Of a stretch of 64,000 nucleotides of DNA, positions 1 through 64,000 are shown piece by piece. The notes under the pieces are model-generated. The model had not been told where the DNA came from and ran no database searches. It saw nothing but the letters and a program-made list of their open reading frames with translations. The position numbers were made by a program, and so were the translations under genes. The stretch spans positions 1-64,000 of the forward strand of contig JANXAF010000004.1 in NCBI GenBank assembly GCA_025062045.1, in the 5' to 3' direction. This stretch comes from Thermodesulfobacteriota bacterium (GTDB taxonomy: Bacteria > Desulfobacterota > Syntrophorhabdia > Syntrophorhabdales > JANXAF01). Each line of letters starts with the position of its first letter. The stretch's first letter is position 1.

Positions 1-80
1 ACTGCTGCCAAAATCCCGAGAATGATAATGGCCACTATCAGTTCGATTAATGTAAACCCTTTCTTTGATCGAACGTTCAT
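1..80 (-). CDS. Type IV pilin, N-terminal part (cut by window edge)
   Basis: Only the first 26 codons are inside the window. They encode a short basic leader ending in KKG, followed by FTLIELIVAIIILGILAAV. This is a textbook class III (type IV) prepilin signal with Glu at position +5 of the mature protein, so PilD-type cleavage after the Gly is expected and the hydrophobic helix would pack into the pilus core. A strong Shine-Dalgarno (AAAGGAGG) lies 6-7 nt upstream of the ATG. The gene is 43 bp downstream of another pilin on the same strand, so the two are probably co-transcribed tandem pilins. The globular head, and hence major versus minor role, cannot be judged. Confidence 0.85.
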   Translation of the reverse strand, partial: MNVRSKKGFTLIELIVAIIILGILAA

Positions 81-123
81 CGTTAACCTCCTTTTGATAT
101 AAGAGTCTTGCTGTAAAGCTATC

Positions 124-486
124 CTACCATCCCTTCCCAAACTGACCCGGTCTGTCCGTTCCTCCAGCTGTGTAGGTGAAGAGGTATGTTGAGCCGCCGA
201 CAGTTATTGTTCCACCCGTACCAGCACTGTGCCATGTGACAGAGGCACCTTCAACCTGTGCGGAAAGGACAACATCTCTTAAAGTATAGGTTGTGCCTTT
301 GAGGAGATAGTTTGAAAAGAGTATAGTCTCCGCACCGCGAAGGGCTCCTAAGATAGCATCTGCCGTCGCATCTGCTGCATGTTTTCTTAGATCCAAATAT
401 CTGGGAATCGCAATGGCCGCAAGGATTCCGAGGATGATAATAATGATTATGAGCTCAATCAAAGTAAAACCCTTTGTGTTTCTCAT
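124..486 (-). CDS. Type IV pilin, short (120 aa)
   Basis: The protein starts with the five-residue leader MRNTK plus G, then FTLIELIIIIIILGILAAI, with Glu5 of the mature protein conserved and a following IPRYLDLR segment typical of PilE/MshA-like pilins. The remaining head of about 85 residues is small, rich in Gly/Thr/Ala, and has no cysteines, so the usual C-terminal disulfide loop is absent. A good ribosome site (ACGGAGG) precedes the ATG. It is followed 43 bp later by a second pilin gene that runs off the window. A major pilin subunit is plausible, but the short cysteine-free head also fits small pilins of the Geobacter PilA-N or MSHA type. Confidence 0.85.
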   Translation of the reverse strand: MRNTKGFTLIELIIIIIILGILAAIAIPRYLDLRKHAADATADAILGALRGAETILFSNYLLKGTTYTLRDVVLSAQVEGASVTWHSAGTGGTITVGGSTYLFTYTAGGTDRPGQFGKGW

Positions 487-581
487 GGAAACCTCCGTTT
501 AGTTTTTTGTCTCTTACTTTGCAATTTTTATTCCCTCCTTGGAGCCTAATGAGTTAAACCTGTTACCAGTTTGACTACGAA

Positions 582-676
582 TTTTTGCCACAATTTTTTG
601 AGACCGTCAACAAAAATTGTAGCTACGCTCTATTTTTCGGCCAAAAAAGCCATCTTATGATCCAAAGTGGCAAAAA
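582..676. repeat. Nested inverted repeats in the pilin/GT2 divergent region
   Basis: Two perfect inverted repeats lie between the pilin and the divergent glycosyltransferase. The first pairs ACAATTTTT (590-598) with AAAAATTGT (612-620) around a 13-nt spacer. The second pairs TTTTTGCCAC (582-591) with GTGGCAAAAA (667-676). There is no T-run directly after the first hairpin, so a terminator is unlikely. Operator sites in the divergent promoter region are the better guess. No convincing sigma-54 -24/-12 element was found here. Confidence 0.4.
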
Positions 677-690
677 ATTTGAGATATAAT

Positions 691-1398
691 ATGGAACCAT
701 TGAAACCTTTTAGCCTTTTTATTCCCGTATTCAACGAAGAGGATCTATTAGAAACTAACACTGAGATCGTAAAATCCTACCTTTCAAGGAGACACTTCAC
801 CTACGAAATAGTCATAGTCGATAATGGTTCAACAGACAGTACATCTGAAATTGGAAGAGATTTAATGAAAAAGTATAAAGAGGTTAGGTTTTACACAGTC
901 CCTAAAAGAGGACCTGGATACGCTTTAAAAAGGGCGCTTTTTGAGTTCAGATATGAAAATGTAGTGTTTATCGATATCGACCTTTCGATCAATCTTTCCT
1001 TCATAGAAGAAGCAGCAAGTCTTCTTGACAGTTATACGGTCGTTATAGGATCAAAGAAAAGGGGGAAAGACCAAAGAAATATCTTAAGAGTCTTTGCTGG
1101 GTCCTTATTTGTTCGGTTTGTCCAATTAATCCTCGGTCTCCCTTATAGCGATTATTCTATAGGAGGAAAGGCATTTAGAAAGAGCTTCCTTTTGGAGAAT
1201 ATAAGACTCATAGATGACCGCACAAACTACGTCCTCTCACTCATATATGCCGCCTATAAGAAGGGTGAAAGAATTATCGAGATTCCTGTTTTTTGCGACG
1301 ACAAAAGGAAGAGCCGCTTCAGTCTCTTATCCGAAATCTTTTATAGATCTTACATGGTTTCAAAGCTGAGACTTGGTAAAGTTTTAAAAAAACCATAG
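691..1398 (+). CDS. Family 2 glycosyltransferase, polyprenyl-phosphate sugar synthase-like
   Basis: This is a 235-residue soluble GT-A enzyme. The N-terminus shows the nucleotide-sugar motif PVFNEE, then VIVDNGSTDST and a FIDIDLS strand that replaces the usual DADL, all in the order of dolichyl-phosphate mannose/glucose synthases. IGSKKRGKD and a GGKAFRK segment further on match the same group, as does the late IPV followed by a Ser-rich strand. There is no C-terminal membrane helix. The likely product is polyprenyl-phosphate-hexose made on the cytoplasmic face as donor for a GT-C enzyme, and such a candidate lies next door at 1608-3656. I chose ATG 691 because GTG 667 has no ribosome site and lies inside an inverted repeat. 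A TATAAT abuts the ATG, so TTG 700 cannot be excluded. Confidence 0.8.
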   Translation: MEPLKPFSLFIPVFNEEDLLETNTEIVKSYLSRRHFTYEIVIVDNGSTDSTSEIGRDLMKKYKEVRFYTVPKRGPGYALKRALFEFRYENVVFIDIDLSINLSFIEEAASLLDSYTVVIGSKKRGKDQRNILRVFAGSLFVRFVQLILGLPYSDYSIGGKAFRKSFLLENIRLIDDRTNYVLSLIYAAYKKGERIIEIPVFCDDKRKSRFSLLSEIFYRSYMVSKLRLGKVLKKP

Positions 1399-1421
1399 TG
1401 CGGGCACGCAATTTACGTGCT

Positions 1422-1452
1422 AAAAAGCGCAAATCAAAAGAGGGGCTTTTTT
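1422..1452 (+). terminator. Weak A/T-rich hairpin after the glycosyltransferase gene
   Basis: AAAAAGC (1422-1428) can pair with GCTTTTT (1445-1451) and is followed by further T. The stem is short and A/T-rich, with a 16-nt loop, and it lies 24 bp after the stop codon. It also overlaps the end of a possible small gene on the opposite strand. Confidence 0.25.
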
Positions 1453-1565
1453 GTAAGTTCCAAGTATTCAAGGATAGCTATAAGACAGAGAAGGCCCATT
1501 CCAATAAGTCCAAGAACGGTAAGAAGATCAATCCAATTAACCCTTTTTCCCATAAAAATGAGCAA
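1434..1565 (-). CDS. Possible small membrane protein (43 aa)
   Basis: An open frame downstream of the 682-residue membrane protein encodes a 43-residue peptide. It has one long hydrophobic stretch (LLTVLGLIGMGLLCLIAIL), a Lys/Arg flank before it and a charged tail ending TKKPLF. The TTG start at 1565 is preceded by AGGAAG at 4 nt spacing. ATG 1553 is the alternative start and lacks a ribosome site. The protein would cross the inner membrane once. No family is recognised. Position and strand suggest translation from the pilus-locus mRNA, but the coding status rests only on the start signal and the hydrophobic pattern. Confidence 0.4.
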   Translation of the reverse strand: MLIFMGKRVNWIDLLTVLGLIGMGLLCLIAILEYLELTKKPLF

Positions 1566-1607
1566 TTAACTTCCTAGCAAGTTTTGTGCCTTTTTTATTT
1601 CAGAAGA

Positions 1608-3656
1608 TCAAATTCTGGTAGATGGATGGCCGTTTAATCTTGATGTGCGTTTTTTAAGGACTAAAATTACGAGAAAGCCGAGGGAGAGAAAAAAATATAG
1701 ATCTCCCATCGTGTGAATCCAAGATCTGTCAAATTTTATAGATACGAAGCCACTTTCTGGAATAACAAGCATGAAGGATGGCGCGCAAAGATATACTTTT
1801 TTTGCTCCCTCCACCCGAAAAAGAGGATGGTAGCTTACCCTCACTAGATGTGGGTGGCCTATAAGAGGGGTCTCAAACTGAATCTCTTCCGGTCTCTGAG
1901 TGACCCTTATCGTGAATCGGCTAAGCGGAAAGCAAAGCGGTCTTCGCGGTATGTTTTTTATATCTTCTGTTTCGAGTCTAAACCTTACATCATCTTTTTC
2001 GGCGAGTATCAAGGGAACATCCAAGTTTTGAGGATCTTTAAACCATTCGTAAAAGTCCTTCTTCCAATTTTTACCCCTGTAAACTACAGGTTCCATCGTT
2101 ACAGGCTTTACGAGAATGTAGTCTGTTGTCTTAACCTTGTATATCTCTATATCGCCGATTTTTGCCAAAGGCTCGTAGTAGTCCGGAAACTTCCTAATTT
2201 CCTCCTTTACTTTGTCGCTTTTTACTATGTAGTGGGTTACTCCAAACATCGATAGATGCATAGATGCGGTTTTTAAGTCGAGGTTTGCCACAGGATACTG
2301 CCAGAAAGGAGCGGATATTTCCTTTGATATCTCTGACTGGATGTAAAAGACGTAAGGCGAAGTGATGGAAGACTGCATGTAGAGCCCTTCAAGCGTATCC
2401 CTTCCCGTAAACATCTTCATAAGTTCAAATATGCGGACCGTGCCATACTTGTCGTAGCTTAAAGAGTGCTCGTAGACGACCCTTCCACCGTCGTGTAGTT
2501 CTTTGAGCTTTTCAAATATTCTCACAAGCTCAGGATATGCAGGTTTACTTTCAATTCCAGAATAGTTCCACTCGATCCATTTGGGTATGTAGGTCGTGTT
2601 GAACCTCAAAAAGACTGCAGTAAAAAGAAAAAACAGAATGACGTACTTCATCTTTGCGATGCCAAGTCTTTTTGTCCACAAAACAGAGGGCAAAAGCAAA
2701 AAGTACTGGGCAAAGGTCAAAAACCTTATGTCTCCGAGCCCTATTGGATACGCGATAAAATAGAGAAAAACTGAGACGGAAAAAGAATAAAGGAGGAAAC
2801 GTACACTCTTTTCTTTAAAGAAGTAAAAAAAGGCAGCAAAAGACAAGGCAAAAAAAGGCACCATGTGTGGAGGAAGGACTTCCCTTATCGATCCAAAATG
2901 CCACTTAAACATAAAAGGTGTAGTGTAAGGCAAATTGTAAAGGAAGGGGATGAACCAGTACGCCATAAATCCGACTCCCAAAAGGTAGAACTTGAAAAGG
3001 TAGAGAAGCTCTTTAATAGGGGTCCTTTTTAGAAGAAAGAATGTGCTAATAAGAAGAAAGGTAAAAAGTGTGTAACCGTGACTGAGACCCATGATGGCGA
3101 AAAGAACTGAGTTAAGGATGAGGTGTCTTTCTTTTTCAATGCCGTAAAAGATAAAACCCAAAAGGGCCACAAAAACTGAAAAACTGAAAGAAAATGCGAA
3201 TTCTCCGGCAAGGGTAGAAGGTATGTTTCCTCCCCACATCGTGTTTTCTTCGTTAAAGAGGAAATAAAGCGAAAGAATTGAGGAGAAAAGGCAGATCGAC
3301 CTTTCAAACCCAAGAAGTGAAAATAAAAGATAAGTCGCAATCGGCAAAAAAAGCGAACCTAGAATCGTCGTAAGTTTAAAAGCAACTTGAGGAGGCAGAA
3401 ATTCAGAAAGCATGGATGCTAAAAAAAATGGCAGAGGAAAGTAATGGTAAAATATCGGAAATCCAGCGTAATTACCCATAAAATAACCCATGATCTTACC
3501 ATTCGGTAAAAGATACTCCTTCATGTACTTGAAAGCCATGTAATGGGAAGGCGTATCACCGCCTGCAGGGATAGTTTCTAAAAAGATAAGGTTCGGGTTA
3601 AACGTTGCAAAAAGGTAAGCAAAAATTCCCGCAAGAACGAAAAAACTAAAAACCAT
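1608..3656 (-). CDS. Polytopic membrane protein, GT-C / PTPS-related type
   Basis: The 682-residue protein begins with a membrane helix followed by a first periplasmic loop carrying GGDTPSH (Asp34, His38). This arrangement is typical of the 'PTPS-related' membrane family (Pfam PF10131) and of GT-C glycosyltransferases, whose catalytic Asp sits in the first loop. About ten further helices fill residues 60-370. A soluble, mostly beta domain follows (about 375-645), and a final helix (about 650-668) is followed by a basic tail. GT-C enzymes use polyprenyl-phosphate sugars and glycosylate proteins or lipids outside the membrane. The gene lies 12 bp after the poly-Thr pilin gene and close to a GT2 that could supply such a donor. 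That makes pilin glycosylation an attractive but unproven role. Confidence 0.65.
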   Translation of the reverse strand: MVFSFFVLAGIFAYLFATFNPNLIFLETIPAGGDTPSHYMAFKYMKEYLLPNGKIMGYFMGNYAGFPIFYHYFPLPFFLASMLSEFLPPQVAFKLTTILGSLFLPIATYLLFSLLGFERSICLFSSILSLYFLFNEENTMWGGNIPSTLAGEFAFSFSFSVFVALLGFIFYGIEKERHLILNSVLFAIMGLSHGYTLFTFLLISTFFLLKRTPIKELLYLFKFYLLGVGFMAYWFIPFLYNLPYTTPFMFKWHFGSIREVLPPHMVPFFALSFAAFFYFFKEKSVRFLLYSFSVSVFLYFIAYPIGLGDIRFLTFAQYFLLLPSVLWTKRLGIAKMKYVILFFLFTAVFLRFNTTYIPKWIEWNYSGIESKPAYPELVRIFEKLKELHDGGRVVYEHSLSYDKYGTVRIFELMKMFTGRDTLEGLYMQSSITSPYVFYIQSEISKEISAPFWQYPVANLDLKTASMHLSMFGVTHYIVKSDKVKEEIRKFPDYYEPLAKIGDIEIYKVKTTDYILVKPVTMEPVVYRGKNWKKDFYEWFKDPQNLDVPLILAEKDDVRFRLETEDIKNIPRRPLCFPLSRFTIRVTQRPEEIQFETPLIGHPHLVRVSYHPLFRVEGAKKVYLCAPSFMLVIPESGFVSIKFDRSWIHTMGDLYFFLSLGFLVILVLKKRTSRLNGHPSTRI

Positions 3657-3668
3657 GACAAATGGAGT

Positions 3669-4433
3669 TCAAAAAATTTCAGGTGGCTTAGGTGGCGGTA
3701 TTTCGGGAGGCGGTATAGGCCCAATCTGTGGACGACAAAACCAGCAGTTTCGATTGTTGCCACACTTCACAGGACTACAGAGACCGTCGCACAAATTCAG
3801 ACATTCAGCAAGAGAGCTGTAATAGCCACAGTTCCTACAGGGTGTAAGGGTAGTCGTCGTCGTTGTCGTTGTAGTCGTTGTGGTAGTTGTTGTGGTTGTA
3901 GTCGTAGTTGTAGTAGTAGTTGTGGTTGTAGTCGTAGTCGTTGTAGTGGTTGTTGTGGTTGTAGTCGTAGTTGTTGTAGTCGTAGTCGTAGAAGTAGTTG
4001 TCGTTGTAGTCGTTGTCGGTACCTCTTCTACCGGACACTCTATATTTGGATAAGCCAAAGAAGATCCAGGTCGATCCATTCGATAAGCAAACGTGTATTT
4101 TTTTATCCTGACTTCCAGTGTTAGGTCACTAAAACTCACTATCTCCGCACCAAGATCGATCTGGGATAAAAGATCCCCCATCGTATAAGAGTAATTGGGA
4201 CCCAAAAAAGCGGATCTGGCATAAAGGATTGAATTTGCACTCCTTAAGGCGGAACAGATCTTATTTGCCTGGGCGTATGCGGCACTTTTTGTGAAGTCCA
4301 AATACTTAATGAAAGCCACATAGGAAAGTATCCCAATGCTGACTATGATTATGAGAAGCTCTATTAGAGTTATTCCTCTTTTGTTAACCATCCGGACTTT
4401 ACTTGGGTAATCTTTAAGCAATTTCTGTACCAT
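3669..4433 (-). CDS. Type IV pilin with 56-residue Thr tract and Cys-rich C-terminal domain
   Basis: Residues 15-20 (MVNKRG) form a normal prepilin leader and are followed by ITLIELLIIIVSIGIL with Glu5. If translation begins at the first ATG, whose A overlaps the upstream stop (TAATG), the leader is 20 residues. If it begins at the internal ATG 4391, the leader is six. Residues 35-135 are a small pilin head. Residues 140-195 are 55 Thr and one Ser. Residues 199-235 hold eight Cys in a compact segment, and the tail is Pro-rich (PIPPPEIPPPKPPEIF). The layout suggests a pilin body, an extended possibly O-glycosylated stalk and a disulfide-bonded tip domain. It is co-transcribed with the PilR-like gene upstream and the GT-C-like gene downstream. 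It could be a tip adhesin or minor pilin; no function is proven. Confidence 0.85.
   Translation of the reverse strand: MVQKLLKDYPSKVRMVNKRGITLIELLIIIVSIGILSYVAFIKYLDFTKSAAYAQANKICSALRSANSILYARSAFLGPNYSYTMGDLLSQIDLGAEIVSFSDLTLEVRIKKYTFAYRMDRPGSSLAYPNIECPVEEVPTTTTTTTTSTTTTTTTTTTTTTTTTTTTTTTTTTTTTTTTTTTTTTTTTTTTTTTTLTPCRNCGYYSSLAECLNLCDGLCSPVKCGNNRNCWFCRPQIGPIPPPEIPPPKPPEIF
3849..4016 (-). repeat. ACN-codon repeat tract encoding poly-Thr
   Basis: Fifty-six consecutive codons are all ACN (Thr) except one TCT (Ser, 3990-3992). All four Thr codons are used, so this is not a simple trinucleotide run. An 18-bp string (plus-strand TTGTGGTTGTAGTCGTAG) occurs three times exactly, at 3890-3907, 3920-3937 and 3953-3970, with 30- and 33-bp periods. 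This indicates in-frame tandem duplication within the tract. Confidence 0.9.
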
Positions 4434-5779
4434 TACAGGTTGGAAACGTCTATACCGTGCTTTTTTATTCTATACCAGATGCTTCTTTCCGAGATACCTA
4501 AAATGGAGGCTGCCTTTTTCTGATTCCCCTTTGTAGCCTTTAATGCCTCAATTATACGTTTCCTCTCCAGTTCTTCTATCTGCTCATCGAGGGAAGTCCC
4601 TTCCGTGTAATGTTTCTTCGTTCTTTCCCTCATGTGTATCGGGAGATCTTCTAGGGTGACATAGCCATCTTCAGATACCGAAACCGCGCTTTTTAAACAG
4701 GCCAAAAGCTCCCTTACATTTCCTGGCCACGCGTAGTTGAGAAGGTATTCTTTAGCCTCTTTTGATATTCCAAGCTTCCTCCCCAGATCCTTTTCAAGCT
4801 CCAAAAGAAAATGGTCGATCAACGGACCTATGTCTTCTTTTCTCTTCCGCAAAGGAGGCACATCTATCACAACACCTGAAAGTCTGTAGTAAAGGTCCGG
4901 CCTGAATTTTCCTTCGCCCATGGCTTCTATGAGATTTTTATTTGTGGCGGATATGATTCTCACATCAAGCTTAACTTTTTTCGTGCTTCCAAGCCTTTCT
5001 AGCTCCTTTGTTTCAACGACCCTAAGTATCTTTGCCTGCAAATTAGGACCCATCTCTCCGATTTCGTCTAAAAAGAGCGTACCTTTCTCCGCCAACTCAA
5101 ATTTACCCTTTTTTTCACGGACCGCACCTGTAAATGCTCCTTTTTCGAAGCCGAAAAGTTCGCTTTCGAGAAGGGTTTCGGGGATGGATGCGCAATTTAC
5201 CGGAACAAATTCCCCCTTCCTGTTAGACAGTTTGTGGATGAGTCTAGCTACAACTTCCTTTCCAACACCAGTCTCCCCCGTTATCAGAACGGGAACATCT
5301 GTCTCCGCAACTCTTTCGGCAAGCCTTATGACTTCTTTCATCATTTCGCTTTTAACAACTATACCGTGGTAAGTGGTAGCATCATGCCATTCCTTCTTTT
5401 TTAACTTTGCCTCCTTCTCAATTTCCCTTTTTGCGAGTGCCCTTTTTACAACTACTTTGAGCTCTTCAAGAGAGATGGGTTTCACAAAAAAGTCAATAGC
5501 TCCCTTTTCGATAGCAAGCATGGCGTTCTTTTTGGTTCCGTACGCTGTGATAACTATGATAGGAGCATCCGTAAACCTTTTTATCTCCTCTATCGCAGAA
5601 AGGCCATCTATACCAGGAAGCTTTATGTCGATGAGTACAAGATCCGTATCTTCTTTAATGGACGAACTTGCTTTCTCGTAGCTTTCGAAGGAGAGGACTC
5701 TATGGCCTTCCCGTCGTAACGCTTCCTCTATGAAGAACCTAACTCCGCTGTCATCCTCGATAAGTATGATCTCTTTCAA
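4433..5779 (-). CDS. pilR: Sigma-54-dependent response regulator, PilR/NtrC family
   Basis: This 448-residue protein has the full NtrC layout. The receiver domain (1-120) has Asp9/Asp10, the phospho-acceptor Asp51 and Lys100. The AAA+ domain (about 138-375) has Walker A GETGVGKE (168-175), the sigma-54 contact loop GAFTGA (214-219) and Walker B LFLDEIGE. A Fis-type helix-turn-helix closes the protein (about 405-445, NQKKAASILGISERS). It should activate RNA polymerase-sigma54 at pilus or other promoters after phosphorylation by the sensor kinase encoded 7 bp upstream. Its stop overlaps the ATG of the poly-Thr pilin (TAATG), so these two are translationally coupled. PilR is the best name from context; another NtrC-family identity is possible. 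Confidence 0.85.
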   Translation of the reverse strand: MKEIILIEDDSGVRFFIEEALRREGHRVLSFESYEKASSSIKEDTDLVLIDIKLPGIDGLSAIEEIKRFTDAPIIVITAYGTKKNAMLAIEKGAIDFFVKPISLEELKVVVKRALAKREIEKEAKLKKKEWHDATTYHGIVVKSEMMKEVIRLAERVAETDVPVLITGETGVGKEVVARLIHKLSNRKGEFVPVNCASIPETLLESELFGFEKGAFTGAVREKKGKFELAEKGTLFLDEIGEMGPNLQAKILRVVETKELERLGSTKKVKLDVRIISATNKNLIEAMGEGKFRPDLYYRLSGVVIDVPPLRKRKEDIGPLIDHFLLELEKDLGRKLGISKEAKEYLLNYAWPGNVRELLACLKSAVSVSEDGYVTLEDLPIHMRERTKKHYTEGTSLDEQIEELERKRIIEALKATKGNQKKAASILGISERSIWYRIKKHGIDVSNL

Positions 5780-5786
5780 TTGATCC

Positions 5787-6788
5787 TTACCTCTTCGGAA
5801 GCACTATTCTAAATTCAGTTCCTCCATCAGTATTGACCTCTATGTGACCATTGTGAAGCTTTACATTCTTTTCGGCAATAAAGAGGCCAAGCCCACGACC
5901 CTCTTTTTTTGTAGTATAGAAAGGTCGAAATAGAAGTTTTTTCTCCTCTTCGCCGATTTTTGAGCTTTGGTTATATACGGAGATAGAGATGGGATCACCG
6001 TCCTCTATTTTTACCTGCAGATACCCAGCATTCCTTTCAGCCTCAAACGCATTTTTTATAATGTTGTATACTGCTTGGTAGATCTTATTTTTGTCGCCTA
6101 CGAAATGGGCATGTTTTTCAGCAAGAAAAGTTGAGCGGACAGTAGGAAATTCTCTCTTCAGAGATTCGTACGCCTCTTCTACTACATGAGTAAGATCAAA
6201 TTCTTCAATTGAAGGCTCTGTGTCTGTAAAGTCTAAAAGCTCTTTCGTGAAGGCATCTATCCTTTTTGTGGCCTCAAGAATCCTTCTAAGATAGAGTTCC
6301 TCTTCGGGGTCCGCCTTCTCCAAAAGAAGCTGTGCCATTCCAACGACAGTACTTAGTGGATTTCTCACCTCATGGGCTATAACGAGTGCCATAAAGCCAA
6401 GGGGAATTATATATTCGAGTCTCTCGATGGTGGCAATCTTATGCTCGTTTTCGGTCTTGGATGCGTTTAGCTTTGCCTCTGCCACAAGCTTTTCGATCAA
6501 TTCGTAAATCTCTATCATTCTTCCTTTCATCTTTTTCGGGCCTAGACCATATAAGCTATCCAATTTTCTCACCATGTCTTTTATGGGAGCTGTCATGGCA
6601 AAAAGGACAAGAAACACAAGAAAAGCACAAACTGCTGATATTCCTAGTAGAAGAATTTCGGGATACGAAACGTAAGCTGCTACATTTAGAGTGAAAAGGC
6701 CAATAAGAATGCAAACGAGAAAGACTAAGACAGGCACAAGGGTTGTTATGTTATATCTTAAATTTTTGGGGTCTCTAAAAAGCCGCAA
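5787..6788 (-). CDS. pilS: Sensor histidine kinase, PilS-like
   Basis: Two membrane helices (about 14-36 and 44-68) with almost no loop between them lead into a short coiled linker. The HisKA domain follows (IAHEVRNPLS, phospho-acceptor His139), then a HATPase domain with an N-box (NIIKNAFEAE) and G-box (GRGLGLFIAEKN). There is no PAS domain and no periplasmic sensing domain, so any signal is likely sensed within the membrane, as for PilS and pilin levels. The start is TTG 6788, with GGAGG just upstream overlapping the PilC stop region. It lies directly before the NtrC-type regulator, making a two-component pair. At 333 residues it is shorter than Pseudomonas PilS, which has six membrane helices. 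Confidence 0.8.
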   Translation of the reverse strand: MRLFRDPKNLRYNITTLVPVLVFLVCILIGLFTLNVAAYVSYPEILLLGISAVCAFLVFLVLFAMTAPIKDMVRKLDSLYGLGPKKMKGRMIEIYELIEKLVAEAKLNASKTENEHKIATIERLEYIIPLGFMALVIAHEVRNPLSTVVGMAQLLLEKADPEEELYLRRILEATKRIDAFTKELLDFTDTEPSIEEFDLTHVVEEAYESLKREFPTVRSTFLAEKHAHFVGDKNKIYQAVYNIIKNAFEAERNAGYLQVKIEDGDPISISVYNQSSKIGEEEKKLLFRPFYTTKKEGRGLGLFIAEKNVKLHNGHIEVNTDGGTEFRIVLPKR

Positions 6789-8012
6789 TCATCCTCCCGT
6801 CATCCTTACGGCCTGTATCATATTCCACCAGGGCATAAGCACTGCCAGAGCGAGAAAGAGAATCATAATAGATAAGGTTGCCGTCATAATGGGCTCTATC
6901 CATGCAGAAAGGCGGCTTATTGAGTATGTGACTTCACGATCGTAATGGGTCGATACCTCTTTTAGCATCTCCTCGAGGGCACCCGTTTCTTCTCCTGTTT
7001 GGACTAGATGAACAACGAGTGTGGGAAAGATCCCACTCTCTTTTAAAGGCTTGGAGATACCCCTCCCTTTCTCTATTTTCGTGCTTATCTCAGTTATCTT
7101 TTGGGCGATAAATTCGTTTCCAACTGTCTTTGAGACGACCTCAAATGTTCTCATTATGGGAACACCAGCCCTTATCATGTTCTCGAACATATAAGCAAAC
7201 CTGCTCATGCAGATCTTCAATAGTATAGGGCCTATGATTGGAATTTTAAGTTTCAGCCTATCGAATAAGAGTCTACCAGTAGGAGTACGACTGTAAAAGT
7301 ATAGGACGATCCCTAAAAGAACGAGAAGAGGAAAAATTAAGGGGCCGTAAGTCTGGACCAGACTGTTTATTAAAAGCATCATTCTCGTAGGAAGGGGAAG
7401 TTCCATTTTGAAGCCCTGAAAGAGTGCTGCAAAACGAGGAATTACAAAGGTTACAAGTACGAAAAAAGCAACTGCGATTCCTAAAGAGACCATTAAAGGA
7501 TAGCGCATGGCACTTTTAAGCATCTCTTTGGTCTTCATCTGGAATTCGAGGATACCTGCAAGTCTTTCCAGTACGTCATCGAGGACACCCCCAACCTCTC
7601 CGGCTCTTACCATGCTTATATAAAGCTCGGAAAAGATATCCTTGTGCTTTGAGATGGCATCCGATAGACTCATTCCCCTGTCGATATCCTGAGAGATCTG
7701 TCTTATGGCTCTTTTCAGCTTCAAATTGGCCGTCTGTTCTTCGAGGCCCCTAAGACCGGAAATTAGAGGAATACCGGATCTTATAACGGTCTGAAGCTGT
7801 CTTGTGAAGAAGATAAGGTCATCGTCCTTTACTTTCTGAAAGCGGACCAAAACCTCCTTTAAGTCTAAAAAAGACCTCTCTTCAACAACTGACACAGGAA
7901 TAAGACCCATGCTGTCAAGCTGAGAATACACAAGTACCTTTGTATCAGCCTCCATTGAGCCTACAATCAGACTTCCTTTTTCGTCTCTTGCTCTATAGAA
8001 GAATCTAGGCAT
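6789..8012 (-). CDS. pilC: Type IV pilus inner-membrane platform protein PilC/MshG
   Basis: The 407 residues contain two T2SSF domains, about 70-193 and 272-395. Each ends in membrane helices, and one central helix pair lies near 170-245. The N-terminal strand (FFYRARDEKGSLIVGSMEA) is typical of GspF/PilC. Family proteins form the dimeric platform that the PilB and PilT ATPases turn to add or remove pilin subunits. The gene lies 3 bp after pilB, and its stop abuts the start of the histidine kinase gene. Length and motif order are normal for the family. Confidence 0.93.
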   Translation of the reverse strand: MPRFFYRARDEKGSLIVGSMEADTKVLVYSQLDSMGLIPVSVVEERSFLDLKEVLVRFQKVKDDDLIFFTRQLQTVIRSGIPLISGLRGLEEQTANLKLKRAIRQISQDIDRGMSLSDAISKHKDIFSELYISMVRAGEVGGVLDDVLERLAGILEFQMKTKEMLKSAMRYPLMVSLGIAVAFFVLVTFVIPRFAALFQGFKMELPLPTRMMLLINSLVQTYGPLIFPLLVLLGIVLYFYSRTPTGRLLFDRLKLKIPIIGPILLKICMSRFAYMFENMIRAGVPIMRTFEVVSKTVGNEFIAQKITEISTKIEKGRGISKPLKESGIFPTLVVHLVQTGEETGALEEMLKEVSTHYDREVTYSISRLSAWIEPIMTATLSIMILFLALAVLMPWWNMIQAVRMTGG

Positions 8013-8015
8013 AGT

Positions 8016-9692
8016 TTAATCCACCTGGACAGAGGACAGAGCTTCCTCGAGACTTGTAATTCCAAAGGCCACTTTCTTTAAAGCATCCTCCTTCATCTCA
8101 GTCATTCCCCTTTCTTTTGCCACATTTCTTATCGCATCGCTTGAGGCCTTTCTCATGACAAGCTCCCTTAAATGTTCATCCATGATCAAGATCTCAAAGA
8201 TACCTATTCTTCCTCTGTACCCCGTATCTTTGCAGTTAGGACATCCCTTCGGTCTGAAGATAGAAATATCATCGGGAAGCCCGTGCTTTATGAGTACTTC
8301 TTTAGGCGGACTGTAAATCTCTTTGCATTCATTGCAAAGCCTGCGAATAAGCCTTTGAGCTATAACACATGTGACGGAGGATGCTACGAGAAAAGGCTCA
8401 ATCCCCATCTCTATTAGTCTTGTCAGTGCGGATGGCGCATCGTTTGTGTGGAAAGTCGAAAGAACGATATGGCCAGTGAGCGCTGCATGAATCGCAACCT
8501 CTGCCGTTTCTCTATCCCTTATCTCACCTACCATTATTATATCAGGGTCCTGCCTTAAGATAGCCCTTAAGCCCTGGTCGAATGTAAACCCAGCTTTTAC
8601 ATTTATCTGAGCCTGCGTTATGTTTTCAATCGTGTACTCAACAGGATCCTCTATAGTTACGATGTTTTTTTCCTCGGTGTTCAAATAATTGAGAATGGCG
8701 TAGAGAGTTGTAGTTTTTCCGGAGCCTGTAGGACCTGTGGCCAAAATGAAACCGTAAGGCTTTTTGATGACCCTTTTTAGTCTTTCCACATCTTGGTCGA
8801 GAAGACCGATCCTATCTATTCCGTAAAGCGATGCTGTCTTATCAAGAAGTCTCATAACTACTTTTTCTCCGTAAATCGAAGGATAAGTTGAGACTCTGAT
8901 ACTCACCTCTTTTCCATCCTCTTTCACGTCGAACCTTCCATCTTGCGGAATCCTCGTCTTTGCTATATCCATGTTTGCCATGATCTTTATTCTCGAAACA
9001 ATGGGAAGGTACATCTTCTTTGGAGGCGATGGTATCTCTCTAAGTTTCCCGTCTATCCTCATCCTTATTCTCATGAATTTTTCATACGGCTCTATGTGCA
9101 CGTCCGAGGCATTATCGGATATGGCTTGCGATATTAGGCTATTTACGAACCTGATAACCGGTTCCTCCTCTGAAACATCAAGGACTTGTGTTTCAATTTC
9201 CTCTTTGATTTCTTCTACTTCTTCTTTTTTCGTTATCTCTTCCAGAGTCTCCTCAACCAATGTCTTAATCCCGTAATACTTTTGCAATGCCCTTTTTATC
9301 TGGGATTCAGTTGTGAGGAACACTTCAATCTCCATCTTCGTTATACGAGATATTTCGTCTAAAGCTGCAATATCAAGGGGGTCTGCGGTTGCAATTCTAA
9401 GCACGTTTGACTTTCTCCCTATCGGAATTATGGTGTACGTTTTTGCAAGATCTGGCGGCACAAGCTTTAGGACATCGGCGTCGATCTCAAGATCGTCCAA
9501 ATTCACAACCGGAACTTTAAGCTGTTTTGTTAAGGCATCGACAATGTCTTTTTCAGTCAGAATCCCCATTCTAACAAGGATTCTTCCCAATTTTTCTCCG
9601 TATTTTCTTTGCTCCGAGATAGCCCTTGTAAGTTCTTCCTCTTTTAATTTTCCTGCATCAATAAGGATCTCCCCCAATCTCTTTCTTGGCAT
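8016..9692 (-). CDS. pilB: Pilus extension ATPase PilB/MshE
   Basis: This 558-residue GspE-type ATPase has an N-terminal MshEN domain with two RLG/KLG-type motifs (RLGEILIDAGKLKEEELTRA and KLGRILVRMG). This domain binds cyclic di-GMP in MshE and some PilB proteins, so nucleotide control of extension is possible here. The motor domain shows Walker A (GPTGSGKTTTLY), an Asp box (TIEDPVEYT), Walker B (DPDIIMVGEIRD) and a His box (ALTGHIVLSTFHT). The two C-x2-C zinc motifs (CNEC, CPNC) that mark extension ATPases are present. The gene lies 3 bp downstream of pilT and 3 bp upstream of pilC. All catalytic residues look intact. Confidence 0.95.
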   Translation of the reverse strand: MPRKRLGEILIDAGKLKEEELTRAISEQRKYGEKLGRILVRMGILTEKDIVDALTKQLKVPVVNLDDLEIDADVLKLVPPDLAKTYTIIPIGRKSNVLRIATADPLDIAALDEISRITKMEIEVFLTTESQIKRALQKYYGIKTLVEETLEEITKKEEVEEIKEEIETQVLDVSEEEPVIRFVNSLISQAISDNASDVHIEPYEKFMRIRMRIDGKLREIPSPPKKMYLPIVSRIKIMANMDIAKTRIPQDGRFDVKEDGKEVSIRVSTYPSIYGEKVVMRLLDKTASLYGIDRIGLLDQDVERLKRVIKKPYGFILATGPTGSGKTTTLYAILNYLNTEEKNIVTIEDPVEYTIENITQAQINVKAGFTFDQGLRAILRQDPDIIMVGEIRDRETAEVAIHAALTGHIVLSTFHTNDAPSALTRLIEMGIEPFLVASSVTCVIAQRLIRRLCNECKEIYSPPKEVLIKHGLPDDISIFRPKGCPNCKDTGYRGRIGIFEILIMDEHLRELVMRKASSDAIRNVAKERGMTEMKEDALKKVAFGITSLEEALSSVQVD

Positions 9693-9695
9693 AAT

Positions 9696-10742
9696 TTATG
9701 CTCTCACGTACTCGACTATCCTTGCAACGAAGGTGGCTTCTTCTTTAGTGATCTGTCTTTTCCGCAAAAGCTCACTTAAAGAGTCTTCCATCGTTTGCAT
9801 ACCATACTCCCTTCCAAGTTCCATGGCGGAGTACAGCTGATATGTCTTTCCCTCCCTTATCAAGTTCCTTATGGCAGGTGTACAGATAAGGATCTCACAT
9901 GCCGGAATCCTTCCACCACCGACTCTTTTTAGAAGTCTTTGGCTTACTACTGCTTCAAGTGTTATCGAGAGCTGGGAGCGTATCTGCGCTTGTTGATGGG
10001 GCGGAAAGACATCGATTATCCTGTCAACAGTTTGGGGAGCAGAGGTCGTATGGAGTGTGGAGAATACGAGATGGCCTGTTTCGGCCGCGGTTATAGCCGC
10101 TTGCATCGTTTCAAGATCCCTCATTTCACCGATGAGAATGACATCAGGATCCTGCCTTAGGACATGCTTTAAGGCATTTGCAAAAGAATGGGTGTCCTCT
10201 CCAACCTCCCTTTGAGAGATGACAGACTTTTGGGGAATGTATACGTACTCTATGGGATCCTCAACCGTAACAATGTGGACAGACCTTTCCTCGTTTATTT
10301 GATTTATCATAGAAGCCAGGGTGGTGGACTTTCCAGAGCCGGTAGGACCGGTAACTAGAATAAGCCCGCTCTGTCTGCGCGTAAGATCTCTAAGTATGGG
10401 AGGTAGGCCTAAATCCTCAAGTCTCGGTATCCTATAAGGAATACAACGGATTGCTAAAGCGATACTGCCCCTTTGCATATAAACGTTTATTCTAAACCTG
10501 GCCCTCCCTTTGAATTCGTACGCAAAATCGAGCTCTTTTTCCTCAAAAAACTTCTTCTTTTTTTCTCTTGTCAGCAATTCCTCTAGAAATGAAGTAAGAT
10601 CCGATGAAGTCAAAGGCCCCGATCGCATAGGTACAAGATCGCCATCAATTCTAAATGTAGGGGGCAGATTCTCAATAAGATGTAGATCCGAGGCGCCTTT
10701 CCTCACAGTTTCTTCCAGAAGCTCGATAATACTCAGTGCCAA
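9696..10742 (-). CDS. pilT: Pilus retraction ATPase PilT
   Basis: The 348-residue protein has normal PilT length and motifs: ASDLHL near residue 18, Walker A GPTGSGKSTTLAS, Asp box TVEDPIEYV, Walker B DPDVILIGEMRD, His box AAETGHLVFSTLHTTSAP, and a C-terminal segment starting CEILICTPAIRNLIREGK that matches the AIRNLIRE signature of PilT. There are no zinc cysteines. The start is TTG 10742, chosen because GGAGG lies 6 nt upstream. PilT hexamers depolymerise the pilus. A second PilT-like gene lies 11 bp upstream. Confidence 0.93.
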   Translation of the reverse strand: MALSIIELLEETVRKGASDLHLIENLPPTFRIDGDLVPMRSGPLTSSDLTSFLEELLTREKKKKFFEEKELDFAYEFKGRARFRINVYMQRGSIALAIRCIPYRIPRLEDLGLPPILRDLTRRQSGLILVTGPTGSGKSTTLASMINQINEERSVHIVTVEDPIEYVYIPQKSVISQREVGEDTHSFANALKHVLRQDPDVILIGEMRDLETMQAAITAAETGHLVFSTLHTTSAPQTVDRIIDVFPPHQQAQIRSQLSITLEAVVSQRLLKRVGGGRIPACEILICTPAIRNLIREGKTYQLYSAMELGREYGMQTMEDSLSELLRKRQITKEEATFVARIVEYVRA

Positions 10743-10753
10743 TCGGTACCTCC

Positions 10754-12301
10754 TCAGAAAAATCTCATATTCCTCAGAAAGATCTGCTTTATATCGCTAT
10801 CGAAGTGGACTCCCACTATCCTCACTACCTGACCAGAAAAATTGCGGGGTATATTTATTGTGACGGAATGCCAGTCTTCATCCAGAATGAGCTCTAAAGG
10901 AGGATTCGGAAACTCAATTTGCTCTGATGTAGAAAAGGTTAGAAATATCCCAAAGGAATAGCCAGGCTTTACGACCCGGACATCCTTTATGAGATACTCC
11001 ATTGAGAAAAAAGCTTTAAGTGTAAAACCGTCCTTTTTACCGTGTATTATTGAGTAATCGATTATGAAATTTCTGTCCACAGCTTTATAGAACTGACCTT
11101 CCATAAAAAGGAGGCCCGACGGGGTGTACATCAAAAAGCCAGAAGAATCCAAAAATTGCATTTCAGAAGAGTCGATCTGATAAAGAACGTTTTGCTTTTC
11201 TATACTTAGGGTTCCCCTCTTTCTATAAGAGGCGGATGTTGTGGGTCTTACCTCTCTTATCTTTTCTATGAAAACCTTTTCTTCTCGAGCCTGTTCTAAA
11301 GCTTCAGGAATGGGGATATAGCCTTTTTTCGCAAGTTCTAAGATAGAGTCGTCAAACTTTATCATGCCCTCTTTTTTTTGGGACTCCATGAGAGATGGAA
11401 CCTGGTGAATCTTTCCTTCGCGGATGAGATTTCTAACCCCGTCAGTAACCGTAAGAACTTCACAGGCGCATACGTACCCTTTCTTGTCGATTCTAGGAAT
11501 AAGCCTTTGGGAGCATATGCCTAAAAGGACATTGGCAAGTTGGGCATAAATGGCGCTCTTCTGTTCGTCTGGAAAAAAATCGATTATTCGATTGAGTGTC
11601 TGCACTGCGTCTCTCGTATGGAGCGTCGAAAAGACGAGATGACCAGTTTCAGCAAGCTCTATTGTTACCTTCATAGACTCTCTATCCCTTATTTCTCCGA
11701 CAAGGATCACATCAGGATCTTCCCTCAATACCCTTTTTAGAGCTTCATTGAACGATTTTGTATCCCTTCCCACTTCCCTTTGGCTTATAATCGAGCTTTT
11801 TGGCTTAAATACGAATTCTATAGGATCCTCGATCGTGACTATGTGGCAAGCTCGTTCCCTATTTATTAACTCGATGAGAGAAGCAAGCGTTGTGGATTTT
11901 CCAGAGCCCGTAACTCCTGTCACTAAAAATAGACCCTGTCTTTTTTTAGCAAATTCCTTTAGAAACTCGGGAAGAAGTAACTCATCAAAGGAGGGAACCT
12001 CTTCCGGGATCAAACGTAAAACCAAACCGAGGGCTCCGGATCTTACAAATCCATTAACTCTCAGTCTCGAAGAACCGACCTCAATACTGTAATCTATCTC
12101 TTTTTCAGCGATGAACCTCTCCTTCTGCCATTGAGTCAGATTCTTTTCAAGAAATGACTCCAAATGGCGCCTCTCTAAGGGACGACCGTTCAGGCTTTTA
12201 AGTCCGTCAGCTTTTAGTATCGGAGGAAGTCCCTCGAAGAGAAAGATACTTTTTGCGGCTTCTTTTTTCGCCCTCTCAATTATTTCCAGAAACCCTCTCA
12301 A
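10754..12301 (-). CDS. PilT-like ATPase fused to a C-terminal beta-rich domain (515 aa)
   Basis: Residues 1-350 are a PilT/PilU-type motor with Walker A GVTGSGKSTTLAS, Asp box TIEDPIEFV, Walker B DPDVILVGEIRD and His box AETGHLVFSTLHTRDA. The N-terminal ASDLHL motif is altered to AKSIFLF. Residues 351-515 have no counterpart in PilT. This stretch is rich in alternating hydrophobic strands and ends with WHSVTINIP, FSGQVVRIVGVHF and IFLRNMRFF. That ending resembles the last strands of jelly-roll (carbohydrate-binding-like) beta-sandwich domains, although a PilT protein should be cytoplasmic. The start overlaps the upstream TPR gene by 26 bp and a normal pilT follows. It may be a retraction co-motor like PilU with a regulatory domain; this is inference. 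Confidence 0.8.
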   Translation of the reverse strand: MRGFLEIIERAKKEAAKSIFLFEGLPPILKADGLKSLNGRPLERRHLESFLEKNLTQWQKERFIAEKEIDYSIEVGSSRLRVNGFVRSGALGLVLRLIPEEVPSFDELLLPEFLKEFAKKRQGLFLVTGVTGSGKSTTLASLIELINRERACHIVTIEDPIEFVFKPKSSIISQREVGRDTKSFNEALKRVLREDPDVILVGEIRDRESMKVTIELAETGHLVFSTLHTRDAVQTLNRIIDFFPDEQKSAIYAQLANVLLGICSQRLIPRIDKKGYVCACEVLTVTDGVRNLIREGKIHQVPSLMESQKKEGMIKFDDSILELAKKGYIPIPEALEQAREEKVFIEKIREVRPTTSASYRKRGTLSIEKQNVLYQIDSSEMQFLDSSGFLMYTPSGLLFMEGQFYKAVDRNFIIDYSIIHGKKDGFTLKAFFSMEYLIKDVRVVKPGYSFGIFLTFSTSEQIEFPNPPLELILDEDWHSVTINIPRNFSGQVVRIVGVHFDSDIKQIFLRNMRFF

Positions 12302-13337
12302 GATAGTTCAACCTCTCGATAACAGCCCTTTTTTGTTCCTTTGATTCCCCTTCCCTTAAATAGGCCCGATAATACCTTATGGCCTCTTTGTGTTCACCCC
12401 TTTCGTCTTTTATTAGGGCTAAAGCAAGATAAAGATTTGGATCCCTTACACCCTTTTCGATGAGTGGAAGTAGAACTCTTTCTGCCTCCGCATATTTCTT
12501 TTCGGATCTAAGTAAGTGCGAAAGATTTATGTACGGTTCAATCCCGCCTCCAAGTTCGATGGCTTTTTTGAAGTACTCTTCGGCTAGTTTCTTTTCCCCT
12601 TCTTGCGCAAGGACAATTCCTATATTGTTGTAAGCCTTGGGATAATCGGCCTTAAAGCTTAGACTCCTTCCAAAAAGGGAAAGGGCTTCTTTTTTTCTAC
12701 CCTCTTTAAGATAGATGAGACCTAAATTGTTTAACGCTTCCACATGATCCTGCTTCTGTGCGAGAATCTCATAGTATATCCTCTTTGCCTCTTCTAACTT
12801 CCCTTTCTCAGCGAGAATCTGAGCCTCAGCAAAAAGTGTATTTAACCTTTCCATGTCGATTCTTTCCACGTTTAACTTCCTTGCCGTATCCAAAGAAGAA
12901 CTTTCAGCGCTTTGAGGAACTAAAGCCTCCGCCTTTTCTGTTTTTGGAACCATCCGCGAAGGGGGTTTTTTGGATTTAGGAGAGGTCTTTATAGGTTTGG
13001 TTTTTGCGATCTCTCTCTTTTCGGGTTCAATTTTCTGAGCAGGAATTTCTTTTTTTTCTACTTTCTCTATTTCGACTTTAGGAGACGTATTAGGAGCCTT
13101 AGCAACTTCTGGAATGGTTCTAATCTCGCGTGTCTCTTCGATCCTTGTCTTCTCAATTGTGCTAAGCCCTTTATGAAGGAGAAAGAGTGCTGCCAACCCC
13201 AAAAATAGTAAAAGGAAGATCGATAAAGAAAGGGTTCTCCTTTTTTTCTCAGAGACACGACCCGAAAAGGGGATTCTGGCTTCTAGCTTTTTTCTTTCCT
13301 CTTCGGCCTTTTTTAACACATCAAGGATAAAACTCAT
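12276..13337 (-). CDS. GspB/MshN-like single-pass TPR protein
   Basis: The N-terminus MSFILDVLKKAEEERKK is the cytoplasmic signature of GspB/MshN-type proteins. One membrane helix follows (about 37-55). A Lys/Glu/Pro-rich periplasmic linker (60-140) leads into about five TPR repeats from residue 165 to the end (for example EALNNLGLIYLKEGRKKEAL and KAYNNIGIVLAQEGEKKLAE). In MSHA and type II systems, GspB- or MshN-type proteins help place or stabilise the secretin. This agrees with the 4-bp overlap (ATGA) with the secretin gene just upstream. The TPR part may bind secretin or peptidoglycan. The combination resembles MshN rather than the standard PilF pilotin. Confidence 0.75.
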   Translation of the reverse strand: MSFILDVLKKAEEERKKLEARIPFSGRVSEKKRRTLSLSIFLLLFLGLAALFLLHKGLSTIEKTRIEETREIRTIPEVAKAPNTSPKVEIEKVEKKEIPAQKIEPEKREIAKTKPIKTSPKSKKPPSRMVPKTEKAEALVPQSAESSSLDTARKLNVERIDMERLNTLFAEAQILAEKGKLEEAKRIYYEILAQKQDHVEALNNLGLIYLKEGRKKEALSLFGRSLSFKADYPKAYNNIGIVLAQEGEKKLAEEYFKKAIELGGGIEPYINLSHLLRSEKKYAEAERVLLPLIEKGVRDPNLYLALALIKDERGEHKEAIRYYRAYLREGESKEQKRAVIERLNYLERVSGNN

Positions 13338-14797
13338 AATGTTTCCTTTCCGTAAACTATCTTAGGCGTCAAAAGGATCACAAGCTCCGTCCGAACTCTT
13401 TCTTTAGATTTCGTTTTAAAAATCGGTCCAATAAGCGGGAGATTCATGGCCCCTTTTAGCCCAGTTTCGCTGTCTATAGTCTTGTCCTTTATAAGACCCC
13501 CAATAACGACGGATTCACCCTCTTTTACCCTAATTAACGTATCGACCTCCCTTACGGCAAGAATTGGAGCTGTGACCGTCATTCCAGCCTGGGTTGACTG
13601 TGCAAGTCCAACTTTTTCGGTAAGCACAGGATGGATATTCATCGTTATGTTTCCATCCCCGTCGATCTGAGGAATAACATCCAGTACAAGACCAACTGTT
13701 ACGTATCTCGGCGTAGTTGTCGCCGTAGCCGGAGCCCCAGGAGTCACAACTATTGAGGATTCAAAAAAGACATCTTCAGTCGCAACTTTAATAACAGCTC
13801 TTTGGTTATTGAGGGTAGCTATCCTCGGATTGGAGATGATGTTTACCTTGCCGTAGGTCCTCAAAAGATCCACAAAAGCCTCAAACTTCGTTCCGGATAT
13901 TATGCCAAACCTGAAATACTGGCTCGGTGGGGCAGGGAGTTGATCTTCCGGAACCCTGGGAATGTTGAAGTACCTGGTTTGAGGTGAAACTAGAATCTGT
14001 TCAGCATTCATCCTTATATCGTTCCATTTTGCGTTTATGTAAGCCCAGTTTACACCCTCCTTTGATGCCTCGTTAAGTTCAACCTCAATTATCCTTGCCT
14101 CAATCATAACCTGTCTTTGAATAGAGGCTTGTAAGGCCTCGAGAAAAAGGGCTATGTTTTTTTGGTTTCTAGGATAATCCATAACTATAACCAAAGATGC
14201 CTCTTTATTGAGGATCAGTTTTCCATCTGGGGACAAAAACTCTCTTAAGTTCGCTTCTAGTAACTTAAAAATGTCGGACTCTGTTTCGCTTTCTATTCGA
14301 ATCGCCTCTTCTTTCGCCGTCCTTTCAGTTCCGGTCGTTCCCCTTAGTGTACTTAATCCCCTTTTTCTTAACGCTACGTAGTTTACAGGATAAACTTTCG
14401 TTTCTATCTGTGGTTTGGAGACGTAAAGTGTCCTCTCTTCTATCTTGAATGCAAAGTTTAAAGGGCCGAGAATGTATTCAAGAGCCTTCTCGAGAGTCAC
14501 GTTTTTAAGATCGACAGTTATCTTTCCTTGAACCTCAGGAGAGATCACAACGTTAAAGTTCGTTTGTTTGCCTATCGCTTTGAGTACGTCTCTTACATCG
14601 GCCTCGCGGAGGGCAAAAGAGAAGACCTCCCTCGGTCCCTCTATGACTATCTTCTTTTCCCTTTCCGGTTGAGGAAGATAGGGGACAGAGATTTCGGGAG
14701 GCTGGATCTTGTCCCTTTCAACTCTTTCTTTTTTAGTTGTGGCGCAAAAAGAGAGGAAAAAAATTATAAAAAGGGTGATAAAAAGGCGCCCTGCCAT
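13334..14797 (-). CDS. pilQ: Outer-membrane secretin PilQ/MshL (lipoprotein)
   Basis: A lipoprotein signal (FFLSFC, lipid-modified Cys near 18) starts the 487-residue protein. A secretin/TonB short N-terminal domain (about 60-125, VFSFALREADVRDVLKAIGK) and one N1-type domain (about 185-225) come next. The secretin core (about 225-480) carries VMIEARIIEVELNEASKEGV, EGESVVIGGLIKDK and a final ELVILLTPKIV strand. It forms the outer-membrane channel for the pilus. The short N-terminal region and direct lipidation are like MshL and unlike PilQ proteins that carry AMIN domains. It follows the PilP-like gene by 8 bp. Confidence 0.92.
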   Translation of the reverse strand: MAGRLFITLFIIFFLSFCATTKKERVERDKIQPPEISVPYLPQPEREKKIVIEGPREVFSFALREADVRDVLKAIGKQTNFNVVISPEVQGKITVDLKNVTLEKALEYILGPLNFAFKIEERTLYVSKPQIETKVYPVNYVALRKRGLSTLRGTTGTERTAKEEAIRIESETESDIFKLLEANLREFLSPDGKLILNKEASLVIVMDYPRNQKNIALFLEALQASIQRQVMIEARIIEVELNEASKEGVNWAYINAKWNDIRMNAEQILVSPQTRYFNIPRVPEDQLPAPPSQYFRFGIISGTKFEAFVDLLRTYGKVNIISNPRIATLNNQRAVIKVATEDVFFESSIVVTPGAPATATTTPRYVTVGLVLDVIPQIDGDGNITMNIHPVLTEKVGLAQSTQAGMTVTAPILAVREVDTLIRVKEGESVVIGGLIKDKTIDSETGLKGAMNLPLIGPIFKTKSKERVRTELVILLTPKIVYGKETL

Positions 14798-14805
14798 GGT
14801 GCCTC

Positions 14806-15267
14806 CTATTCTTTTTCAAGTAAAATTGTTCTTCTCGACCCCTTACCCTCGAGACTCACGCTCTCTCTTCCTATGTCCACCACCTTCTCTCCGGTTTTTA
14901 TTATATCACCTTTTGATACGATCTCATCGCCAATTATGGCCAGCCTACCTTTTTTCCCCTCGATTATCGCGTAAAGTTTGATGGGTACATCCGGGATCTT
15001 TCTTTCCTCTTCGGAACTTGTCTTTTTTTTCTCTTCCACGTAAAAGGGATCTCGCCCCCAGCTTTCAAAATAGGTTATTGAAACCTGTGTCTCAACTTTT
15101 GGCATCGCTGGCAGAGGACTGATGAGAGTTGTTATAGTTACAGGGTCTGGAACATTACCTACTTGACTTTTCTTCTGGACTTTTTTCGGCTCAGCAAAAA
15201 CAAAAAGATAGACTGATAAAAGGACGGAGCCCAAAAATACAAATAGAACAGGCTTGCTTACCTTCAT
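14806..15267 (-). CDS. PilP/MshK-like alignment protein
   Basis: The 153-residue protein has an N-terminal membrane helix (about 6-25), a Lys/Pro linker and a segment SWGRDPFYVEE. The WGRDPF motif is typical of PilP, GspC and MshK. The C-terminal half (about 85-150) reads as a small beta domain (KLYAIIEGKKGRLAIIGDEI, GDIIKTGEKVVDIG), as in the homology region of GspC/PilP that docks on the secretin. It lies between pilO and the secretin gene, the classic PilNOPQ order, and its start overlaps the end of pilO by 4 bp. Sequence similarity in this family is low, so the call depends partly on position. Confidence 0.75.
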   Translation of the reverse strand: MKVSKPVLFVFLGSVLLSVYLFVFAEPKKVQKKSQVGNVPDPVTITTLISPLPAMPKVETQVSITYFESWGRDPFYVEEKKKTSSEEERKIPDVPIKLYAIIEGKKGRLAIIGDEIVSKGDIIKTGEKVVDIGRESVSLEGKGSRRTILLEKE

Positions 15268-15809
15268 ATTTCCCCTTTAAGCGCCTTTATTTCAAGAACC
15301 ATCTGAGCCCTCACATATTTGCTGTCCTTTTCATCTACTGAAATTTTTCCCTTAACTACCCCTTTTATGGCAGGGTTTTTTTCAAGATTTTCCAAAAAGA
15401 TTCCAACATCGAGGAATCTTCCCTTGACAGTTATCTCGAACGAGGGATAGATGAGCACCTTTCCTTCTAGACTCTTCAGGGAATTAAAAAGACCAGTAAT
15501 ACTTTCTACAACAAGCCCCCTTTTTTTTGCCTCCTGAGCTATTTCCCGGATTAAAAAAGGCGTCTGTCCGAATTCTGGAATTTTAGCCTTGACCTCCTTT
15601 AGCATACCTTCCATATCCTTTCTTTGACTAGTAAGTTTAATAATCACCTCCGTTTCCCTCTCTATCTTTGCTCTTTCATCTTTGAGCTCTTTGAGCTTTT
15701 TCTTACCCCCTTCGATCTTTGATGAGAAAGGGAAGTAGACTGTAACTAGCCATACGACTAAGAAGAGACAGGGAAAGAGAAGATAAAGATAAGCGGTCTT
15801 AAACTTCAA
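15264..15809 (-). CDS. pilO: PilO/MshJ-like alignment protein
   Basis: TTG 15809 is chosen as the start because GGAGG lies 6-7 nt upstream and the resulting protein begins right before the membrane helix (about 4-25). Longer frames starting upstream lie mostly inside pilMN. The 181 residues show the PilO pattern: a short N-terminus, one helix, a coiled-coil (about 35-75, rich in Lys/Glu), then a ferredoxin-like domain (LVVESI near 110, FLENLEKNPAIKGV near 145). PilO pairs with PilN in the periplasm to link the platform to PilP and the secretin. It overlaps the upstream pilMN stop by 11 bp. Confidence 0.8.
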   Translation of the reverse strand: MKFKTAYLYLLFPCLFLVVWLVTVYFPFSSKIEGGKKKLKELKDERAKIERETEVIIKLTSQRKDMEGMLKEVKAKIPEFGQTPFLIREIAQEAKKRGLVVESITGLFNSLKSLEGKVLIYPSFEITVKGRFLDVGIFLENLEKNPAIKGVVKGKISVDEKDSKYVRAQMVLEIKALKGEI

Positions 15810-17310
15810 TTCTTTCCTCCATAATCCCTGTAAGGGAAAACTCCAAAATTTTGTGGTCTTCACTCTCTTTCAGTCGTTTTTCAGAAACTTGAATGTCTTT
15901 CAGAATGCCGCGCTTCTCAAGGAGCATGATAAACCTAAAGAGGGATTCCTCAATGGTTGCGGGTTCGCCCACTGCGAAACCTTTTATAAGAACGGTGTAC
16001 ACGTTTTTGGTCTTATCCTTTTCGAAGGCAAGTTCCTTTAGATACACCCTTTCAGGCGTAAGATTTGAGATAGCCTTCAAAAGATAGACGAACGTTTTAT
16101 TCTTTTTTTTTGCCTCAGATAAGATCTGCCCCATTTCACTGAGGTTCCCTGGCGTAATACCAGTATTCCTAAGAAGAAACTCCCGTTTTTCGTTTAGTAA
16201 TTTCGTCTCTGCCTTAAGGTTAATTTCTAGGAATCTCAGTTTACTGTAGAGGCTAAATGAGAGAAAAAGAAAGACAGTAGCCAAAGCAACGGACAAGCCG
16301 ATTCCAACCCTCTTTAGTCTCATATCTCTTTTCCATTCAGTTTTTTCGGGAGGAAGGAGATTCAAAACTTTCTCTGGCTTCTTTGTAAGGGCGACAAAGT
16401 ATGCGGGCAAGAAAGACTCTTCCACATCAGCATATAAAAGAAGGGGTTCAACACTCATAGGCAACATTTCTTTGAATCGTTCTTCGAGCCCAGGTATCAT
16501 GGAACCCCTGCCGGTGAGGTAGAGGTGTTCACACACTTCCGTAGGGTATCTCTGGTTATAAACGTTTATCGTCCTTTCGAGTTCTCCTGATAGCCTCTCC
16601 AGAGGGGGAAGGAGATAGGGTTCGGTCTCAGGCGTAAACCCTTTTTCAGTTTTGAGAGTTTCCGCTTCCTCGAAACTGAGACCGAGACCCATTACTAATG
16701 AATCCGTAAAGCTTTCGCCGGCTGTGAGTATCTCCCGGACAAAAGAGAGTCTGTTATTTCTAAAAATATACAGGCCTGTTAGCCTCCCGCCTATATCTAT
16801 TATTCCGAAATTCTTTCTTTCCCTTTTTAGAGCCTTGGCAATCTCGGAATAAGGTGCAAGCGGATCGGTAATGAGAGAGATATTTTTAAAACCTTGCTCT
16901 TCAAAAATACCGATGAGTCTTTCAACGAACTCCCTTTTTACACCGACAAAGTACATCTCCTCCCTTCTTATTCCCTTTTCATCTACAGGACCGATTGAGC
17001 CGTAATGGAATATGTAGGTATCGAGGGGCTCACCGAGTACTTTGGGAAGGGACCACTTTACGGCTTCTTTGAGCTCTTCTTTAGGAAGAGGAGGAAGGGT
17101 GAAGGTTCTTTTGACGATCTCGGTTGTGGTGATCGTGAGCCTTATCTCAAAATCCGTACCCTCCTTCTCCTTTATATCCGCAAGTATGGATGGGAGATCG
17201 TCCAACGAGCCGGAATAAGGATATATGCCTTTTGCCCTGACTACACCTTTTTTCCTAATGATAACATACTTTACGGAAGTCGAACCTATGTCTATAGAGA
17301 GGATCTGCAT
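15799..17310 (-). CDS. PilM-PilN fusion protein (GspL-like layout)
   Basis: Residues 1-310 are an actin-like PilM domain: IDIGSTSVKYV phosphate loop, VGVKREFVERLIG, IDIGGRLTGLYIF, and LTGRGSMIPGL near 270. Residues 325-503 are PilN: the motif VLNLLPPEK near 320 corresponds to the conserved N-terminal 'NLLP' that PilN uses to bind PilM, followed by a membrane helix (about 337-357), a coiled coil and a ferredoxin-like domain. In most type IVa systems these are two proteins joined by that motif. Here they are one chain of 503 residues, as in GspL or MshI/BfpC-like proteins. It starts with ATG just downstream of a PilX-like gene and overlaps pilO. Confidence 0.88.
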   Translation of the reverse strand: MQILSIDIGSTSVKYVIIRKKGVVRAKGIYPYSGSLDDLPSILADIKEKEGTDFEIRLTITTTEIVKRTFTLPPLPKEELKEAVKWSLPKVLGEPLDTYIFHYGSIGPVDEKGIRREEMYFVGVKREFVERLIGIFEEQGFKNISLITDPLAPYSEIAKALKRERKNFGIIDIGGRLTGLYIFRNNRLSFVREILTAGESFTDSLVMGLGLSFEEAETLKTEKGFTPETEPYLLPPLERLSGELERTINVYNQRYPTEVCEHLYLTGRGSMIPGLEERFKEMLPMSVEPLLLYADVEESFLPAYFVALTKKPEKVLNLLPPEKTEWKRDMRLKRVGIGLSVALATVFLFLSFSLYSKLRFLEINLKAETKLLNEKREFLLRNTGITPGNLSEMGQILSEAKKKNKTFVYLLKAISNLTPERVYLKELAFEKDKTKNVYTVLIKGFAVGEPATIEESLFRFIMLLEKRGILKDIQVSEKRLKESEDHKILEFSLTGIMEERIEV

Positions 17311-17328
17311 TTTCTATCCTTTAATACT

Positions 17329-18222
17329 TCACTTTTCACAGGTCGGGATCTTCTCAGGATCGATAGTGAATCTCGAAACATAAAAGGTGGAGGATGCGAG
17401 ATCGTCCTTCCAGAAAACCTTCAGATGATGGGCAACTTTGAAGTTCCAGCTTTTTAGATTTAGGATGATAGATATTCGGGTGTCAGTTGAAGCTGGCATC
17501 TCATAGTAAGGGACTATATTGAAAAAGAGGGTCGCATAACGCGTGTCCGGAATCCTTACACATTTATCTTTTCCCTCCTTACAGGGCGCCTCTTCACAAC
17601 CTTTCTTTTCGCAGGGAGGACAGACGCCTTCTCTGCATCTTGTATCGTTTTCAGCACTGTAAACTAAAACCTGTCTTCCCGGTTTTTCCTCGAAGGCGAT
17701 GCTTAAAAGACATGTGGAACAGTTTTTGTCCTCAATGCTTAAATCTATTCTCCATATGTAAATTTTTGAGCCGGTGTTATTGAGGATAGGGATTCTAAAG
17801 TCATCCTGACCCCGAATCTTACAGGGGAGATTGTTGGGAAATAGGCTTACCCCTCCTTGGAGGTAACCTGTAAATCCTTCAAGTCTCACTTCCCTCTTTC
17901 CAAGACCGGAAGAGGCTGTGCTCGTAAGAGAGTTACTATTCGGATCGTAATTTACCGTAACTACACCCCTTCCTAAGTTGATAGTCCTCGGAAATACCGA
18001 TTGTGGATTTTCAATAAAGGAGTACCCCTTATCATGGGCGTACCTTATGGAAAACTCTATTCCTGCATTCGCAAGGCATAGGGCTTCGAAAGATCTGGCC
18101 TCTATTGGATATGATCTCATCTTAGAGCTCATAAAGGAGACGACCCCTGCGCCCAGAATTCCGCTTACGACAATTATGGCGATAAGTACTACTAGGGATA
18201 TTCCTTTTTTATCTGATAACAT
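17329..18222 (-). CDS. Minor pilin, PilX/GspK-like, Cys-rich
   Basis: ATG 18222 is preferred over the upstream ATG because GGAGG lies 8 nt upstream and the leader becomes a normal MLSDKKG. The mature helix ISLVVLIAIIVVSGILGAG has Val instead of Glu at position 5, a feature of GspK/PilX-type tip pilins. The 297-residue chain has a head of about 250 residues. It contains a Cys-dense insertion (about 195-225) with six Cys in CREGVCPPCEKKGCEEAPC and the following KC, plus CSTC nearby. Overlaps with neighbouring minor-pilin genes support co-translation. It is probably part of the priming or tip complex. The Cys cluster is not a standard PilX feature. Confidence 0.75.
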   Translation of the reverse strand: MLSDKKGISLVVLIAIIVVSGILGAGVVSFMSSKMRSYPIEARSFEALCLANAGIEFSIRYAHDKGYSFIENPQSVFPRTINLGRGVVTVNYDPNSNSLTSTASSGLGKREVRLEGFTGYLQGGVSLFPNNLPCKIRGQDDFRIPILNNTGSKIYIWRIDLSIEDKNCSTCLLSIAFEEKPGRQVLVYSAENDTRCREGVCPPCEKKGCEEAPCKEGKDKCVRIPDTRYATLFFNIVPYYEMPASTDTRISIILNLKSWNFKVAHHLKVFWKDDLASSTFYVSRFTIDPEKIPTCEK

Positions 18223-18823
18223 CCTCGTATCCTCCGTGAAAACTCCTTCCCCTAAAATAGCGCGCATTTTTCACATTCTTGGGACATACCGTTGAAGCCA
18301 CACTCAAAGAAAGATCTTCTTTTTGGAGCCTGATCGTTATTTCAAAGTAAGGATCCTGATTTGTTCCTCCCCCTTTGTATCTCACCCTGAAATCACTCAC
18401 ATTGCTCACAAGGACCTTTCCTTCGGGGTAAGGCGGTCTTGGAAACGTATCTGCCATGGAAGCCCTCATTAGCCGGTTGCCCCGAAAGTAAAATATAACG
18501 TATTTCTTTGTCTGACCCGGAAGAAGCGGGTCTTCTGGAGTGGGATGGGCTAGTTCAAATACGAGAGCTTGAGATTCTAGAACATTTGGGTTCGGCAAGA
18601 AGTTTGGCTCAAGGAGTGTGATATCTACTTTTGCGTCCCTTAGTTCCCTCGTTATCCTTTCTAAAGCGTAGGTAGCCTCTTCATGGAGCTCCCTCGCAGA
18701 TCCTAAAGTTGCGTATGTCTTGGACTGGAAGTATAAAAAACCGAAGAAAAAGATCGAAAGGATGGAAAGTAGGAGAGCGGTAATAACAAGTTCAATAAGC
18801 GTTAAGCCTGTACTACTCTTCAT
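18209..18823 (-). CDS. Minor pilin, PilW/GspJ-like
   Basis: The leader MKSSTG is followed by LTLIELVITALLLSILSIFFFGFLYF with Glu5 conserved. Residues 40-65 (ATYALERITRELRDAKVDIT) match the pattern following the helix in PilW/GspJ pseudopilins. The body of 204 residues has a beta-rich end (EITIRLQKEDLSLSVASTVCPKN) where the VCPKN motif is typical of PilW-like proteins. The gene overlaps the upstream PilV-like gene by 11 bp and the downstream PilX-like gene by 14 bp. It likely joins the FimT, PilV and PilX homologues in a tip/priming complex. Confidence 0.8.
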   Translation of the reverse strand: MKSSTGLTLIELVITALLLSILSIFFFGFLYFQSKTYATLGSARELHEEATYALERITRELRDAKVDITLLEPNFLPNPNVLESQALVFELAHPTPEDPLLPGQTKKYVIFYFRGNRLMRASMADTFPRPPYPEGKVLVSNVSDFRVRYKGGGTNQDPYFEITIRLQKEDLSLSVASTVCPKNVKNARYFRGRSFHGGYEDVIR

Positions 18824-19253
18824 CTAGGGGCCTTTTTGAAACGAGCGTGGTTACCAAAAATTCTACGCCCTTCGGTTCTTTAACGTAGAGCTCTATGAGT
18901 TTGTACTTTGTTTCCGTTTGGGATTCTACAAAGGTTATCGATTGTCCCGATTCGACGTATCTTACAAACTTGATAGAACACTTCCATCTGTACGTGGGCT
19001 CACCAGAGAAAGGCACGTAACCTGAGGGACAGTCATTGGCGGAGATACTGTCGAAGGACTTGCTCGTTATTTCTTCGAGTTTGGACTCCGCAAGGAATCT
19101 GGCTTTAACGATCGATTCGGGTTTTGCCGCGTCCTTTAGAACAGTATGGTACGCGATAAATGTAAAAGGCACAAAAATTCCCGCAACTACGATGAAGACT
19201 AAAAGCTCAGTGAGGCTCAATCCGGAACTATTCGATCTTTCCGGTGACGGCAT
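18813..19253 (-). CDS. Minor pilin, PilV/GspI/MshD-like
   Basis: A 146-residue prepilin. The leader MPSPERSNSSG precedes LSLTELLVFIVVAGIFVPFTFIAYHTV with Glu5. The segment KARFLAESKLEEITSKSFD is the usual PilV/GspI continuation (in GspI, a helix containing A-x-x-x-A-E). Two cysteines (NDCPSGY and WKCSI) could form a disulfide in the head. The start overlaps the end of the FimT-like gene by 26 bp. By order it is the second of four minor-pilin genes at the promoter-proximal end of the pilus operon. Confidence 0.78.
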   Translation of the reverse strand: MPSPERSNSSGLSLTELLVFIVVAGIFVPFTFIAYHTVLKDAAKPESIVKARFLAESKLEEITSKSFDSISANDCPSGYVPFSGEPTYRWKCSIKFVRYVESGQSITFVESQTETKYKLIELYVKEPKGVEFLVTTLVSKRPLDEE

Positions 19254-19674
19254 AGATTCTTATGGCCTTGCCTCCTGAAAGATAGATGTATCGGTCATGG
19301 GAATCAGGAAAATCGGGTTCTCCCAATGTGTTAAAAACGAGCGCATTGCCCGGAAGCGTTGTTCTTTCAACTACCGTGCCCTCGGGAAGTCTTTTTCTCT
19401 CACCATCTATGAAGTACTCACCGGTGCCAGGGTAAAACTGAACAGTTTTTTTTGCCAGTTGGCCCATAGTGATTAACTGAACCGATCTTATGTCAGCAAC
19501 GAGCTGATCGTAGGCTGTCTCTGCCAAATAGTCGGTTTTGGAGAAATACCTGTACCCGACCGCCAAAGAGAGTACCGCGACAGCAGCAATAAGAATCAGA
19601 AGTTCAGTAAGAGTGAATCCCTTCGTCAAATGAGTGATACAATTATAACAAAGTCTTGCCATTTTGAGAAACAT
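19228..19674 (-). CDS. Minor pilin, FimT/GspH/MshC-like
   Basis: The mature N-terminus FTLTELLILIAAVAVLSLAVG has Glu5. The rest is a short GspH-like head ending in strands that read VFNTLGEPDFP and IYLSGGKAIRIYAVTGKIE, typical of FimT/GspH where the last strands carry G-rich turns. The start is uncertain. ATG 19674 and ATG 19662 give leaders of 18 and 14 residues, while TTG 19629 gives MTKG. A good -10 element (TATAAT, minus strand, 19642-19647) lies between them. If it is used, the mRNA begins near 19635 and TTG 19629 must be the start. It is the first gene of the pilus operon. Confidence 0.75.
   Translation of the reverse strand: MFLKMARLCYNCITHLTKGFTLTELLILIAAVAVLSLAVGYRYFSKTDYLAETAYDQLVADIRSVQLITMGQLAKKTVQFYPGTGEYFIDGERKRLPEGTVVERTTLPGNALVFNTLGEPDFPDSHDRYIYLSGGKAIRIYAVTGKIE
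19642..19647 (-). promoter_or_regulatory. Candidate -10 box at the head of the pilus operon
   Basis: A perfect TATAAT reads on the minus strand 12 nt before TTG 19629. A poor -35 (TTCTCA, 3 of 6) sits 17 bp upstream. If functional it places the transcription start inside the longest version of the FimT-like gene and would make the leader only about six bases long. Confidence 0.35.
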
Positions 19675-19691
19675 TATTATAAGATTTGGGT

Positions 19692-20654
19692 GTGACTCAA
19701 GACTTTCCCATCTACTGCGAATACTTCGGATTCAAAGAGAAACCTTTTAGCCTCACGCCTGACGAAGAGTTCTTCTTCGAATCAAAAAGTCATAGGGATG
19801 TGATTGATTATCTTCGGTTCTTTTTGCGGCAGAGAGAGAGCGTGGCTTTAGTTTTGGGAGATGTGGGAACGGGAAAGACGATGACATCGAGGAAGTTCAT
19901 AACGGGCCTCGACACAAGGACTTACAACACGGCTTTGATTCTAAATCCCATTCTTTCCGAACTTGAGTTTATGCAAGAGCTCATGAGGGAGTTTAGGATT
20001 CAGTTTTCTAAGGGCGAGTCATTGCGGGATCTCTACGAGAGGTTCCAGAATTTTTTGCTGAACGAGTTTAAAAATGGGAAGATGACGGTCTGCGTAATCG
20101 ATGAGGCCCAGCTTCTTCCGGATAGCACACTCGATTTTATAAGGGTCCTTTCGAATTTTGAAACTGACAAAGAAAAACTGCTGCATGTCATATTCTTTGC
20201 CCAAAAAGAATTTATGGACCGGTTAAAAGACGAAGAGATGAGGTATCTTGCCCAGAGGATAACCGTTGCTACTGAACTTCGGCCATTGGACGAAGAGGAG
20301 GTTGGCTCTTATGTCACTTACAGGCTTTATAAGGCAGGGCTTACAAGGAATCTTAGGATCGAAAAGAGTGGGTCGAGAGCCATATATAGGTACACAGGCG
20401 GAAATCCGAGGCTCATAAATCTTTTGTGTGACAGAGTCCTTCTACTCCTTTATCTTCGCTCGAAGGATATAATAGACGAAAAGGTGGTACAGGAAGCAGC
20501 AAAAGAAGAGACGTTAAGGCACCTTATGTTACCAAGAAACGGAAGAAAAGTGGTTAGACTTCCGCTTATCATTATTCTCCTTCTTGCCATTTTCGGTTTA
20601 GTATACGCGTACCTTCCAAAGTTAAATGTGGTTTTCACGGCCCTCCTCAGGTAG
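19692..20654 (+). CDS. mshM: MshM/ExeA-type AAA ATPase
   Basis: The protein starts YCEYFGFKEKPFSLTPDEEFFF, the N-terminal signature of ExeA/GspA/MshM proteins (F-F-L-x-x-x-P-F-x-x-T-P-D). Walker A is GDVGTGKTMTSRK, Walker B is VCVIDEAQLLP and sensor 2 is GGNPRLINLLCDRVLL. A single membrane helix lies near the C-terminus (about 288-310). ExeA-type ATPases help the secretin cross or assemble through peptidoglycan, usually with GspB/MshN, and a GspB/MshN-like gene is present at 12276-13337. No peptidoglycan-binding domain follows the helix, as in MshM. GTG 19692 is preferred; TTG 19686 is possible. The gene is divergent from the pilus operon with only a few bases between. Confidence 0.85.
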   Translation: MTQDFPIYCEYFGFKEKPFSLTPDEEFFFESKSHRDVIDYLRFFLRQRESVALVLGDVGTGKTMTSRKFITGLDTRTYNTALILNPILSELEFMQELMREFRIQFSKGESLRDLYERFQNFLLNEFKNGKMTVCVIDEAQLLPDSTLDFIRVLSNFETDKEKLLHVIFFAQKEFMDRLKDEEMRYLAQRITVATELRPLDEEEVGSYVTYRLYKAGLTRNLRIEKSGSRAIYRYTGGNPRLINLLCDRVLLLLYLRSKDIIDEKVVQEAAKEETLRHLMLPRNGRKVVRLPLIIILLLAIFGLVYAYLPKLNVVFTALLR

Positions 20655-20720
20655 CTGGCTATTTAGAGTTTCTTTACGAGAGCCTCAAAGCTTATTCTTG
20701 GACAGAAAGCTATAAGAGGA

Positions 20721-21743
20721 TCAGAGAGCTTTCGATTTTCTTCTATTATCTTTGGTAAATAGTGAGATATACCTTGTTGCCGTATCGGCACATAATGCGA
20801 CGATCATTTTGCCTTTGTTCTCTTTTAACTTCCCTATTTCACAGGCCGCATGCACTACTGCCCCGGAAGATATACCGGCAAGTATACCTTCTTCCCTTAT
20901 TAGCCTCTTCATCATGCCGATTGCATCCTCATCCTTTACCTTCACTATCTGATCTATAAGCTCAATTTTTAGAACCTCGGGTACGAACCCAGCACCAATA
21001 CCTTGTATGATGTGACTTCCGGGCAAACCTCCGGAGAGGACAGCGGAAGCTTCCGGCTCGACGGCGTATATTTTAATCGATGGTTTCTTTTGCTTTAAAG
21101 CCTCCGCAACCCCCGTTATTGTGCCACCTGTTCCAACACCCGCCACGAATATGTCAATTCTTCCATCCGTATCTCTCCATATCTCTTCTGCCGTAGTAAT
21201 TTTATGTATTTCAGGGTTTGCTGGGTTTTTAAACTGATCTAGCATTATGTAGTTTGGGTTTTCGTTTACGAGCTCCTCGGCCTTTTCGATAGCGCCCCTC
21301 ATGCCTTTGGAATTGGGTGTAAGGATTACTTCGGCGCCTAATAGTTCAAGAAGGGCGATCCTCTCTTTAGACATGTTATCCGGCATGGTTATAACGAGTC
21401 TTATCCCTTTCGCGGCACAGACAAAAGCAAGTGCAATTCCCGTATTTCCGCTTGTGGGTTCAACTATAACTGTATCTTTCTTTATAAGCCCTTTTTCTAT
21501 AGCATTAAGAACCATAGAGAGGCCTATCCTATCCTTTAAACTCCCCGAGGGATTAAAAAACTCAAGTTTGGCAACTATCTCTGCATCGATCCCGTTTGTT
21601 ATCTTATTTAGTCTTACAAGGGGCGTGTTTCCAACCAGGGATGTAATATCATTGGCTATACCTCGTCTGATTCCAAAAAGATCTGTACCTTTGTAATTTA
21701 GGGTAAGGACTGAATCTTCAGTTAATTTTCTTTTTCGTTTCAT
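20721..21743 (-). CDS. cysK: Cysteine synthase-family PLP enzyme
   Basis: The 340 residues show the CysK/CBS family core: [15 protein letters not shown] Lys in NPSGSLKDR, the phosphate-binding loop [13 protein letters not shown], and [14 protein letters not shown]. It is expected to make cysteine from O-acetylserine (or O-phosphoserine) and sulfide. An N-terminal extension of about 28 residues, rich in Lys/Arg, precedes the normal start of the fold. The ATG overlaps the thyX stop by 4 bp (ATGA), favouring the long form by coupling. Substrate choice between CysK, CysM and CBS-like enzymes cannot be settled by eye. It converges with mshM. Confidence 0.88.
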
Positions 21744-22333
21744 AGATCCTCAAAGACAGAAGGCGCATGTTCCTTTAAAATCTTCAACATTTCTTCAGCA
21801 ACTTTTCTTATTTCCCACTGGGCAGATTCGGCCTTTCTAAGCGAGATTATGTGTCTTAGCTCCCTAAAGTTTGCGGTGAGCACTATCTCTGTTTCAGTCG
21901 CATTAGGAAGAACGAATCGTGCGTCTTCATTCTTTATACCTAACTCTTTGAGTCTTACATAGGTCTTCTTTGCGGTCTCCATGAACTCTTCAAAGACCTT
22001 TTTTGCTTCGGAATTTTCCTCTATAGATGGTGGGAGGACGTAGGAAAAATTCTTCTCGTCCACGTATCTTTGAGATTTTTGGGTAAACGAGCACAACCTG
22101 TGCCGTACGAGCTGGTGCGAACATGCCCTTGAAATTCCGGAGATTCTAAAAGTAGCATAAGCGTGTTCCAGAACCGAATGGTGACCACTCCTTCTTAACA
22201 TTCTGACAAACTCTCTATGGGAGCCCTTTTTTATTTTACCGAATGACTGGTATGCGGTTCTACCTGCAAGTTCAATGAGTCTTTCCGCGTCAGGAGTTAT
22301 AAATAGAAGTTCCACCTTCAAGGCTTTCTTCAA
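21740..22333 (-). CDS. thyX: Flavin-dependent thymidylate synthase
   Basis: The ThyX motif RHRxxSxxxxSxR is intact: [13 protein letters not shown] at residues 77-89, with Ser82, Ser87 and Arg89. The active-site helices [20 protein letters not shown] and [21 protein letters not shown] also match. It methylates dUMP using methylenetetrahydrofolate and reduced FAD. The 197-residue length is slightly short for the family (about 215-250). It overlaps the M20 peptidase gene upstream and the cysK gene downstream by 4 bp each, so the three are translationally coupled. Confidence 0.95.
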
Positions 22334-23634
22334 ACTAAAAGAGAGAGTGCCCTAAGAATACTCTTCGTTGCCTCGTATCCAGTCTCGATATTCTCTATGG
22401 ATATTCTCTCATTCACACCGTGCATCCTCATTATCTCATCTTTTGTCAAAACTATGGGGAAAAATCCATATGAAGGCACACCCCTTGATCTAAAGTACCT
22501 AAGATCGGTAGCCCCGGTTGTCATGTATGGAAGAACAGGAATTGGGCCAAAAATTTTCTTTATCTCGGATTCAAGTGTCTTAAAGTACCTAGTATTATAG
22601 TTCGAATAGAAAGCCTGAGCTGTTGATTCTCCAACCGGAACGACTTCAACGTTCTTTCCGACTATTTTTTTTATCTTTGCATAAAATTTATCTTGCCTCT
22701 CCTGCGGTAAAATACGGGCATCGAATGCGGCTTCTGCTTCTGTTGGTATTACATTCACCTTTTCCCCACCTCTAAGGATCGTACAGGTCACAGTGTTTTT
22801 AAGAAGGGCCGACATTACAGGGTTTTCATCTAAGAAATTCAAAAAACACCTTCTTTTGAGTGCACTTTTTATATCTTTGTAAACCATGCCGTTTATCGTT
22901 CTGCCTTTTAGTATTCCGTCTATGTAACGTCTGGCAACTGGATAGAGCTTTATCGGCCACTTATACGCGATTATTCTTGATGCAGCCTCTATGATCTTTT
23001 CATTCGGATTATCCTTGTGGGGTGTTGAACCATGCCCTCCAGTTCCTTTTGCCTTTAGGTAGAATTGGCTCACCTTCTTTTCAGTGACGGATATTTGAGC
23101 GTGAAAAGCCTCTCCTTCCTTTATTATGAAACCACCCTCACTCAGGACAAACTCAGCATTAGCAAGGGATTCCTTTTTTTCAAGAACCAACTTTACACCA
23201 AGTTTACCCCCTGTCTCCTCGTCGCAGGTTGCAAGGTAGACTATATCCCTTTCGGGTACGAGACCCTCTTTAGCAAATTCTATAAAGGCGAAAAGCTGAC
23301 AGAGGGCAGGGACTTTCATGTCTATGGCGCCCCTTCCATATAAATAGCCGTCTTTTATTTCTCCGCCAAAAGGGTCGACTTCCCATTCTTCAGGTTTTGC
23401 AGGAACAGTATCGACATGGCATAAAATGACGATAGGCGTATCAGAACGCTTACCTCTTATTCTGGCATAAAGATTTGCACGTTTTGGGGCGGCTTTTAGG
23501 ATCTCAGTCTCTATTCCTTCTTTCCTTAAAAAAGATTCGAGATAAAGGATGGACTCCTCTTCTTCTCCTGGAGGGTTTACCGACTTAAGGCAAAGAAACT
23601 CCCTGGCTCTTTCAATGAGATCACCACGTTCCAT
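22330..23634 (-). CDS. M20-family metallopeptidase (CPS1/aminoacylase-like)
   Basis: This 434-residue protein has the M20 metal motifs in order: ILCHVDTVP with a metal-binding His and catalytic Asp, GAIDMK with the bridging Asp, CDEETGG with the catalytic and metal Glu, and a later MHGVNERI with the last metal-binding His. The lid domain motif GHGSTPHKDNP is present. The GATDLRYF segment near the end resembles carboxypeptidase S and N-acyl amino acid hydrolases of the PM20D1 type. No signal peptide is seen, so it acts in the cytoplasm. It heads a three-gene overlapping unit with thyX and cysK. The substrate cannot be predicted. Confidence 0.85.
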   Translation of the reverse strand: MERGDLIERAREFLCLKSVNPPGEEEESILYLESFLRKEGIETEILKAAPKRANLYARIRGKRSDTPIVILCHVDTVPAKPEEWEVDPFGGEIKDGYLYGRGAIDMKVPALCQLFAFIEFAKEGLVPERDIVYLATCDEETGGKLGVKLVLEKKESLANAEFVLSEGGFIIKEGEAFHAQISVTEKKVSQFYLKAKGTGGHGSTPHKDNPNEKIIEAASRIIAYKWPIKLYPVARRYIDGILKGRTINGMVYKDIKSALKRRCFLNFLDENPVMSALLKNTVTCTILRGGEKVNVIPTEAEAAFDARILPQERQDKFYAKIKKIVGKNVEVVPVGESTAQAFYSNYNTRYFKTLESEIKKIFGPIPVLPYMTTGATDLRYFRSRGVPSYGFFPIVLTKDEIMRMHGVNERISIENIETGYEATKSILRALSLLV

Positions 23635-23652
23635 TGAGACGGAATTTAAAAG

Positions 23653-23730
23653 CTACTTCTTCTTCGTCTTTTTCGTAGAAGTCTTCTTCTCAGTCTGGCT
23701 CTTTTTGGAACTTTTTGCCTTGCAAGCCAT
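23653..23730 (-). CDS. Tiny Lys-rich protein (25 aa)
   Basis: An ATG at 23730 with an excellent ribosome site (GGGAGG, 6 nt spacing) opens a 25-codon frame starting MACKAKSS and ending in TSTKKTKKK. Eleven of 25 residues are Lys and there is one Cys. The composition resembles the basic tails of histone H1-like or nucleic-acid-binding proteins. The frame sits between the peroxiredoxin and the M20 peptidase gene on the same strand, 18 bp before the latter. No family is recognised. The start signal is the main evidence for coding. Confidence 0.5.
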   Translation of the reverse strand: MACKAKSSKKSQTEKKTSTKKTKKK

Positions 23731-23834
23731 CTTTGACCTCCCAAATTTTTCTTGCATCTTATTGGAAAAGGCGGACTTTGTCAATAGGAAATTTGCAATT
23801 TACTAGATTTGCTGAGTCATTTTGAGAGCTCGCG

Positions 23835-24290
23835 TTAAATGAGCCTAAGTCTTTCCACTATTTCTTCTATATCGGGGACCTCCGTTATAGGGTAAACTTT
23901 TATGAAGGCTAATTTTCCATCCTCGGATACAATCAGGTTTGCTCTTTCCGAAAAGCCTTCCTTAAGTCTTAGAAGACCAAGTCTCATTGCAAAACCACCG
24001 TGCGGCCAGAAATCACAGAGCATGCGAAGCTTTTTTATTCCTAGAGCCTCAGCCCAGGCCTTTTTACAAAAAACGCTGTCCACGCTTATTCCAACGGGTA
24101 TTGTATTTAATTCGAGAAATCTGTCGTAGTTTTTTTCAAGTGAGAGCATCTGATCTCTGCAAACAGGCGTCCAGGCAAGGGGATGAAAGGAAAGTAAAAG
24201 CTTTTTGTCCCTGTGATCCGAAGTTTTAAAAATTTGATCGTTTTGATCTTTAAGCTCGAAATCCCCAATTATGTGTCCGACTTCTATCAT
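23835..24290 (-). CDS. Peroxiredoxin (AhpC/TSA family)
   Basis: The thioredoxin-fold protein of 151 residues has the peroxiredoxin active-site pattern P-x3-T-x2-C in HPLAWTPVCRDQM, with the peroxidatic Cys near 44, and a conserved Arg in FSERANLIVSEDG. Further Cys (FCKKAW, LCDFWP) could serve as resolving residues, though no standard position for a 2-Cys enzyme is obvious. The downstream pattern LGIKKLRMLCDFWPHG is typical of AhpE/BCP-like enzymes. It should reduce hydroperoxides in the cytoplasm. It starts 3 bp after a broken FMN-reductase gene, which once could have been a redox partner. Confidence 0.85.
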   Translation of the reverse strand: MIEVGHIIGDFELKDQNDQIFKTSDHRDKKLLLSFHPLAWTPVCRDQMLSLEKNYDRFLELNTIPVGISVDSVFCKKAWAEALGIKKLRMLCDFWPHGGFAMRLGLLRLKEGFSERANLIVSEDGKLAFIKVYPITEVPDIEEIVERLRLI

Positions 24291-24293
24291 ATT

Positions 24294-24756
24294 TTACCTC
24301 CCTTTAGTGTATCTATCCATCCTGAGAAAAACTATAAAGCCTTTTAGCCTCTCTTTTGTCTGCTCGTCAGTTAAATTTCCCGACTCATCGAATTTCGTCT
24401 CGGCATTTGGAACCACAATTTCTGGCTGATTCGGGACGTGAGCATCAAAAAAGACAAAGACCTGCCTTAGATGATAGTGTACTCGTGCTGTCCCAAACAT
24501 TCCTAAAAATCTTGAGGGCCAGTCTATAGCGTTTTTTAAGTCCCCAAAAGAAGAATAGTTGTATTCGAAAGTGGCAATCATGATAGCGTCACTTTCTTTT
24601 ATTTTTTGCTTAAGTGTCTTGACTTTTTTCGAAATTTCTAGATCCATTTCCTGGTTAAACAATTGGATGCTTTAAAAGATCGAATATCTCCATTTTTGCC
24701 TCATGAGGTAATAGCCTAGATACTGCATCGAGAAGCCTCTTATTGCTTTTCCCCTC
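24294..24756 (-). pseudogene. NADPH-dependent FMN reductase remnant (frameshift, deletion, lost N-terminus)
   Basis: Two frames together match the family. The first, from 24756 down, reads EGKSNKRLLDAVSRLLP and then MEIFDLLKHP. One extra base at about 24663 shifts into the second frame, which continues LFNQEMDLE, EYNYSSFGDLKNAIDWPSRF, MFGTARVHYHLRQV and VPNAETKFDESGNLTDEQ. Removing the extra base gives KHPLFNQEMD, the normal family pattern. The first strand of the flavodoxin fold is missing because the remnant begins inside the end of the upstream gene. The strand usually found between DWPSR and MFGTAR is also absent (roughly 15-20 residues). With three lesions it should not make active enzyme. 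A 122-residue product from TTG 24662 is possible but would lack the nucleotide-binding start. Confidence 0.8.
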
Positions 24757-26743
24757 TTATGTTTTTTAGATTTTCTAGCAGAGACTCCCAGTTTTGAAAG
24801 CTCTGACATGTACTCTGTTTGCAGACTGTAATCCCTGGAATCCTTTTTCTAACTACAAATTTAAATGGCCAGAAAAAGCCAAGACTTTTATCGAAGAAAT
24901 TTTCTGTTTCGATCTTTAAGATTCCTTCTTTATGCGAATAAAGGCCAAGGAGGTACGAATGAGAGAGAATAGGGTTTTTCGAAATTACCTCACTGAATGC
25001 CTCAAGACTTTTCTCAGCCATTTCATAAAAGAAGTAATCTCCCGTGAGAGCGTATAGAAGACCGAAAAGATACGGAGCTATCCCGTTTGCTGAGCGATTA
25101 GGTTGGTCCTGGATATCTTTTCTCTTTATGGAGAGTAGCCCTGTTCCTAGATTTTCCTCTGAATCGAAAAATCCGAAATCTTCGTTGTCCCAAAAGCGTT
25201 TTAAAGCTTCTTTGGTGACATTTATTGCATACTCTAGATACCTTTTCCTTCCTGTAACTTCGAAAAGAGAAAGGAGGGCCATCGCAAAAAAGAGATAATC
25301 CTCTGAAAATCCGAACACCCTGGGTGAGTGGAAAATTCTTTCGCTCTCTCTGTTCTCGTCTAGGATTCTTTGCACTGTTTTTTTTGCTGATTGAACTGCC
25401 CAGGGATCTTTAAAAACTTTATAGAACTCACATAACGCATCCACCATGAGCGCGTTCCATCCAGTATAGATGGTTTTATCGAAGGGTGGAATTTTTCGAT
25501 ACTTTTCCCTGTATGTTAACATCTTTGCCTTAAGAAGCCTTATCCTTTCTTTGAGATTCCTTTCATCGATTCTTAGCTCTTTGGCTAGATCTTCCTCTTT
25601 TATTGCAACATGAAGAACATTTTTTTTCGGATTTGTAGGCATCCTTCCTTTTGTCTCAAACCCGAAATAGGTTTTTGCTAGCTCAACTTCTTCCAAAGAT
25701 AGACATGCTTTTAGATCATCTAGAGAGAAAGTGTAGTAGTTTCCCTGCTCGATCTCCCCAATGTCTGCAGCCTGCGATGCATAAAAACCACCTTTTCTAC
25801 TTGACCCAAACCGCTTATAGTAATTAACGATGCCAAAAGCGACGTCTCTGTAAAGGTCCTTTTTAAAGATCTGATATGCTAAAGTATAGATTTTCAAAAG
25901 TTCTGCGTTATCGGGAAGCATCTTTTCGAAGTGTGGAAATATCCACTCTTCGTCCACAGAGTACCTAAAAAATCCCCCAAGAAGGTGATCGTAAATTCCG
26001 CCATAGGCCATCCGTTCAAGCGAAACCTCGAGAGCATTTCTCACTCTCTTTTTTATTTCTACATCATCCGTAAGAACGTAATGGTACATCAAAAGCTCTA
26101 AAGCCGATGCGTGATGGAATTTGGGTATGCCCAAAAAGCCGCCATTTACGTAGTCGATACTTTCAAGAGTCGCTGATATACCGGTCTCCAAAAGATTAGA
26201 AGTTATTTTTCCTGGCTTTTGACTCTTTGACAGATTTTCAAGCTGCTTCAAAATTTCCTTTGTTGATTCTTTGATATCCTCTCTTTTCTGTCTCCAAAGT
26301 GTAAGAATCACGGTTAGCAATGACCTAAACCCCATGATTCCCCATCTGTCGTGGGGCGGGAAATAAGTTCCACCGTAAAAGGGTTGCCCAGAGGGCGTAA
26401 GAAAGACTGTGAGGGGCCATCCTCCATTTCCAGTCGTAAGGACAACAAAATCCTGGTAGCGCTTGTCGATGTCTGGTCTTTCATCTCTATCAACCTTTAT
26501 GGGGATGAAATTCTCATTTATAATTTTTGCTATCTCCGGGTCTTCAAAACTCTCTTTGGCCATAATATGACACCAGTGGCACCATGCCGCACCGATCGAA
26601 AGAAGGATCGGTTTGTCCTCTTTTTGAGCCCTATCGAAAGCGTCTTTGCCCCATTCGTACCAGGTAATGGACTCCGATGAACTCGTAATGGAATAAGGCC
26701 TACGAGGCTTTGAAGTTTGAATGTCTTTTGCTCTGCCTTTTAT
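24740..26743 (-). CDS. Thioredoxin-domain protein of the DUF255/YyaL family
   Basis: Family members (about 650-700 residues) begin with a thioredoxin-like domain containing CHWCH, followed by an alpha/alpha toroid like six-hairpin glycosidases. Here WGKDAFDRAQKEDKPILLS and the CHWCH motif (residues 55-59) are encoded upstream of the first ATG (26563), in the same open frame. Between the stop TAG (26755-26753) and that ATG there is no ATG, GTG or TTG. A perfect AGGAG (26750-26754) sits 6 nt before an ATA codon at 26743-26741, which is therefore the best start and gives 667 residues. GGWPLTVFLTPSGQPFYGGTYFPP and HFEKMLPDNA are also typical. The function of the family is not known with certainty. 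Confidence 0.8.
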   Translation of the reverse strand: MKGRAKDIQTSKPRRPYSITSSSESITWYEWGKDAFDRAQKEDKPILLSIGAAWCHWCHIMAKESFEDPEIAKIINENFIPIKVDRDERPDIDKRYQDFVVLTTGNGGWPLTVFLTPSGQPFYGGTYFPPHDRWGIMGFRSLLTVILTLWRQKREDIKESTKEILKQLENLSKSQKPGKITSNLLETGISATLESIDYVNGGFLGIPKFHHASALELLMYHYVLTDDVEIKKRVRNALEVSLERMAYGGIYDHLLGGFFRYSVDEEWIFPHFEKMLPDNAELLKIYTLAYQIFKKDLYRDVAFGIVNYYKRFGSSRKGGFYASQAADIGEIEQGNYYTFSLDDLKACLSLEEVELAKTYFGFETKGRMPTNPKKNVLHVAIKEEDLAKELRIDERNLKERIRLLKAKMLTYREKYRKIPPFDKTIYTGWNALMVDALCEFYKVFKDPWAVQSAKKTVQRILDENRESERIFHSPRVFGFSEDYLFFAMALLSLFEVTGRKRYLEYAINVTKEALKRFWDNEDFGFFDSEENLGTGLLSIKRKDIQDQPNRSANGIAPYLFGLLYALTGDYFFYEMAEKSLEAFSEVISKNPILSHSYLLGLYSHKEGILKIETENFFDKSLGFFWPFKFVVRKRIPGITVCKQSTCQSFQNWESLLENLKNIRGEKQ

Positions 26744-26912
26744 GGTAATCTCCTATTTTTTTTCAATTTTCTTACCATATCATAAACGCACTTTCATATG
26801 AACTATGTTTTGGATTCTAGCAAAAATCTTCTTACTCAAGGAGAACTGGAAAACACTGTGCATTTCAACGGTTTTTAAATCGTCACGATAGTTTAAAAAA
26901 GGCGATGTTTTC

Positions 26913-27773
26913 TCAGTCAACATTCTTTATCTTTCTCACAAGGGATTTGGCCATTTCGAAGTCAAATTTCTGTCTTACGAGTGGTTCATTTTTTAGGACA
27001 GGAATTTTCTCCTCTAAAGTCGGTTTTTCCTTCCTATAAAATATGCCTACTGGTATGCGATCTCCCCACTCTAAAGCCTTCTCAAAAGCCTTAATTCTGT
27101 CATGGACCGGATGACTTAACTCTATTTTGTACACTCTTTCTTTATACCAGCTATAAGTGTTCACCCGGTTGAAAGTAACACACGGTTGAAGGATATCGAG
27201 AAAGCTAAACCCTCTATGTTTTACTGCCTCCTTTATCAACTCCTTTAAATCGTCCGGTAAGCCGGCAAAACCACGAGCAACAAAGCTGGCATCAAGGGCA
27301 ATTGCCAATGCCACCGGATTTAAAGGCTCGGAAAGAGTCCCGTATGGCTGCGCTTTGGTCAAAACACCTTGACTTGTTGTTGGTGAGGCCTGACCCTTTG
27401 TTAGTCCATAGACCTGGTTGTTGTGAACCATAAGCTTTATATTCGGATTCCTTCTTATTGCGTGAATTAAATGGTTCCCACCTTCCCCGTAACAATCCCC
27501 ATCTCCTGCAACTGCAAAGACTACAAGAGAATGGTTTGCCAATTTTATTCCGGTAGCCACAGGCAAGGTTCTACCATGTAGACCGTTAAAAGTGTTACAG
27601 CGAGTGTAATGCGGAAACTTTCCGGCTTGACCTATGCCTGAGACTATGACGACCATGTGGGGCTCGATCCCTAGTTCCACCATTGCGGAGTTAAAGGCCT
27701 TAAGGATTGCGTAATTTCCGCATCCTGGGCACCACGCAGGCGTCTTACCTTTAAAGTCATTCAATGTGAGCAT
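26913..27773 (-). CDS. korB: 2-oxoacid:ferredoxin oxidoreductase, beta subunit
   Basis: This 286-residue TPP-binding subunit starts with WCPGCGNYAILKAF, the Cys pair that belongs to the proximal 4Fe-4S cluster. The TPP motif AGDGDCYGEGGNHLIHA follows, then HNNQVYGLTKGQASPTT. The last part is the short KorB-type tail. It is expected to decarboxylate a 2-oxoacid (2-oxoglutarate or a related acid) and pass electrons to ferredoxin with the alpha subunit encoded just upstream. The ATG overlaps the alpha gene end by 17 bp. Confidence 0.92.
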   Translation of the reverse strand: MLTLNDFKGKTPAWCPGCGNYAILKAFNSAMVELGIEPHMVVIVSGIGQAGKFPHYTRCNTFNGLHGRTLPVATGIKLANHSLVVFAVAGDGDCYGEGGNHLIHAIRRNPNIKLMVHNNQVYGLTKGQASPTTSQGVLTKAQPYGTLSEPLNPVALAIALDASFVARGFAGLPDDLKELIKEAVKHRGFSFLDILQPCVTFNRVNTYSWYKERVYKIELSHPVHDRIKAFEKALEWGDRIPVGIFYRKEKPTLEEKIPVLKNEPLVRQKFDFEMAKSLVRKIKNVD

Positions 27774-29469
27774 AGATACGTTCTACGAGATCTTCTACCC
27801 CAAATGGTCTTCCGTCGAAGCGATTGATATTTCTGTGAACAGCAAGGCCCGTCTCCATTCTTAAGAGTTTTGCGAATTGACTTGTGGCATTCTGCTCAAC
27901 ATTGATAAGTATTCTCTTCTTCTTTAAGAACTCCAGCCAGTGACCCTCGTAGGGCAAGGGATACATCTCTTTAAAATGGACCATAGAGATGGGAAAGTCC
28001 TTTAAGATCCTGTCTATAGCTTCTTTCACCACTCCGTAAGTGGATCCCCAGCATAAAACTGCGATGTCAGCCCCCACATCGCCGTATACCGTCGGTTCAT
28101 CTATCTCCCGCCTAATTAAGGTCAATTTTTTAAAGAGTCTCTTCTCCACCATTCTCTTTCTCAATTCCCTGTCCTCTGTTATATGGCCTTCTTCATCGTG
28201 CTCGTCGCTATCAGTCACAACGAGATGTCGAGCATCGCCGGGGACCCCAAGAGGTGATACGCCGGTATCGGTGAATAGATGCCTTTTGTATCCTTTTTGA
28301 TTCTCGAATGAGGCACCTCTAAGTCTCATGTCCATGTATCTTAGGCTTTCAAGATCGAGAGAGTCGAATGTCCACTGCGAGTCCGCAAGATACTGGTCAG
28401 AAAGGATTATTACCGGAACTTGATACTTTTCGGACAAATGGAAAGCTTTGTTTGTAAGGTAAAAAGCCTCCAGCGGAGTGCCGGGAGCAAAGATAATCCT
28501 TGAGAATTCGCCATGGCCGGCAAATAATGCAAAAAGTAAATCTGCGGCCTCAGTCTTTGTCGGTAGACCGGTTGCGGGTCCCGGCCTCTGAGCAAGTACT
28601 ATAACAAGGGGGGTCTCTGTCATTCCGGCAAGGGATAGCCCCTCCACCATAAGTGCAAAACCACCCCCTGATGTGGCTGTCATTGATCTTACACCTGCGA
28701 AGGATGCCCCAATGACCATGTTTATGGCTGCGATCTCGTCCTCTGCCTGTTCGACTATACAGCCGAAGGTGAGCGAATGTTCGGCAACGTAATTGAGTAT
28801 CCCAGTAGATGGGGTCATGGGATATCCAGAATAGAATTTGAGCCCTGAAACCAAAGCACCCAATGCTATGGCTTCGTTTCCTGAGATCAAGATCTTTCTT
28901 GGTCGTGGTTCTGGCAGACGAAAAGGGCACATAATGCAGGCTTTGATCGCGTAATCGTATCCTGCCTGGGCAGCCTCTACGTTTTTGGCAACCGTTTCGA
29001 ATCCCTTTTTTGCGAAAATATTTGTTACGACACCTAAAAGAATCTCCCTTTTCACTCCCAGGATCCCACATACGGCCCCTATGGCAGCAATGTTAGAAGC
29101 TATATCAGGACCACCAGTTTCTCTCGCTATTTTTAGAAATGGAACATCTATGGAACGAGAGTCCGAAATTTTCGTTTTTAGGATTTGAGAATCATAAAGG
29201 ATCTGACCTATCTCTGAGAGTTCTGGTGTGTGAAGTCTAACACTTTCATAATCGAACGCCAAAAGTATGTCGACTTTCTCTTTTGGACACATAACTGAGT
29301 CTTCGGAGATCCTTATCTGGTAAAAATTATGTCCTCCTCTGATACGGGATTCGTAATCCTGATGAGAAAAGACATGAAGGCCGGACGCAGCAAAAATCTG
29401 ACAGAGCGTCTCGCCTACGGTCTGGACGCCCTGTCCGGCCTCACCCCCTATCTTGATCGAATAATTCAT
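27757..29469 (-). CDS. korA: 2-oxoacid:ferredoxin oxidoreductase, fused gamma-alpha subunit
   Basis: The 570 residues join a gamma domain (about 1-185; IGGEAGQGVQTVGETLCQIF, SRIRGGHNFYQIRI) to an alpha domain (about 190-570; GNEAIALGALVSGLKFYSGYPMTPST, EQAEDEIAAINMVIGASFAGVRSMTATSGGG). This fusion, paired with a short beta subunit, is the two-subunit KorAB form. No ferredoxin domain is included, so electrons leave through the beta cluster or a separate ferredoxin. There is no clear Shine-Dalgarno. A promoter (29484-29513) would place the mRNA start only about eight bases before the ATG. Confidence 0.92.
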   Translation of the reverse strand: MNYSIKIGGEAGQGVQTVGETLCQIFAASGLHVFSHQDYESRIRGGHNFYQIRISEDSVMCPKEKVDILLAFDYESVRLHTPELSEIGQILYDSQILKTKISDSRSIDVPFLKIARETGGPDIASNIAAIGAVCGILGVKREILLGVVTNIFAKKGFETVAKNVEAAQAGYDYAIKACIMCPFRLPEPRPRKILISGNEAIALGALVSGLKFYSGYPMTPSTGILNYVAEHSLTFGCIVEQAEDEIAAINMVIGASFAGVRSMTATSGGGFALMVEGLSLAGMTETPLVIVLAQRPGPATGLPTKTEAADLLFALFAGHGEFSRIIFAPGTPLEAFYLTNKAFHLSEKYQVPVIILSDQYLADSQWTFDSLDLESLRYMDMRLRGASFENQKGYKRHLFTDTGVSPLGVPGDARHLVVTDSDEHDEEGHITEDRELRKRMVEKRLFKKLTLIRREIDEPTVYGDVGADIAVLCWGSTYGVVKEAIDRILKDFPISMVHFKEMYPLPYEGHWLEFLKKKRILINVEQNATSQFAKLLRMETGLAVHRNINRFDGRPFGVEDLVERIYAHIE

Positions 29470-29483
29470 GATGAGCGAGAATA

Positions 29484-29513
29484 ATCTTAATCTTAAAATT
29501 TTTCTAGTGTCAA
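29484..29513 (-). promoter_or_regulatory. Promoter of korAB
   Basis: On the minus strand, TTGACA (29508-29513) and TAAGAT (29484-29489) are separated by 18 bp. The expected start of transcription near 29477 leaves an untranslated leader of about eight bases before the korA ATG. Confidence 0.5.
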
Positions 29514-29590
29514 TCTTAATTTGTGGGGCTAAATCCTGGAAGCTTTCGAAGTCTATAGGTGAATTTTCCCAGAGAAAGAGTCTTCATGTA

Positions 29591-29629
29591 ACTAAAAAAG
29601 CCAGGGACTTGATCCCTGGCTTTTTTAGT
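29591..29629 (-). terminator. Rho-independent terminator after hsp20
   Basis: The plus strand reads ACTAAAAAAGCCAGGGA, a 5-nt loop, then TCCCTGGCTTTTTTAGT, a 17-bp perfect stem. On the minus strand GCCAGGGA-loop-TCCCTGGC is followed by TTTTTT, and the structure touches the hsp20 stop codon. The symmetric A/T flanks mean it could also act on plus-strand transcripts. Confidence 0.9.
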
Positions 29630-30078
29630 TACTCTATTTTGATCTTTATCTCTTTCCTTTTAGCCTCTTCTGCCTTAGGCAGAATTATTTTTAAAACACC
29701 GTCTTTGTAGGTCGCCTTGATCTTATCCGTTTGAACTTCCCCCGGTAGCTCGATAGACCTTACGAAGCTGCCGTAGGACCTTTCAACGAAATGATAGTTC
29801 TCAGTCTCCTCCTCCTTCTCTTGCTTTTTCTCTCCCTTCACTGTGAGCACATTTTCAGTAAGCGAGATGTCTATATTTTTCGGATCGATCCCAGGAAGCT
29901 CAGCCTTGACGACGTAATTGTTCTTTGTCTCAGAAAAATCTATTGAAGGCATCCATTCCGAAATTCCCGTCCTTCTTACGGGCTTTCTCTCGAAGAAGGA
30001 TTCCCAAAGTTCATCCATCTCCTTCCGTATCCTTTCAAGCTCTCTGAAAGGTCTCCAAGGAGTTATTTCCCATGCCAT
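29629..30078 (-). CDS. Small heat-shock protein, Hsp20 family
   Basis: The 149-residue chaperone starts MAWEITPWRPFRELERIRKE, then has an alpha-crystallin domain (about 40-140) with SIDFSETKNNYVVKAELPGI, LTVKGEK and the conserved GVLKIILPK near the end, followed by a short basic tail with KIKIE. The start ATG 30078 has GGAGG 7 nt upstream. A longer frame upstream would begin with TTG 30153, which is the -35 box of the promoter. Hsp20 oligomers hold unfolding proteins without ATP. A strong promoter, a perfect terminator and an inverted repeat flanking the promoter mark it as a single-gene regulated unit. Confidence 0.93.
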   Translation of the reverse strand: MAWEITPWRPFRELERIRKEMDELWESFFERKPVRRTGISEWMPSIDFSETKNNYVVKAELPGIDPKNIDISLTENVLTVKGEKKQEKEEETENYHFVERSYGSFVRSIELPGEVQTDKIKATYKDGVLKIILPKAEEAKRKEIKIKIE

Positions 30079-30110
30079 ACTGTCGCCTCCTTTCTTTATT
30101 TTTGTTTTTT

Positions 30111-30171
30111 TGTAAATCCAAGTAAATTCTAATTCGCCGATCTTTTTTGTCAAGAGGTCTTCGGATTTACA
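30111..30171 (-). promoter_or_regulatory. hsp20 promoter flanked by a 9-bp inverted repeat
   Basis: On the minus strand TTGACA (30148-30153) and TAGAAT (30126-30131) are 16 bp apart. The perfect inverted repeat TGTAAATCC (30111-30119) / GGATTTACA (30163-30171) encloses both boxes, one arm just upstream of -35 and the other at the expected transcription start. It is not a CIRCE element (TTAGCACTC-N9-GAGTGCTAA). A repressor acting on both arms is a reasonable guess. Confidence 0.65.
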
Positions 30172-30257
30172 CTTTTTTACAACGAAGAATTTAGACTAGA
30201 CGGAAGGGTGGAAAGAGTCCGTAATTATACGCGAAAGATAGGATCGGGCTTTAATAT

Positions 30258-30494
30258 CTATTCTTGGGAGCCTTTTTTTATGGCGTTATAGAGATCCTCT
30301 CCCAGACACTCTTTTGCGTACTGGCAGTACTCCACGCAAGAGTTCAAGTCGTTGTAAATAGTAAAACCGCACTTTCTGCACGTGGCCTTAAAATCGATGG
30401 AAGCTATCTCTATTTCTGCGCCACAGTTTGGACAATCCCTTATCTCCAGGGTTGGTGTTTTAATGTTGGCTACCCCAGGGCATTCGTAAACCAT
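30258..30494 (-). CDS. Small zinc-ribbon protein (78 aa)
   Basis: The protein carries a zinc ribbon built from CPNCGAE (about 21-24) and CRKCGFT (about 39-42), followed by the Cys-rich helix SCVEYCQYAKECLG (about 53-66). With the early ECPG this makes eight Cys in 78 residues. GGAGG lies 7 nt before the ATG. Such ribbons bind zinc or an Fe-S cluster and often act in redox sensing or as protein adaptors, but I do not recognise a named family. It lies 29 bp downstream of the Crp/Fnr-type gene on the same strand and probably shares its transcript. Confidence 0.75.
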   Translation of the reverse strand: MVYECPGVANIKTPTLEIRDCPNCGAEIEIASIDFKATCRKCGFTIYNDLNSCVEYCQYAKECLGEDLYNAIKKGSQE

Positions 30495-30523
30495 TTTTAA
30501 CCTCCAGCTATATTTTGGGGAAA

Positions 30524-31234
30524 TTATAATTGGAGATTCGTTCGATCTCCTTGACTTAAGTCAAAAATACCAAGTGCTATCTTTTCAAGTCCTGATGGGT
30601 CAAGAATCTCTATCTTATTACCCCGAACCTTTAGAAGCCGTGCTTTTGCCATTTTTGAGAATACTCTTGATAGAGTTTCTGGGATCGTTCCGAGAAAACT
30701 GGCTATTTCAGATTTTTTTACGTCGAGTGCCACGACATTCCCCTTTTTCTCTGCGATAAAAAGCAAATAAGTGGATAACCTTTGGGCTATATTTTTTAAA
30801 GCTAAACTATCTATCAAGCGTACAAACTCTTTTAACCGGTAGGCAAAAAGAGCCATGATGTTTAGTGCCATTTGGGGATCCTCTTGGATGAGTTTAAGAA
30901 AAGGTAACCTGGGCAGAAGGTAGATTATGGATTCGCTTAAAGATTCAGCATTTGCCGGAAAAGCCTCGCCCAAAAACGCTGCCACTTCCCCAAAGATCTC
31001 TCCCTCAGTTATGAAGTGGAGTACCTGCTCTTTTCCGTCCGGAGACAATTTAAATACCTTCACTTTCCCGCGGTTTAAGATGTAGACCCCGTTTGCCGTG
31101 TCTCCCTCCTTAAAAATCATCTGACCCTTTGCGAATCTTTTCACTTCCAATATCGGAATGACCCTTTCTATTTGGGAATCAGTCAAGTGTTTGAATAGGA
31201 TGACCTTTCTTAGAAAGGTGGTGTCTACTGACAC
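30524..31234 (-). CDS. Crp/Fnr-family transcription regulator
   Basis: The cyclic-nucleotide-binding-like barrel covers residues about 10-125 (KGQMIFKEGDTANGVYILNRGKVKV, GEIFGEVAAFLGEAFPANAE), followed by the long dimer helix and a winged helix-turn-helix (about 150-215; VKKSEIASFLGTIPETLSRVFSKM). There are no N-terminal Cys for an Fe-S cluster, so it is not a classical Fnr. The phosphate-binding RS motif of cAMP-CRP is replaced by FPANAE, so cAMP need not be the ligand. Haem or nitrosative/redox sensing as in Dnr or HcpR is possible. The GTG start sits exactly at the predicted transcription start, so the mRNA is probably leaderless. Confidence 0.9.
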   Translation of the reverse strand: MSVDTTFLRKVILFKHLTDSQIERVIPILEVKRFAKGQMIFKEGDTANGVYILNRGKVKVFKLSPDGKEQVLHFITEGEIFGEVAAFLGEAFPANAESLSESIIYLLPRLPFLKLIQEDPQMALNIMALFAYRLKEFVRLIDSLALKNIAQRLSTYLLFIAEKKGNVVALDVKKSEIASFLGTIPETLSRVFSKMAKARLLKVRGNKIEILDPSGLEKIALGIFDLSQGDRTNLQL

Positions 31235-31240
31235 AGGCTT

Positions 31241-31270
31241 TTTATATCCGGTTTAGAATTTACAAGTCAA
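31241..31270 (-). promoter_or_regulatory. Promoter of the Crp/Fnr-type gene
   Basis: On the minus strand TTGACT (31265-31270) and TATAAA (31241-31246) are 18 bp apart. Six bases separate the -10 box from the GTG start codon, so transcription should begin at the G of GTG. Confidence 0.6.
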
Positions 31271-31425
31271 TAGATTGTGAAAAACTAACGGAATCGTAAC
31301 CCCTAAGAACTCCCTAATTGATCTTAGAAAGCTCCTCTTTGATGACGAAACCGTATTTGAAATTTGCACTGAATGGAACCCTTTTTTTTGATATACTATT
31401 CGTAAAAAAGGAAGGGGGTTAGAAG

Positions 31426-31695
31426 ATGCTTTTTATGAATATATGCACATGGGCACCGGAAGATGAAAAAGAGGTAGAGAGGAGAAGAAAGAACTGGAGA
31501 TGGCCAAAGAGCGTAAAAGTCATCTGCGAATTTTTGGATCTTCAAGGATGCAGGGCGATAAATGTGATCGATACCGATGCCAAAGGACTCATCGAAAGTA
31601 GAGCAGAATGGATCGATATAGTAGAGTTTGAGACGTTTCCCGTACTTCCCTTCGGCGAAAGCAAAGATCTTCTAAAGAGACTGGGGCTAGAATAA
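31426..31695 (+). CDS. DUF3303-like small protein (89 aa)
   Basis: This 89-residue protein is a predicted single alpha/beta domain. It starts MLFMNICTWAPEDEKEV, has an INVIDTDAKGLIESRAEWIDIVEFETFPVLP core, and ends with a short helix (SKDLLKRLGLE). The pattern matches small DUF3303-type, ferredoxin-like fold proteins; the function is unknown. A G-rich ribosome site (GGGGG, then AGAAG) precedes the ATG. A -10-like TATACT (31392-31397) stands about 29 bp upstream without a good -35. The trkA gene starts 6 bp after its stop, so it may be co-transcribed with trkA-trkH. Confidence 0.65.
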   Translation: MLFMNICTWAPEDEKEVERRRKNWRWPKSVKVICEFLDLQGCRAINVIDTDAKGLIESRAEWIDIVEFETFPVLPFGESKDLLKRLGLE

Positions 31696-31701
31696 CAAAA
31701 A

Positions 31702-33042
31702 GTGAAGATAGTTATAATAGGTGCGGGAGAAGTAGGGTACCAGATAGCTGATAAGCTATCGAAAGAGGGCCACGACATCGTTGTTGTTGAGAAAGACAGG
31801 GAGAGGTGTCAAAAAATCGAAGAGTCCATAGATGTCGCGGTAATACATGGAGATGGGGCAAGCCAGTCAACTCTTTATGAGGCGGGAGCAAAGTCTGCTG
31901 ATATGCTCATTGCTGCGACATCGGTGGACGAAGTCAACCTCCTCTCCTGCCTTATTGCCTCCAAATTGGGCGTAAGAAGGAAGATCGCTAGAGTTAGAAA
32001 TCCGGAATACTACAGCGAGTCTTCAGTTCTAAAGAAGGAAGATTTGGGTGTCGACCTCATGATAAACCCTGAATTTGAGGTGGCAGAGGAGATAACGAGG
32101 TTGCTTATAAGGTCCGTTGCTTCAGAGATCATAGAATTCGAGGACGGAAAGATTCTTATGGTAGGTTTGAAAGTGGACCAGGATGCTCCAATAATCAACA
32201 AACAGCTTAAGTCTTTGGGAACGGAAAACCAAAGGAAAAAATTCCGAGTCGTTGCCATATGCAAGAACAACAAGACCATAATCCCACACGGAGATGAATA
32301 CATAAGTAAAAATGATCAGGTTTTCGTTGTGACAAAAAGGGAAGGACTCGATGAACTTTTGGAGATGGCAGGGAAAAAGGATAGCGCTTTGAAGAAGGTC
32401 ATGATTCTGGGAGGGGGAAGGATAGGGAGAAAGGTAGCTGAAAACTTGGAAAAAAGAGATATAAAAGTGACCCTTTTGGAATCAGATAGGGAAAGGTCAT
32501 TGGAAGTGGCAAGTGCCCTCAAAAAATGTACAGTGATAAACTTGAATGGAGCGGAGATAGATGCACTTGCAAGAGAGGGGATTACGAACATGGATGCCCT
32601 CGTAGCCACAACGTCAGACGATGAGACAAACATAATTACTTGCCTTTTTGCAAAGCATTTGGGAATAAAAAAGACGATAGCCCTTGTGAATAAGACCGTT
32701 TACATGCCCCTTATGCCTGTTATTGGAATCGACTCCACAGTTAACGTTAGATTATCTACCGCAAATGCCATTCTACGCTTTTTAAGAAAGGGGGATGTTG
32801 TTTCGGTTGCAACCTTCCACGGGATAGACGCAGAGGCGATCGAAATAAAGGTGGGAAGGGATAGTAAAATGGTAAATAAGCCATTAAAAGAATTGAAGTT
32901 TCCAGAAGGCTCGCTTGTCGCTGCAATAATAAAAGAGAATGAAGTTATTGTGCCATATGGAGATACAGTCATTGAGCCGGGAAATAGGGTTATCCTATTT
33001 GCCCTACCCCATGCAATTCATGATCTCGAAGAAAGATTCTGA
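31702..33042 (+). CDS. trkA: Trk potassium uptake regulator TrkA
   Basis: Two tandem RCK units fill the 446 residues. The first NAD-binding fold begins VIIGAGEVGYQIADKLSKEG (GxGxxG) and ends with Asp/Glu in VVVEKDRERC. The second begins MILGGGRIGRKVAENLEKRD near residue 234. RCK_C domains lie near 140-220 and 365-446. This double form is the classical TrkA ring that gates the TrkH channel encoded 15 bp downstream. The start is GTG 31702. Ligands are expected to be NAD(H) and ATP/ADP on the cytoplasmic side. Confidence 0.93.
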   Translation: MKIVIIGAGEVGYQIADKLSKEGHDIVVVEKDRERCQKIEESIDVAVIHGDGASQSTLYEAGAKSADMLIAATSVDEVNLLSCLIASKLGVRRKIARVRNPEYYSESSVLKKEDLGVDLMINPEFEVAEEITRLLIRSVASEIIEFEDGKILMVGLKVDQDAPIINKQLKSLGTENQRKKFRVVAICKNNKTIIPHGDEYISKNDQVFVVTKREGLDELLEMAGKKDSALKKVMILGGGRIGRKVAENLEKRDIKVTLLESDRERSLEVASALKKCTVINLNGAEIDALAREGITNMDALVATTSDDETNIITCLFAKHLGIKKTIALVNKTVYMPLMPVIGIDSTVNVRLSTANAILRFLRKGDVVSVATFHGIDAEAIEIKVGRDSKMVNKPLKELKFPEGSLVAAIIKENEVIVPYGDTVIEPGNRVILFALPHAIHDLEERF

Positions 33043-33057
33043 TTACAAGGAAAGGAA

Positions 33058-34500
33058 TTGAAATTTTCTCGAGTCTTTTGCACTCTGGGAAGACTCTGGG
33101 TAGTTTTCAGCTGTTTTTTACTATTGCCTATCCCTTTCTCCCTTTACTATAACGAGGGTACAGCCCTTTCGTTTCTGCTTGTCGCTTTCTTAATCGCAGG
33201 AATGGGTTTATCGTTTTCCTTCATCTTTAGAACATCGGAAGAGATCTCGGTAAAAGAAGGGCTAGCAATAGTGGCTTTGGGATGGATTAGCATTTCCTTT
33301 TTTGGCGCAATACCTTTCATCCTTACCGGATCTATCCCTTCTTTGACCGACGCTTTTTTCGAAAGTATCTCTGGATTTACTACCACAGGAGCAAGCATTT
33401 TAAATGACATTGAATCTCTTCCTAAAAGCGTTCTCCTTTGGCGAAACCTCATCCAATGGCTCGGTGGAATGGGGGTTATCGCCATAGCCGTTGCAGTTTT
33501 ACCCTTTATAGGGGTTGGTGGATTTCAGCTTTTCAAGGCTGAAGCTCCAGGACCGACAAAAGACAAGATATCTCCTAGGATAAGTCAAACCGCAAAGTTG
33601 CTTTGGGGTATATACCTTCTTTTCACACTGCTTGAGATCCTCCTCATCCTTGTTGGAGGGTTGGATCTTTTCGATGCTCTCTGTATAACATTTGGAACGA
33701 TGGCAACTGGCGGTTACGCACCCTATAACGAGAGTATTGGTGCTTTTAATTCTCCATACCTACATTACATCATCACCGTGTTTATGTTTGTCGCGGCAAC
33801 GAACTTCAACCTCCATTATCTTGCGCTTACGGGAAGGCCATCCTCTTACATAAAGAGCACAGAGTTCAAGTTCTACGTCTCCCTTGTCGGGTTGGCAACT
33901 TCTGGAACTCTTCTCATAAGATACTTGGAAGGCCATAAGTTCGACGAAGAATTAATACGACATTCCCTATTTCAGGTAATCTCTATATTGACAACAACGG
34001 GATTCGTAACAGAGGATTACGAATTGTGGCCTTTTAATGCTCAATTTATCCTTCTTATACTTATGTTTATCGGGGGATGCTCTAGTTCTACGGGTGGTGC
34101 GATAAAAAACATTAGGATATGCGTGATGCTTAAATTTCTTTTGGTCAGCTTGAAAAAAATATTTAGGCCCCACGGTATATTCCCAATAAGGGTCGACACA
34201 AAGGTGGTCGACGATAGAGTTGTACTAAGCATAATAGCCTTCATCCTGCTTTACATGATGCTTTTTATACTAGGAGTTTTGATCTTAACCTTTCAGGATG
34301 TGAACATAGATACAGCCATCGGTGCGGTTGCTGCAACCCTCGGGAACGTTGGGCCTGGGATTGGAAGCGTGGGACCTACAGAAAATTATTCCCATCTGCC
34401 TACCATATCCAAATGGTTTTTGTCATTTTTGATGCTCGCTGGCCGTCTCGAGCTTTATGCAGTGCTTGTGCTTTTTGTTCCAGATTTCTGGAGAGACTAA
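33058..34500 (+). CDS. trkH: Trk potassium channel subunit TrkH
   Basis: The 480-residue membrane protein has the four-fold P-loop pattern of TrkH/KtrB, with selectivity-filter-like turns at SGFTTTGAS (near 106), FGTMATGGYAP (near 220), TTTGFVTEDY (near 315) and TLGNVGPGIG (near 430). The start is TTG 33058, with AAGGAAAGG just upstream. It imports K+ driven by the membrane potential, gated by TrkA from the same operon. Its stop overlaps the stop of the convergent plsY gene by 4 bp. Confidence 0.93.
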   Translation: MKFSRVFCTLGRLWVVFSCFLLLPIPFSLYYNEGTALSFLLVAFLIAGMGLSFSFIFRTSEEISVKEGLAIVALGWISISFFGAIPFILTGSIPSLTDAFFESISGFTTTGASILNDIESLPKSVLLWRNLIQWLGGMGVIAIAVAVLPFIGVGGFQLFKAEAPGPTKDKISPRISQTAKLLWGIYLLFTLLEILLILVGGLDLFDALCITFGTMATGGYAPYNESIGAFNSPYLHYIITVFMFVAATNFNLHYLALTGRPSSYIKSTEFKFYVSLVGLATSGTLLIRYLEGHKFDEELIRHSLFQVISILTTTGFVTEDYELWPFNAQFILLILMFIGGCSSSTGGAIKNIRICVMLKFLLVSLKKIFRPHGIFPIRVDTKVVDDRVVLSIIAFILLYMMLFILGVLILTFQDVNIDTAIGAVAATLGNVGPGIGSVGPTENYSHLPTISKWFLSFLMLAGRLELYAVLVLFVPDFWRD

Positions 34501-35090
34501 AGGTTTACCCGGTTTTCCCTGCCTTCCTTAAGTCTTCTTATATTCTCCCTGTGCCTTAAAAAGATAAGCGCGACAAAAAGAGAAGCCATAAAGACTACCT
34601 CTTTTCTTTCGCCCAACAAAAAGAGTATAAACGGAAAACTAAAGGAGGAGACAAGCGAAGCTAAAGAGACGTATCTCCAGAGAAAAAAAACGAAGACAAA
34701 AATAAAAATGGCATATAAAGTAGCGTGAGGATTGAAAAAGAGGAAGGCACCAAGGGCAGGTGCGACTCCTTTTCCTCCTCTGAATTTAAGCCATATGGGA
34801 AAAGAATGGCCCAAAAATGAAGCAAAGCCCATGGATATTGAGAAGAGCGGATCGAGATTTGAGATTCGCCCGAAAAGCACGGGTAGCCCGGCCTTCAAAA
34901 GATCGCAAAGAAGGGTCAAGAAACCGAGCCTTTTTCCTACTGCCCGCATGACATTTGTTGCACCTATATTTCCACTTCCGACCTTTCTCGGATCCACCCC
35001 CTTAAGTTTTGAAAGTATAAGACCGAAGGGTATTGAACCCAAAAGGTAAGAAAGGGAAAGATAAAAAACGTAAAGCTTCGGATCACCCAT
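34497..35090 (-). CDS. plsY: Acyl-phosphate:glycerol-3-phosphate acyltransferase PlsY
   Basis: The 197-residue protein has about five membrane helices and the three PlsY motifs: GSIPFGLIL near residue 18, GSGNIGATNVMRAVGK (phosphate loop) near 38-53 and HSFPIWLKFRGGKGVA near 95-112. It transfers an acyl chain from acyl-phosphate to glycerol-3-phosphate to make lysophosphatidate. A basic C-terminal tail follows the last helix. It lies 7 bp downstream of the molybdopterin oxidoreductase gene, with no functional link apparent. Confidence 0.95.
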   Translation of the reverse strand: MGDPKLYVFYLSLSYLLGSIPFGLILSKLKGVDPRKVGSGNIGATNVMRAVGKRLGFLTLLCDLLKAGLPVLFGRISNLDPLFSISMGFASFLGHSFPIWLKFRGGKGVAPALGAFLFFNPHATLYAIFIFVFVFFLWRYVSLASLVSSFSFPFILFLLGERKEVVFMASLFVALIFLRHRENIRRLKEGRENRVNL

Positions 35091-35097
35091 CCATCAT

Positions 35098-37143
35098 CTA
35101 AGCCTTCCTTATGGCACAAAGAAGGGATTTAAGCTCGGGATAGCCCATGATAGGTTCTCTCACCTTCGTGTCCGTAAGTAGATTAACATTAGCCTCCTTA
35201 GGCCAGCCATGGGGAACACACACTACACCTTCCATCACCCTATCTGTGACCTGAGCTTTTAGCTTTATTTGACCTCTCGGAGTCTCAATAATTATGTCGT
35301 CTCCGTCCTCTATTCCATACTTTTTCGCCGTCTCGATCCCAATCTCAGCCTTAGGTTCTGGACTTTTCTCCCTAAGTTTTTTTACGTTTCTAAACTGGCC
35401 ATGGGTAAAGTAAAGGTCCCTGATTCCGGTTGTGAGAATAAGCGGATACTTCTTTAGTAGCTCGGGTGTTGAGACGGGGCTTATGTGCGGCTCAATGTAT
35501 ACGGGAAGTGGGTCGTGACCAGCCTGTTCCATCGCAGTGCTATAAATTTCTATCTTCTTTGTGGGTGTTGCAAATTCACCTTCCTTTATCCCGTACTCCT
35601 TTTTTTGATAAAAATCACCTTCAGGCTTCACATTTAAGAGATAGTTAAAATCGAATCCCGATGGTCTAACCTCAAAATCCACAAGTTCCTCTTCACTCTG
35701 CCAAGGAAAATCCTTTTCCATGCCAAGTCTCTTCGAAAGTTCCTTAAAGAATTTCCATTCCGATACACTTTCTCCTAGTGGTTCTATGGCTTTTTTGCGC
35801 AGCATAAGATAAGGAAGGCAATGGCAGACGTTGTAAGAATATGCAAGCCCCCATTTTTCAAGATGAGAGGAGGCAGGAAGGAAATAGTGAGCGAGTTCTG
35901 CCGTCTCGGTCATAAACATGTCTAGTACAACGAGGAGTTCTAGTTTTGAGAAAGCCTCCTTAAAAGCGTTTGAATCGGGCATGGACACAACCGGATTTCC
36001 AGCAATTATTAAAAATGCCTTTATCTTTTCTGGTATGCTCTCAGGTACAAGGGTAATTACGCCGTAAGGACTCTTTCTTCCCCAAACCTCGTAAAAGAGA
36101 GGATACTCATCCGCACCAAGAGGTTTGTCATCTATCGTTGAGCCAACATTTCCCAACCTTAAGCGCGGACTTATGACCCAGCCTCCAGGAACATTGATGT
36201 TGCCTGTGATAGTCTGGAGGATTGCGAAGGCTCTGCTATTGTGTGTTCCGCTTGCCGTCTGATCCTGGGTGTTCGTACCCTGGTATATCCCAGCGCCCTT
36301 TGTTTTTGCAAAAAGCCTTGCCAGTTTAATTATGTCTTCGCTTTTGACCCCTGTGATCTTCTCCGCCCATTGAGGAGTGTAGCTTTTTATATGCTCTTTA
36401 AGTTTTTCAAAGCCAAAGGTGTACTTTTCCACAAATTCTTTGTCGTATAAGTCTTCGTTAATGATGACATTTATGAGAGCGAGTGCTAAAGCTCCGTCTG
36501 TCCCGGGTCTTATTGGAATGTACATGTGTGCTTGATCTGCAAATGGAATCCTCCTGGGGTCGATAACGACAATCTTTGCGCCCTTTTTTAGATTCTCTGT
36601 TATCGAGAGATAAAGAGGAAAATCGGAAGCATGGGGGTTATGACCCCATAAAATGTAAAGGTTCGAGTCGAGCTCCTCTGTAGGATACTTCCCGAATGTT
36701 ATCTGCCTTGCCCTTATCCTCATCCTGTAACATATGCTTTCAACAGAGAAAAAGTTGGGAGACCCGAAAGTGAATGCAAACCTCTGAGTAAGCCCAGCTA
36801 TCTCGTAGTTTTCAACACCCACCGAACCGCTAAAAACACCCAATGCCCTAGGGCCATACTTTTCCTTTATCTCCAATAACTTTTGAGATATCTCTCTCAA
36901 TGCCTGATCCCACGATATCCTCTCCCACTTATTTCCAACCCTCTTCATTGGATAGAGGATCCTTTCGGGATGGTAAATAGTATCAAGCATCGCTTCGCCC
37001 TTCGGGCATAGTTTACCTCTATTCAATGGATGGGATTCGAGACCCTCCACCTTTTTTGCAACTCCATCTTCCACGTAGACTCTCACTCCGCAGCTGTGGT
37101 AGCACAATGTACAATCTGTAAGCACCTCTTTTGTGGTGGCCAT
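35098..37143 (-). CDS. Molybdopterin oxidoreductase with 4Fe-4S cluster and Cys metal ligand
   Basis: The 681 residues belong to the DMSO-reductase superfamily. The N-terminal cluster motif is C-x2-C-x3-C-x27-C (Cys11, 14, 18, 46). The likely Mo/W ligand is Cys138 in VESICYRMR, placing it with Cys/Sec-type enzymes (formate dehydrogenase, Nap, thiosulfate reductase, acetylene hydratase) rather than Ser-type DMSO reductase. There is no twin-Arg signal, so it appears cytoplasmic. No electron-transfer or membrane subunit gene adjoins it; plsY follows and fusA is divergent. The molybdopterin-binding C-terminal domain (about 560-681) is complete. The substrate is unknown. Confidence 0.85.
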   Translation of the reverse strand: MATTKEVLTDCTLCYHSCGVRVYVEDGVAKKVEGLESHPLNRGKLCPKGEAMLDTIYHPERILYPMKRVGNKWERISWDQALREISQKLLEIKEKYGPRALGVFSGSVGVENYEIAGLTQRFAFTFGSPNFFSVESICYRMRIRARQITFGKYPTEELDSNLYILWGHNPHASDFPLYLSITENLKKGAKIVVIDPRRIPFADQAHMYIPIRPGTDGALALALINVIINEDLYDKEFVEKYTFGFEKLKEHIKSYTPQWAEKITGVKSEDIIKLARLFAKTKGAGIYQGTNTQDQTASGTHNSRAFAILQTITGNINVPGGWVISPRLRLGNVGSTIDDKPLGADEYPLFYEVWGRKSPYGVITLVPESIPEKIKAFLIIAGNPVVSMPDSNAFKEAFSKLELLVVLDMFMTETAELAHYFLPASSHLEKWGLAYSYNVCHCLPYLMLRKKAIEPLGESVSEWKFFKELSKRLGMEKDFPWQSEEELVDFEVRPSGFDFNYLLNVKPEGDFYQKKEYGIKEGEFATPTKKIEIYSTAMEQAGHDPLPVYIEPHISPVSTPELLKKYPLILTTGIRDLYFTHGQFRNVKKLREKSPEPKAEIGIETAKKYGIEDGDDIIIETPRGQIKLKAQVTDRVMEGVVCVPHGWPKEANVNLLTDTKVREPIMGYPELKSLLCAIRKA

Positions 37144-37265
37144 TTTTACCTCCCGGTTATTTAACTTGAACGTGACTATCTTTTAACAGAATTCCTTGTA
37201 CATGGCAAGCCTTTTAGGCGCATGTTGTTGACTTTTAGACTGTAATTGGGGAATATCTTTAGCTA

Positions 37266-39317
37266 ATGACGAAAAAAGAGCTAGAAAGGCTAAAGAAAAT
37301 AAGAAACATTGGGATCGTTGCCCACATAGATGCCGGAAAGACAACCGTTACTGAGAGGATCCTCTACTACACTGGAAAGACCTATAAAATGGGTGAAGTT
37401 CACGAAGGAACGGCGGTTATGGATTACTTACCTCAAGAACAGGAAAGGGGTATAACTATTACGTCGGCCTGTACCACGTGCTACTGGAAGGATCATGAGA
37501 TTCAGCTTATCGATACACCTGGTCATGTAGATTTTACGATAGAGGTTGAGAGATCTTTGCGAGTACTCGATGGGATGATCGCTGTCTTTTGTGGAGTTGG
37601 CGGAGTCGAACCACAGTCCGAAACCGTATGGCACCAGGCGGACAGGTACCGGATACCACGTATCGCCTTTGTAAATAAGCTAGACAGGGTTGGATCCGAC
37701 TTTTTTAACGTAATAGACATGATGGTTGAAAAATTGGGTGCCAATCCTTTACCTGTCCAGATCCCGCTAGGAAAAGAGGATAGTTTTTCGGGCGTTGTGG
37801 ACCTTACATCAATGAAGGCCATAGTTTGGGATGAAGAGAGTCTAGGCGCAGTTTACCATTATGTTGATATACCAGAAGAACTTAAGGACCTGTCTTTCAG
37901 CTACAGGGAAAAGCTCATAGACGCGATATCCCTAATAGATGACAAAATCATGGAGCTTTATCTTTCGGGGGAGGAAATTCCGGAGTCTTTAATCCATGAG
38001 GCTATAAGGAAGGGGACCCTATCGATGAAACTCGTCCCGGTCTTTTGTGGAGCTGCGCTTAAAAACAAAGGTATTCAACCTCTTCTTGATGGTGTGGTGA
38101 GATATCTCCCTTCTCCGCTTGACGTACCGCCTGTGAAAGGGAAAAATCCAAAAACAGGAGAGGAAGAAACAAGATTGCCTTCACCGGATGAAGATTTTAC
38201 AGCCCTTGCCTTCAAGGTAATTATGGAAGAAGGAAGAAAGCTTATATACATAAGGATATATTCGGGAGAAATAAAAACGGGGGACGATGTTTTAAACGTT
38301 AATCTCGGCAGGAAGGAGAAGATTTCGAGGATCTACAGGATCCATGCAAACCAAAAGGAAAGAATAGATTATGCAAAGGTCGGAGCGATAGTTGGAATTG
38401 TGGGTCCAAAAGACACATCAACCGGTCATACGCTCACAAAGAATAAAGAGATCTTACTTGAACCCATAAATGCCTATCAGCCTGTCATATCCATTGCGGT
38501 TGAGCCCAAAAAGAATGCGGACCAGGAAAAGCTTATTACGATACTAAAAAGGATAGCGGAAGAGGACCCCACTTTTTACGTCAAGTCAGACGAAGATTCT
38601 TTACAAACTATCGTCTCAGGTATGGGAGAGCTCCACTTGGACGTCATAATGAGGAGGGTTAGGGAGGAGTTTGGAGTTGACATACACGTTGGCAAACCTC
38701 AGGTCATATTTAAGGAGACGATAGAAAATGAGGTCTACATAGAGAACAGCTTCGAAAAGACTATAAATAACGTGCTTTACAGAGGGACTGTTAAGTTAAG
38801 AATCGCCCCCGACGAGAGAGGAAAGGGACTAAACGTTTTTTCTGGGATTGGAATGGACCACCCAGCTTATAACTATCTTGAGGCAATAGAAGAGGGAATT
38901 TATGAAGCAGCGAATACCGGTGTGCTTAAAGGTTATCCGGTTACGGACATAAGGGTGTACATTCTCGATGCGTCCTTCAACAACCCAGAATTTGCAAGGC
39001 TGACGCTTAAGATGGCTGCCCACGAAGGTTTTAGAAAGGGCTGTATGGAAGCCTCACCTGTGCTTCTTTATCCTGTCATGTCTTTGAGTGTTACAACTCC
39101 CAACGAGTTTCTTGGAGATATAATAAATGACCTAAATGTGAGGAAGTGCCAGATAAAAAACATAATAACTAAAGAGAAAATAGCGATAATCGAGGCTTAC
39201 GCACCTCTTACAGAAATGTTCGGTTATTCTACGGACATAAGATCTCTAACACAAGGAAGAGCATCATTTACCATGTATTTTTCCCATTATGACGCCATAG
39301 AGTATGAAAAGGGTTAA
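37266..39317 (+). CDS. fusA: Elongation factor G (probably a paralogue)
   Basis: All EF-G domains are present in 683 residues: the G domain with [32 protein letters not shown] and NKLD; domain II near 290-390; domain III; domain IV near 470-600 (PQVIFKETI); and domain V near 600-683. The gene is not beside rpsL, rpsG or tuf, as the housekeeping fusA usually is. It instead leads a fusA-birA-coaX run. This suggests an EF-G2-type second copy, possibly specialised for translocation or ribosome recycling, but a single relocated fusA cannot be excluded. Confidence 0.9.
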
Positions 39318-40146
39318 TTATGCCGAAAAGTTACATATGGTCGGAGAGGGAAAGGAAGCTTTAAATCCAGAGAGAATCAAAGCGTATCTAACGACAACGA
39401 AAATAGGCAGAAAGATCGTGTATAGAAGGGTAATAGAGTCCACGAATACATATGCTTTGAATCTTGCAAAAAGAGGTGAGGAGGAAGGTACCTGTGTTGT
39501 TTCTGATATGCAGACTAAAGGAAGAGGAAGGCTCGAAAGGAAGTGGTTCTCACCTCCAAATGAAAACATTTACATGTCGATTATCCTTAGGCCCAAGGTT
39601 TTACAAGATCAAATTTACAATCTGGCCTTCCTTTCTTGCCTTGCGGTTTATGACGTGGTAAAGCCTATCTTAGAATCGGAGCCCGCACTTAAATGGCCTA
39701 ACGACGTACTCATCAAGGGAAAAAAAGTGAGCGGAACGCTTATTGAGATTGCCCATGGATCCGAAACTTTGGATTTCGCAGTGGTAGGTATCGGTCTTAA
39801 TGTGAATATGGAGGAAGAAGATCTGCCCCAAGATTTAAAAGGAGTGGCAACTTCTCTTTACATTGAGACCAAAAAAAAACACAGTCGGGACCTTATCTGT
39901 GCAAATCTCATAAACAACTTTGAAAAGTACTACTTGAAGTTTTTAGAAGAAGGTCCGGATGTAATACGCATACTTTGGGAGGAGAAAGCCAAAATTAGAG
40001 GAAGAGTTTTAACCCTCCAAGAAGGGGAGAAAGTGATCTTAGGGATATGTGAGGGTTTAAACGAGAAAGGAGGCCTCGTAATTAAAACTGAAAGGGGCAC
40101 AGAGGTAGTATACACTGGTGATCTTAAAGCGATGTCATGGTCCTAG
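39304..40146 (+). CDS. birA: Biotin-protein ligase, lacking the DNA-binding domain
   Basis: The catalytic domain shows STNTYAL (near 47), [14 protein letters not shown] (biotinyl-AMP loop, near 71-84), [20 protein letters not shown] (near 124-143) and GIGLNVN. A small C-terminal SH3-like domain completes the protein. Only about 40 residues precede the catalytic core and they contain no clear helix-turn-helix. It should biotinylate carboxylase carrier proteins, but it probably lacks the repressor function of E. coli BirA. ATG 39304 overlaps the fusA end by 14 bp; ATG 39337 (MVGEGKEAL) is an alternative start. The stop region overlaps coaX by 10 bp. Confidence 0.88.
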
Positions 40147-40934
40147 TAATAGATATTGGGAATACAAACATAGTGTTTGGCGTCTATGATGGAGAAAATC
40201 TTGTCGAGCATTATAGGCTCGGAACAGATATCGACAAAACGGTAGACGAATACGCCATCCTCACAAATAGTTTACTCTCCGTGAGAAAATTAAGTTTTGA
40301 AAACATAGATGGCGCAATTATATCCAGCGTTGTTCCGCCTCTTCTTGTGACGTTTCAGGCGCTCTGTGAAAAGTATATGGGAGTAAAGCCCATAGTGGTT
40401 GAACCTGGTATAAGGACAGGGATGCCGATACTTTATGAGAATCCGGCTGAACTAGGGGCAGATAGAATAGTGAACGCCGTTGCCGGATATGAGAGGTATA
40501 AAAAAGCATTGATCGTAATAGATTTCGGAACTGCCACAACTTTCGACTATGTGACTCCAGAGGGGGAGTTTGCGGGTGGAGCGATAGTTCCGGGACTAAT
40601 GATCTCTCTTGAGGCCCTTTTCGAGAAAGCTTCAAAGCTTCCGAGGGTGGAACTTGCCATACCGAAGTCGGTTATAGGGAAAAACACGATCCAGGCCATG
40701 CAAGCGGGTATTATATTCGGATACGCAAGTCTGGTGGACGGAATCGTAAAAAAAATGAAGGATGAGGTGAAAACAGAGCCTTACGTTGTGGCAACAGGTG
40801 GTTTTTCGAAGTTGATATCTCGTGTTTCCAAGACAGTAGACGAGGTGGACGAATTTTTAACCCTTAGGGGACTAAAGATCCTCTACGATAAAAACAAGGA
40901 TCTTTGTAAGAGAAAAACAAAAAGGGGAAAATGA
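40137..40934 (+). CDS. coaX: Type III pantothenate kinase
   Basis: The 265-residue ASKHA-fold protein begins [18 protein letters not shown] (phosphate loop with the catalytic Asp), has ISSVVPPL, and ENPAELGADRIVNAVAGYERY with the GADR motif typical of CoaX. IDFGTATTFDYVTPEGEFAGGAIVPG follows near 123-148. It phosphorylates pantothenate as the first step of coenzyme A synthesis. The basic tail (KRKTKRGK) is unremarkable. It overlaps birA upstream and the ABC-transporter lipoprotein downstream by a few bases; the birA-coaX pairing is common in bacteria. Confidence 0.95.
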   Translation: MVLVIDIGNTNIVFGVYDGENLVEHYRLGTDIDKTVDEYAILTNSLLSVRKLSFENIDGAIISSVVPPLLVTFQALCEKYMGVKPIVVEPGIRTGMPILYENPAELGADRIVNAVAGYERYKKALIVIDFGTATTFDYVTPEGEFAGGAIVPGLMISLEALFEKASKLPRVELAIPKSVIGKNTIQAMQAGIIFGYASLVDGIVKKMKDEVKTEPYVVATGGFSKLISRVSKTVDEVDEFLTLRGLKILYDKNKDLCKRKTKRGK

Positions 40935-42568
40935 AGAATTTAAAGACAGTTGTTGCTTTTCTTTTGCTATTCTTTTTCCTCTTTGGATGTTCTCCGGGAA
41001 AACGGAAGGTCTCATACGAAGACGAAGGAAAACCAGCATACGGTGATGCTTTAATCACCGCGTCATTGGGGGAGCCTACTAATTTGATCCCAATTCTTAC
41101 TACCGATGCCCCTTCTCACGATGTGGCGGCACGAATCTACAACGGGCTCGTAAAATATGACAAGGATCTAAGAATAGTTGGAGATCTTGCCGAATCCTGG
41201 AGTGTATCGCGGGACAACCTTATTATAACGTTTCGACTAAAAAAAAACGTTAAATGGCACGATGGAAAGCCATTCACGGCAAAGGACGTTCTTTACACCT
41301 ACAAAGTCATAACGGACCCCAAGACCCCCACAGCTTACTCAAGTGATTTTCTTGAGGTAAAAAAGGCAGAAGTCATAGACGATTACACATTCAGAGTTAC
41401 TTATCACAGACCTTTTGCACCAGGGCTTATAAGCTGGGCCATCTCTATTCTTCCCTCACACCTTCTCGATGGTCAGGACATAACGAGGTCCCCCCTTCTT
41501 AGAAATCCAATCGGCACAGGTCCCTACAAATTCAAAGAATGGGTAGCAGGACAGAGAATTGTACTTCTAGCAAACGAAGACTACTTCGGTGGAAGACCTT
41601 ACATAGAAAGACACATCATAAGGTTTATTCCGGATTCTGCGAGCATGTTTCTGGAGCTTAAAAACTCTCGTATTGACATGATGGGGCTTTCTCCGCTTCA
41701 GTACTTAAGACAGACCGATTATCCAGCCTTCAAAAGGGAATTCAATAAGTATCAGTATCTGTCTTTTAGCTACGTTTATTTAGGGTATAATCTCAAACAC
41801 CCTTTCTTTAAAGAAAAGGCCGTAAGACAGGCTTTGACTCATGCCATAGATAAAAGAGAGATAATCGAAGGTGTCCTTTTAGGGCAGGGGATCGAAGCCC
41901 ATGGACCCTACAAACCTGACATGTGGGCTTACAACCCACAAGTAAAGAGATACGAGTACGACAAGGAAAAGGCGAAAAAGCTTCTTGAAAGTTGTGGATT
42001 TGTAAGGGGAAAAGACGGAATACTAGAAAAGGACGGAAAAAGATTTGAATTTACAATACTTGTCAACCAGGGGAACGATGTAAGGATAAGGTGCGCGGAA
42101 CTGATTCAAAAAAGACTTGCGGAGATCGGAGTTAAGGTAAAAATAAGGGTACTCGAATGGGCAAGCCTAATAAATGAGTTCATAGATAAGAGGAACTTTG
42201 AAGCTGTCATTCTAGGATGGACCATTCCCCACGATCCCGATCTTTTCGACATATGGCACTCTTCAAAACAGGGAAAAAAGGAGTTGAACTTCATTTCTTT
42301 CGAGAATAAAGAGGTGGACGAACTTCTAGTTCGCGCAAGACACACCTTCAACATAGAAGAAAGAAAAAGATACTACTTTAGGTTTCAGGAGATCTTGGCT
42401 GAGGAACAGCCTTATACCTTTTTATTCATCCCTTATGCTAACGTGGCGATCCACAAAAGGATAAAAGGTGTTTCGCCCGCTCCTTTAGGGATAACATACA
42501 ACATGGAAAAATGGTACGTTCCTTACGAACAGATGAGGTATAAAAGCCATGTTACGGTTTATCCTTAA
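40931..42568 (+). CDS. Peptide/nickel ABC transporter substrate-binding lipoprotein
   Basis: A lipoprotein signal ends in LFGC (Cys20). The SBP_bac_5 domain (about 38-530) has [68 protein letters not shown] and [16 protein letters not shown]. The family binds oligopeptides, dipeptides or nickel outside the membrane. Its start overlaps coaX by 4 bp (ATGA) and its end overlaps the permease gene by 20 bp. The second permease and the two ATPases of a normal Opp/Dpp system are not in the window. Confidence 0.92.
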
Positions 42569-43523
42569 GCGGGTCTTATTACTTTTCCCGATGCTAATAG
42601 GCATCACCCTCGTTTCTTTCTTCGTAATTCGTCTTGCTCCTGGTGAGCCAGGAATGATGGAATTAGAGATGACCCCTAAGATTTCTAAAGAAGCAAGAGA
42701 AAGGATAAGGGCTTACTACGGCCTCGATAAACCCATCCACGTCCAGTATTGGCTTTGGCTCAAAAGAATCGTAAAGCTAGACTTTGGAATCTCTTTTAGT
42801 CCAGACAGAAGGCCCGTAATCGAAAAGATCAAAGAGAGGCTTCCAATTACAGTGCTCATAAATGTCACTTCCATGGTTATTATATTTTTGGTCGGAATAC
42901 CTATAGGTGTATACTGCGCAAGATATAAGGATTCGTTTCTAGATAGATCACTTACAGCTTTTGTCTTTGCGGGCTACGCCGCTCCCACCTTTTGGATTGC
43001 CCTCCTCCTCATGATCGTTTTCGGTGTGTATCTAGAACTCTTACCCATATCTGGCATCAGATCACTCAATTTTGAAGAGTTGACTCCTTTGGAAAAGGTT
43101 TTGGATGTGGCAAAGCATCTTCTGCTTCCAGTCTTTGTATCTGCTTTAGGAGGGATTGCGGGAATCTCAAGGTTTATGAAGAACAGCCTTTTGGAGGTTT
43201 TAAGCCAAGATTACATAAGGACAGCCTATGCAAAAGGTTTGCCGGAAAAGCTCGTTCTTAGAAAGCATGCGTTAAGAAACGCTCTCCTTCCAGTAATCAC
43301 TATTCTTGGGCTTTCGATTCCAGGACTCATAGGTGGTAGCGTGATATTTGAAAGTATCTTTTCCATACCAGGGATGGGTCAACTGTTTTACATGAGCGTT
43401 ATGGCTAGGGACTATCCCACCATAATGGGGATCCTTGTCATAGGAGCCTTTCTTACTTTGGTCGGTAATCTTCTCGCAGATATAGCGTACGCCATATTTG
43501 ACCCAAGAATAAGAGCGGAATAG
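42549..43523 (+). CDS. ABC transporter permease, DppB/OppB family
   Basis: The 324 residues start [34 protein letters not shown], the conserved N-terminus of DppB-type permeases. Six membrane helices are visible. The EAA loop ([28 protein letters not shown], cut here only for naming) lies near 222-250 and contacts an ATPase. It is expected to pair with a DppC-type permease, which is not present downstream; the next gene is convergent and begins within 7 bp. The partner and ATPase genes must be elsewhere, or the system is incomplete. Confidence 0.92.
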
Positions 43524-43529
43524 ACGACG

Positions 43530-44465
43530 TCATTTTTCTTCTATTGAAATGTGTGGAATAGACCTCAAATTTTTGAGAAAGAATTCCCTTTTCTCTCTTG
43601 GAAAGTAAACGTTGTATGTGCCTTTTGGAAGAGAATACTTCCTCATGTGGAGGTTTAAGTATCGGAAGGCCCGATACGGAAGGCCCATGGAGCTTGCAAG
43701 GATTGATGTGTGGAGTTCCTTGTCTAGTCGAATAGTTATCGAATCGATTGAAAGCTCCTTGTAGCCATCCTTTTCATCCACTTTTATCCCGTATCTTTCT
43801 CTGTTTTCGAAAATCTCTTTTAAAGCCACGATCCTAAAAATGTACCTTTCTGTTTCTTCAGGAAGGTAAAGATCGAAGAAGTCTTTTGTGTTTTGATTCT
43901 GAATAGCCTCTTTTACCCTTTTTAATCCTGCGTTGTACGCAGCGCAGGCCAAAAACCAGTCCTTGAACTCCTCGTGCAATTTTTTAAGATGTAGGAGCGC
44001 TATTTGGGTGGATCTCACAATGTCGTATCTCTCATCTATGGTATCGTTTATTATCAGCCCTTCCTGTTTTCCTGTCTCTTTTATAAACTGCCATAATCCT
44101 TGTGCTTCTGCCTTCGATACTGCCCGCGGATTAAGGTAGCTTTCAGCAATAACAAGGTAGATTAGATCATGATGGAGTCCTATTCTTTTGATCTCTTCTT
44201 CGATGAGCCTTCTGTACTGAAAGTATCTTTTGACAATAATGTAAAGAAGCCCTCTTTTGTCCAGAAATTGGAAAAATTCCCGCTCGAACCTTTCTTTTAT
44301 ATCGTCTCTCGAAAGATCGATCTTTGTATCGAAAAGGTAGAGAGTGTGCCTTAGATGGGTTATTGTGTATAAATCTCTTTCACTTTTTTCCGGTTTTGGA
44401 TAGGCGGAAGACGAAAGAATAAAAAGGGCAGTGAGAAGGGATAAATATAAAGGAACAATCCGCAT
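43530..44465 (-). CDS. Lytic transglycosylase, MltD/Slt-like
   Basis: A signal peptide (about 1-22, ending SSSAYP) is followed by a helical region and an SLT domain (about 85-215). This domain shows LIYLVIAESYLNPRAVSKAEAQ with the catalytic Glu, GLWQFIKETGKQEGL, and AAYNAGLKRVKEA. The C-terminal 90 residues are shorter than the LysM tails of MltD and have no clear LysM repeats. It should cleave peptidoglycan between MurNAc and GlcNAc, giving anhydro-muropeptides, in the periplasm. It follows the 77-residue protein gene by 8 bp in the modE-tatC unit. Confidence 0.85.
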   Translation of the reverse strand: MRIVPLYLSLLTALFILSSSAYPKPEKSERDLYTITHLRHTLYLFDTKIDLSRDDIKERFEREFFQFLDKRGLLYIIVKRYFQYRRLIEEEIKRIGLHHDLIYLVIAESYLNPRAVSKAEAQGLWQFIKETGKQEGLIINDTIDERYDIVRSTQIALLHLKKLHEEFKDWFLACAAYNAGLKRVKEAIQNQNTKDFFDLYLPEETERYIFRIVALKEIFENRERYGIKVDEKDGYKELSIDSITIRLDKELHTSILASSMGLPYRAFRYLNLHMRKYSLPKGTYNVYFPREKREFFLKNLRSIPHISIEEK

Positions 44466-44473
44466 CGAGTCTT

Positions 44474-44707
44474 TTAGGCAAGCTCCTTTATCATCCTATT
44501 TAAAACCCCGAGCCTTGTGGCCATTCTCTCGATTACATTTTTGAGATCATACTCGATGTCACCCATCCCGAGCTTTGGGTCGAGAGTTTTTTTATGGATT
44601 CTCTCCAGATCCTTCTTCCAAAACTCTATAATTTCTGCCTCTTTTTTTAAAAGTTCAAGTTCCATTCTTTTTCTCAATAACCTTATCTCCTTTTCACCGA
44701 TCTCCAC
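44474..44707 (-). CDS. Small helical protein (77 aa), unknown
   Basis: This 77-residue, highly charged protein is almost entirely predicted helix (for example LRKRMELELLKKEAEIIEFWKKDLERI), with heptad-like spacing in the first 40 residues. There is no signal peptide, Cys or recognisable domain. It overlaps the tatC end by 14 bp, and the lytic transglycosylase gene starts 8 bp later. I do not recognise a family. The overlap and conserved-looking coding pattern make it likely to be a real gene. Confidence 0.6.
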   Translation of the reverse strand: MEIGEKEIRLLRKRMELELLKKEAEIIEFWKKDLERIHKKTLDPKLGMGDIEYDLKNVIERMATRLGVLNRMIKELA

Positions 44708-45395
44708 TCCGTCTCCTCCTCAATTCATCCATCTTTACCATAAGAGACCCAACCTCGTAAAGTAGGTAAGTCGGTCCTGCGAGAAGAAGCATGTTATAAA
44801 CATCGGGTGTAGGTGTTATGACTGCCGCAAATATCGTGATAAGTAAGATGGCCAATCTCCTATGTTTTGCCAGTGTATCATACTTTATCAGTCCGAGCTT
44901 ACGGAGTAGGAGAAGGAGAATGGGGGTTTGAAAAGTAAGGCCAAAAGCGAAAATAAATGCTCCGGAAAAGACGATGTATCTTTCTATTGAGATGAAAGGT
45001 TTTACGTGTTCGCCTCCATATCCCAAAAGAAACATGATTCCAGATTTGAGCACAAATAGATAGCAGAAGAGAGACCCTAAGTAGAATAGAACGCCAGCCG
45101 CCAAAAAGTAGTAAAAGCTGATTCTGAATGTGGGTTTGAGGTTCTTCCACACTATAAAAAGGATAAAGGGAACAGAAAAAAAAGTTCCGGAAAGCAAAGC
45201 AAGTTCTACCATAGAGAAGAAGACTTCTGGAAGAGTGAAATAGTAAAGCTTTATACCGACTACTTTTGTGAGCAGAGAAAAAAGATCTTTGGCAAAAAAA
45301 AAGCTGACTAGAGAGACGATCCCGATTACTAGAAGAGAGTGAAGTACAGACCTTCTAACCCCTCCAAGAAAAACTATCAATCTTTCCCTTTCCAT
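44694..45395 (-). CDS. tatC: Sec-independent protein translocase TatC
   Basis: Six membrane helices and the TatC signatures fit. A first helix follows a basic N-terminus, GIMFLLGYGGEHVKPFISIERYI gives the periplasmic loop and Glu-containing helix, FGLTFQTPILLLLL follows, and ITPTPDVYNMLLLAGPTYLLYE matches the C-terminal TatC pattern (T-P-x-D near residue 195-200). At 233 residues it is near the usual 240-260. TatC binds twin-Arg signal peptides and exports folded proteins. No tatA or tatB adjoins; they must be elsewhere. It lies 7 bp after the modE-like gene. Confidence 0.93.
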   Translation of the reverse strand: MERERLIVFLGGVRRSVLHSLLVIGIVSLVSFFFAKDLFSLLTKVVGIKLYYFTLPEVFFSMVELALLSGTFFSVPFILFIVWKNLKPTFRISFYYFLAAGVLFYLGSLFCYLFVLKSGIMFLLGYGGEHVKPFISIERYIVFSGAFIFAFGLTFQTPILLLLLRKLGLIKYDTLAKHRRLAILLITIFAAVITPTPDVYNMLLLAGPTYLLYEVGSLMVKMDELRRRRSGDR

Positions 45396-45402
45396 TTGGA
45401 GT

Positions 45403-45747
45403 CTAGTCTTTTTTTAGAGTTGAACCGAAATGTCTCTGGAATGCCTCTTCGACGAGATTTTTCACTTCTTCCCGGAATTTCTCGTATCTTATTAAAAAAG
45501 CTTTACCCTTTTCCGTAACTGAAGAACCACCCCCTCTTTTCCCTCCGCTTTTCCTCTCTAAGAGTTTGAAGCCGAGTCTTTGCTCGCAGTTATCTATGAT
45601 TTGCCAGGCTTTCCTGTAAGAGATTCCCATATTTTTTGCCGCTTTGGAGAGGGAACCTGTCTTTTCTACGTGTTTTAAGAGGTTATAGGGTCCTTCTCCG
45701 AAGGCTTTACCACCTTCGTCGAGCCATATTCGATATAAAGCTTTCAT
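45403..45747 (-). CDS. ModE-type winged-helix regulator without molybdate-binding domains
   Basis: The 114 residues match the N-terminal half of ModE: LLKHVEKTGSLSKAAKNMGISYRKAWQIIDN (helix-turn-helix) and LLERKSGGKRGGGSSVTEKGKAFL (wing, where the Gly-rich turn is diagnostic). The molybdate-binding MOP domains are missing, as in many short ModE-like proteins. It may control molybdenum-enzyme or metal genes; a molybdopterin enzyme gene is about 8 kb away, but no link is shown. The start ATG sits at the predicted transcription start, so a leaderless mRNA is likely. Confidence 0.85.
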   Translation of the reverse strand: MKALYRIWLDEGGKAFGEGPYNLLKHVEKTGSLSKAAKNMGISYRKAWQIIDNCEQRLGFKLLERKSGGKRGGGSSVTEKGKAFLIRYEKFREEVKNLVEEAFQRHFGSTLKKD

Positions 45748-45753
45748 ATACGA

Positions 45754-45782
45754 ATTGTAAAGTATGAGGGGGACAGTGTCAA
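45754..45782 (-). promoter_or_regulatory. Near-consensus promoter of the modE-tatC unit
   Basis: On the minus strand TTGACA (45777-45782) and TACAAT (45754-45759) are separated by exactly 17 bp. Six bases lie between the -10 box and the ATG (45747), so the A of ATG is the expected first base of the mRNA. No Shine-Dalgarno is possible. Confidence 0.75.
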
Positions 45783-45928
45783 TTTTTTGTTGAAAAGGAA
45801 GGCCCTATGGTAGAAAATAGATTTTAGTAGACGAAAAGTGAAGTCAAGAGCGCGAGGTTTTAAATCGCAGTCTTTTTAGGCTTTTTTGCCGCTTTTACGG
45901 GATTTTATCAGAATTCTGGGAGGTCCGC

Positions 45929-46471
45929 ATGGCAGAGATAAAAAGCTCAATTGAGATAGCGATGGAAAAGACGAAACATCTCATCATGAGCGAGGAGGAA
46001 AGAAGGGAGCAGGAAAGAAAGGATTTGGAAAATAGAACCAGGATCACACTTAGAAAATTCAAGGAGAAATACCTAGATAGGGACGATGTTATACGAGAGT
46101 TTGAAAGCCTAAAAGACAAATCGCAAAAAAAAATCTTCATTGAGGTTCTTTTAGACGAACTTGACCCCATGGAAGAAAGTGAGCACATACTTTCGATCCT
46201 TGAACTCATAGATGAGAGGACAAAGAGGATGGTTGAGGAGATCCTAAGTTCGACGAAGAAGGCTTTCAAAGAAGAACTTGAAAAAAGAGAGATGATCGTT
46301 CGAGAAAGGATCAGACAGAGACTGAAAGAGGAGGGACTTGAAGGGGATTCAATAATAATAAACATTAGCTCCTGGCCCGAATACGATGAAGCGTTAAGCG
46401 AGGTTCAAAATATTTTCAGAAGAAGAATGGAGACCTGGAAAGAGAGAGTTCTTTCCGAGCTCCCCATCTAG
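45929..46471 (+). CDS. Conserved-looking coiled-coil protein (180 aa), unknown
   Basis: The ATG has GGGAGG 7 nt upstream. The sequence is highly charged and helical. It contains a helix-rich centre (SLKDKSQKKIFIEVLLDELD, SILELIDERTKRMVEEIL) that resembles a short bundle, and a long basic/acidic coil from 110 to 145. A final SWPEYDEAL segment follows. There is no signal peptide or membrane helix. I do not recognise a family. It is 1 bp before the THEP1-type NTPase gene and probably forms an operon with it. Confidence 0.7.
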   Translation: MAEIKSSIEIAMEKTKHLIMSEEERREQERKDLENRTRITLRKFKEKYLDRDDVIREFESLKDKSQKKIFIEVLLDELDPMEESEHILSILELIDERTKRMVEEILSSTKKAFKEELEKREMIVRERIRQRLKEEGLEGDSIIINISSWPEYDEALSEVQNIFRRRMETWKERVLSELPI

Positions 46472-46472
46472 T

Positions 46473-47048
46473 ATGTCTTCAAAGAAGATAGTTCTTACAG
46501 GCAGACCAGGTGTGGGTAAAACGACGATAGTCAAAAACGTTGTGAAAGCCCTCGGTGGATCGGTTCTTGGCTTCTGGACAGAGGAAATAAGGGATCCCGA
46601 AGGCGTAAAAAGAATCGGATTCAGCCTAAACACTACGGAGGGTGAAAGGATTGTATTTTCTAGTGTTAATATAGTCTCTCCTTTCAAGGTTGGAAAATAC
46701 GGGGTCGATGTTTTAATTTTCGAAAAACATGCCCTACCGCTTCTTAAAAAGGCTAAAAAAGAAAAAAAGAGCCTGATTGTAATAGACGAGATTGGAAAAA
46801 TGGAGCTTTTTTCGAACAAATTCGCAGAAATAGCCGAAAAAATAGTCTTCGAATGCGAAAATCCCTTCCTCGGAACTATACCCTCTTTCGACGTTCATCC
46901 TTTGGTTCATAAAATAAGGAATTCTAGAAAGGTCACGCTATTTCACGTAAGTGAGAGAACGCGAGCCTATATTGGAAAAGAGATTCTCATGCTTTTTACG
47001 AATTTAAGTGGTTCTCCAGATACAGTAGAATCTCAGTTAGGTTCTTAA
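46473..47048 (+). CDS. THEP1-type nucleoside-triphosphatase
   Basis: The 191-residue P-loop protein begins KKIVLTGRPGVGKTTIVKNV (Walker A) and has GFWTEEIRD, then LIVIDEIGKMELFSNKF (Walker B with the family signature DEIGKME near 113), matching the NTPase_1/THEP1 family (Pfam PF03266). The family shows slow NTP hydrolysis, and a role in tRNA or nucleotide handling is suggested but not settled. The gene's last 53 bp overlap the convergent HAD phosphatase gene. It follows the coiled-coil gene immediately. Confidence 0.88.
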   Translation: MSSKKIVLTGRPGVGKTTIVKNVVKALGGSVLGFWTEEIRDPEGVKRIGFSLNTTEGERIVFSSVNIVSPFKVGKYGVDVLIFEKHALPLLKKAKKEKKSLIVIDEIGKMELFSNKFAEIAEKIVFECENPFLGTIPSFDVHPLVHKIRNSRKVTLFHVSERTRAYIGKEILMLFTNLSGSPDTVESQLGS

Positions 47049-47562
47049 AGAGAAGAAGGTCGAAATTTCGATTCCACGGGTACTCGATACCTAAAGCCAT
47101 GATACCAAAACTTTTAGCCTTCTCATGGACGAACGGTGAATCGTCAACGACAAGATCGACTGAGCCAAAAAGCACGGTCTTGTCGTAACTTAAGTGGAGT
47201 TCATCGAAGGGGAGGTCGTGCTTTTTGAGCCATCTTAAAGTGGCCTCCTCTGCACTTCTATTTCTGTGGCTTCCTATCACTATTTTTAGCCCGAGCGCCC
47301 TTATCCCTTCTAAAAACCTCTTTGCATCCGGAAAAACCCCATACTCGTCTTGTCTTTTGTGTATTTCCTCTATAACACCGTAAAAAACTTCGGCGGAAAC
47401 GTAATCTTTAAAAAAGTCCCATCTTAACCAGGATTGAGGAGGCGGCACTGATGGGTTTATAAGTTTAAGTTTCTCATAAAGGAGGGGTGCAAAGTCCCAA
47501 AGGGTGTTATCGATGTCGATTAAAGCCCGCCTTATCTTTTCATTAGAAAATTGGGAAGCCAT
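46996..47562 (-). CDS. HAD-family phosphatase (5'-nucleotidase-like)
   Basis: The HAD motifs are DIDNTLWD (motif I, residues 16-23, with nucleophile Asp and acid Asp), VIGSHRNR (motif II) and VDLVVDDSPF (motif IV) in 188 residues. The cap looks like that of bacterial 5'(3')-deoxyribonucleotidases. It is expected to hydrolyse a phosphate monoester in the cytoplasm. The start overlaps the end of the TRAP permease gene by 31 bp; no alternative in-frame start lies downstream before motif I. The 3' end overlaps the convergent NTPase gene by 53 bp. Confidence 0.8.
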   Translation of the reverse strand: MASQFSNEKIRRALIDIDNTLWDFAPLLYEKLKLINPSVPPPQSWLRWDFFKDYVSAEVFYGVIEEIHKRQDEYGVFPDAKRFLEGIRALGLKIVIGSHRNRSAEEATLRWLKKHDLPFDELHLSYDKTVLFGSVDLVVDDSPFVHEKAKSFGIMALGIEYPWNRNFDLLLFKNLTEILLYLENHLNS

Positions 47563-48836
47563 AGCGCAATCTCAGGAAAGAGAAATAAAAGGACAAGCGC
47601 AAGGACGAGGGCAGAAAGAAAAGGAACAACACCCCTGTATATTGTTCCGAACTTAAGACCTGTTATGTTACCGAGTATGAAAACGTATATTGCAATAGGC
47701 GGAATCAGTCCTCCGATCATCAAAGTTACACAGATCATAATACCGAACCATGTGGGATCATAGCCGAGCGCAACGACTGTCGGAAAAAAGACAGGGGTAG
47801 CAAGAACCATGAATGCTAGATCATCCATAATTGAACCGCCAATAAGGTAAAAAAAGACTATAACCACCATTATAAGCGTTTTTTCAACGGGCAACCCGGC
47901 TGCCCATTTTGCGGCAATCATTGGGATCTCTGTTATGGCCAGAAAATGACCGAAGATTGTGGAACCTGCTATAAGCATAAGGACCATGATCGACGTTCTG
48001 AGAGCCCCTTTAAGAGACCTACAGAGCATGTCGAAATTGACTTCCCTTCTTACGAGAGCGAGCAAAAACATAGAGACTGTGCCAATCGTTCCAGCCTCAG
48101 TGGGGCTAAAAAAGCCGGTTATCATCCCACCTATGACAATTCCAAATATGATAACTATAATCAAAGCCTCAGGTACAGCGGAAAGCCTTTCCTTCCAGGT
48201 AGCCTTCTCGGCCCGTGGTGCAACATCCGGTTTGATTAGTACCCAGCCGGCAACAACAAGCATAAAGAGTAATGCAATCATGAGGGATGGCACTATTCCA
48301 GCAACAAAGAGTCTACCTATCGATTCTTCAACCTGGATCCCGTAAATAATAAGCACGGTGCTCGGTGGAAGAATCATCCCAAGCGTGCTTACGGATGCTA
48401 TAGTTCCTGAGGATAGTTCCTTTTTGTAGTTGTATCTGTCCATCTCAGGCATGGCGAGATTGGAAAAAGTACCTATCGTTGCAAGGCTTGAACCAGACAT
48501 AGCCTTAAAAGCCGTTGCTCCAACTATAGTTGTCATTGCAAGCCCGCCTGGTATATGACCGAACCACGTGTGGGCTCCCTGGTACAACCTTTTTGCTATG
48601 TTTGTATTGGAGGCTATCTCGCCCATGAGTATAAAAAGGGGGATAACCGTATAACTATAAGTTGTGAACGTATCAAAGAAATCCTTGATTACAAGATTCG
48701 ATGCAGCGGAAAATCCCATAAGTTTCGTAAAGCCTATAAATCCTGCAATTATCATACAATAGGCCATTTCAAGGCCGGTTAGGAATAGAAATAGTAGTAA
48801 GAGAATGCAATATATTCCGACTTCGACATCGGTCAT
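47532..48836 (-). CDS. dctM: TRAP transporter large permease DctM
   Basis: About 12 membrane helices and the DctM pattern are visible in 434 residues: MGEIASNTNIAKRLYQGAHTWFGHIPGGLAMTTI (near 66-100), AFKAMSGSSLATIGTF, and SVSTLGMILPPSTVLIIYGI near 150. It is the main Na+-coupled transport subunit. Its start overlaps dctQ by 4 bp. With dctQ and dctP upstream the set is complete. The organic-acid substrate is not evident, though acetyl-CoA synthetase lies across the divergent promoter region. Confidence 0.95.
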   Translation of the reverse strand: MTDVEVGIYCILLLLFLFLTGLEMAYCMIIAGFIGFTKLMGFSAASNLVIKDFFDTFTTYSYTVIPLFILMGEIASNTNIAKRLYQGAHTWFGHIPGGLAMTTIVGATAFKAMSGSSLATIGTFSNLAMPEMDRYNYKKELSSGTIASVSTLGMILPPSTVLIIYGIQVEESIGRLFVAGIVPSLMIALLFMLVVAGWVLIKPDVAPRAEKATWKERLSAVPEALIIVIIFGIVIGGMITGFFSPTEAGTIGTVSMFLLALVRREVNFDMLCRSLKGALRTSIMVLMLIAGSTIFGHFLAITEIPMIAAKWAAGLPVEKTLIMVVIVFFYLIGGSIMDDLAFMVLATPVFFPTVVALGYDPTWFGIMICVTLMIGGLIPPIAIYVFILGNITGLKFGTIYRGVVPFLSALVLALVLLFLFPEIALWLPNFLMKR

Positions 48837-49321
48837 CGCTTTTCTCCTTTTGTCTTTATCCTTTCGATTAAATCAGAAAAGATGACAAGACTTTGGATAA
48901 AAAAACTGAAAGAAAGCGCAAAAGCGAAAGGATAGTAAGGGATCCGGAAACTCGCTGTCCTCTCCCCGGAACGCTTTACATCGAATCCGTAAATAAAGAA
49001 GTTATAGGCGATAAAGAGAAAGAGGATGACACCGATGATTCTAGTAATTATGGTTATGACCCTTTTTTTTCTGGGGTCGATTCTCTCGATTACTAAATCA
49101 ACTAAAACCTGCGCCCCAAGCAATGTCCCATATGGAACAGCGAAGGAGAAGACTATACACCCGCCATATTGGATAATTTCCATTGAACCCGTAATAGGAT
49201 AGCCAAAATTTCTCAAAATCACATCGATAAGAGTAAGGATAACCATGAAAGAAAGGCAAGCCCCTGAAATGACGTACATGTATCTACTTACTGTCGAAGA
49301 AAAATCTTTGAAAGTGGTCAT
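48833..49321 (-). CDS. dctQ: TRAP transporter small permease DctQ
   Basis: Four membrane helices are predicted in 162 residues. The conserved helix turn VILRNFGYPITGSMEIIQYGG (short DctQ motif) and RVITIITRIIGVILFLFIAYNFF follow the family. The ATG at 49321 is chosen because GGGGAG lies just upstream; a TTG 12 bases earlier is the alternative. The ribosome site overlaps the T-run side of a hairpin between dctP and dctQ, so translation and termination may interact. Its end overlaps dctM by 4 bp. Confidence 0.88.
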   Translation of the reverse strand: MTTFKDFSSTVSRYMYVISGACLSFMVILTLIDVILRNFGYPITGSMEIIQYGGCIVFSFAVPYGTLLGAQVLVDLVIERIDPRKKRVITIITRIIGVILFLFIAYNFFIYGFDVKRSGERTASFRIPYYPFAFALSFSFFIQSLVIFSDLIERIKTKGEKR

Positions 49322-49331
49322 GATCTCCCCC

Positions 49332-49360
49332 AAAAAAGAAGGGGAGGGTTACCCCTCCCC
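49332..49360 (-). terminator. Hairpin with T-run between dctP and dctQ (attenuator)
   Basis: The minus strand reads GGGGAGGGGTAACCCTCCCC, then TTCTTTTTT. The 8-bp G/C stem followed by a T-rich run is a rho-independent terminator located 14 bp after the dctP stop and directly before the dctQ ribosome site. Partial termination here would give more DctP than permease. Confidence 0.8.
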
Positions 49361-49373
49361 GGCTCGCCAATTC

Positions 49374-50384
49374 TTAGTACTTGAAGGTCCGTAGAAAATC
49401 CTGGCAGAACTTTAAAGCCTCATCCCCTGGGAGGCCCTTAGCCTTTGTAGTCTTTACGTATTCGTCGAGTATCGGTTTCATTTTTTTTGCCGTCTCTTCC
49501 TCTTCCTGTTTCGATACTGTCACAAACTTCACTCCCTTGCTGATGGCGAAATCTTTTGCCTTTTTGTCGAGCTCAACCCACTGTTTTCCTATTCTGTCGT
49601 TGAATTCATCGCTTATCTTCTCTATGGCCTTCTGATCCTCAGGAGAAAGTTTATTCCATTTTTCCTTATTCATAATCACATACTGGGACGTAAGATAAGA
49701 TATGGCGAAGTTTTCAATTACTGTTGAGACAACCTCAGCGATCCTAAAGCCCTGAAGAGCTTCAAGCGGAAAAAGAGTTCCGTCAACAACTCCTCTAGAT
49801 AGCGCATCGTAAACCTCAGTAACAGGCATGGTTACCGGAGCTGCACCCAAAGCTTTAACTATCGGTGCGTTTTCCGCATTGGCCCTAATTCTTAAACCCT
49901 TTATATCTTCTGTGGAATTCGCAGGTTTTTTGGTAAAGATAAATCCCGGTGCTGCACCATGGAGGAAAAGGACCTTTACGTCATCGAATTCTTTAGGTCT
50001 GAACTTCTTATAATAAGCATTTGCAAGTTTACTTCCCTGATATCCATCCTTATATCCGAGGGGCAACTGCAACACCTCTGAAAGGGGAAGCCTTCCCGGA
50101 GAGTATGCTAAAAGGGCAGTACCGATATCCACAACACCTTTCACAGTGTTATCGTATACTTGCATGGGTGGCGAAAGCGTATTACTTGCAAATACCGTGA
50201 CAGTAACCCGTCCGTTGGTGGCCTTTTCTATTTCCTTTCCGAACTCTTCAAAAAGCTTGGTGTGTGGATGATGCGGTGGCCACATGACAGAAAGTCGAAG
50301 CTTCATCTGAGCATAGGAAGAACTAACAAGCGCAAAGAGAAACGTAGCAAGGGCAAAAAAGAGAATCAACCTTGTCCTAGTCAT
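49374..50384 (-). CDS. dctP: TRAP transporter substrate-binding protein DctP
   Basis: A signal peptide (MTRTRLILFF onwards) ends at SYA before Gln26. The mature domain has HPHTKLFEEFGKEIEKATNGRV, then GLRIRANAENAPIVKALGAAPVTMPVTEVYDALSRGVVDG with the TRAP signature Arg (IRAN) that binds carboxylate substrates. The ATG 50384 is preferred because GGAGGG lies 6 nt upstream; a longer frame starts 30 bases earlier without one. DctP captures an organic acid in the periplasm for the DctQM permease encoded downstream after an attenuator hairpin. Confidence 0.93.
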   Translation of the reverse strand: MTRTRLILFFALATFLFALVSSSYAQMKLRLSVMWPPHHPHTKLFEEFGKEIEKATNGRVTVTVFASNTLSPPMQVYDNTVKGVVDIGTALLAYSPGRLPLSEVLQLPLGYKDGYQGSKLANAYYKKFRPKEFDDVKVLFLHGAAPGFIFTKKPANSTEDIKGLRIRANAENAPIVKALGAAPVTMPVTEVYDALSRGVVDGTLFPLEALQGFRIAEVVSTVIENFAISYLTSQYVIMNKEKWNKLSPEDQKAIEKISDEFNDRIGKQWVELDKKAKDFAISKGVKFVTVSKQEEEETAKKMKPILDEYVKTTKAKGLPGDEALKFCQDFLRTFKY

Positions 50385-50413
50385 AGATCCCTCCTTCGGC
50401 ATTGATTTTTGCA

Positions 50414-50443
50414 TAAATAACAGTTTTTTGTACGAAGAGTCAA
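50414..50443 (-). promoter_or_regulatory. Promoter of the dctPQM operon
   Basis: On the minus strand TTGACT (50438-50443) and TATTTA (50414-50419) are 18 bp apart, about 30 bases before the dctP start and upstream of a clear ribosome site. Confidence 0.45.
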
Positions 50444-50498
50444 GAAGTTAATGAATGTTTGTAATCAGGCAGTGATCGAAGAGATTGAAGTTTTTGCC

Positions 50499-50528
50499 TT
50501 GACACGAAAAATGACTGTGTAATAGAAT
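50499..50528 (+). promoter_or_regulatory. Promoter of the MFS transporter-acsA unit
   Basis: TTGACA (50499-50504) and TAGAAT (50523-50528) are 18 bp apart. The -10 box overlaps the upstream ATG at 50527, so transcription would begin near 50535. This is evidence that translation starts at the internal ATG 50557 instead. Confidence 0.6.
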
Positions 50529-50556
50529 GAAAGTGAAAAAAAGCACAAGGTCGGCA

Positions 50557-51753
50557 ATGGGACCTAGTAGAGGATGGATAGTTACTCTATCCGGGACAGT
50601 TATCAATTTAGCGCTTGGGGTTCTCTACTCCTGGAGCGTATTTAAGGGCGCAATACCAGAAAGCTGGGGATGGACGAATGCGGAAAAGGCGCTCCCCTAT
50701 GCTGTCGCATGCTTTGTCTTTTCCTTGTCTATGATACCCGCAGGAAGACTCCAGGACAGAATAGGACCGAGATGGGTTGCCACAATGGGTGGGATATTGA
50801 TCGGCCTTGGCTTTGTGGTGGCATCTCTTTCAGGATCTTCTTCAACTGGCTTTATTTTGGGTTTCGGGATCCTTGGGGGCATGGGAATAGGATTTGGGTA
50901 TGCCTCTGCAACTCCTGCCGCTGTAAAATGGTTTCCGCCTGAAAAAACGGGTTTGATAACAGGAATCGTTGTATCAGGCTTTGGGCTTGCCTCCGTATAC
51001 ATAGCACCACTTGCATCATGGCTTTTACAGCTTTACACGTTGCCCCAAGCGATGATGATCTTCGGAATTGCCTTTTTTATTGTTGTCTTAGGGGTCTCCC
51101 AGCTTCTTAGTGATCCTCCGGAAAGATCTAGTCCCCCTAGAGTTACGTATGCGGGTGTACACCAAAATGAGTCTTCATGGCGTGAAATGCTCTCAACTAG
51201 AGAGTTTTACGTCCTCTGGATAACCTATTTTATCGGAGCAGGTACGGGCCTTACATTTATAAGTTTTGCCCAGGATCTAGGTAAAAAGTCTTTAGGAGAA
51301 CTGGCTTTTTTAGCTGTTGCGGTTTTGGCCTTTGGGAATGCGGCAGGAAGAATTATGGCGGGTTTTATATCAGATAAAATGGGAAGAGAGAGAACCATAT
51401 TCTATTTTCTTCTGGCTCAAGCTCTTACAGTTTTCTTACTCTACCTTGTTAAGGAAGGTACAAATTGGATTCTCCTTCTTTTGATAACCCTTTTTCTAGG
51501 TGCCAACTACGGATCGAATCTTTCGCTCTTTCCGTCTGCCACAAAGGATTACTTTGGGATTAGGAACTTCGGGATGAATTACGGCATTCTTTTCACCTCG
51601 TGGGGGTTTGCAGGCCTTATTCTACCGTGGGTTGGAGGAAAGATAAAGGATGTGACAGGAGAAACCGACCTTACGTTTTTCATTTTAATAGCCCTTTTAC
51701 TTTTTGGTGCGAGCCTTATTAAAATCAATAAACCTTCGAAGAGAGAAAAATAA
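50557..51753 (+). CDS. MFS transporter, oxalate/formate antiporter (OFA) family
   Basis: Twelve membrane helices with the OFA pattern are visible. The first helix reads GWIVTLSGTVINLALGVLYSWSVFKGAIPE, typical of OFA carriers. GRLQDRIGPRW follows helix 2 and FISDKMGRERT the MFS repeat in the second half. The chosen start is ATG 50557 (MGPSRGW), because AAGG lies 6-7 nt upstream and the promoter -10 box covers the earlier ATG 50527. OFA members carry mono- or dicarboxylates such as oxalate, formate or acetate-like acids. The gene is 11 bp before acetyl-CoA synthetase, which suggests uptake of a short carboxylate for activation. Confidence 0.85.
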   Translation: MGPSRGWIVTLSGTVINLALGVLYSWSVFKGAIPESWGWTNAEKALPYAVACFVFSLSMIPAGRLQDRIGPRWVATMGGILIGLGFVVASLSGSSSTGFILGFGILGGMGIGFGYASATPAAVKWFPPEKTGLITGIVVSGFGLASVYIAPLASWLLQLYTLPQAMMIFGIAFFIVVLGVSQLLSDPPERSSPPRVTYAGVHQNESSWREMLSTREFYVLWITYFIGAGTGLTFISFAQDLGKKSLGELAFLAVAVLAFGNAAGRIMAGFISDKMGRERTIFYFLLAQALTVFLLYLVKEGTNWILLLLITLFLGANYGSNLSLFPSATKDYFGIRNFGMNYGILFTSWGFAGLILPWVGGKIKDVTGETDLTFFILIALLLFGASLIKINKPSKREK

Positions 51754-51764
51754 GGAGGTAAGCT

Positions 51765-53768
51765 ATGGATAAAGACGTAAAGATCACATCCATTATGGAC
51801 GAAAGGAGGGTCTTTTATCCTCCTGAAGAGTTAAGGGCCCATGCGCGAATAAAGAGTAGAGAAGAGTACGAAAGGATCTACAAGAGATCGATTGAGGATC
51901 GAGAAGGTTTCTGGAGTGAGATCGCAAGCGAGCTTTTCTGGTTCAAAAAGTGGGATAAGGTAAACGAGGAAGATTTTCCAAAAGCAAAGATCCAGTGGTT
52001 TATTGGGGGAAAGACTAACATTTCGTATAACTGTCTTGATGTGCAGATAAATAAGGGTCGGGGAGAAAAGACAGCACTTATATGGCAGGGAGAGCCTGAA
52101 GAGGAAGTAAAAAAGTACACTTATTCGGAGCTTCTCAAAGAAGTTTCAAGGTTCGCAAACGTTCTCAAAAAAAAGGGTGTAAAGAAAGGAGATCGGGTTG
52201 CCATTTACATGCCAATGGTTGCAGAGCTTCCTATTGCTCTTCTTGCGTGTGCTAGAATAGGGGCAATCCACACGGTTGTTTTTGGAGGGTTTTCGGCTGA
52301 AGCGCTCCACGATAGGGTCTTGGATTCTGGAGCAAAGATGATAATTACTGCGAATGGTTACTGGAGATCAGGAAGGGTAGTGAACTCTAAAGCAAATGTT
52401 GACAGAGCCTGCGAGCTTTGCGCCCAAAAGGGACATAAGGTGGAAAACGTAATAGTTCTAAGAAGGCTTAGTGATTTTGATGTCCCTATGGTTGAGGGAA
52501 GGGACACTTGGTGGCATGAGGAGATTTCGGCGCCTGATATACAAGATGATTGTCCAGCCGAAGTCATGGATGCAGAAGATCCTCTATTTATCCTTTACAC
52601 TTCAGGGACGACAGGAAAACCGAAAGGGGTTCTACATACAACTGGCGGATACATGGTTTATGTTTACGTAACGATGCAGTACCACTTTGATTTGAAGGAG
52701 AACGATATCTTCTGGTGCACGGCAGATATCGGGTGGGTGACAGGACATTCCTACGTCGTATATGGTCCGCTTCTTAACGGAGTTACAACGATCGTCTTCG
52801 AAGGTGTGCCGACCTATCCTCAACCGGATAGATTCTGGCATATCATAGAAAAATTCAAGGTCACTGTATTTTACACGGCACCAACCGCAATCAGAGCCTG
52901 CATGAGGGAAGGTGATGAGTGGCCGAATAAACACGACCTATCGTCCCTTAGGGTACTCGGGTCTGTTGGAGAACCTATAAATCCGGAGGCGTGGATCTGG
53001 TACTATAAGGTCATTGGAAAGGAAAGATGTCCTATCTCGGATTGCTGGTGGCAGACTGAAACTGGCGGGCACTTAATTGCTCCTATGCCTGGTGCGTGGC
53101 CTTTAAAGCCAGGTTCTGCGACCCTGCCATTTTTCGGTGTAGAACCTGTAGTTTTAAGACCAAGGGCGACACCCACTAGTCCTCCACAAGAGGCGGATAT
53201 AAACGAAGGTGGCGAACTCTGTATAAAGAGGAGCTGGCCCGGAATAATGCGGGGGGTTTATGGGGACCCCAATGCGTTTTACGAAAGGTATTTTACGCAG
53301 CAACCAGGCTTCTATTATACGGGTGATGGTGCGAGAAAGGATGAAGACGGTTACTTCTGGCTCATGGGTAGAATCGATGACGTGGTAAATGTGTCTGGAC
53401 ACAGGATAGGAACAGCAGAGGTGGAAAGTGCCCTTGTGTCCCATCCGGCAGTCGCGGAAGCGGCCGTTGTGGGATACCCGCACGAGATCAAAGGAGAAGA
53501 TCTTTATGCCTTTGTGATCCTCAAACAAGGTTATGATCCCTCCGATGAACTAAGAAAGGAACTAATAAACCATGTAAGAAAGGAGATAGGTCCGATCGCA
53601 ACCCCTGGTAAGCTGCAGTTCGTCCCTGGTCTTCCGAAAACGAGATCCGGAAAGATAATGAGAAGAATCTTAAGAAAAATCGCATCCGGAGAGATAGACC
53701 AGATAGGGGATACAACAACCCTCGCCGAGCCTTCGGTTGTCGAAGAGATAATAAAGGGTAGACTATAA
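51765..53768 (+). CDS. acsA: Acetyl-CoA synthetase (AMP-forming)
   Basis: This 667-residue ANL-family enzyme carries the full acetyl-CoA synthetase pattern: [11 protein letters not shown] near 85, [23 protein letters not shown], the phosphate loop [11 protein letters not shown] near 277, WWQTETGG near 425, [31 protein letters not shown] near 510 and a C-terminal TRSGKIMRR with the regulatory/catalytic Lys. It activates acetate to acetyl-CoA with ATP. GGAGG lies 6 nt before the ATG. It is the second gene of an MFS-acsA unit that ends in a strong terminator. Confidence 0.96.
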
Positions 53769-53774
53769 GTAGAA

Positions 53775-53809
53775 GGCCCGCCAAAGGCGGGCCCCATTAC
53801 TTTTTTTTT
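53775..53809 (+). terminator. Rho-independent terminator after acsA
   Basis: GGCCCGCC (53775-53782) and GGCGGGCC (53786-53793) form an 8-bp G/C stem with a 3-nt loop, followed after 7 bases by a run of nine T (53801-53809). Confidence 0.88.
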
Positions 53810-53852
53810 AAAAAAAGTTCTTGATAAGGCGTTCTTTTTATGTTAGTGGATA

Positions 53853-55463
53853 ATGCTTGTGAAATTGAGGATTATCTCGTTTCTTATCCTTCTTTTCCTA
53901 TTTGTCAATCCGGTAGAGGCAAAAAAAGAGATAAAGGATTGCTTTAAGTGCCATACGGATTTCGAAGAAAGAGAATACGCTTTGTCTGTCCATGGGCAAT
54001 TTTCATGCCTTGTTTGCCATAAAGACCTAAAAGTCGAAACTCACATAAAGGAGAGAAGACCAGAAAAAAGTGCGTGGAGGAGGTCTCTAAACGAGACGTG
54101 TCAGATGTGCCATGACTCCAAAACAATCTTTGCAAAAGCCGAACACCGAAAAGTATCAGATCAGCTTTTATGCACAGACTGCCACAATCCGCATCTTTCT
54201 AAGTCGATGAGGACGGAAAAGAAAGCCAAGTCAGAACGGGCTTACTGTCTTATTTGTCACGGCAATAAAGGCCTGAAGATGAGATTCCAAAATGGGGAAG
54301 AGATTTCCATCTATGTGGATGAAAAGCGATTTTTGAAGTCCGCTCACGGGAAAAACCCCTGTTCTTTTTGTCATCTTGGATTTTCAAAGGATAGGCATCC
54401 TAAGGGACAGTACGAGAGTAAAATGGATTTTGTACATAAACTCTCCTTTTCAGCCTGCGCAAGGTGCCACGTGGATGAGTGCAAGAGGTTTGAGAGATGT
54501 GTACACGGCGCCCTAGCCAGGAAAAAAGAAAAAAGTGCTCCTTTATGTTCAGATTGTCACAATCCCCATTATGTAACAAAAATAAAGAAGGACGATATGG
54601 AGCTCCATTTAACCTCATGTATCAGATGTCACAAAGATGTCTACGATGCATATAAAGAAAGTGTCCACTACAAAGCCTGGGAAAAGGGAAAGAAGGATGC
54701 CCCCCTATGTACCGGCTGCCATAAACCCCATGATGTTCTTGTTACATCCTTCAATCTCAGAAACAATGAAGTGTGCTTTGAATGTCACAAAGAAATCGAA
54801 AAGGCTCACACTGACTGGTTCTATAACCCGCCCTTTAAGTCGCAATCCTTTGTGAAGTTCCATTTCGAACTTATAACTTGCAATGTTTGCCATGCCAAGA
54901 ACAAAGAGGGGGCCGTGTATCTCCATCCGCACGACAAGAAAAGTAGAGATCCAATAACGATTGAAGATATGAAAAACCTACTTGGAATCGACAAGGAAAA
55001 ATTGGGACCCTATCTAGACAAAAATAGGGACGGATATGTAGAAAGTCGGGAACTTTGGGAGATCTTCGATGACCTTTTAAGGAGGGGAGTAACACTTACG
55101 CTAATAGGGTGGATGGATGTTAGGGATCCTATACTTTCGCATTTTACGGAGCCAAAGGAGAAGGCTTTAAGGAGTTGTGAGGTGTGTCACAGAGCAGATT
55201 CACCCTTTTTCAGAGACGCGTTTTTATTATTCAGGGACGAATATGGTTGGCCCTTCGTTTTTAAGGCCCATAAAGATGTTCTTAGCACTAAAAGCACACT
55301 ATCGCCCCTTTCCGAATTTTACGTCTTCGGAAGCACAAGGCTCGCAATAGTCGATTTTCTATTGATCGTTTCAGTTTTTGGGGCTTTACTCGTTCCGGCA
55401 ATCCATATCACTTTGAGGATACTTACGAGGAAATGGAGAAAAAGGGGTCTTTTGCATGAATAG
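53853..55463 (+). CDS. 13-haem c-type cytochrome with EF-hand loop and C-terminal anchor
   Basis: A signal peptide (about 1-23, ending VEA) leads into a region with 13 CxxCH haem sites (CFKCH, CLVCH, CQMCH, CTDCH, CLICH, CSFCH, CARCH, CSDCH, CIRCH, CTGCH, CFECH, CNVCH, CEVCH). Between sites 12 and 13 is a canonical EF-hand loop, DKNRDGYVESRE (residues 389-400), with all calcium ligand positions filled. A membrane helix (about 500-525) and a basic tail anchor it to the inner membrane facing the periplasm. The cytochrome b gene overlaps by 8 bp. Together they resemble quinol:periplasm electron-transfer (Cbc-type) modules that feed extracellular or periplasmic acceptors. Confidence 0.9.
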   Translation: MLVKLRIISFLILLFLFVNPVEAKKEIKDCFKCHTDFEEREYALSVHGQFSCLVCHKDLKVETHIKERRPEKSAWRRSLNETCQMCHDSKTIFAKAEHRKVSDQLLCTDCHNPHLSKSMRTEKKAKSERAYCLICHGNKGLKMRFQNGEEISIYVDEKRFLKSAHGKNPCSFCHLGFSKDRHPKGQYESKMDFVHKLSFSACARCHVDECKRFERCVHGALARKKEKSAPLCSDCHNPHYVTKIKKDDMELHLTSCIRCHKDVYDAYKESVHYKAWEKGKKDAPLCTGCHKPHDVLVTSFNLRNNEVCFECHKEIEKAHTDWFYNPPFKSQSFVKFHFELITCNVCHAKNKEGAVYLHPHDKKSRDPITIEDMKNLLGIDKEKLGPYLDKNRDGYVESRELWEIFDDLLRRGVTLTLIGWMDVRDPILSHFTEPKEKALRSCEVCHRADSPFFRDAFLLFRDEYGWPFVFKAHKDVLSTKSTLSPLSEFYVFGSTRLAIVDFLLIVSVFGALLVPAIHITLRILTRKWRKRGLLHE

Positions 55464-56085
55464 ACGGGTTTACTTACATCCACTCCCCGTCCGGATCTGG
55501 CACTGGATAAACGCCATATGTTTCTTTGTTCTTATGCTTACGGGACTTCAGATGAGGTATGGAGACGTGTTCGAGATTATATCATTTAGAACCGCGGTTA
55601 GCCTTCACAACATATTCGGTTTTGTTTTGATAGGTAACTTCATTTTCTGGGCAGTCTACTACCATGCGACAGGAAAGATATTCACCCTATATATTCCGGC
55701 AAAACCGGGAGAAATTGGAAAGTTCTTAATAGACCTTATAAGACAATCAGTTTACTACGGTTATGGACTCCTAATTGGAGACCGGAATCCCCACGAACCT
55801 AAACCAGAAAGTAAGTTCAACCCGCTCCAAAAAATTTCGTACCATTTTGTAATGCTATTTATGCCTGTCCAGATCATAACGGGATTAATGCTTTGGAATC
55901 CAGCTTACTTTTCAAAATGGATAAACCTCTTAGGAGGAATTTTAATAGTCGACACTATCCACGTCTTTCTCACCATTTTTTATCTGGCTTTCATTGTGGT
56001 ACATCTATACTTTGCCACACTCGGTCCTACGCCTCTGGCCCATATAAAAGCTATGTTCATCACGGGTTACGAAGAGGAACACTAA
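55456..56085 (+). CDS. Membrane cytochrome b, formate dehydrogenase-gamma/b561-like
   Basis: The 209 residues have four to five membrane helices and a di-haem pattern: HPLPVRIWHWINAICFFVLMLTGLQ near the start, SLHNIFGFVLIG, SYHFVMLFMPVQIITGLMLW, and DTIHVFLTIFYLAFIVVHLYFA. Conserved His residues in these helices fit haem b ligands of the cytochrome b561/NiFe-hydrogenase type group. It would oxidise or reduce menaquinone and exchange electrons with the 13-haem cytochrome encoded upstream, with which it overlaps by 8 bp. No other oxidoreductase subunit adjoins. Confidence 0.88.
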   Translation: MNRRVYLHPLPVRIWHWINAICFFVLMLTGLQMRYGDVFEIISFRTAVSLHNIFGFVLIGNFIFWAVYYHATGKIFTLYIPAKPGEIGKFLIDLIRQSVYYGYGLLIGDRNPHEPKPESKFNPLQKISYHFVMLFMPVQIITGLMLWNPAYFSKWINLLGGILIVDTIHVFLTIFYLAFIVVHLYFATLGPTPLAHIKAMFITGYEEEH

Positions 56086-56091
56086 AATTTG

Positions 56092-56934
56092 ATGTACGAC
56101 GAAACTAAGGAGAAACTTTTGACGCTCAGAGAGACTATTCGAGAGATGGGAAGAGTGCTTATTGCCTATTCCGGAGGAATGGACAGTACTTTTCTTGCAA
56201 AACTTTCTTTAGATTGCTTGGGGAAAGAAAATGTTCTTTTGGTTACAGCAAGATCACCTTTCTTTCCCGAAAGGGAAATAAAAGATGCTGAAAAAACTGC
56301 AAGATTTTTGGGAGCAGACCACATAATAATAGAGCATAACGAGCTGGAAGTAGAAGCAATAGTGGAGAATTCTCTAGAGAGATGTTATCACTGTAAAAGA
56401 GAACTTTTCGAAAAACTTTTAAAAATGGCGACAAAATTCAAAAAAGAATATGTGTTAGACGGGACGACGAAAGACGACGAAGGTGATTTCCGACCCGGCA
56501 TTAGGGCGCTTAGAGAGCTAGGTATCAGAAGTCCCCTTTCTGAATGTGGATTGACAAAAAGGGAGATAAAGGCGCTTTCAGAAGAGATGAACTTACCAAC
56601 ACAGAATAAACCATCCTTTGCTTGTCTGGCGTCCCGTTTCCCCTACGGGCAGAGAATAACAGAAGAAAAACTCCGTATGGTCAATACCGCGGAAGAGCTT
56701 CTTTTGGAAATGGGATTTAGGGTTGTAAGGGTAAGGCACTACGGAGAATTAGCCAGAATAGAAGTCGGCGAAGATGAGATAAACCGTTTTATGAGTTCGG
56801 AGCTAAGAAAAAAAGTTGTTGAGAGCTTGAAAGGTTTAGGGTATGTGTATGTCACGCTGGACCTACGCGGGTTTAGAAGTGGCTCAATGAATGAAGCCAT
56901 AAAATATGGGGGGGGAAATGGGAGAGTACGATGA
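56092..56934 (+). CDS. larE: LarE-like ATP-dependent sulfur transferase
   Basis: This PP-loop protein of 280 residues starts with the nucleotide motif IAYSGGMDSTFLAKLS and has ERCYHCKRELFEKL near 95 and KPSFACLASRFPYGQRIT near 175-190. This CLASR Cys is the sacrificial sulfur donor of LarE from Lactobacillus; the first two Cys are also conserved. LarE makes the pincer nickel cofactor of lactate racemase and related enzymes with LarB and LarC, which are not in the window. ATG 56092 is preferred to the adjacent TTG 56089. The gene is 6 bp after the cytochrome b gene. Confidence 0.88.
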   Translation: MYDETKEKLLTLRETIREMGRVLIAYSGGMDSTFLAKLSLDCLGKENVLLVTARSPFFPEREIKDAEKTARFLGADHIIIEHNELEVEAIVENSLERCYHCKRELFEKLLKMATKFKKEYVLDGTTKDDEGDFRPGIRALRELGIRSPLSECGLTKREIKALSEEMNLPTQNKPSFACLASRFPYGQRITEEKLRMVNTAEELLLEMGFRVVRVRHYGELARIEVGEDEINRFMSSELRKKVVESLKGLGYVYVTLDLRGFRSGSMNEAIKYGGGNGRVR

Positions 56935-57409
56935 GGAAAGAGAAAGGCTTTCTTGGAGAGAGATCGACAGATTAAGGGACAGAAGCAAACACGTCCGTAA
57001 AGAAGAGAAAAGAGAGAGACCGCAAAAGCTGGACCGCTGGAAAACCAAAAGGGCAAAAGAGGCTTTAGAGAGACTCCTAAAAGGAGAAAAGGGGACGCTT
57101 GAGCATGACAAACTTTATAACAAAATTCACGCTTCTTACGGGACGGAAAGCTTTTTGAAAAATGTCAAAGCTTACATTGACAAGTATGGACTGCCCGATG
57201 ATGCGTCGACTCTCATGCTAATCATGGATACGAAAGATGAAAAAATTATACTCGCAGCTTTGGAGAAACTTAAATCAATGTATCACCACCTCCCAGAGAG
57301 AACGAAGGAGGATGTCCGAAGAAAAGTATCGATCTTGCGTTTCACCGAAAAATCGACTGAGGTCCGGGAAGAAGCTTTGGCATTCCTCGAAGAGCTAAAG
57401 GGTCCTTAA
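56918..57409 (+). CDS. Coiled-coil/helical-repeat protein, unknown
   Basis: ATG 56918 follows a run of G (ribosome site) and gives 163 residues; the end of larE overlaps by 17 bp. The first 75 residues are strongly charged (rich in Arg/Lys/Glu). Residues 80-163 form two or three helices with a HEAT-like feel (LMLIMDTKDEKIILAALEKL, TEVREEALAFLEEL). There is no signal peptide or Cys. I do not recognise a family. It may share the transcript of larE. The convergent decarboxylase gene ends 5 bp later. Confidence 0.65.
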   Translation: MGEYDEERERLSWREIDRLRDRSKHVRKEEKRERPQKLDRWKTKRAKEALERLLKGEKGTLEHDKLYNKIHASYGTESFLKNVKAYIDKYGLPDDASTLMLIMDTKDEKIILAALEKLKSMYHHLPERTKEDVRRKVSILRFTEKSTEVREEALAFLEELKGP

Positions 57410-57413
57410 AACC

Positions 57414-58613
57414 TTACACGCGCCTTAGGAAGTCTCTAAATGAAAACCTCTTTACTACTTTAAGTCTACCATCCTTTCTAATAAGAACGATCGATGGTAA
57501 TTTTATCCCGTTGAAAGTGTTATTTTTCACGATAGTGTAATGGACCATATCCGTAAATACGAGTTTTTTCCCTACATAGAGGGGTTCATCAAAAGAATAA
57601 TCGCCAATTATATCTCCCGCTAGACAGCTTACGCCGCCTATTCGATAGGTGTATGGTTTCACGTATGGTTCTGACGATCCCACAATGTTAGGTCTATAAG
57701 GCATAAGGAGAACATCAGGAAGATGGGCCTCGGCGGACCCATCTATAATCGCTATATTCATGCCATTTTTTACGATATCTAAAACGGACGTTACATAGTA
57801 CCCACATTCGAGGACACTTGCTTCTCCAGGCTCTAAGTAAATCTCCACACCGTAAGTCCCCTTGAAATCCTCGATGAGGCGTATTAGAAGTTCAATATCG
57901 TAATCGTCTCTCGTTATATGGTGGCCTCCCCCAAAACTTACCCATTTTACGTTTTTGAGATAGGGTCCGAAATTCATCGTAAAGTGCTCGATTATCCTGG
58001 CTAAAACATCAGAATTCTGTTCGCACATGGCATGAAAATGTATGCCATCGATGAGATCTTTGTATTTTGGGTACTCTTCTTCGAATACTTCTCGAACAAC
58101 CCCAAGTCTAGAATTTGGAGCGCAAGGATCGTACATCCTAGTTTTGACTTCTGAATATCCCGGATTTACCCTTATCCCAACCTGTTTGTTCGATTCCTTG
58201 ACTCTGCGGGCGAATCTCTCGACTAGGTTAAATGAGTTAAAGATGACAACATCTGAAAACCTAATGATACCCTCTATTTGATCTTCGGGATAAGCCGCAC
58301 CAAATGTGTGAACCTCTTTTTTAAATTTCTCCTTTCCAAGTCTCGCCTCGTAAAGACCGCTTGCGCATACACCATCCAAATACTTTCGCATAATATGGAA
58401 AACATAATAACCAGCGTAAGCTTTAAGAGCATGTAAGATCCGACAACCGGTTCTGTCTTTAACATAGCGCATAACTTTCATGTTCTCTTCGATCAGCAAT
58501 TCATCTATGACGTAAGACGGGGTTTCTACATTTTCCAAAAGGGAGAGGAAAAGATCGAGCCTCTCCCGAAAGAGATTTCTTCTTCTTACCTTTATGGTAT
58601 CGGTCGCCTCCAT
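57414..58613 (-). CDS. nspC: Carboxynorspermidine/carboxyspermidine decarboxylase
   Basis: This PLP enzyme is of the alanine-racemase fold. Lys64 in LHALKAYAG binds PLP (numbering from ATG 58613). GIRVNPGYSE, HFHAMCEQNSDVL, SFGGGHHITRDDYDI and EPGEASVLECGYYV follow the nspC family, and CLAGDIIGDY carries the active-site Cys from the second subunit. It removes CO2 from carboxyspermidine or carboxynorspermidine, giving the polyamine. About 30 residues precede the usual start. An upstream ATG (58661) lies inside the dehydrogenase gene. It is the last of five genes for polyamine synthesis. Confidence 0.9.
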   Translation of the reverse strand: MEATDTIKVRRRNLFRERLDLFLSLLENVETPSYVIDELLIEENMKVMRYVKDRTGCRILHALKAYAGYYVFHIMRKYLDGVCASGLYEARLGKEKFKKEVHTFGAAYPEDQIEGIIRFSDVVIFNSFNLVERFARRVKESNKQVGIRVNPGYSEVKTRMYDPCAPNSRLGVVREVFEEEYPKYKDLIDGIHFHAMCEQNSDVLARIIEHFTMNFGPYLKNVKWVSFGGGHHITRDDYDIELLIRLIEDFKGTYGVEIYLEPGEASVLECGYYVTSVLDIVKNGMNIAIIDGSAEAHLPDVLLMPYRPNIVGSSEPYVKPYTYRIGGVSCLAGDIIGDYSFDEPLYVGKKLVFTDMVHYTIVKNNTFNGIKLPSIVLIRKDGRLKVVKRFSFRDFLRRV

Positions 58614-58618
58614 ATCTT

Positions 58619-59842
58619 TTAAGGCGTATCGGGTAATGGTTCCCAATCGACGACCTTCCAAGGCAGACCGTATCGATTCATCGCGTCCATAAACTTATCA
58701 GGATCGAGCTGTTCCACATTGTAAACTCCAGGGGCAAGCCATTCTCCACTAAGAAGCATCATCGCCCCTATCATAGCGGGCACGCCAGCCGTATAGGCTA
58801 TTGCCTGGGTACCCGTCTCCCTATAAGCCTCCTCGTGGTCACAAACGTTGTATATGTATTTTGTGATCACCTTTCCATCCTTTTTGCCGGTCATAACGTT
58901 TCCTATCACCGTTTTCCCTTTATACCTAGGACCCAAAGAGATCGGGGAAGGAAGAAGAGTCTTCAAGAATCTCAGAGGGATTATCTTGTGACCTTCATAT
59001 TCTACAGGATCTATCCTTGTAAGCCCCACGTTTTTGAGTACCCTTAAATGATTGAGGTAGCTTTCTGAAAAGGTCATCCAGAACCTGGCCCTCTTTACGC
59101 CTTTTATGTGGATAACTAGGGATTCAAGTTCTTCGTGGGCTATGAGATAACTCTCTCTCGGCCCTACCTCCGGATAATTAAATGTAAAGTGTATCGCGTT
59201 TTCGTCGATTATCGAAGGGGTCTCTATCCATCTTCCTTCCTGCCAGTAGCGTCCTTTTTGTAGGACCTCCCTTATGTTAAGTTCCGGATTAAAATTTGTA
59301 GCAAAAGGTAGGCCGTGAGTTCCCCCGTTACAGTCGAGAATGTCTATGTAGTTTATTTCATCGAATAAATGCTTTTGGGCGTACGCGGCATAAACGTTTG
59401 TTACTCCAGGATCGAATCCGCATCCCAGAATCCCCATTATCCCTCTTTTTTTGAATTTCTCGTCGAAAGCCCACTGCCAGCTGTACTCATAATAGGCCTC
59501 TTCTAAGGCCTCGTAGCTTGCTGTATCAAGATAATGGACTCCTGTTTGGAGACAAGCCTCCATAATATTTAGGTCATGGTATGTAAGCGCTAAGTTAATG
59601 ACGATGTCGGGTTTGTACTTTTCTATTAAATCCACAAGCTCGTCCACCTTATCCGCGTCCACCCGAGCTACCTCTATGTCTCTCTGGTATTTGCTTCTTA
59701 TTGCTTCTCTTATGGCCTCACATTTAGTGATGTCTCTACTTGCAACGATTATCTCTTTGAAATATTCAGGATTTTGGGCACATTTGTGTGCACAAACAGT
59801 GGCTACTGCGCCTGCTCCTATTATGAGTACCCTTCCTTTCAT
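58619..59842 (-). CDS. Carboxynorspermidine/carboxyspermidine synthase (dehydrogenase)
   Basis: This 407-residue protein belongs to the saccharopine-dehydrogenase-like family. The Rossmann start is VLIIGAGAVATVCAHKC, and the NADPH-binding strand ends in ASRDITK. The conserved stretch GCGFDPGVTNVYAAYA lies near 145, and GTHGLPFATNFNPELNIREVL near 178-198. It condenses a diamine (putrescine or diaminopropane) with aspartate semialdehyde and reduces the imine. As putrescine is made by the next genes upstream, carboxyspermidine is the more likely product. It directly precedes the decarboxylase gene, with about 6 bp between stop and start. Confidence 0.9.
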   Translation of the reverse strand: MKGRVLIIGAGAVATVCAHKCAQNPEYFKEIIVASRDITKCEAIREAIRSKYQRDIEVARVDADKVDELVDLIEKYKPDIVINLALTYHDLNIMEACLQTGVHYLDTASYEALEEAYYEYSWQWAFDEKFKKRGIMGILGCGFDPGVTNVYAAYAQKHLFDEINYIDILDCNGGTHGLPFATNFNPELNIREVLQKGRYWQEGRWIETPSIIDENAIHFTFNYPEVGPRESYLIAHEELESLVIHIKGVKRARFWMTFSESYLNHLRVLKNVGLTRIDPVEYEGHKIIPLRFLKTLLPSPISLGPRYKGKTVIGNVMTGKKDGKVITKYIYNVCDHEEAYRETGTQAIAYTAGVPAMIGAMMLLSGEWLAPGVYNVEQLDPDKFMDAMNRYGLPWKVVDWEPLPDTP

Positions 59843-59866
59843 TCTGCCCTCCTTTCGAAGATTTTT

Positions 59867-60697
59867 TTATGCCATAAGCAGAATAAGCTCTCTTACCACC
59901 TTCGCCGCGCATATGGAGGAGACAAAGGTGGGATCATAGTCCGGTGCAAGCTCAACTAAGTCTGCCCCCACAATATCCATACCAGACATGGATTGTAGGT
60001 ACTCCATAATATCGTGGAAAAAGAGTCCACCAGGCTCAGGAGTTGTTACGCCGGGAACGAGAGAGGGATCGAGAACATCCATGTCGAATGTTATGTAAGT
60101 AGGAGTTCGAAAATCGATCTCCTCCTTTAGCAAATTCGGCGACCTTACCAACTTTCCCAATTTGAATTCTTCCTCTGTTCCTGAACGGACGCCAATGTGG
60201 AAGACTTTCTCGATCCCCAGTTCCTTTATCCTTTTCATAACGGTTGCATGGCAAAGCTCCATACCTTCGTAAGAGTTTCGCAAGTCCCAGTGGGCATCAA
60301 AATGAATTATCTGCAAACCGTTCACATGTTGTTTCAAAGCCTTCACTATCGGATAGGTTATAAGATGTTCTCCGCCCAAAAAGATGGTCTTTTTAGAATC
60401 TTGAAGAAGCTCCAAGGTTCGTCTCTCTATAAGCTTCAGTGATTCCTTAAGATCAGAAGGGATAAGTGGCATGTTGCCGACATCCGAGAGCTTCACTTCC
60501 CTAAGATCCCTCCTAAGATAAGGACTGTAGGTTTCGAGGGTCCAAGAAGCCCTCCTTATAGTTTCGGGAGCGAACCTTGTGCCGCCTCTGAAACTGGATG
60601 TAATATCCAACGGGCATCCAACAAGCACAATTTCCGAACCCTCATAATCATTCTGGGCTCCCATGTATTTGGCATTATCCGGGGTTTCTAGTCCCAA
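59867..60697 (-). CDS. speB: Agmatinase
   Basis: The 276-residue ureohydrolase shows the metal motifs GGEHLITYPIVKAL, HFDAHWDLRNSYEG and TFDMDVLDPSLVPGVTTPEPGG with all six Mn ligands, and RGGTRFAPETIRRA near 40. It hydrolyses agmatine to putrescine and urea. The DAHWD variant (instead of DAHTD) is seen in some agmatinase-like enzymes. The start overlaps the arginine decarboxylase gene by 10 bp, which supports the agmatinase role over arginase. The product feeds the dehydrogenase encoded 24 bp downstream. Confidence 0.9.
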   Translation of the reverse strand: MGLETPDNAKYMGAQNDYEGSEIVLVGCPLDITSSFRGGTRFAPETIRRASWTLETYSPYLRRDLREVKLSDVGNMPLIPSDLKESLKLIERRTLELLQDSKKTIFLGGEHLITYPIVKALKQHVNGLQIIHFDAHWDLRNSYEGMELCHATVMKRIKELGIEKVFHIGVRSGTEEEFKLGKLVRSPNLLKEEIDFRTPTYITFDMDVLDPSLVPGVTTPEPGGLFFHDIMEYLQSMSGMDIVGADLVELAPDYDPTFVSSICAAKVVRELILLMA

Positions 60698-61158
60698 AGC
60701 ACAACCCCCGCAAATACAGCCCCGATCTCTTTGACCCTATGCGTAGAGGATATGTACTTTATCTCCTTAATTTTTCTTTTTCTCATCTCCATTCCCTTTT
60801 CCACCATCTTTTTTACTTTTTCAACGACGAAACTCTCCTCTTCCTTTGCAGAGTATTCCATTATAAGACCTGCTTGCGTTTCGTCTTCTGGTATCCCGAT
60901 CGCAACTGCAGCCGAGATTATCTCACCAGGTACAGTGCTTGATATAGTAGCGTACGCAACAGGTACTAGGGCACCCTGTGGTAGCGGAAGGGGAGGATTT
61001 ATCTCCTTGCAAGCTGGAGGAAGGATACTTGACATTTTGACTATGTTTGTGTCGCCGATACCTGAAGCGAGGAGAGCACCGTCGAAGGCATTAAGGACTG
61101 AAAAGCCTTCAGAATGGCCACTTACAAGAAAGTACTTAGTCGGGGTTTTTACAATCAT
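60688..61158 (-). CDS. pdaD: Pyruvoyl-dependent arginine decarboxylase
   Basis: The 156-residue proenzyme has the PdaD/PvlArgDC pattern: an N-terminal KYFLVSGHSEGFSVLNAFDGALL, GIGDTNIVKMSSILPP, and LPQGALVPVAYATISSTVPGE. Self-cleavage is expected between Ser43 and Ser44 (numbering from ATG 61158), turning Ser44 into the pyruvoyl group. It converts arginine to agmatine and CO2. The start at 61158 has GGAGG 7-8 nt upstream; the frame extends 8 codons further without support. It lies 40 bp after the regulator gene and overlaps agmatinase. Confidence 0.95.
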   Translation of the reverse strand: MIVKTPTKYFLVSGHSEGFSVLNAFDGALLASGIGDTNIVKMSSILPPACKEINPPLPLPQGALVPVAYATISSTVPGEIISAAVAIGIPEDETQAGLIMEYSAKEEESFVVEKVKKMVEKGMEMRKRKIKEIKYISSTHRVKEIGAVFAGVVLWD

Positions 61159-61198
61159 CTTCCCACCTCCTTGGCATTCCAAACTTCATCGTAAATCC

Positions 61199-61744
61199 CT
61201 AGAAGTTTGGTGGTGAGGAAACCCAGAGAATCTGGGCCCTCTTTTTTTTCCTATTGGCAATGTAATGTTTTTTATTAGCCTTAAAGTAAAAGCACTCTCC
61301 CTTTTTCAGCTTGTATATCTTTCCGCCGTAGACGAGCTCTACACTTCCAGAAAGAACAAAACCGAACTCCTCACCCTCGTGAGGCTCTTCATCTGGAGTT
61401 TTTTCTCCAGGATCCAGTTCTAAAAGCCCCGGATCCATTCGCCTGTTCTGTGCTGCAGGAACGAGGATCTTAAAAGACCTCACATTTTCCATCTCCATAT
61501 CAACTCTGTCTTTGTGCTTGAAGGTTATCTTCTCATCAAAAGTTTCGTCAAAAAAAGTGGACGGTTTTTCATCCAGAGCATCGAGTATCCCTATGAGGCT
61601 TTCAACTGATAGGGATGTGAGATTCCTTTCGACTTGGGAGATAAAACCTTTGGTAAGACCGGCCCGGATTGCGAGCTCTTCTTGAGTCAGATTCTTCGCC
61701 TGTCTCAGCATCCTTATTCTTTCGCCTATGCTAACATTTTTCAT
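61199..61744 (-). CDS. XRE-cupin transcription regulator of the polyamine operon
   Basis: ATG 61744 gives 181 residues. The helix-turn-helix (about 8-60; RIRMLRQAKNLTQEELAIRAGLTKGFISQVERN) is followed by a cupin domain (about 105-178; EEPHEGEEFGFVLSGSVELVYGG, KKGECFYFKANKKHYIAN) that binds a small ligand. PuuR-type proteins of this layout sense putrescine or related compounds. Being first in the operon, it likely controls pdaD-speB and the two following genes and itself. The ATG is 6 nt after a TATACT box and has no ribosome site, so the mRNA is probably leaderless. A palindrome lies at the -35 position. Confidence 0.88.
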   Translation of the reverse strand: MKNVSIGERIRMLRQAKNLTQEELAIRAGLTKGFISQVERNLTSLSVESLIGILDALDEKPSTFFDETFDEKITFKHKDRVDMEMENVRSFKILVPAAQNRRMDPGLLELDPGEKTPDEEPHEGEEFGFVLSGSVELVYGGKIYKLKKGECFYFKANKKHYIANRKKKRAQILWVSSPPNF

Positions 61745-61750
61745 TGTAGC

Positions 61751-61784
61751 AGTATAGTAAAACCGAAAGTTTATATTATTAAAC
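61751..61784 (-). promoter_or_regulatory. -10 box and palindrome upstream of the polyamine regulator
   Basis: TATACT (minus strand, 61751-61756) stands 6 bases before the ATG. No -35 hexamer is present at the proper distance. Instead a palindrome GTTTA-N6-TAAAC (61769-61784) covers that position. It is a good operator candidate for the XRE protein itself, and it also lies upstream of the divergent TPP enzyme gene. Confidence 0.5.
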
Positions 61785-61857
61785 GGAATTGAATCACGGT
61801 TTGTCAAGTAGAATTTTATTTAACGGAAAGGTACATTATGCTAAACTAAATGAGAAA

Positions 61858-63444
61858 GTGAAGTCAAAAGGCAAAGACTTAATAACGAACTTCCTAGAAG
61901 AAAAAGGAGTAAAAGAGGTCTTTTCCGTACCGGGCGTCCATTCGATTCCTCTCGCGGAATCGTTGTTATCGAGAGGGATCAAAATCATAAATGCTCGTTG
62001 TGAAAGAAGCCTTATCTTCATGGCTGATGGCTACGCAAGGGCATCAAAAAAAACGGCAATTGTCGTGCTTACCCCCGGTCCGGGTCTTTGCAATTCCGTT
62101 CTTGGCTGTTTTGAGGCTTTCTCCTCCCAGGTTCCGATCCTTCTTATTCACATGGACACCGACAGAGTCGAGAAAGAAATTGGTGTACTTCATGAGTTAA
62201 AAGAGCCCGAAAGAATCTTCGAAGGGATAACAAAGAAAATTATTCGGGTAACCGAGCCAGTAAAACTCTTTTCCTCCCTTGAAAATGCGTTCAAAGAGAC
62301 CAAAAGAGGAAGATGGGGACCCGTTTTGGTTTCCATACCTTTTGTTTTACTCGAGAAAGATATTAAGTGCGATTTTCAAGAAGAAGAGACGGAAGAGAAA
62401 GGAGAGGGTCCTGGGGAATTCTGTAGTAAGTTCAAAGAGCTTATGAAAGAGAAAAAAAGGCCTTTAATAATTGCAGGTTCGAACGTAATGATAGAGGCCG
62501 CAAAAGAAACTTTCGACAGAATATGTATGGAAGGCCGCATCCCTTTACTTACCACAACAGGGGGCAAAGGGGTTGTGGATGAGCGAAAGCCCTATGCATT
62601 TGGGAATGTCATGCAAAGGGGTTTAGTAAGACGGATGCTGGAAGAAGCAGATATCGTGATAGCCGTAGGGACAAGGCTTAGGGAGCAAGACACGAAAAGG
62701 AGGGGAATAAAATTCCGAAACCTTGTCCAGTTAGATGTGGATGGGGCATGGTTCAATAAAAACTTTAAGGCAGCCCTCACCTTTATTGGAGAACCAGAGA
62801 CGTTACTCGATGTGTTAAGCGAGGTCCTTTCTGGCATAAAATCTGATTGGCGAATCGATGAACTAAAAAAAACGTACAGGGAGGAAATTGAAAAGAAAAG
62901 GGAAAATCTGGGATTTAGGGTCATAGAAACTATAAGAAAAGCCATCCCGCCAGAAACAATCACAGTTTGGGACTTAAGCATGCTTTCTTACTGGGCAGAA
63001 TACTGTTTTCCGGTCTATGAGCAGAGAACCTTCTTGATTTCCAGAGGTTCGTCGACAATATTTTACGGCTTGCCTGCCGCAATTGGAGCTAAGCTCGCAG
63101 TCCCAGAAAGGCCATGCCTTTCCGTCTCTGGCGATGGTGGAATACTTCCGTCCATAGCAGAACTTTCCACGTTAACAAAGTACAGAGTTCCTGTAATTGT
63201 TCTAATCTATAACAACTTAAGCTTTGGAATTTTAGAACGGATGATGGAAAAAAGGTACGGGTTTAAAGGATCGATGGACCTTGAAAATCCGGATTTTTTA
63301 AAAATTGCGGAGGCTTTCGGGTTAAAAGGGGCCAGAGCTAAAACTGAAGAGGAGATTCTAAATATCCTAAGAAAAGTGAACTGGGATGAGCCACTTGTTA
63401 TTGAGGTTTCCATGCCCGGCTTTGCTCTGCCTTGGGAATTCTAG
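61858..63444 (+). CDS. Acetolactate synthase-like TPP-dependent enzyme
   Basis: The three-domain TPP layout is complete in 528 residues. The N-terminal PYR domain has EEKGVKEVFSVPGVHSIPLAESL and the cofactor-activating Glu in NARCERSLIFMADGYARAS. The central domain holds PLLTTTGGKGVVDERKP. The C-terminal PP domain has VSGDGGILPSIAELSTL and YNNLSFGILERMM, the Mg/TPP motif. It could be a decarboxylase, ligase or C-C lyase of the IlvB/benzoylformate-decarboxylase type. Regulatory-subunit (IlvN) genes are absent, so acetolactate synthase proper is doubtful. GTG 61858 gives the normal family start; TTG 61789 would add 23 residues. It is divergent from the polyamine operon. Confidence 0.8.
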   Translation: MKSKGKDLITNFLEEKGVKEVFSVPGVHSIPLAESLLSRGIKIINARCERSLIFMADGYARASKKTAIVVLTPGPGLCNSVLGCFEAFSSQVPILLIHMDTDRVEKEIGVLHELKEPERIFEGITKKIIRVTEPVKLFSSLENAFKETKRGRWGPVLVSIPFVLLEKDIKCDFQEEETEEKGEGPGEFCSKFKELMKEKKRPLIIAGSNVMIEAAKETFDRICMEGRIPLLTTTGGKGVVDERKPYAFGNVMQRGLVRRMLEEADIVIAVGTRLREQDTKRRGIKFRNLVQLDVDGAWFNKNFKAALTFIGEPETLLDVLSEVLSGIKSDWRIDELKKTYREEIEKKRENLGFRVIETIRKAIPPETITVWDLSMLSYWAEYCFPVYEQRTFLISRGSSTIFYGLPAAIGAKLAVPERPCLSVSGDGGILPSIAELSTLTKYRVPVIVLIYNNLSFGILERMMEKRYGFKGSMDLENPDFLKIAEAFGLKGARAKTEEEILNILRKVNWDEPLVIEVSMPGFALPWEF

Positions 63445-63468
63445 GCTTGTTGCACATTATCACTTGTT

Positions 63469-64000
63469 ATGTTAAAAAAAACCATGCCAGTCCTAAGGGT
63501 TGCTATTGCCCAGATAAATTCAAAGGTGGGCGATATCTTGGGCAATGCGCAAAAGATCGCTTCTTTTATTGAGAAATCTAAAGACTTTGGAGCAGATCTC
63601 GTTATATTTCCCGAGTTTTCCGTAACAGGTTCCCCTGCTTACGATCTATTCACCTGCAAGAGTTTTGTAAAAGAAGCGGAAAAAGGCATAGAATATCTTT
63701 TGCCACACACAAATGGTATAGTTGCGGTAATTCCATCCGTCAGGCTTTTTGGAGACTCGCTATTTAATTCAGCCTATATCATTTCAAAAGGGGGCGTTCT
63801 TAAATCTTACGAGAAAAGGCGAATAAAAAGGCTTACCCATCTCGATGAGACCAGATACTTTCATCCGGGTGATAGGCCATGTGTCGTAAGTGTTGGTGGC
63901 GTACAACTAGAGATTCTTATGGGAGAAGAGTTTACGGATTACGAAAAGCGAAAGGATACACCCTTGATTTTGGTTTTGGATTCCTCGATCTATAGGGTCG
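63469..64000 (+). CDS. NAD synthetase-like protein, nitrilase domain (cut by window edge)
   Basis: The 177 visible residues form a nitrilase/glutaminase domain like the N-terminal half of glutamine-dependent NadE: LRVAIAQINSKVGDILGNAQKI, VIFPEFSVTGSPAYDL (catalytic Glu), and SYEKRRIKRLTHLDETRYFHPGD (catalytic Lys in YEK, family motif RYFxPG). At the position where the catalytic Cys is expected (typically ICEDxW), the sequence is LMGEEF. Gly replaces Cys, so the glutaminase may be inactive. The start may be ATG 63469 or ATG 63484. The synthetase half would lie beyond the window, so NadE is likely but not proven. Confidence 0.75.
   Translation, partial: MLKKTMPVLRVAIAQINSKVGDILGNAQKIASFIEKSKDFGADLVIFPEFSVTGSPAYDLFTCKSFVKEAEKGIEYLLPHTNGIVAVIPSVRLFGDSLFNSAYIISKGGVLKSYEKRRIKRLTHLDETRYFHPGDRPCVVSVGGVQLEILMGEEFTDYEKRKDTPLILVLDSSIYRV

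Follow-up and report, generated by a model that had tools for sequence, protein, structure and literature searches.

Duplication of a pilus retraction ATPase into PilT and PilU has been described for type IVa pili (PMC6668835). The retraction ATPase PilU depends on PilT for its action in both Vibrio and Pseudomonas, and the Vibrio protein forms a separate homohexamer that raises retraction force (PMC6762196, PMC6821130). PilU is also devoid of the AIRNLIRE motif (PMC6762196), and the PilT/PilU motors additionally serve the MSHA pilus (PMC9815625). How such accessory motors couple to PilT is an open question for which stacked hexamers and a role of the AIRNLIRE motif have been proposed without direct evidence (PMC6762196). 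Extra PilT paralogues in one cell are further exemplified by Neisseria PilT2 and the four PilTs of Geobacter, for which the available portions of the published accounts describe no appended beta-sandwich (PMC10790696, PMC5065972).

Here, we describe a PilT-family ATPase with an added C-terminal domain that is encoded in a pilus operon of a Thermodesulfobacteriota genome of the order Syntrophorhabdales, within the stretch of 64,000 nucleotides that we analyzed (hereafter, the window). We coined the name PilTX for this protein, and no report of a fusion of this type was found in the open-access literature. It is through their descriptions only that PilT2 and the Geobacter PilTs are set apart from it.

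The PilTX gene and its pilus operon

PilTX (10754-12301; like all window genes discussed here, on the reverse strand) is a protein of 515 amino acids with a TTG start codon. Its N-terminal domain (residues 1-100; 12002-12301), which is PAS-like in PilT and PilU, is delimited by alignments to PilT structures in the PDB and by a match to the PilT/PilU model TIGR01420 that spans residues 5-341 with 410.6 bits (cutoff 319.1). The RecA-like motor domain follows (residues 101-341; 11279-12001) and ends together with this family match. It contains the Walker A motif GVTGSGKSTT (residues 129-138; 11888-11917) and the Walker B region DPDVILVGEIRDRESM (residues 195-210; 11672-11719), and both motifs as well as the Asp box and the His box are intact in the window protein, while some are altered in its orthologues. 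PilTX of the window thus shares with PilT both domains and all family motifs.

Beyond this core, alignments to PilT and PilU chains of the PDB stop at residue 349 or before, and no meaningful sequence match to the last 168 residues was found in Pfam, NCBIfam, PHROG, or the PDB. A first-pass annotation of the window had proposed an intact retraction-ATPase core followed by an extension without PilT/PilU counterpart, which is what we found, though its placement of the extension at residues 351-515 has to be revised. The core already ends around residue 341 and gives way to a linker of low conservation (residues 342-363; 11213-11278; 25% mean pairwise identity) and then by the added domain proper (residues 364-515; 10757-11212), which is predicted to be all-beta and is probably a sandwich of the CBM-like or galactose-binding type. 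The same annotation had noted a normal pilT next door, and a canonical PilT of 348 amino acids (9696-10742; TIGR01420, 488 bits) indeed lies directly downstream.

An obvious concern with any such fusion is that a separate downstream gene might have been joined to a pilT-like sequence by an assembly or sequencing error. The first-pass annotation had pointed to 11230-11260 as the place where a frameshift or join would have to be looked for, and none is present there. A search of 60 related genomes recovered the full-length fusion at 42-61% identity with a junction free of stops, and in total the frame runs uninterrupted across the same junction in 16 further genomes of the order, with near-constant length of the domain and no internal stops. 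The TTG start and an overlap of 26-32 bp with the upstream TPR gene likewise recur among the orthologues that we checked. We therefore regard an artefactual origin as ruled out for all practical purposes.

In order of transcription, the operon begins with four small ORFs considered pilin-like by an N-terminal methylation motif or by position (17329-19674), followed by a PilM-PilN fusion of 503 amino acids (15799-17310), PilO (15264-15863), a small PilP-like protein named by position only and without any family match (14806-15267), a secretin (13334-14797), and a TPR protein with an N-terminal hydrophobic segment (12276-13337) that overlaps the start of PilTX. PilTX and PilT are then followed by a PilB/MshE-like extension ATPase (8016-9692), a PilC/GspF platform protein with two T2SSF domains (6789-8012), a histidine kinase (5787-6788), and a sigma-54 response regulator (4433-5779). 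This gene order, with PilTX starting before the TPR gene ends, is constant up to the contig limits in nine relatives that we read in detail. Full-length relatives of the PilM-PilN fusion of similar size recur throughout the order. One relative (L049:2756-3977; G004:C58) has its PilC divided between two overlapping ORFs, owing to either a frameshift or a sequencing error.

The best NCBIfam match of the secretin is MshL, and the PilB protein has an MshEN domain (85 bits) with the MshE-type c-di-GMP-binding motif (NF053729; 64.8 bits vs. a cutoff of 38); the pilus system is therefore MSHA-like, a resemblance that extends to the TPR protein, PilM/N, and PilO. However, the secretin scores below the MshL equivalog cutoff (220.4 vs. 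250.2 bits), and unlike the MSHA system the window operon comes with two predicted retraction motors of its own.

Relation to PilT and PilU

Like PilU, PilTX is a PilT-family paralogue encoded adjacent to pilT and always accompanied by it. Our phylogeny of 61 rows, in which the solved reference sequences had been transcribed by hand from printed alignments and contain small errors, does not support orthology to PilU. All PilTX proteins form one clade (100/99). This clade and an odd mosaic copy from genome G012 are jointly sister to the operon PilT (99/96), while solved PilU groups well away from PilTX with a second pair of motors from the same genome. We consequently rejected PilTX as a PilU orthologue. 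Since it groups with the operon PilT and not with PilU, its duplication is separate from that of PilT and PilU; as judged from these sequences, PilTX arose by duplication of the neighboring pilT, independently of the PilT/PilU split.

The second pair comprises another PilT and a true PilU (G000:C4:81.8-83.9 kb), the latter scoring 454 bits against solved Pseudomonas PilU. It lies outside any pilus operon (L046:5737-7891; G000:C4:81.7-83.9 kb), between ScpB-like and MiaA-like genes and a FeoB-like gene, all named by eye from their ORF translations. The mosaic copy of G012 (L074:13850-14929; G012:C9) stands by itself as a PilT-family gene in another pilus locus and is placed beside PilTX in the tree without having the added domain. 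It has a degenerate Walker B motif (DGIKD) and a degenerate His box (TLRT), and it looks like a mosaic of PilT and PilTX.

Beyond its position in the tree, its additional domain of ca. 150 amino acids, and its coexistence with a separate PilT-PilU pair, PilTX differs from PilU by the retention of an AIRNLIRE-type motif. This motif reads GVRNLIRE in the window and has similar forms in the orthologues, while the corresponding stretch of the genome's own PilU is RVKDLILK. PilTX may therefore contact the pilus machine in the way that PilT does rather than in the way of PilU.

Constraint, distribution, and predicted fold of the added domain

PilTX differs from PilT not only by its added domain but also by faster evolution and by motif erosion among the orthologues. 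Across the order, the operon PilT has nearly invariant catalytic motifs and 68% mean identity, compared to 52% for PilTX. The histidine of the PilTX His box is replaced by alanine, valine, or arginine in six of 14 sequences, the GE of Walker B is changed to GD or HE in three of the 14, and several sequences show variations in Walker A around an invariant GKSTT. Sequence comparison thus indicates that the catalytic motifs of PilTX are less constrained than those of PilT and are eroding in several lineages.

In contrast to the linker, the added domain is about as conserved as the N-terminal domain of PilTX (43% vs. 42% mean pairwise identity), and the aligned length from residue 342 onward is 174 amino acids in all complete orthologues, give or take the last residue. 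For five genus-level pairs, dN/dS amounts to 0.025-0.08 in the added domain and 0.07-0.12 in the motor core, values that point to strong purifying selection on the domain. The constraint is not uniform given that a sixth pair, L050/L056, has values of 0.29 for the domain and 0.22 for the core. These two PilTX proteins (L050:9492-11066 in G032 and L056:3157-4785 in G015) also have GD instead of GE in Walker B along with the raised dN/dS in both parts, a pattern that may reflect relaxed constraint or an altered function.

Stronger constraint on the domain than on the core in five of the six pairs, together with the faster evolution of PilTX and its substitutions in three catalytic motifs, would fit a largely inactive pseudo-motor whose ATPase activity has in large part been lost and whose extra domain lets it serve as a scaffold or as a brake on PilT. 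However, GKSTT is present in all orthologues, the Walker B glutamate is kept in most of them, and the PilTX core is itself under purifying selection, so that we consider this explanation rather unlikely.

A profile of the added domain matched 17 of the 46 genomes of the order, in ten of its 19 genera, always as a single copy and always as part of a PilTX fusion (in one of them, G039, PilTX is cut by a contig end). Outside the order, no match was found in a sample of 395 genomes of the phylum, and a scan of GTDB contigs with strict patterns matched only MAGs labeled as Syntrophorhabdaceae-type/Syntrophorhabdus or as "Deltaproteobacteria", so that the window most likely derives from a sister family in a Syntrophorhabdales-type order. 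The plasmid and viral contig collections that we searched had no match either, and given this restriction to one PilTX fusion per genome we rejected the idea that the domain is a mobile module used elsewhere.

AlphaFold2 models were built from eight sequences, which limits their quality. The domain on its own is modeled as all-beta at low confidence (mean pLDDT 57.6, pTM 0.56), and in the full-length model it is mostly below a pLDDT of 50 so that its placement is unreadable. The best PDB neighbors of the domain model in Foldseek include the sheath protein FlaA1 and carbohydrate-binding modules of families CBM4, CBM11, CBM22, and CBM61, with E-values of 6e-4 to 2e-3 but TM scores of only 0.3-0.48 and large rmsd and poor superposition, all on a model of pLDDT 57.6. 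At the profile level, the best PDB match is the C-terminal domain of an exo-beta-glucanase (ExoP) with a non-significant E-value of 0.12, and the best Pfam match (E = 0.028) was obtained with one of nine members. Searches against the PDB and Pfam and hhalign against CIA30 thus produced no significant sequence-profile match to a known CBM-like or galactose-binding family. Kinship to CIA30 (PF08547) was rejected at 0.3% in hhalign, and ExoP_C (PF18559) had no members for comparison in 148 genomes of the phylum.

The jelly-roll likeness suggested by the first-pass annotation therefore holds to the extent of a predicted all-beta build and faint similarity to CBM-type domains and FlaA1, while the TM scores and the low confidence of the model speak against anything firmer. 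We treat the added domain as a probable, not an established, beta-sandwich of the galactose-binding/CBM type that differs from the CBM-like domains in the absence of a significant sequence match and in its fusion to a cytoplasmic motor.

Such a fold would be compatible with a ligand-gated motor, in which the domain would bind a small cytoplasmic molecule such as a nucleotide sugar, a glycan precursor, or a second messenger and thereby switch retraction on or off. Besides the CBM-like neighbors in Foldseek and the weak match to a beta-glucanase domain, the c-di-GMP-binding motif of PilB from the same operon makes ligand control of the machine plausible. Yet the fold assignment is weak, CBM relatives are mostly extracellular, and the best conserved aromatic residues such as W477 in a D-x-x-W motif may be structural rather than ligand-binding. 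Ligand gating therefore seems distinctly unlikely to us, and we see equally little reason to expect a motor with a built-in sensor for which a CBM-like domain would have moved into the cytoplasm and become fused to a duplicated PilT, with a cytoplasmic ligand directly gating retraction.

Joint presence and loss with PilT and a proposed accessory role

In all 16 PilTX genes with readable flanks, pilT is the adjoining gene. Conversely, ten otherwise intact loci of the order lack both PilTX and PilT, and PilB directly follows the TPR gene (an eleventh candidate, L066, ends too early to judge). On a locus tree built from PilB, secretin, and PilO, the presence or absence of the pair changed at least five times. 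One of these absences can be traced in G012, which belongs to the same genus as G004, a genome with PilTX. In G012, an ORF of 107 amino acids sits in place of the pair (L062:7793-8116; G012:C26) and joins the first 67 amino acids of PilTX in frame to the last ca. 54 amino acids of PilT while all other operon genes are intact. By its sequence this ORF is a deletion scar, so that at least in this genome the pair has been lost and the operon can outlive its predicted retraction pair. Within the scar, another small deletion has changed the reading frame of the PilT tail. Among the other loci without the pair, a marginal remnant was found in G029 (L064) and none in the rest.

These loci retain PilM/N, PilB, PilC, and in most cases the two-component pair, so that none of these components needs the added domain. 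Because PilM, PilB, and PilC are all kept in the absence of the pair, the partner that is most in need of it would most plausibly be PilT. Joint loss of adjacent genes can reflect a single deletion, and it does not by itself prove a physical partnership.

On balance, and with moderate confidence, we favor the interpretation that PilTX is an accessory retraction ATPase working with the operon PilT, from whose gene it originated in a tandem duplication separate from the PilT/PilU split. Its position, its linkage, and its relaxed catalytic constraint fit the role of PilU, which is why we propose that it is an accessory motor comparable to PilU but with an origin of its own. The first-pass annotation had likewise suggested an auxiliary motor beside a normal PilT, an idea that is supported by the paralogy of the two proteins, their constant linkage and joint absence, and the less constrained catalytic motifs of PilTX. 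Its further suggestion that this motor reads a signal or binds a partner such as the platform protein or a c-di-GMP effector is conjectural. In the mechanism that we favor, PilT would provide the essential power stroke and PilTX would most likely form its own hexamer coupled to that of PilT, adding force or regulation by analogy to PilU of Vibrio and Pseudomonas. As the C-terminus of a cytoplasmic ATPase, the added domain should be cytoplasmic and should thus bind a cytoplasmic protein or ligand. As a docking or adaptor domain, the beta-sandwich on its flexible linker would most likely recruit PilTX or hold it in position.

With PilTX, an accessory retraction motor appears to have originated independently, and its added domain could be the element that couples this motor to PilT. 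With at least five switches and one deletion scar, the order offers natural comparisons of one pilus operon with and without the pair, which can reveal what the predicted retraction module contributes.
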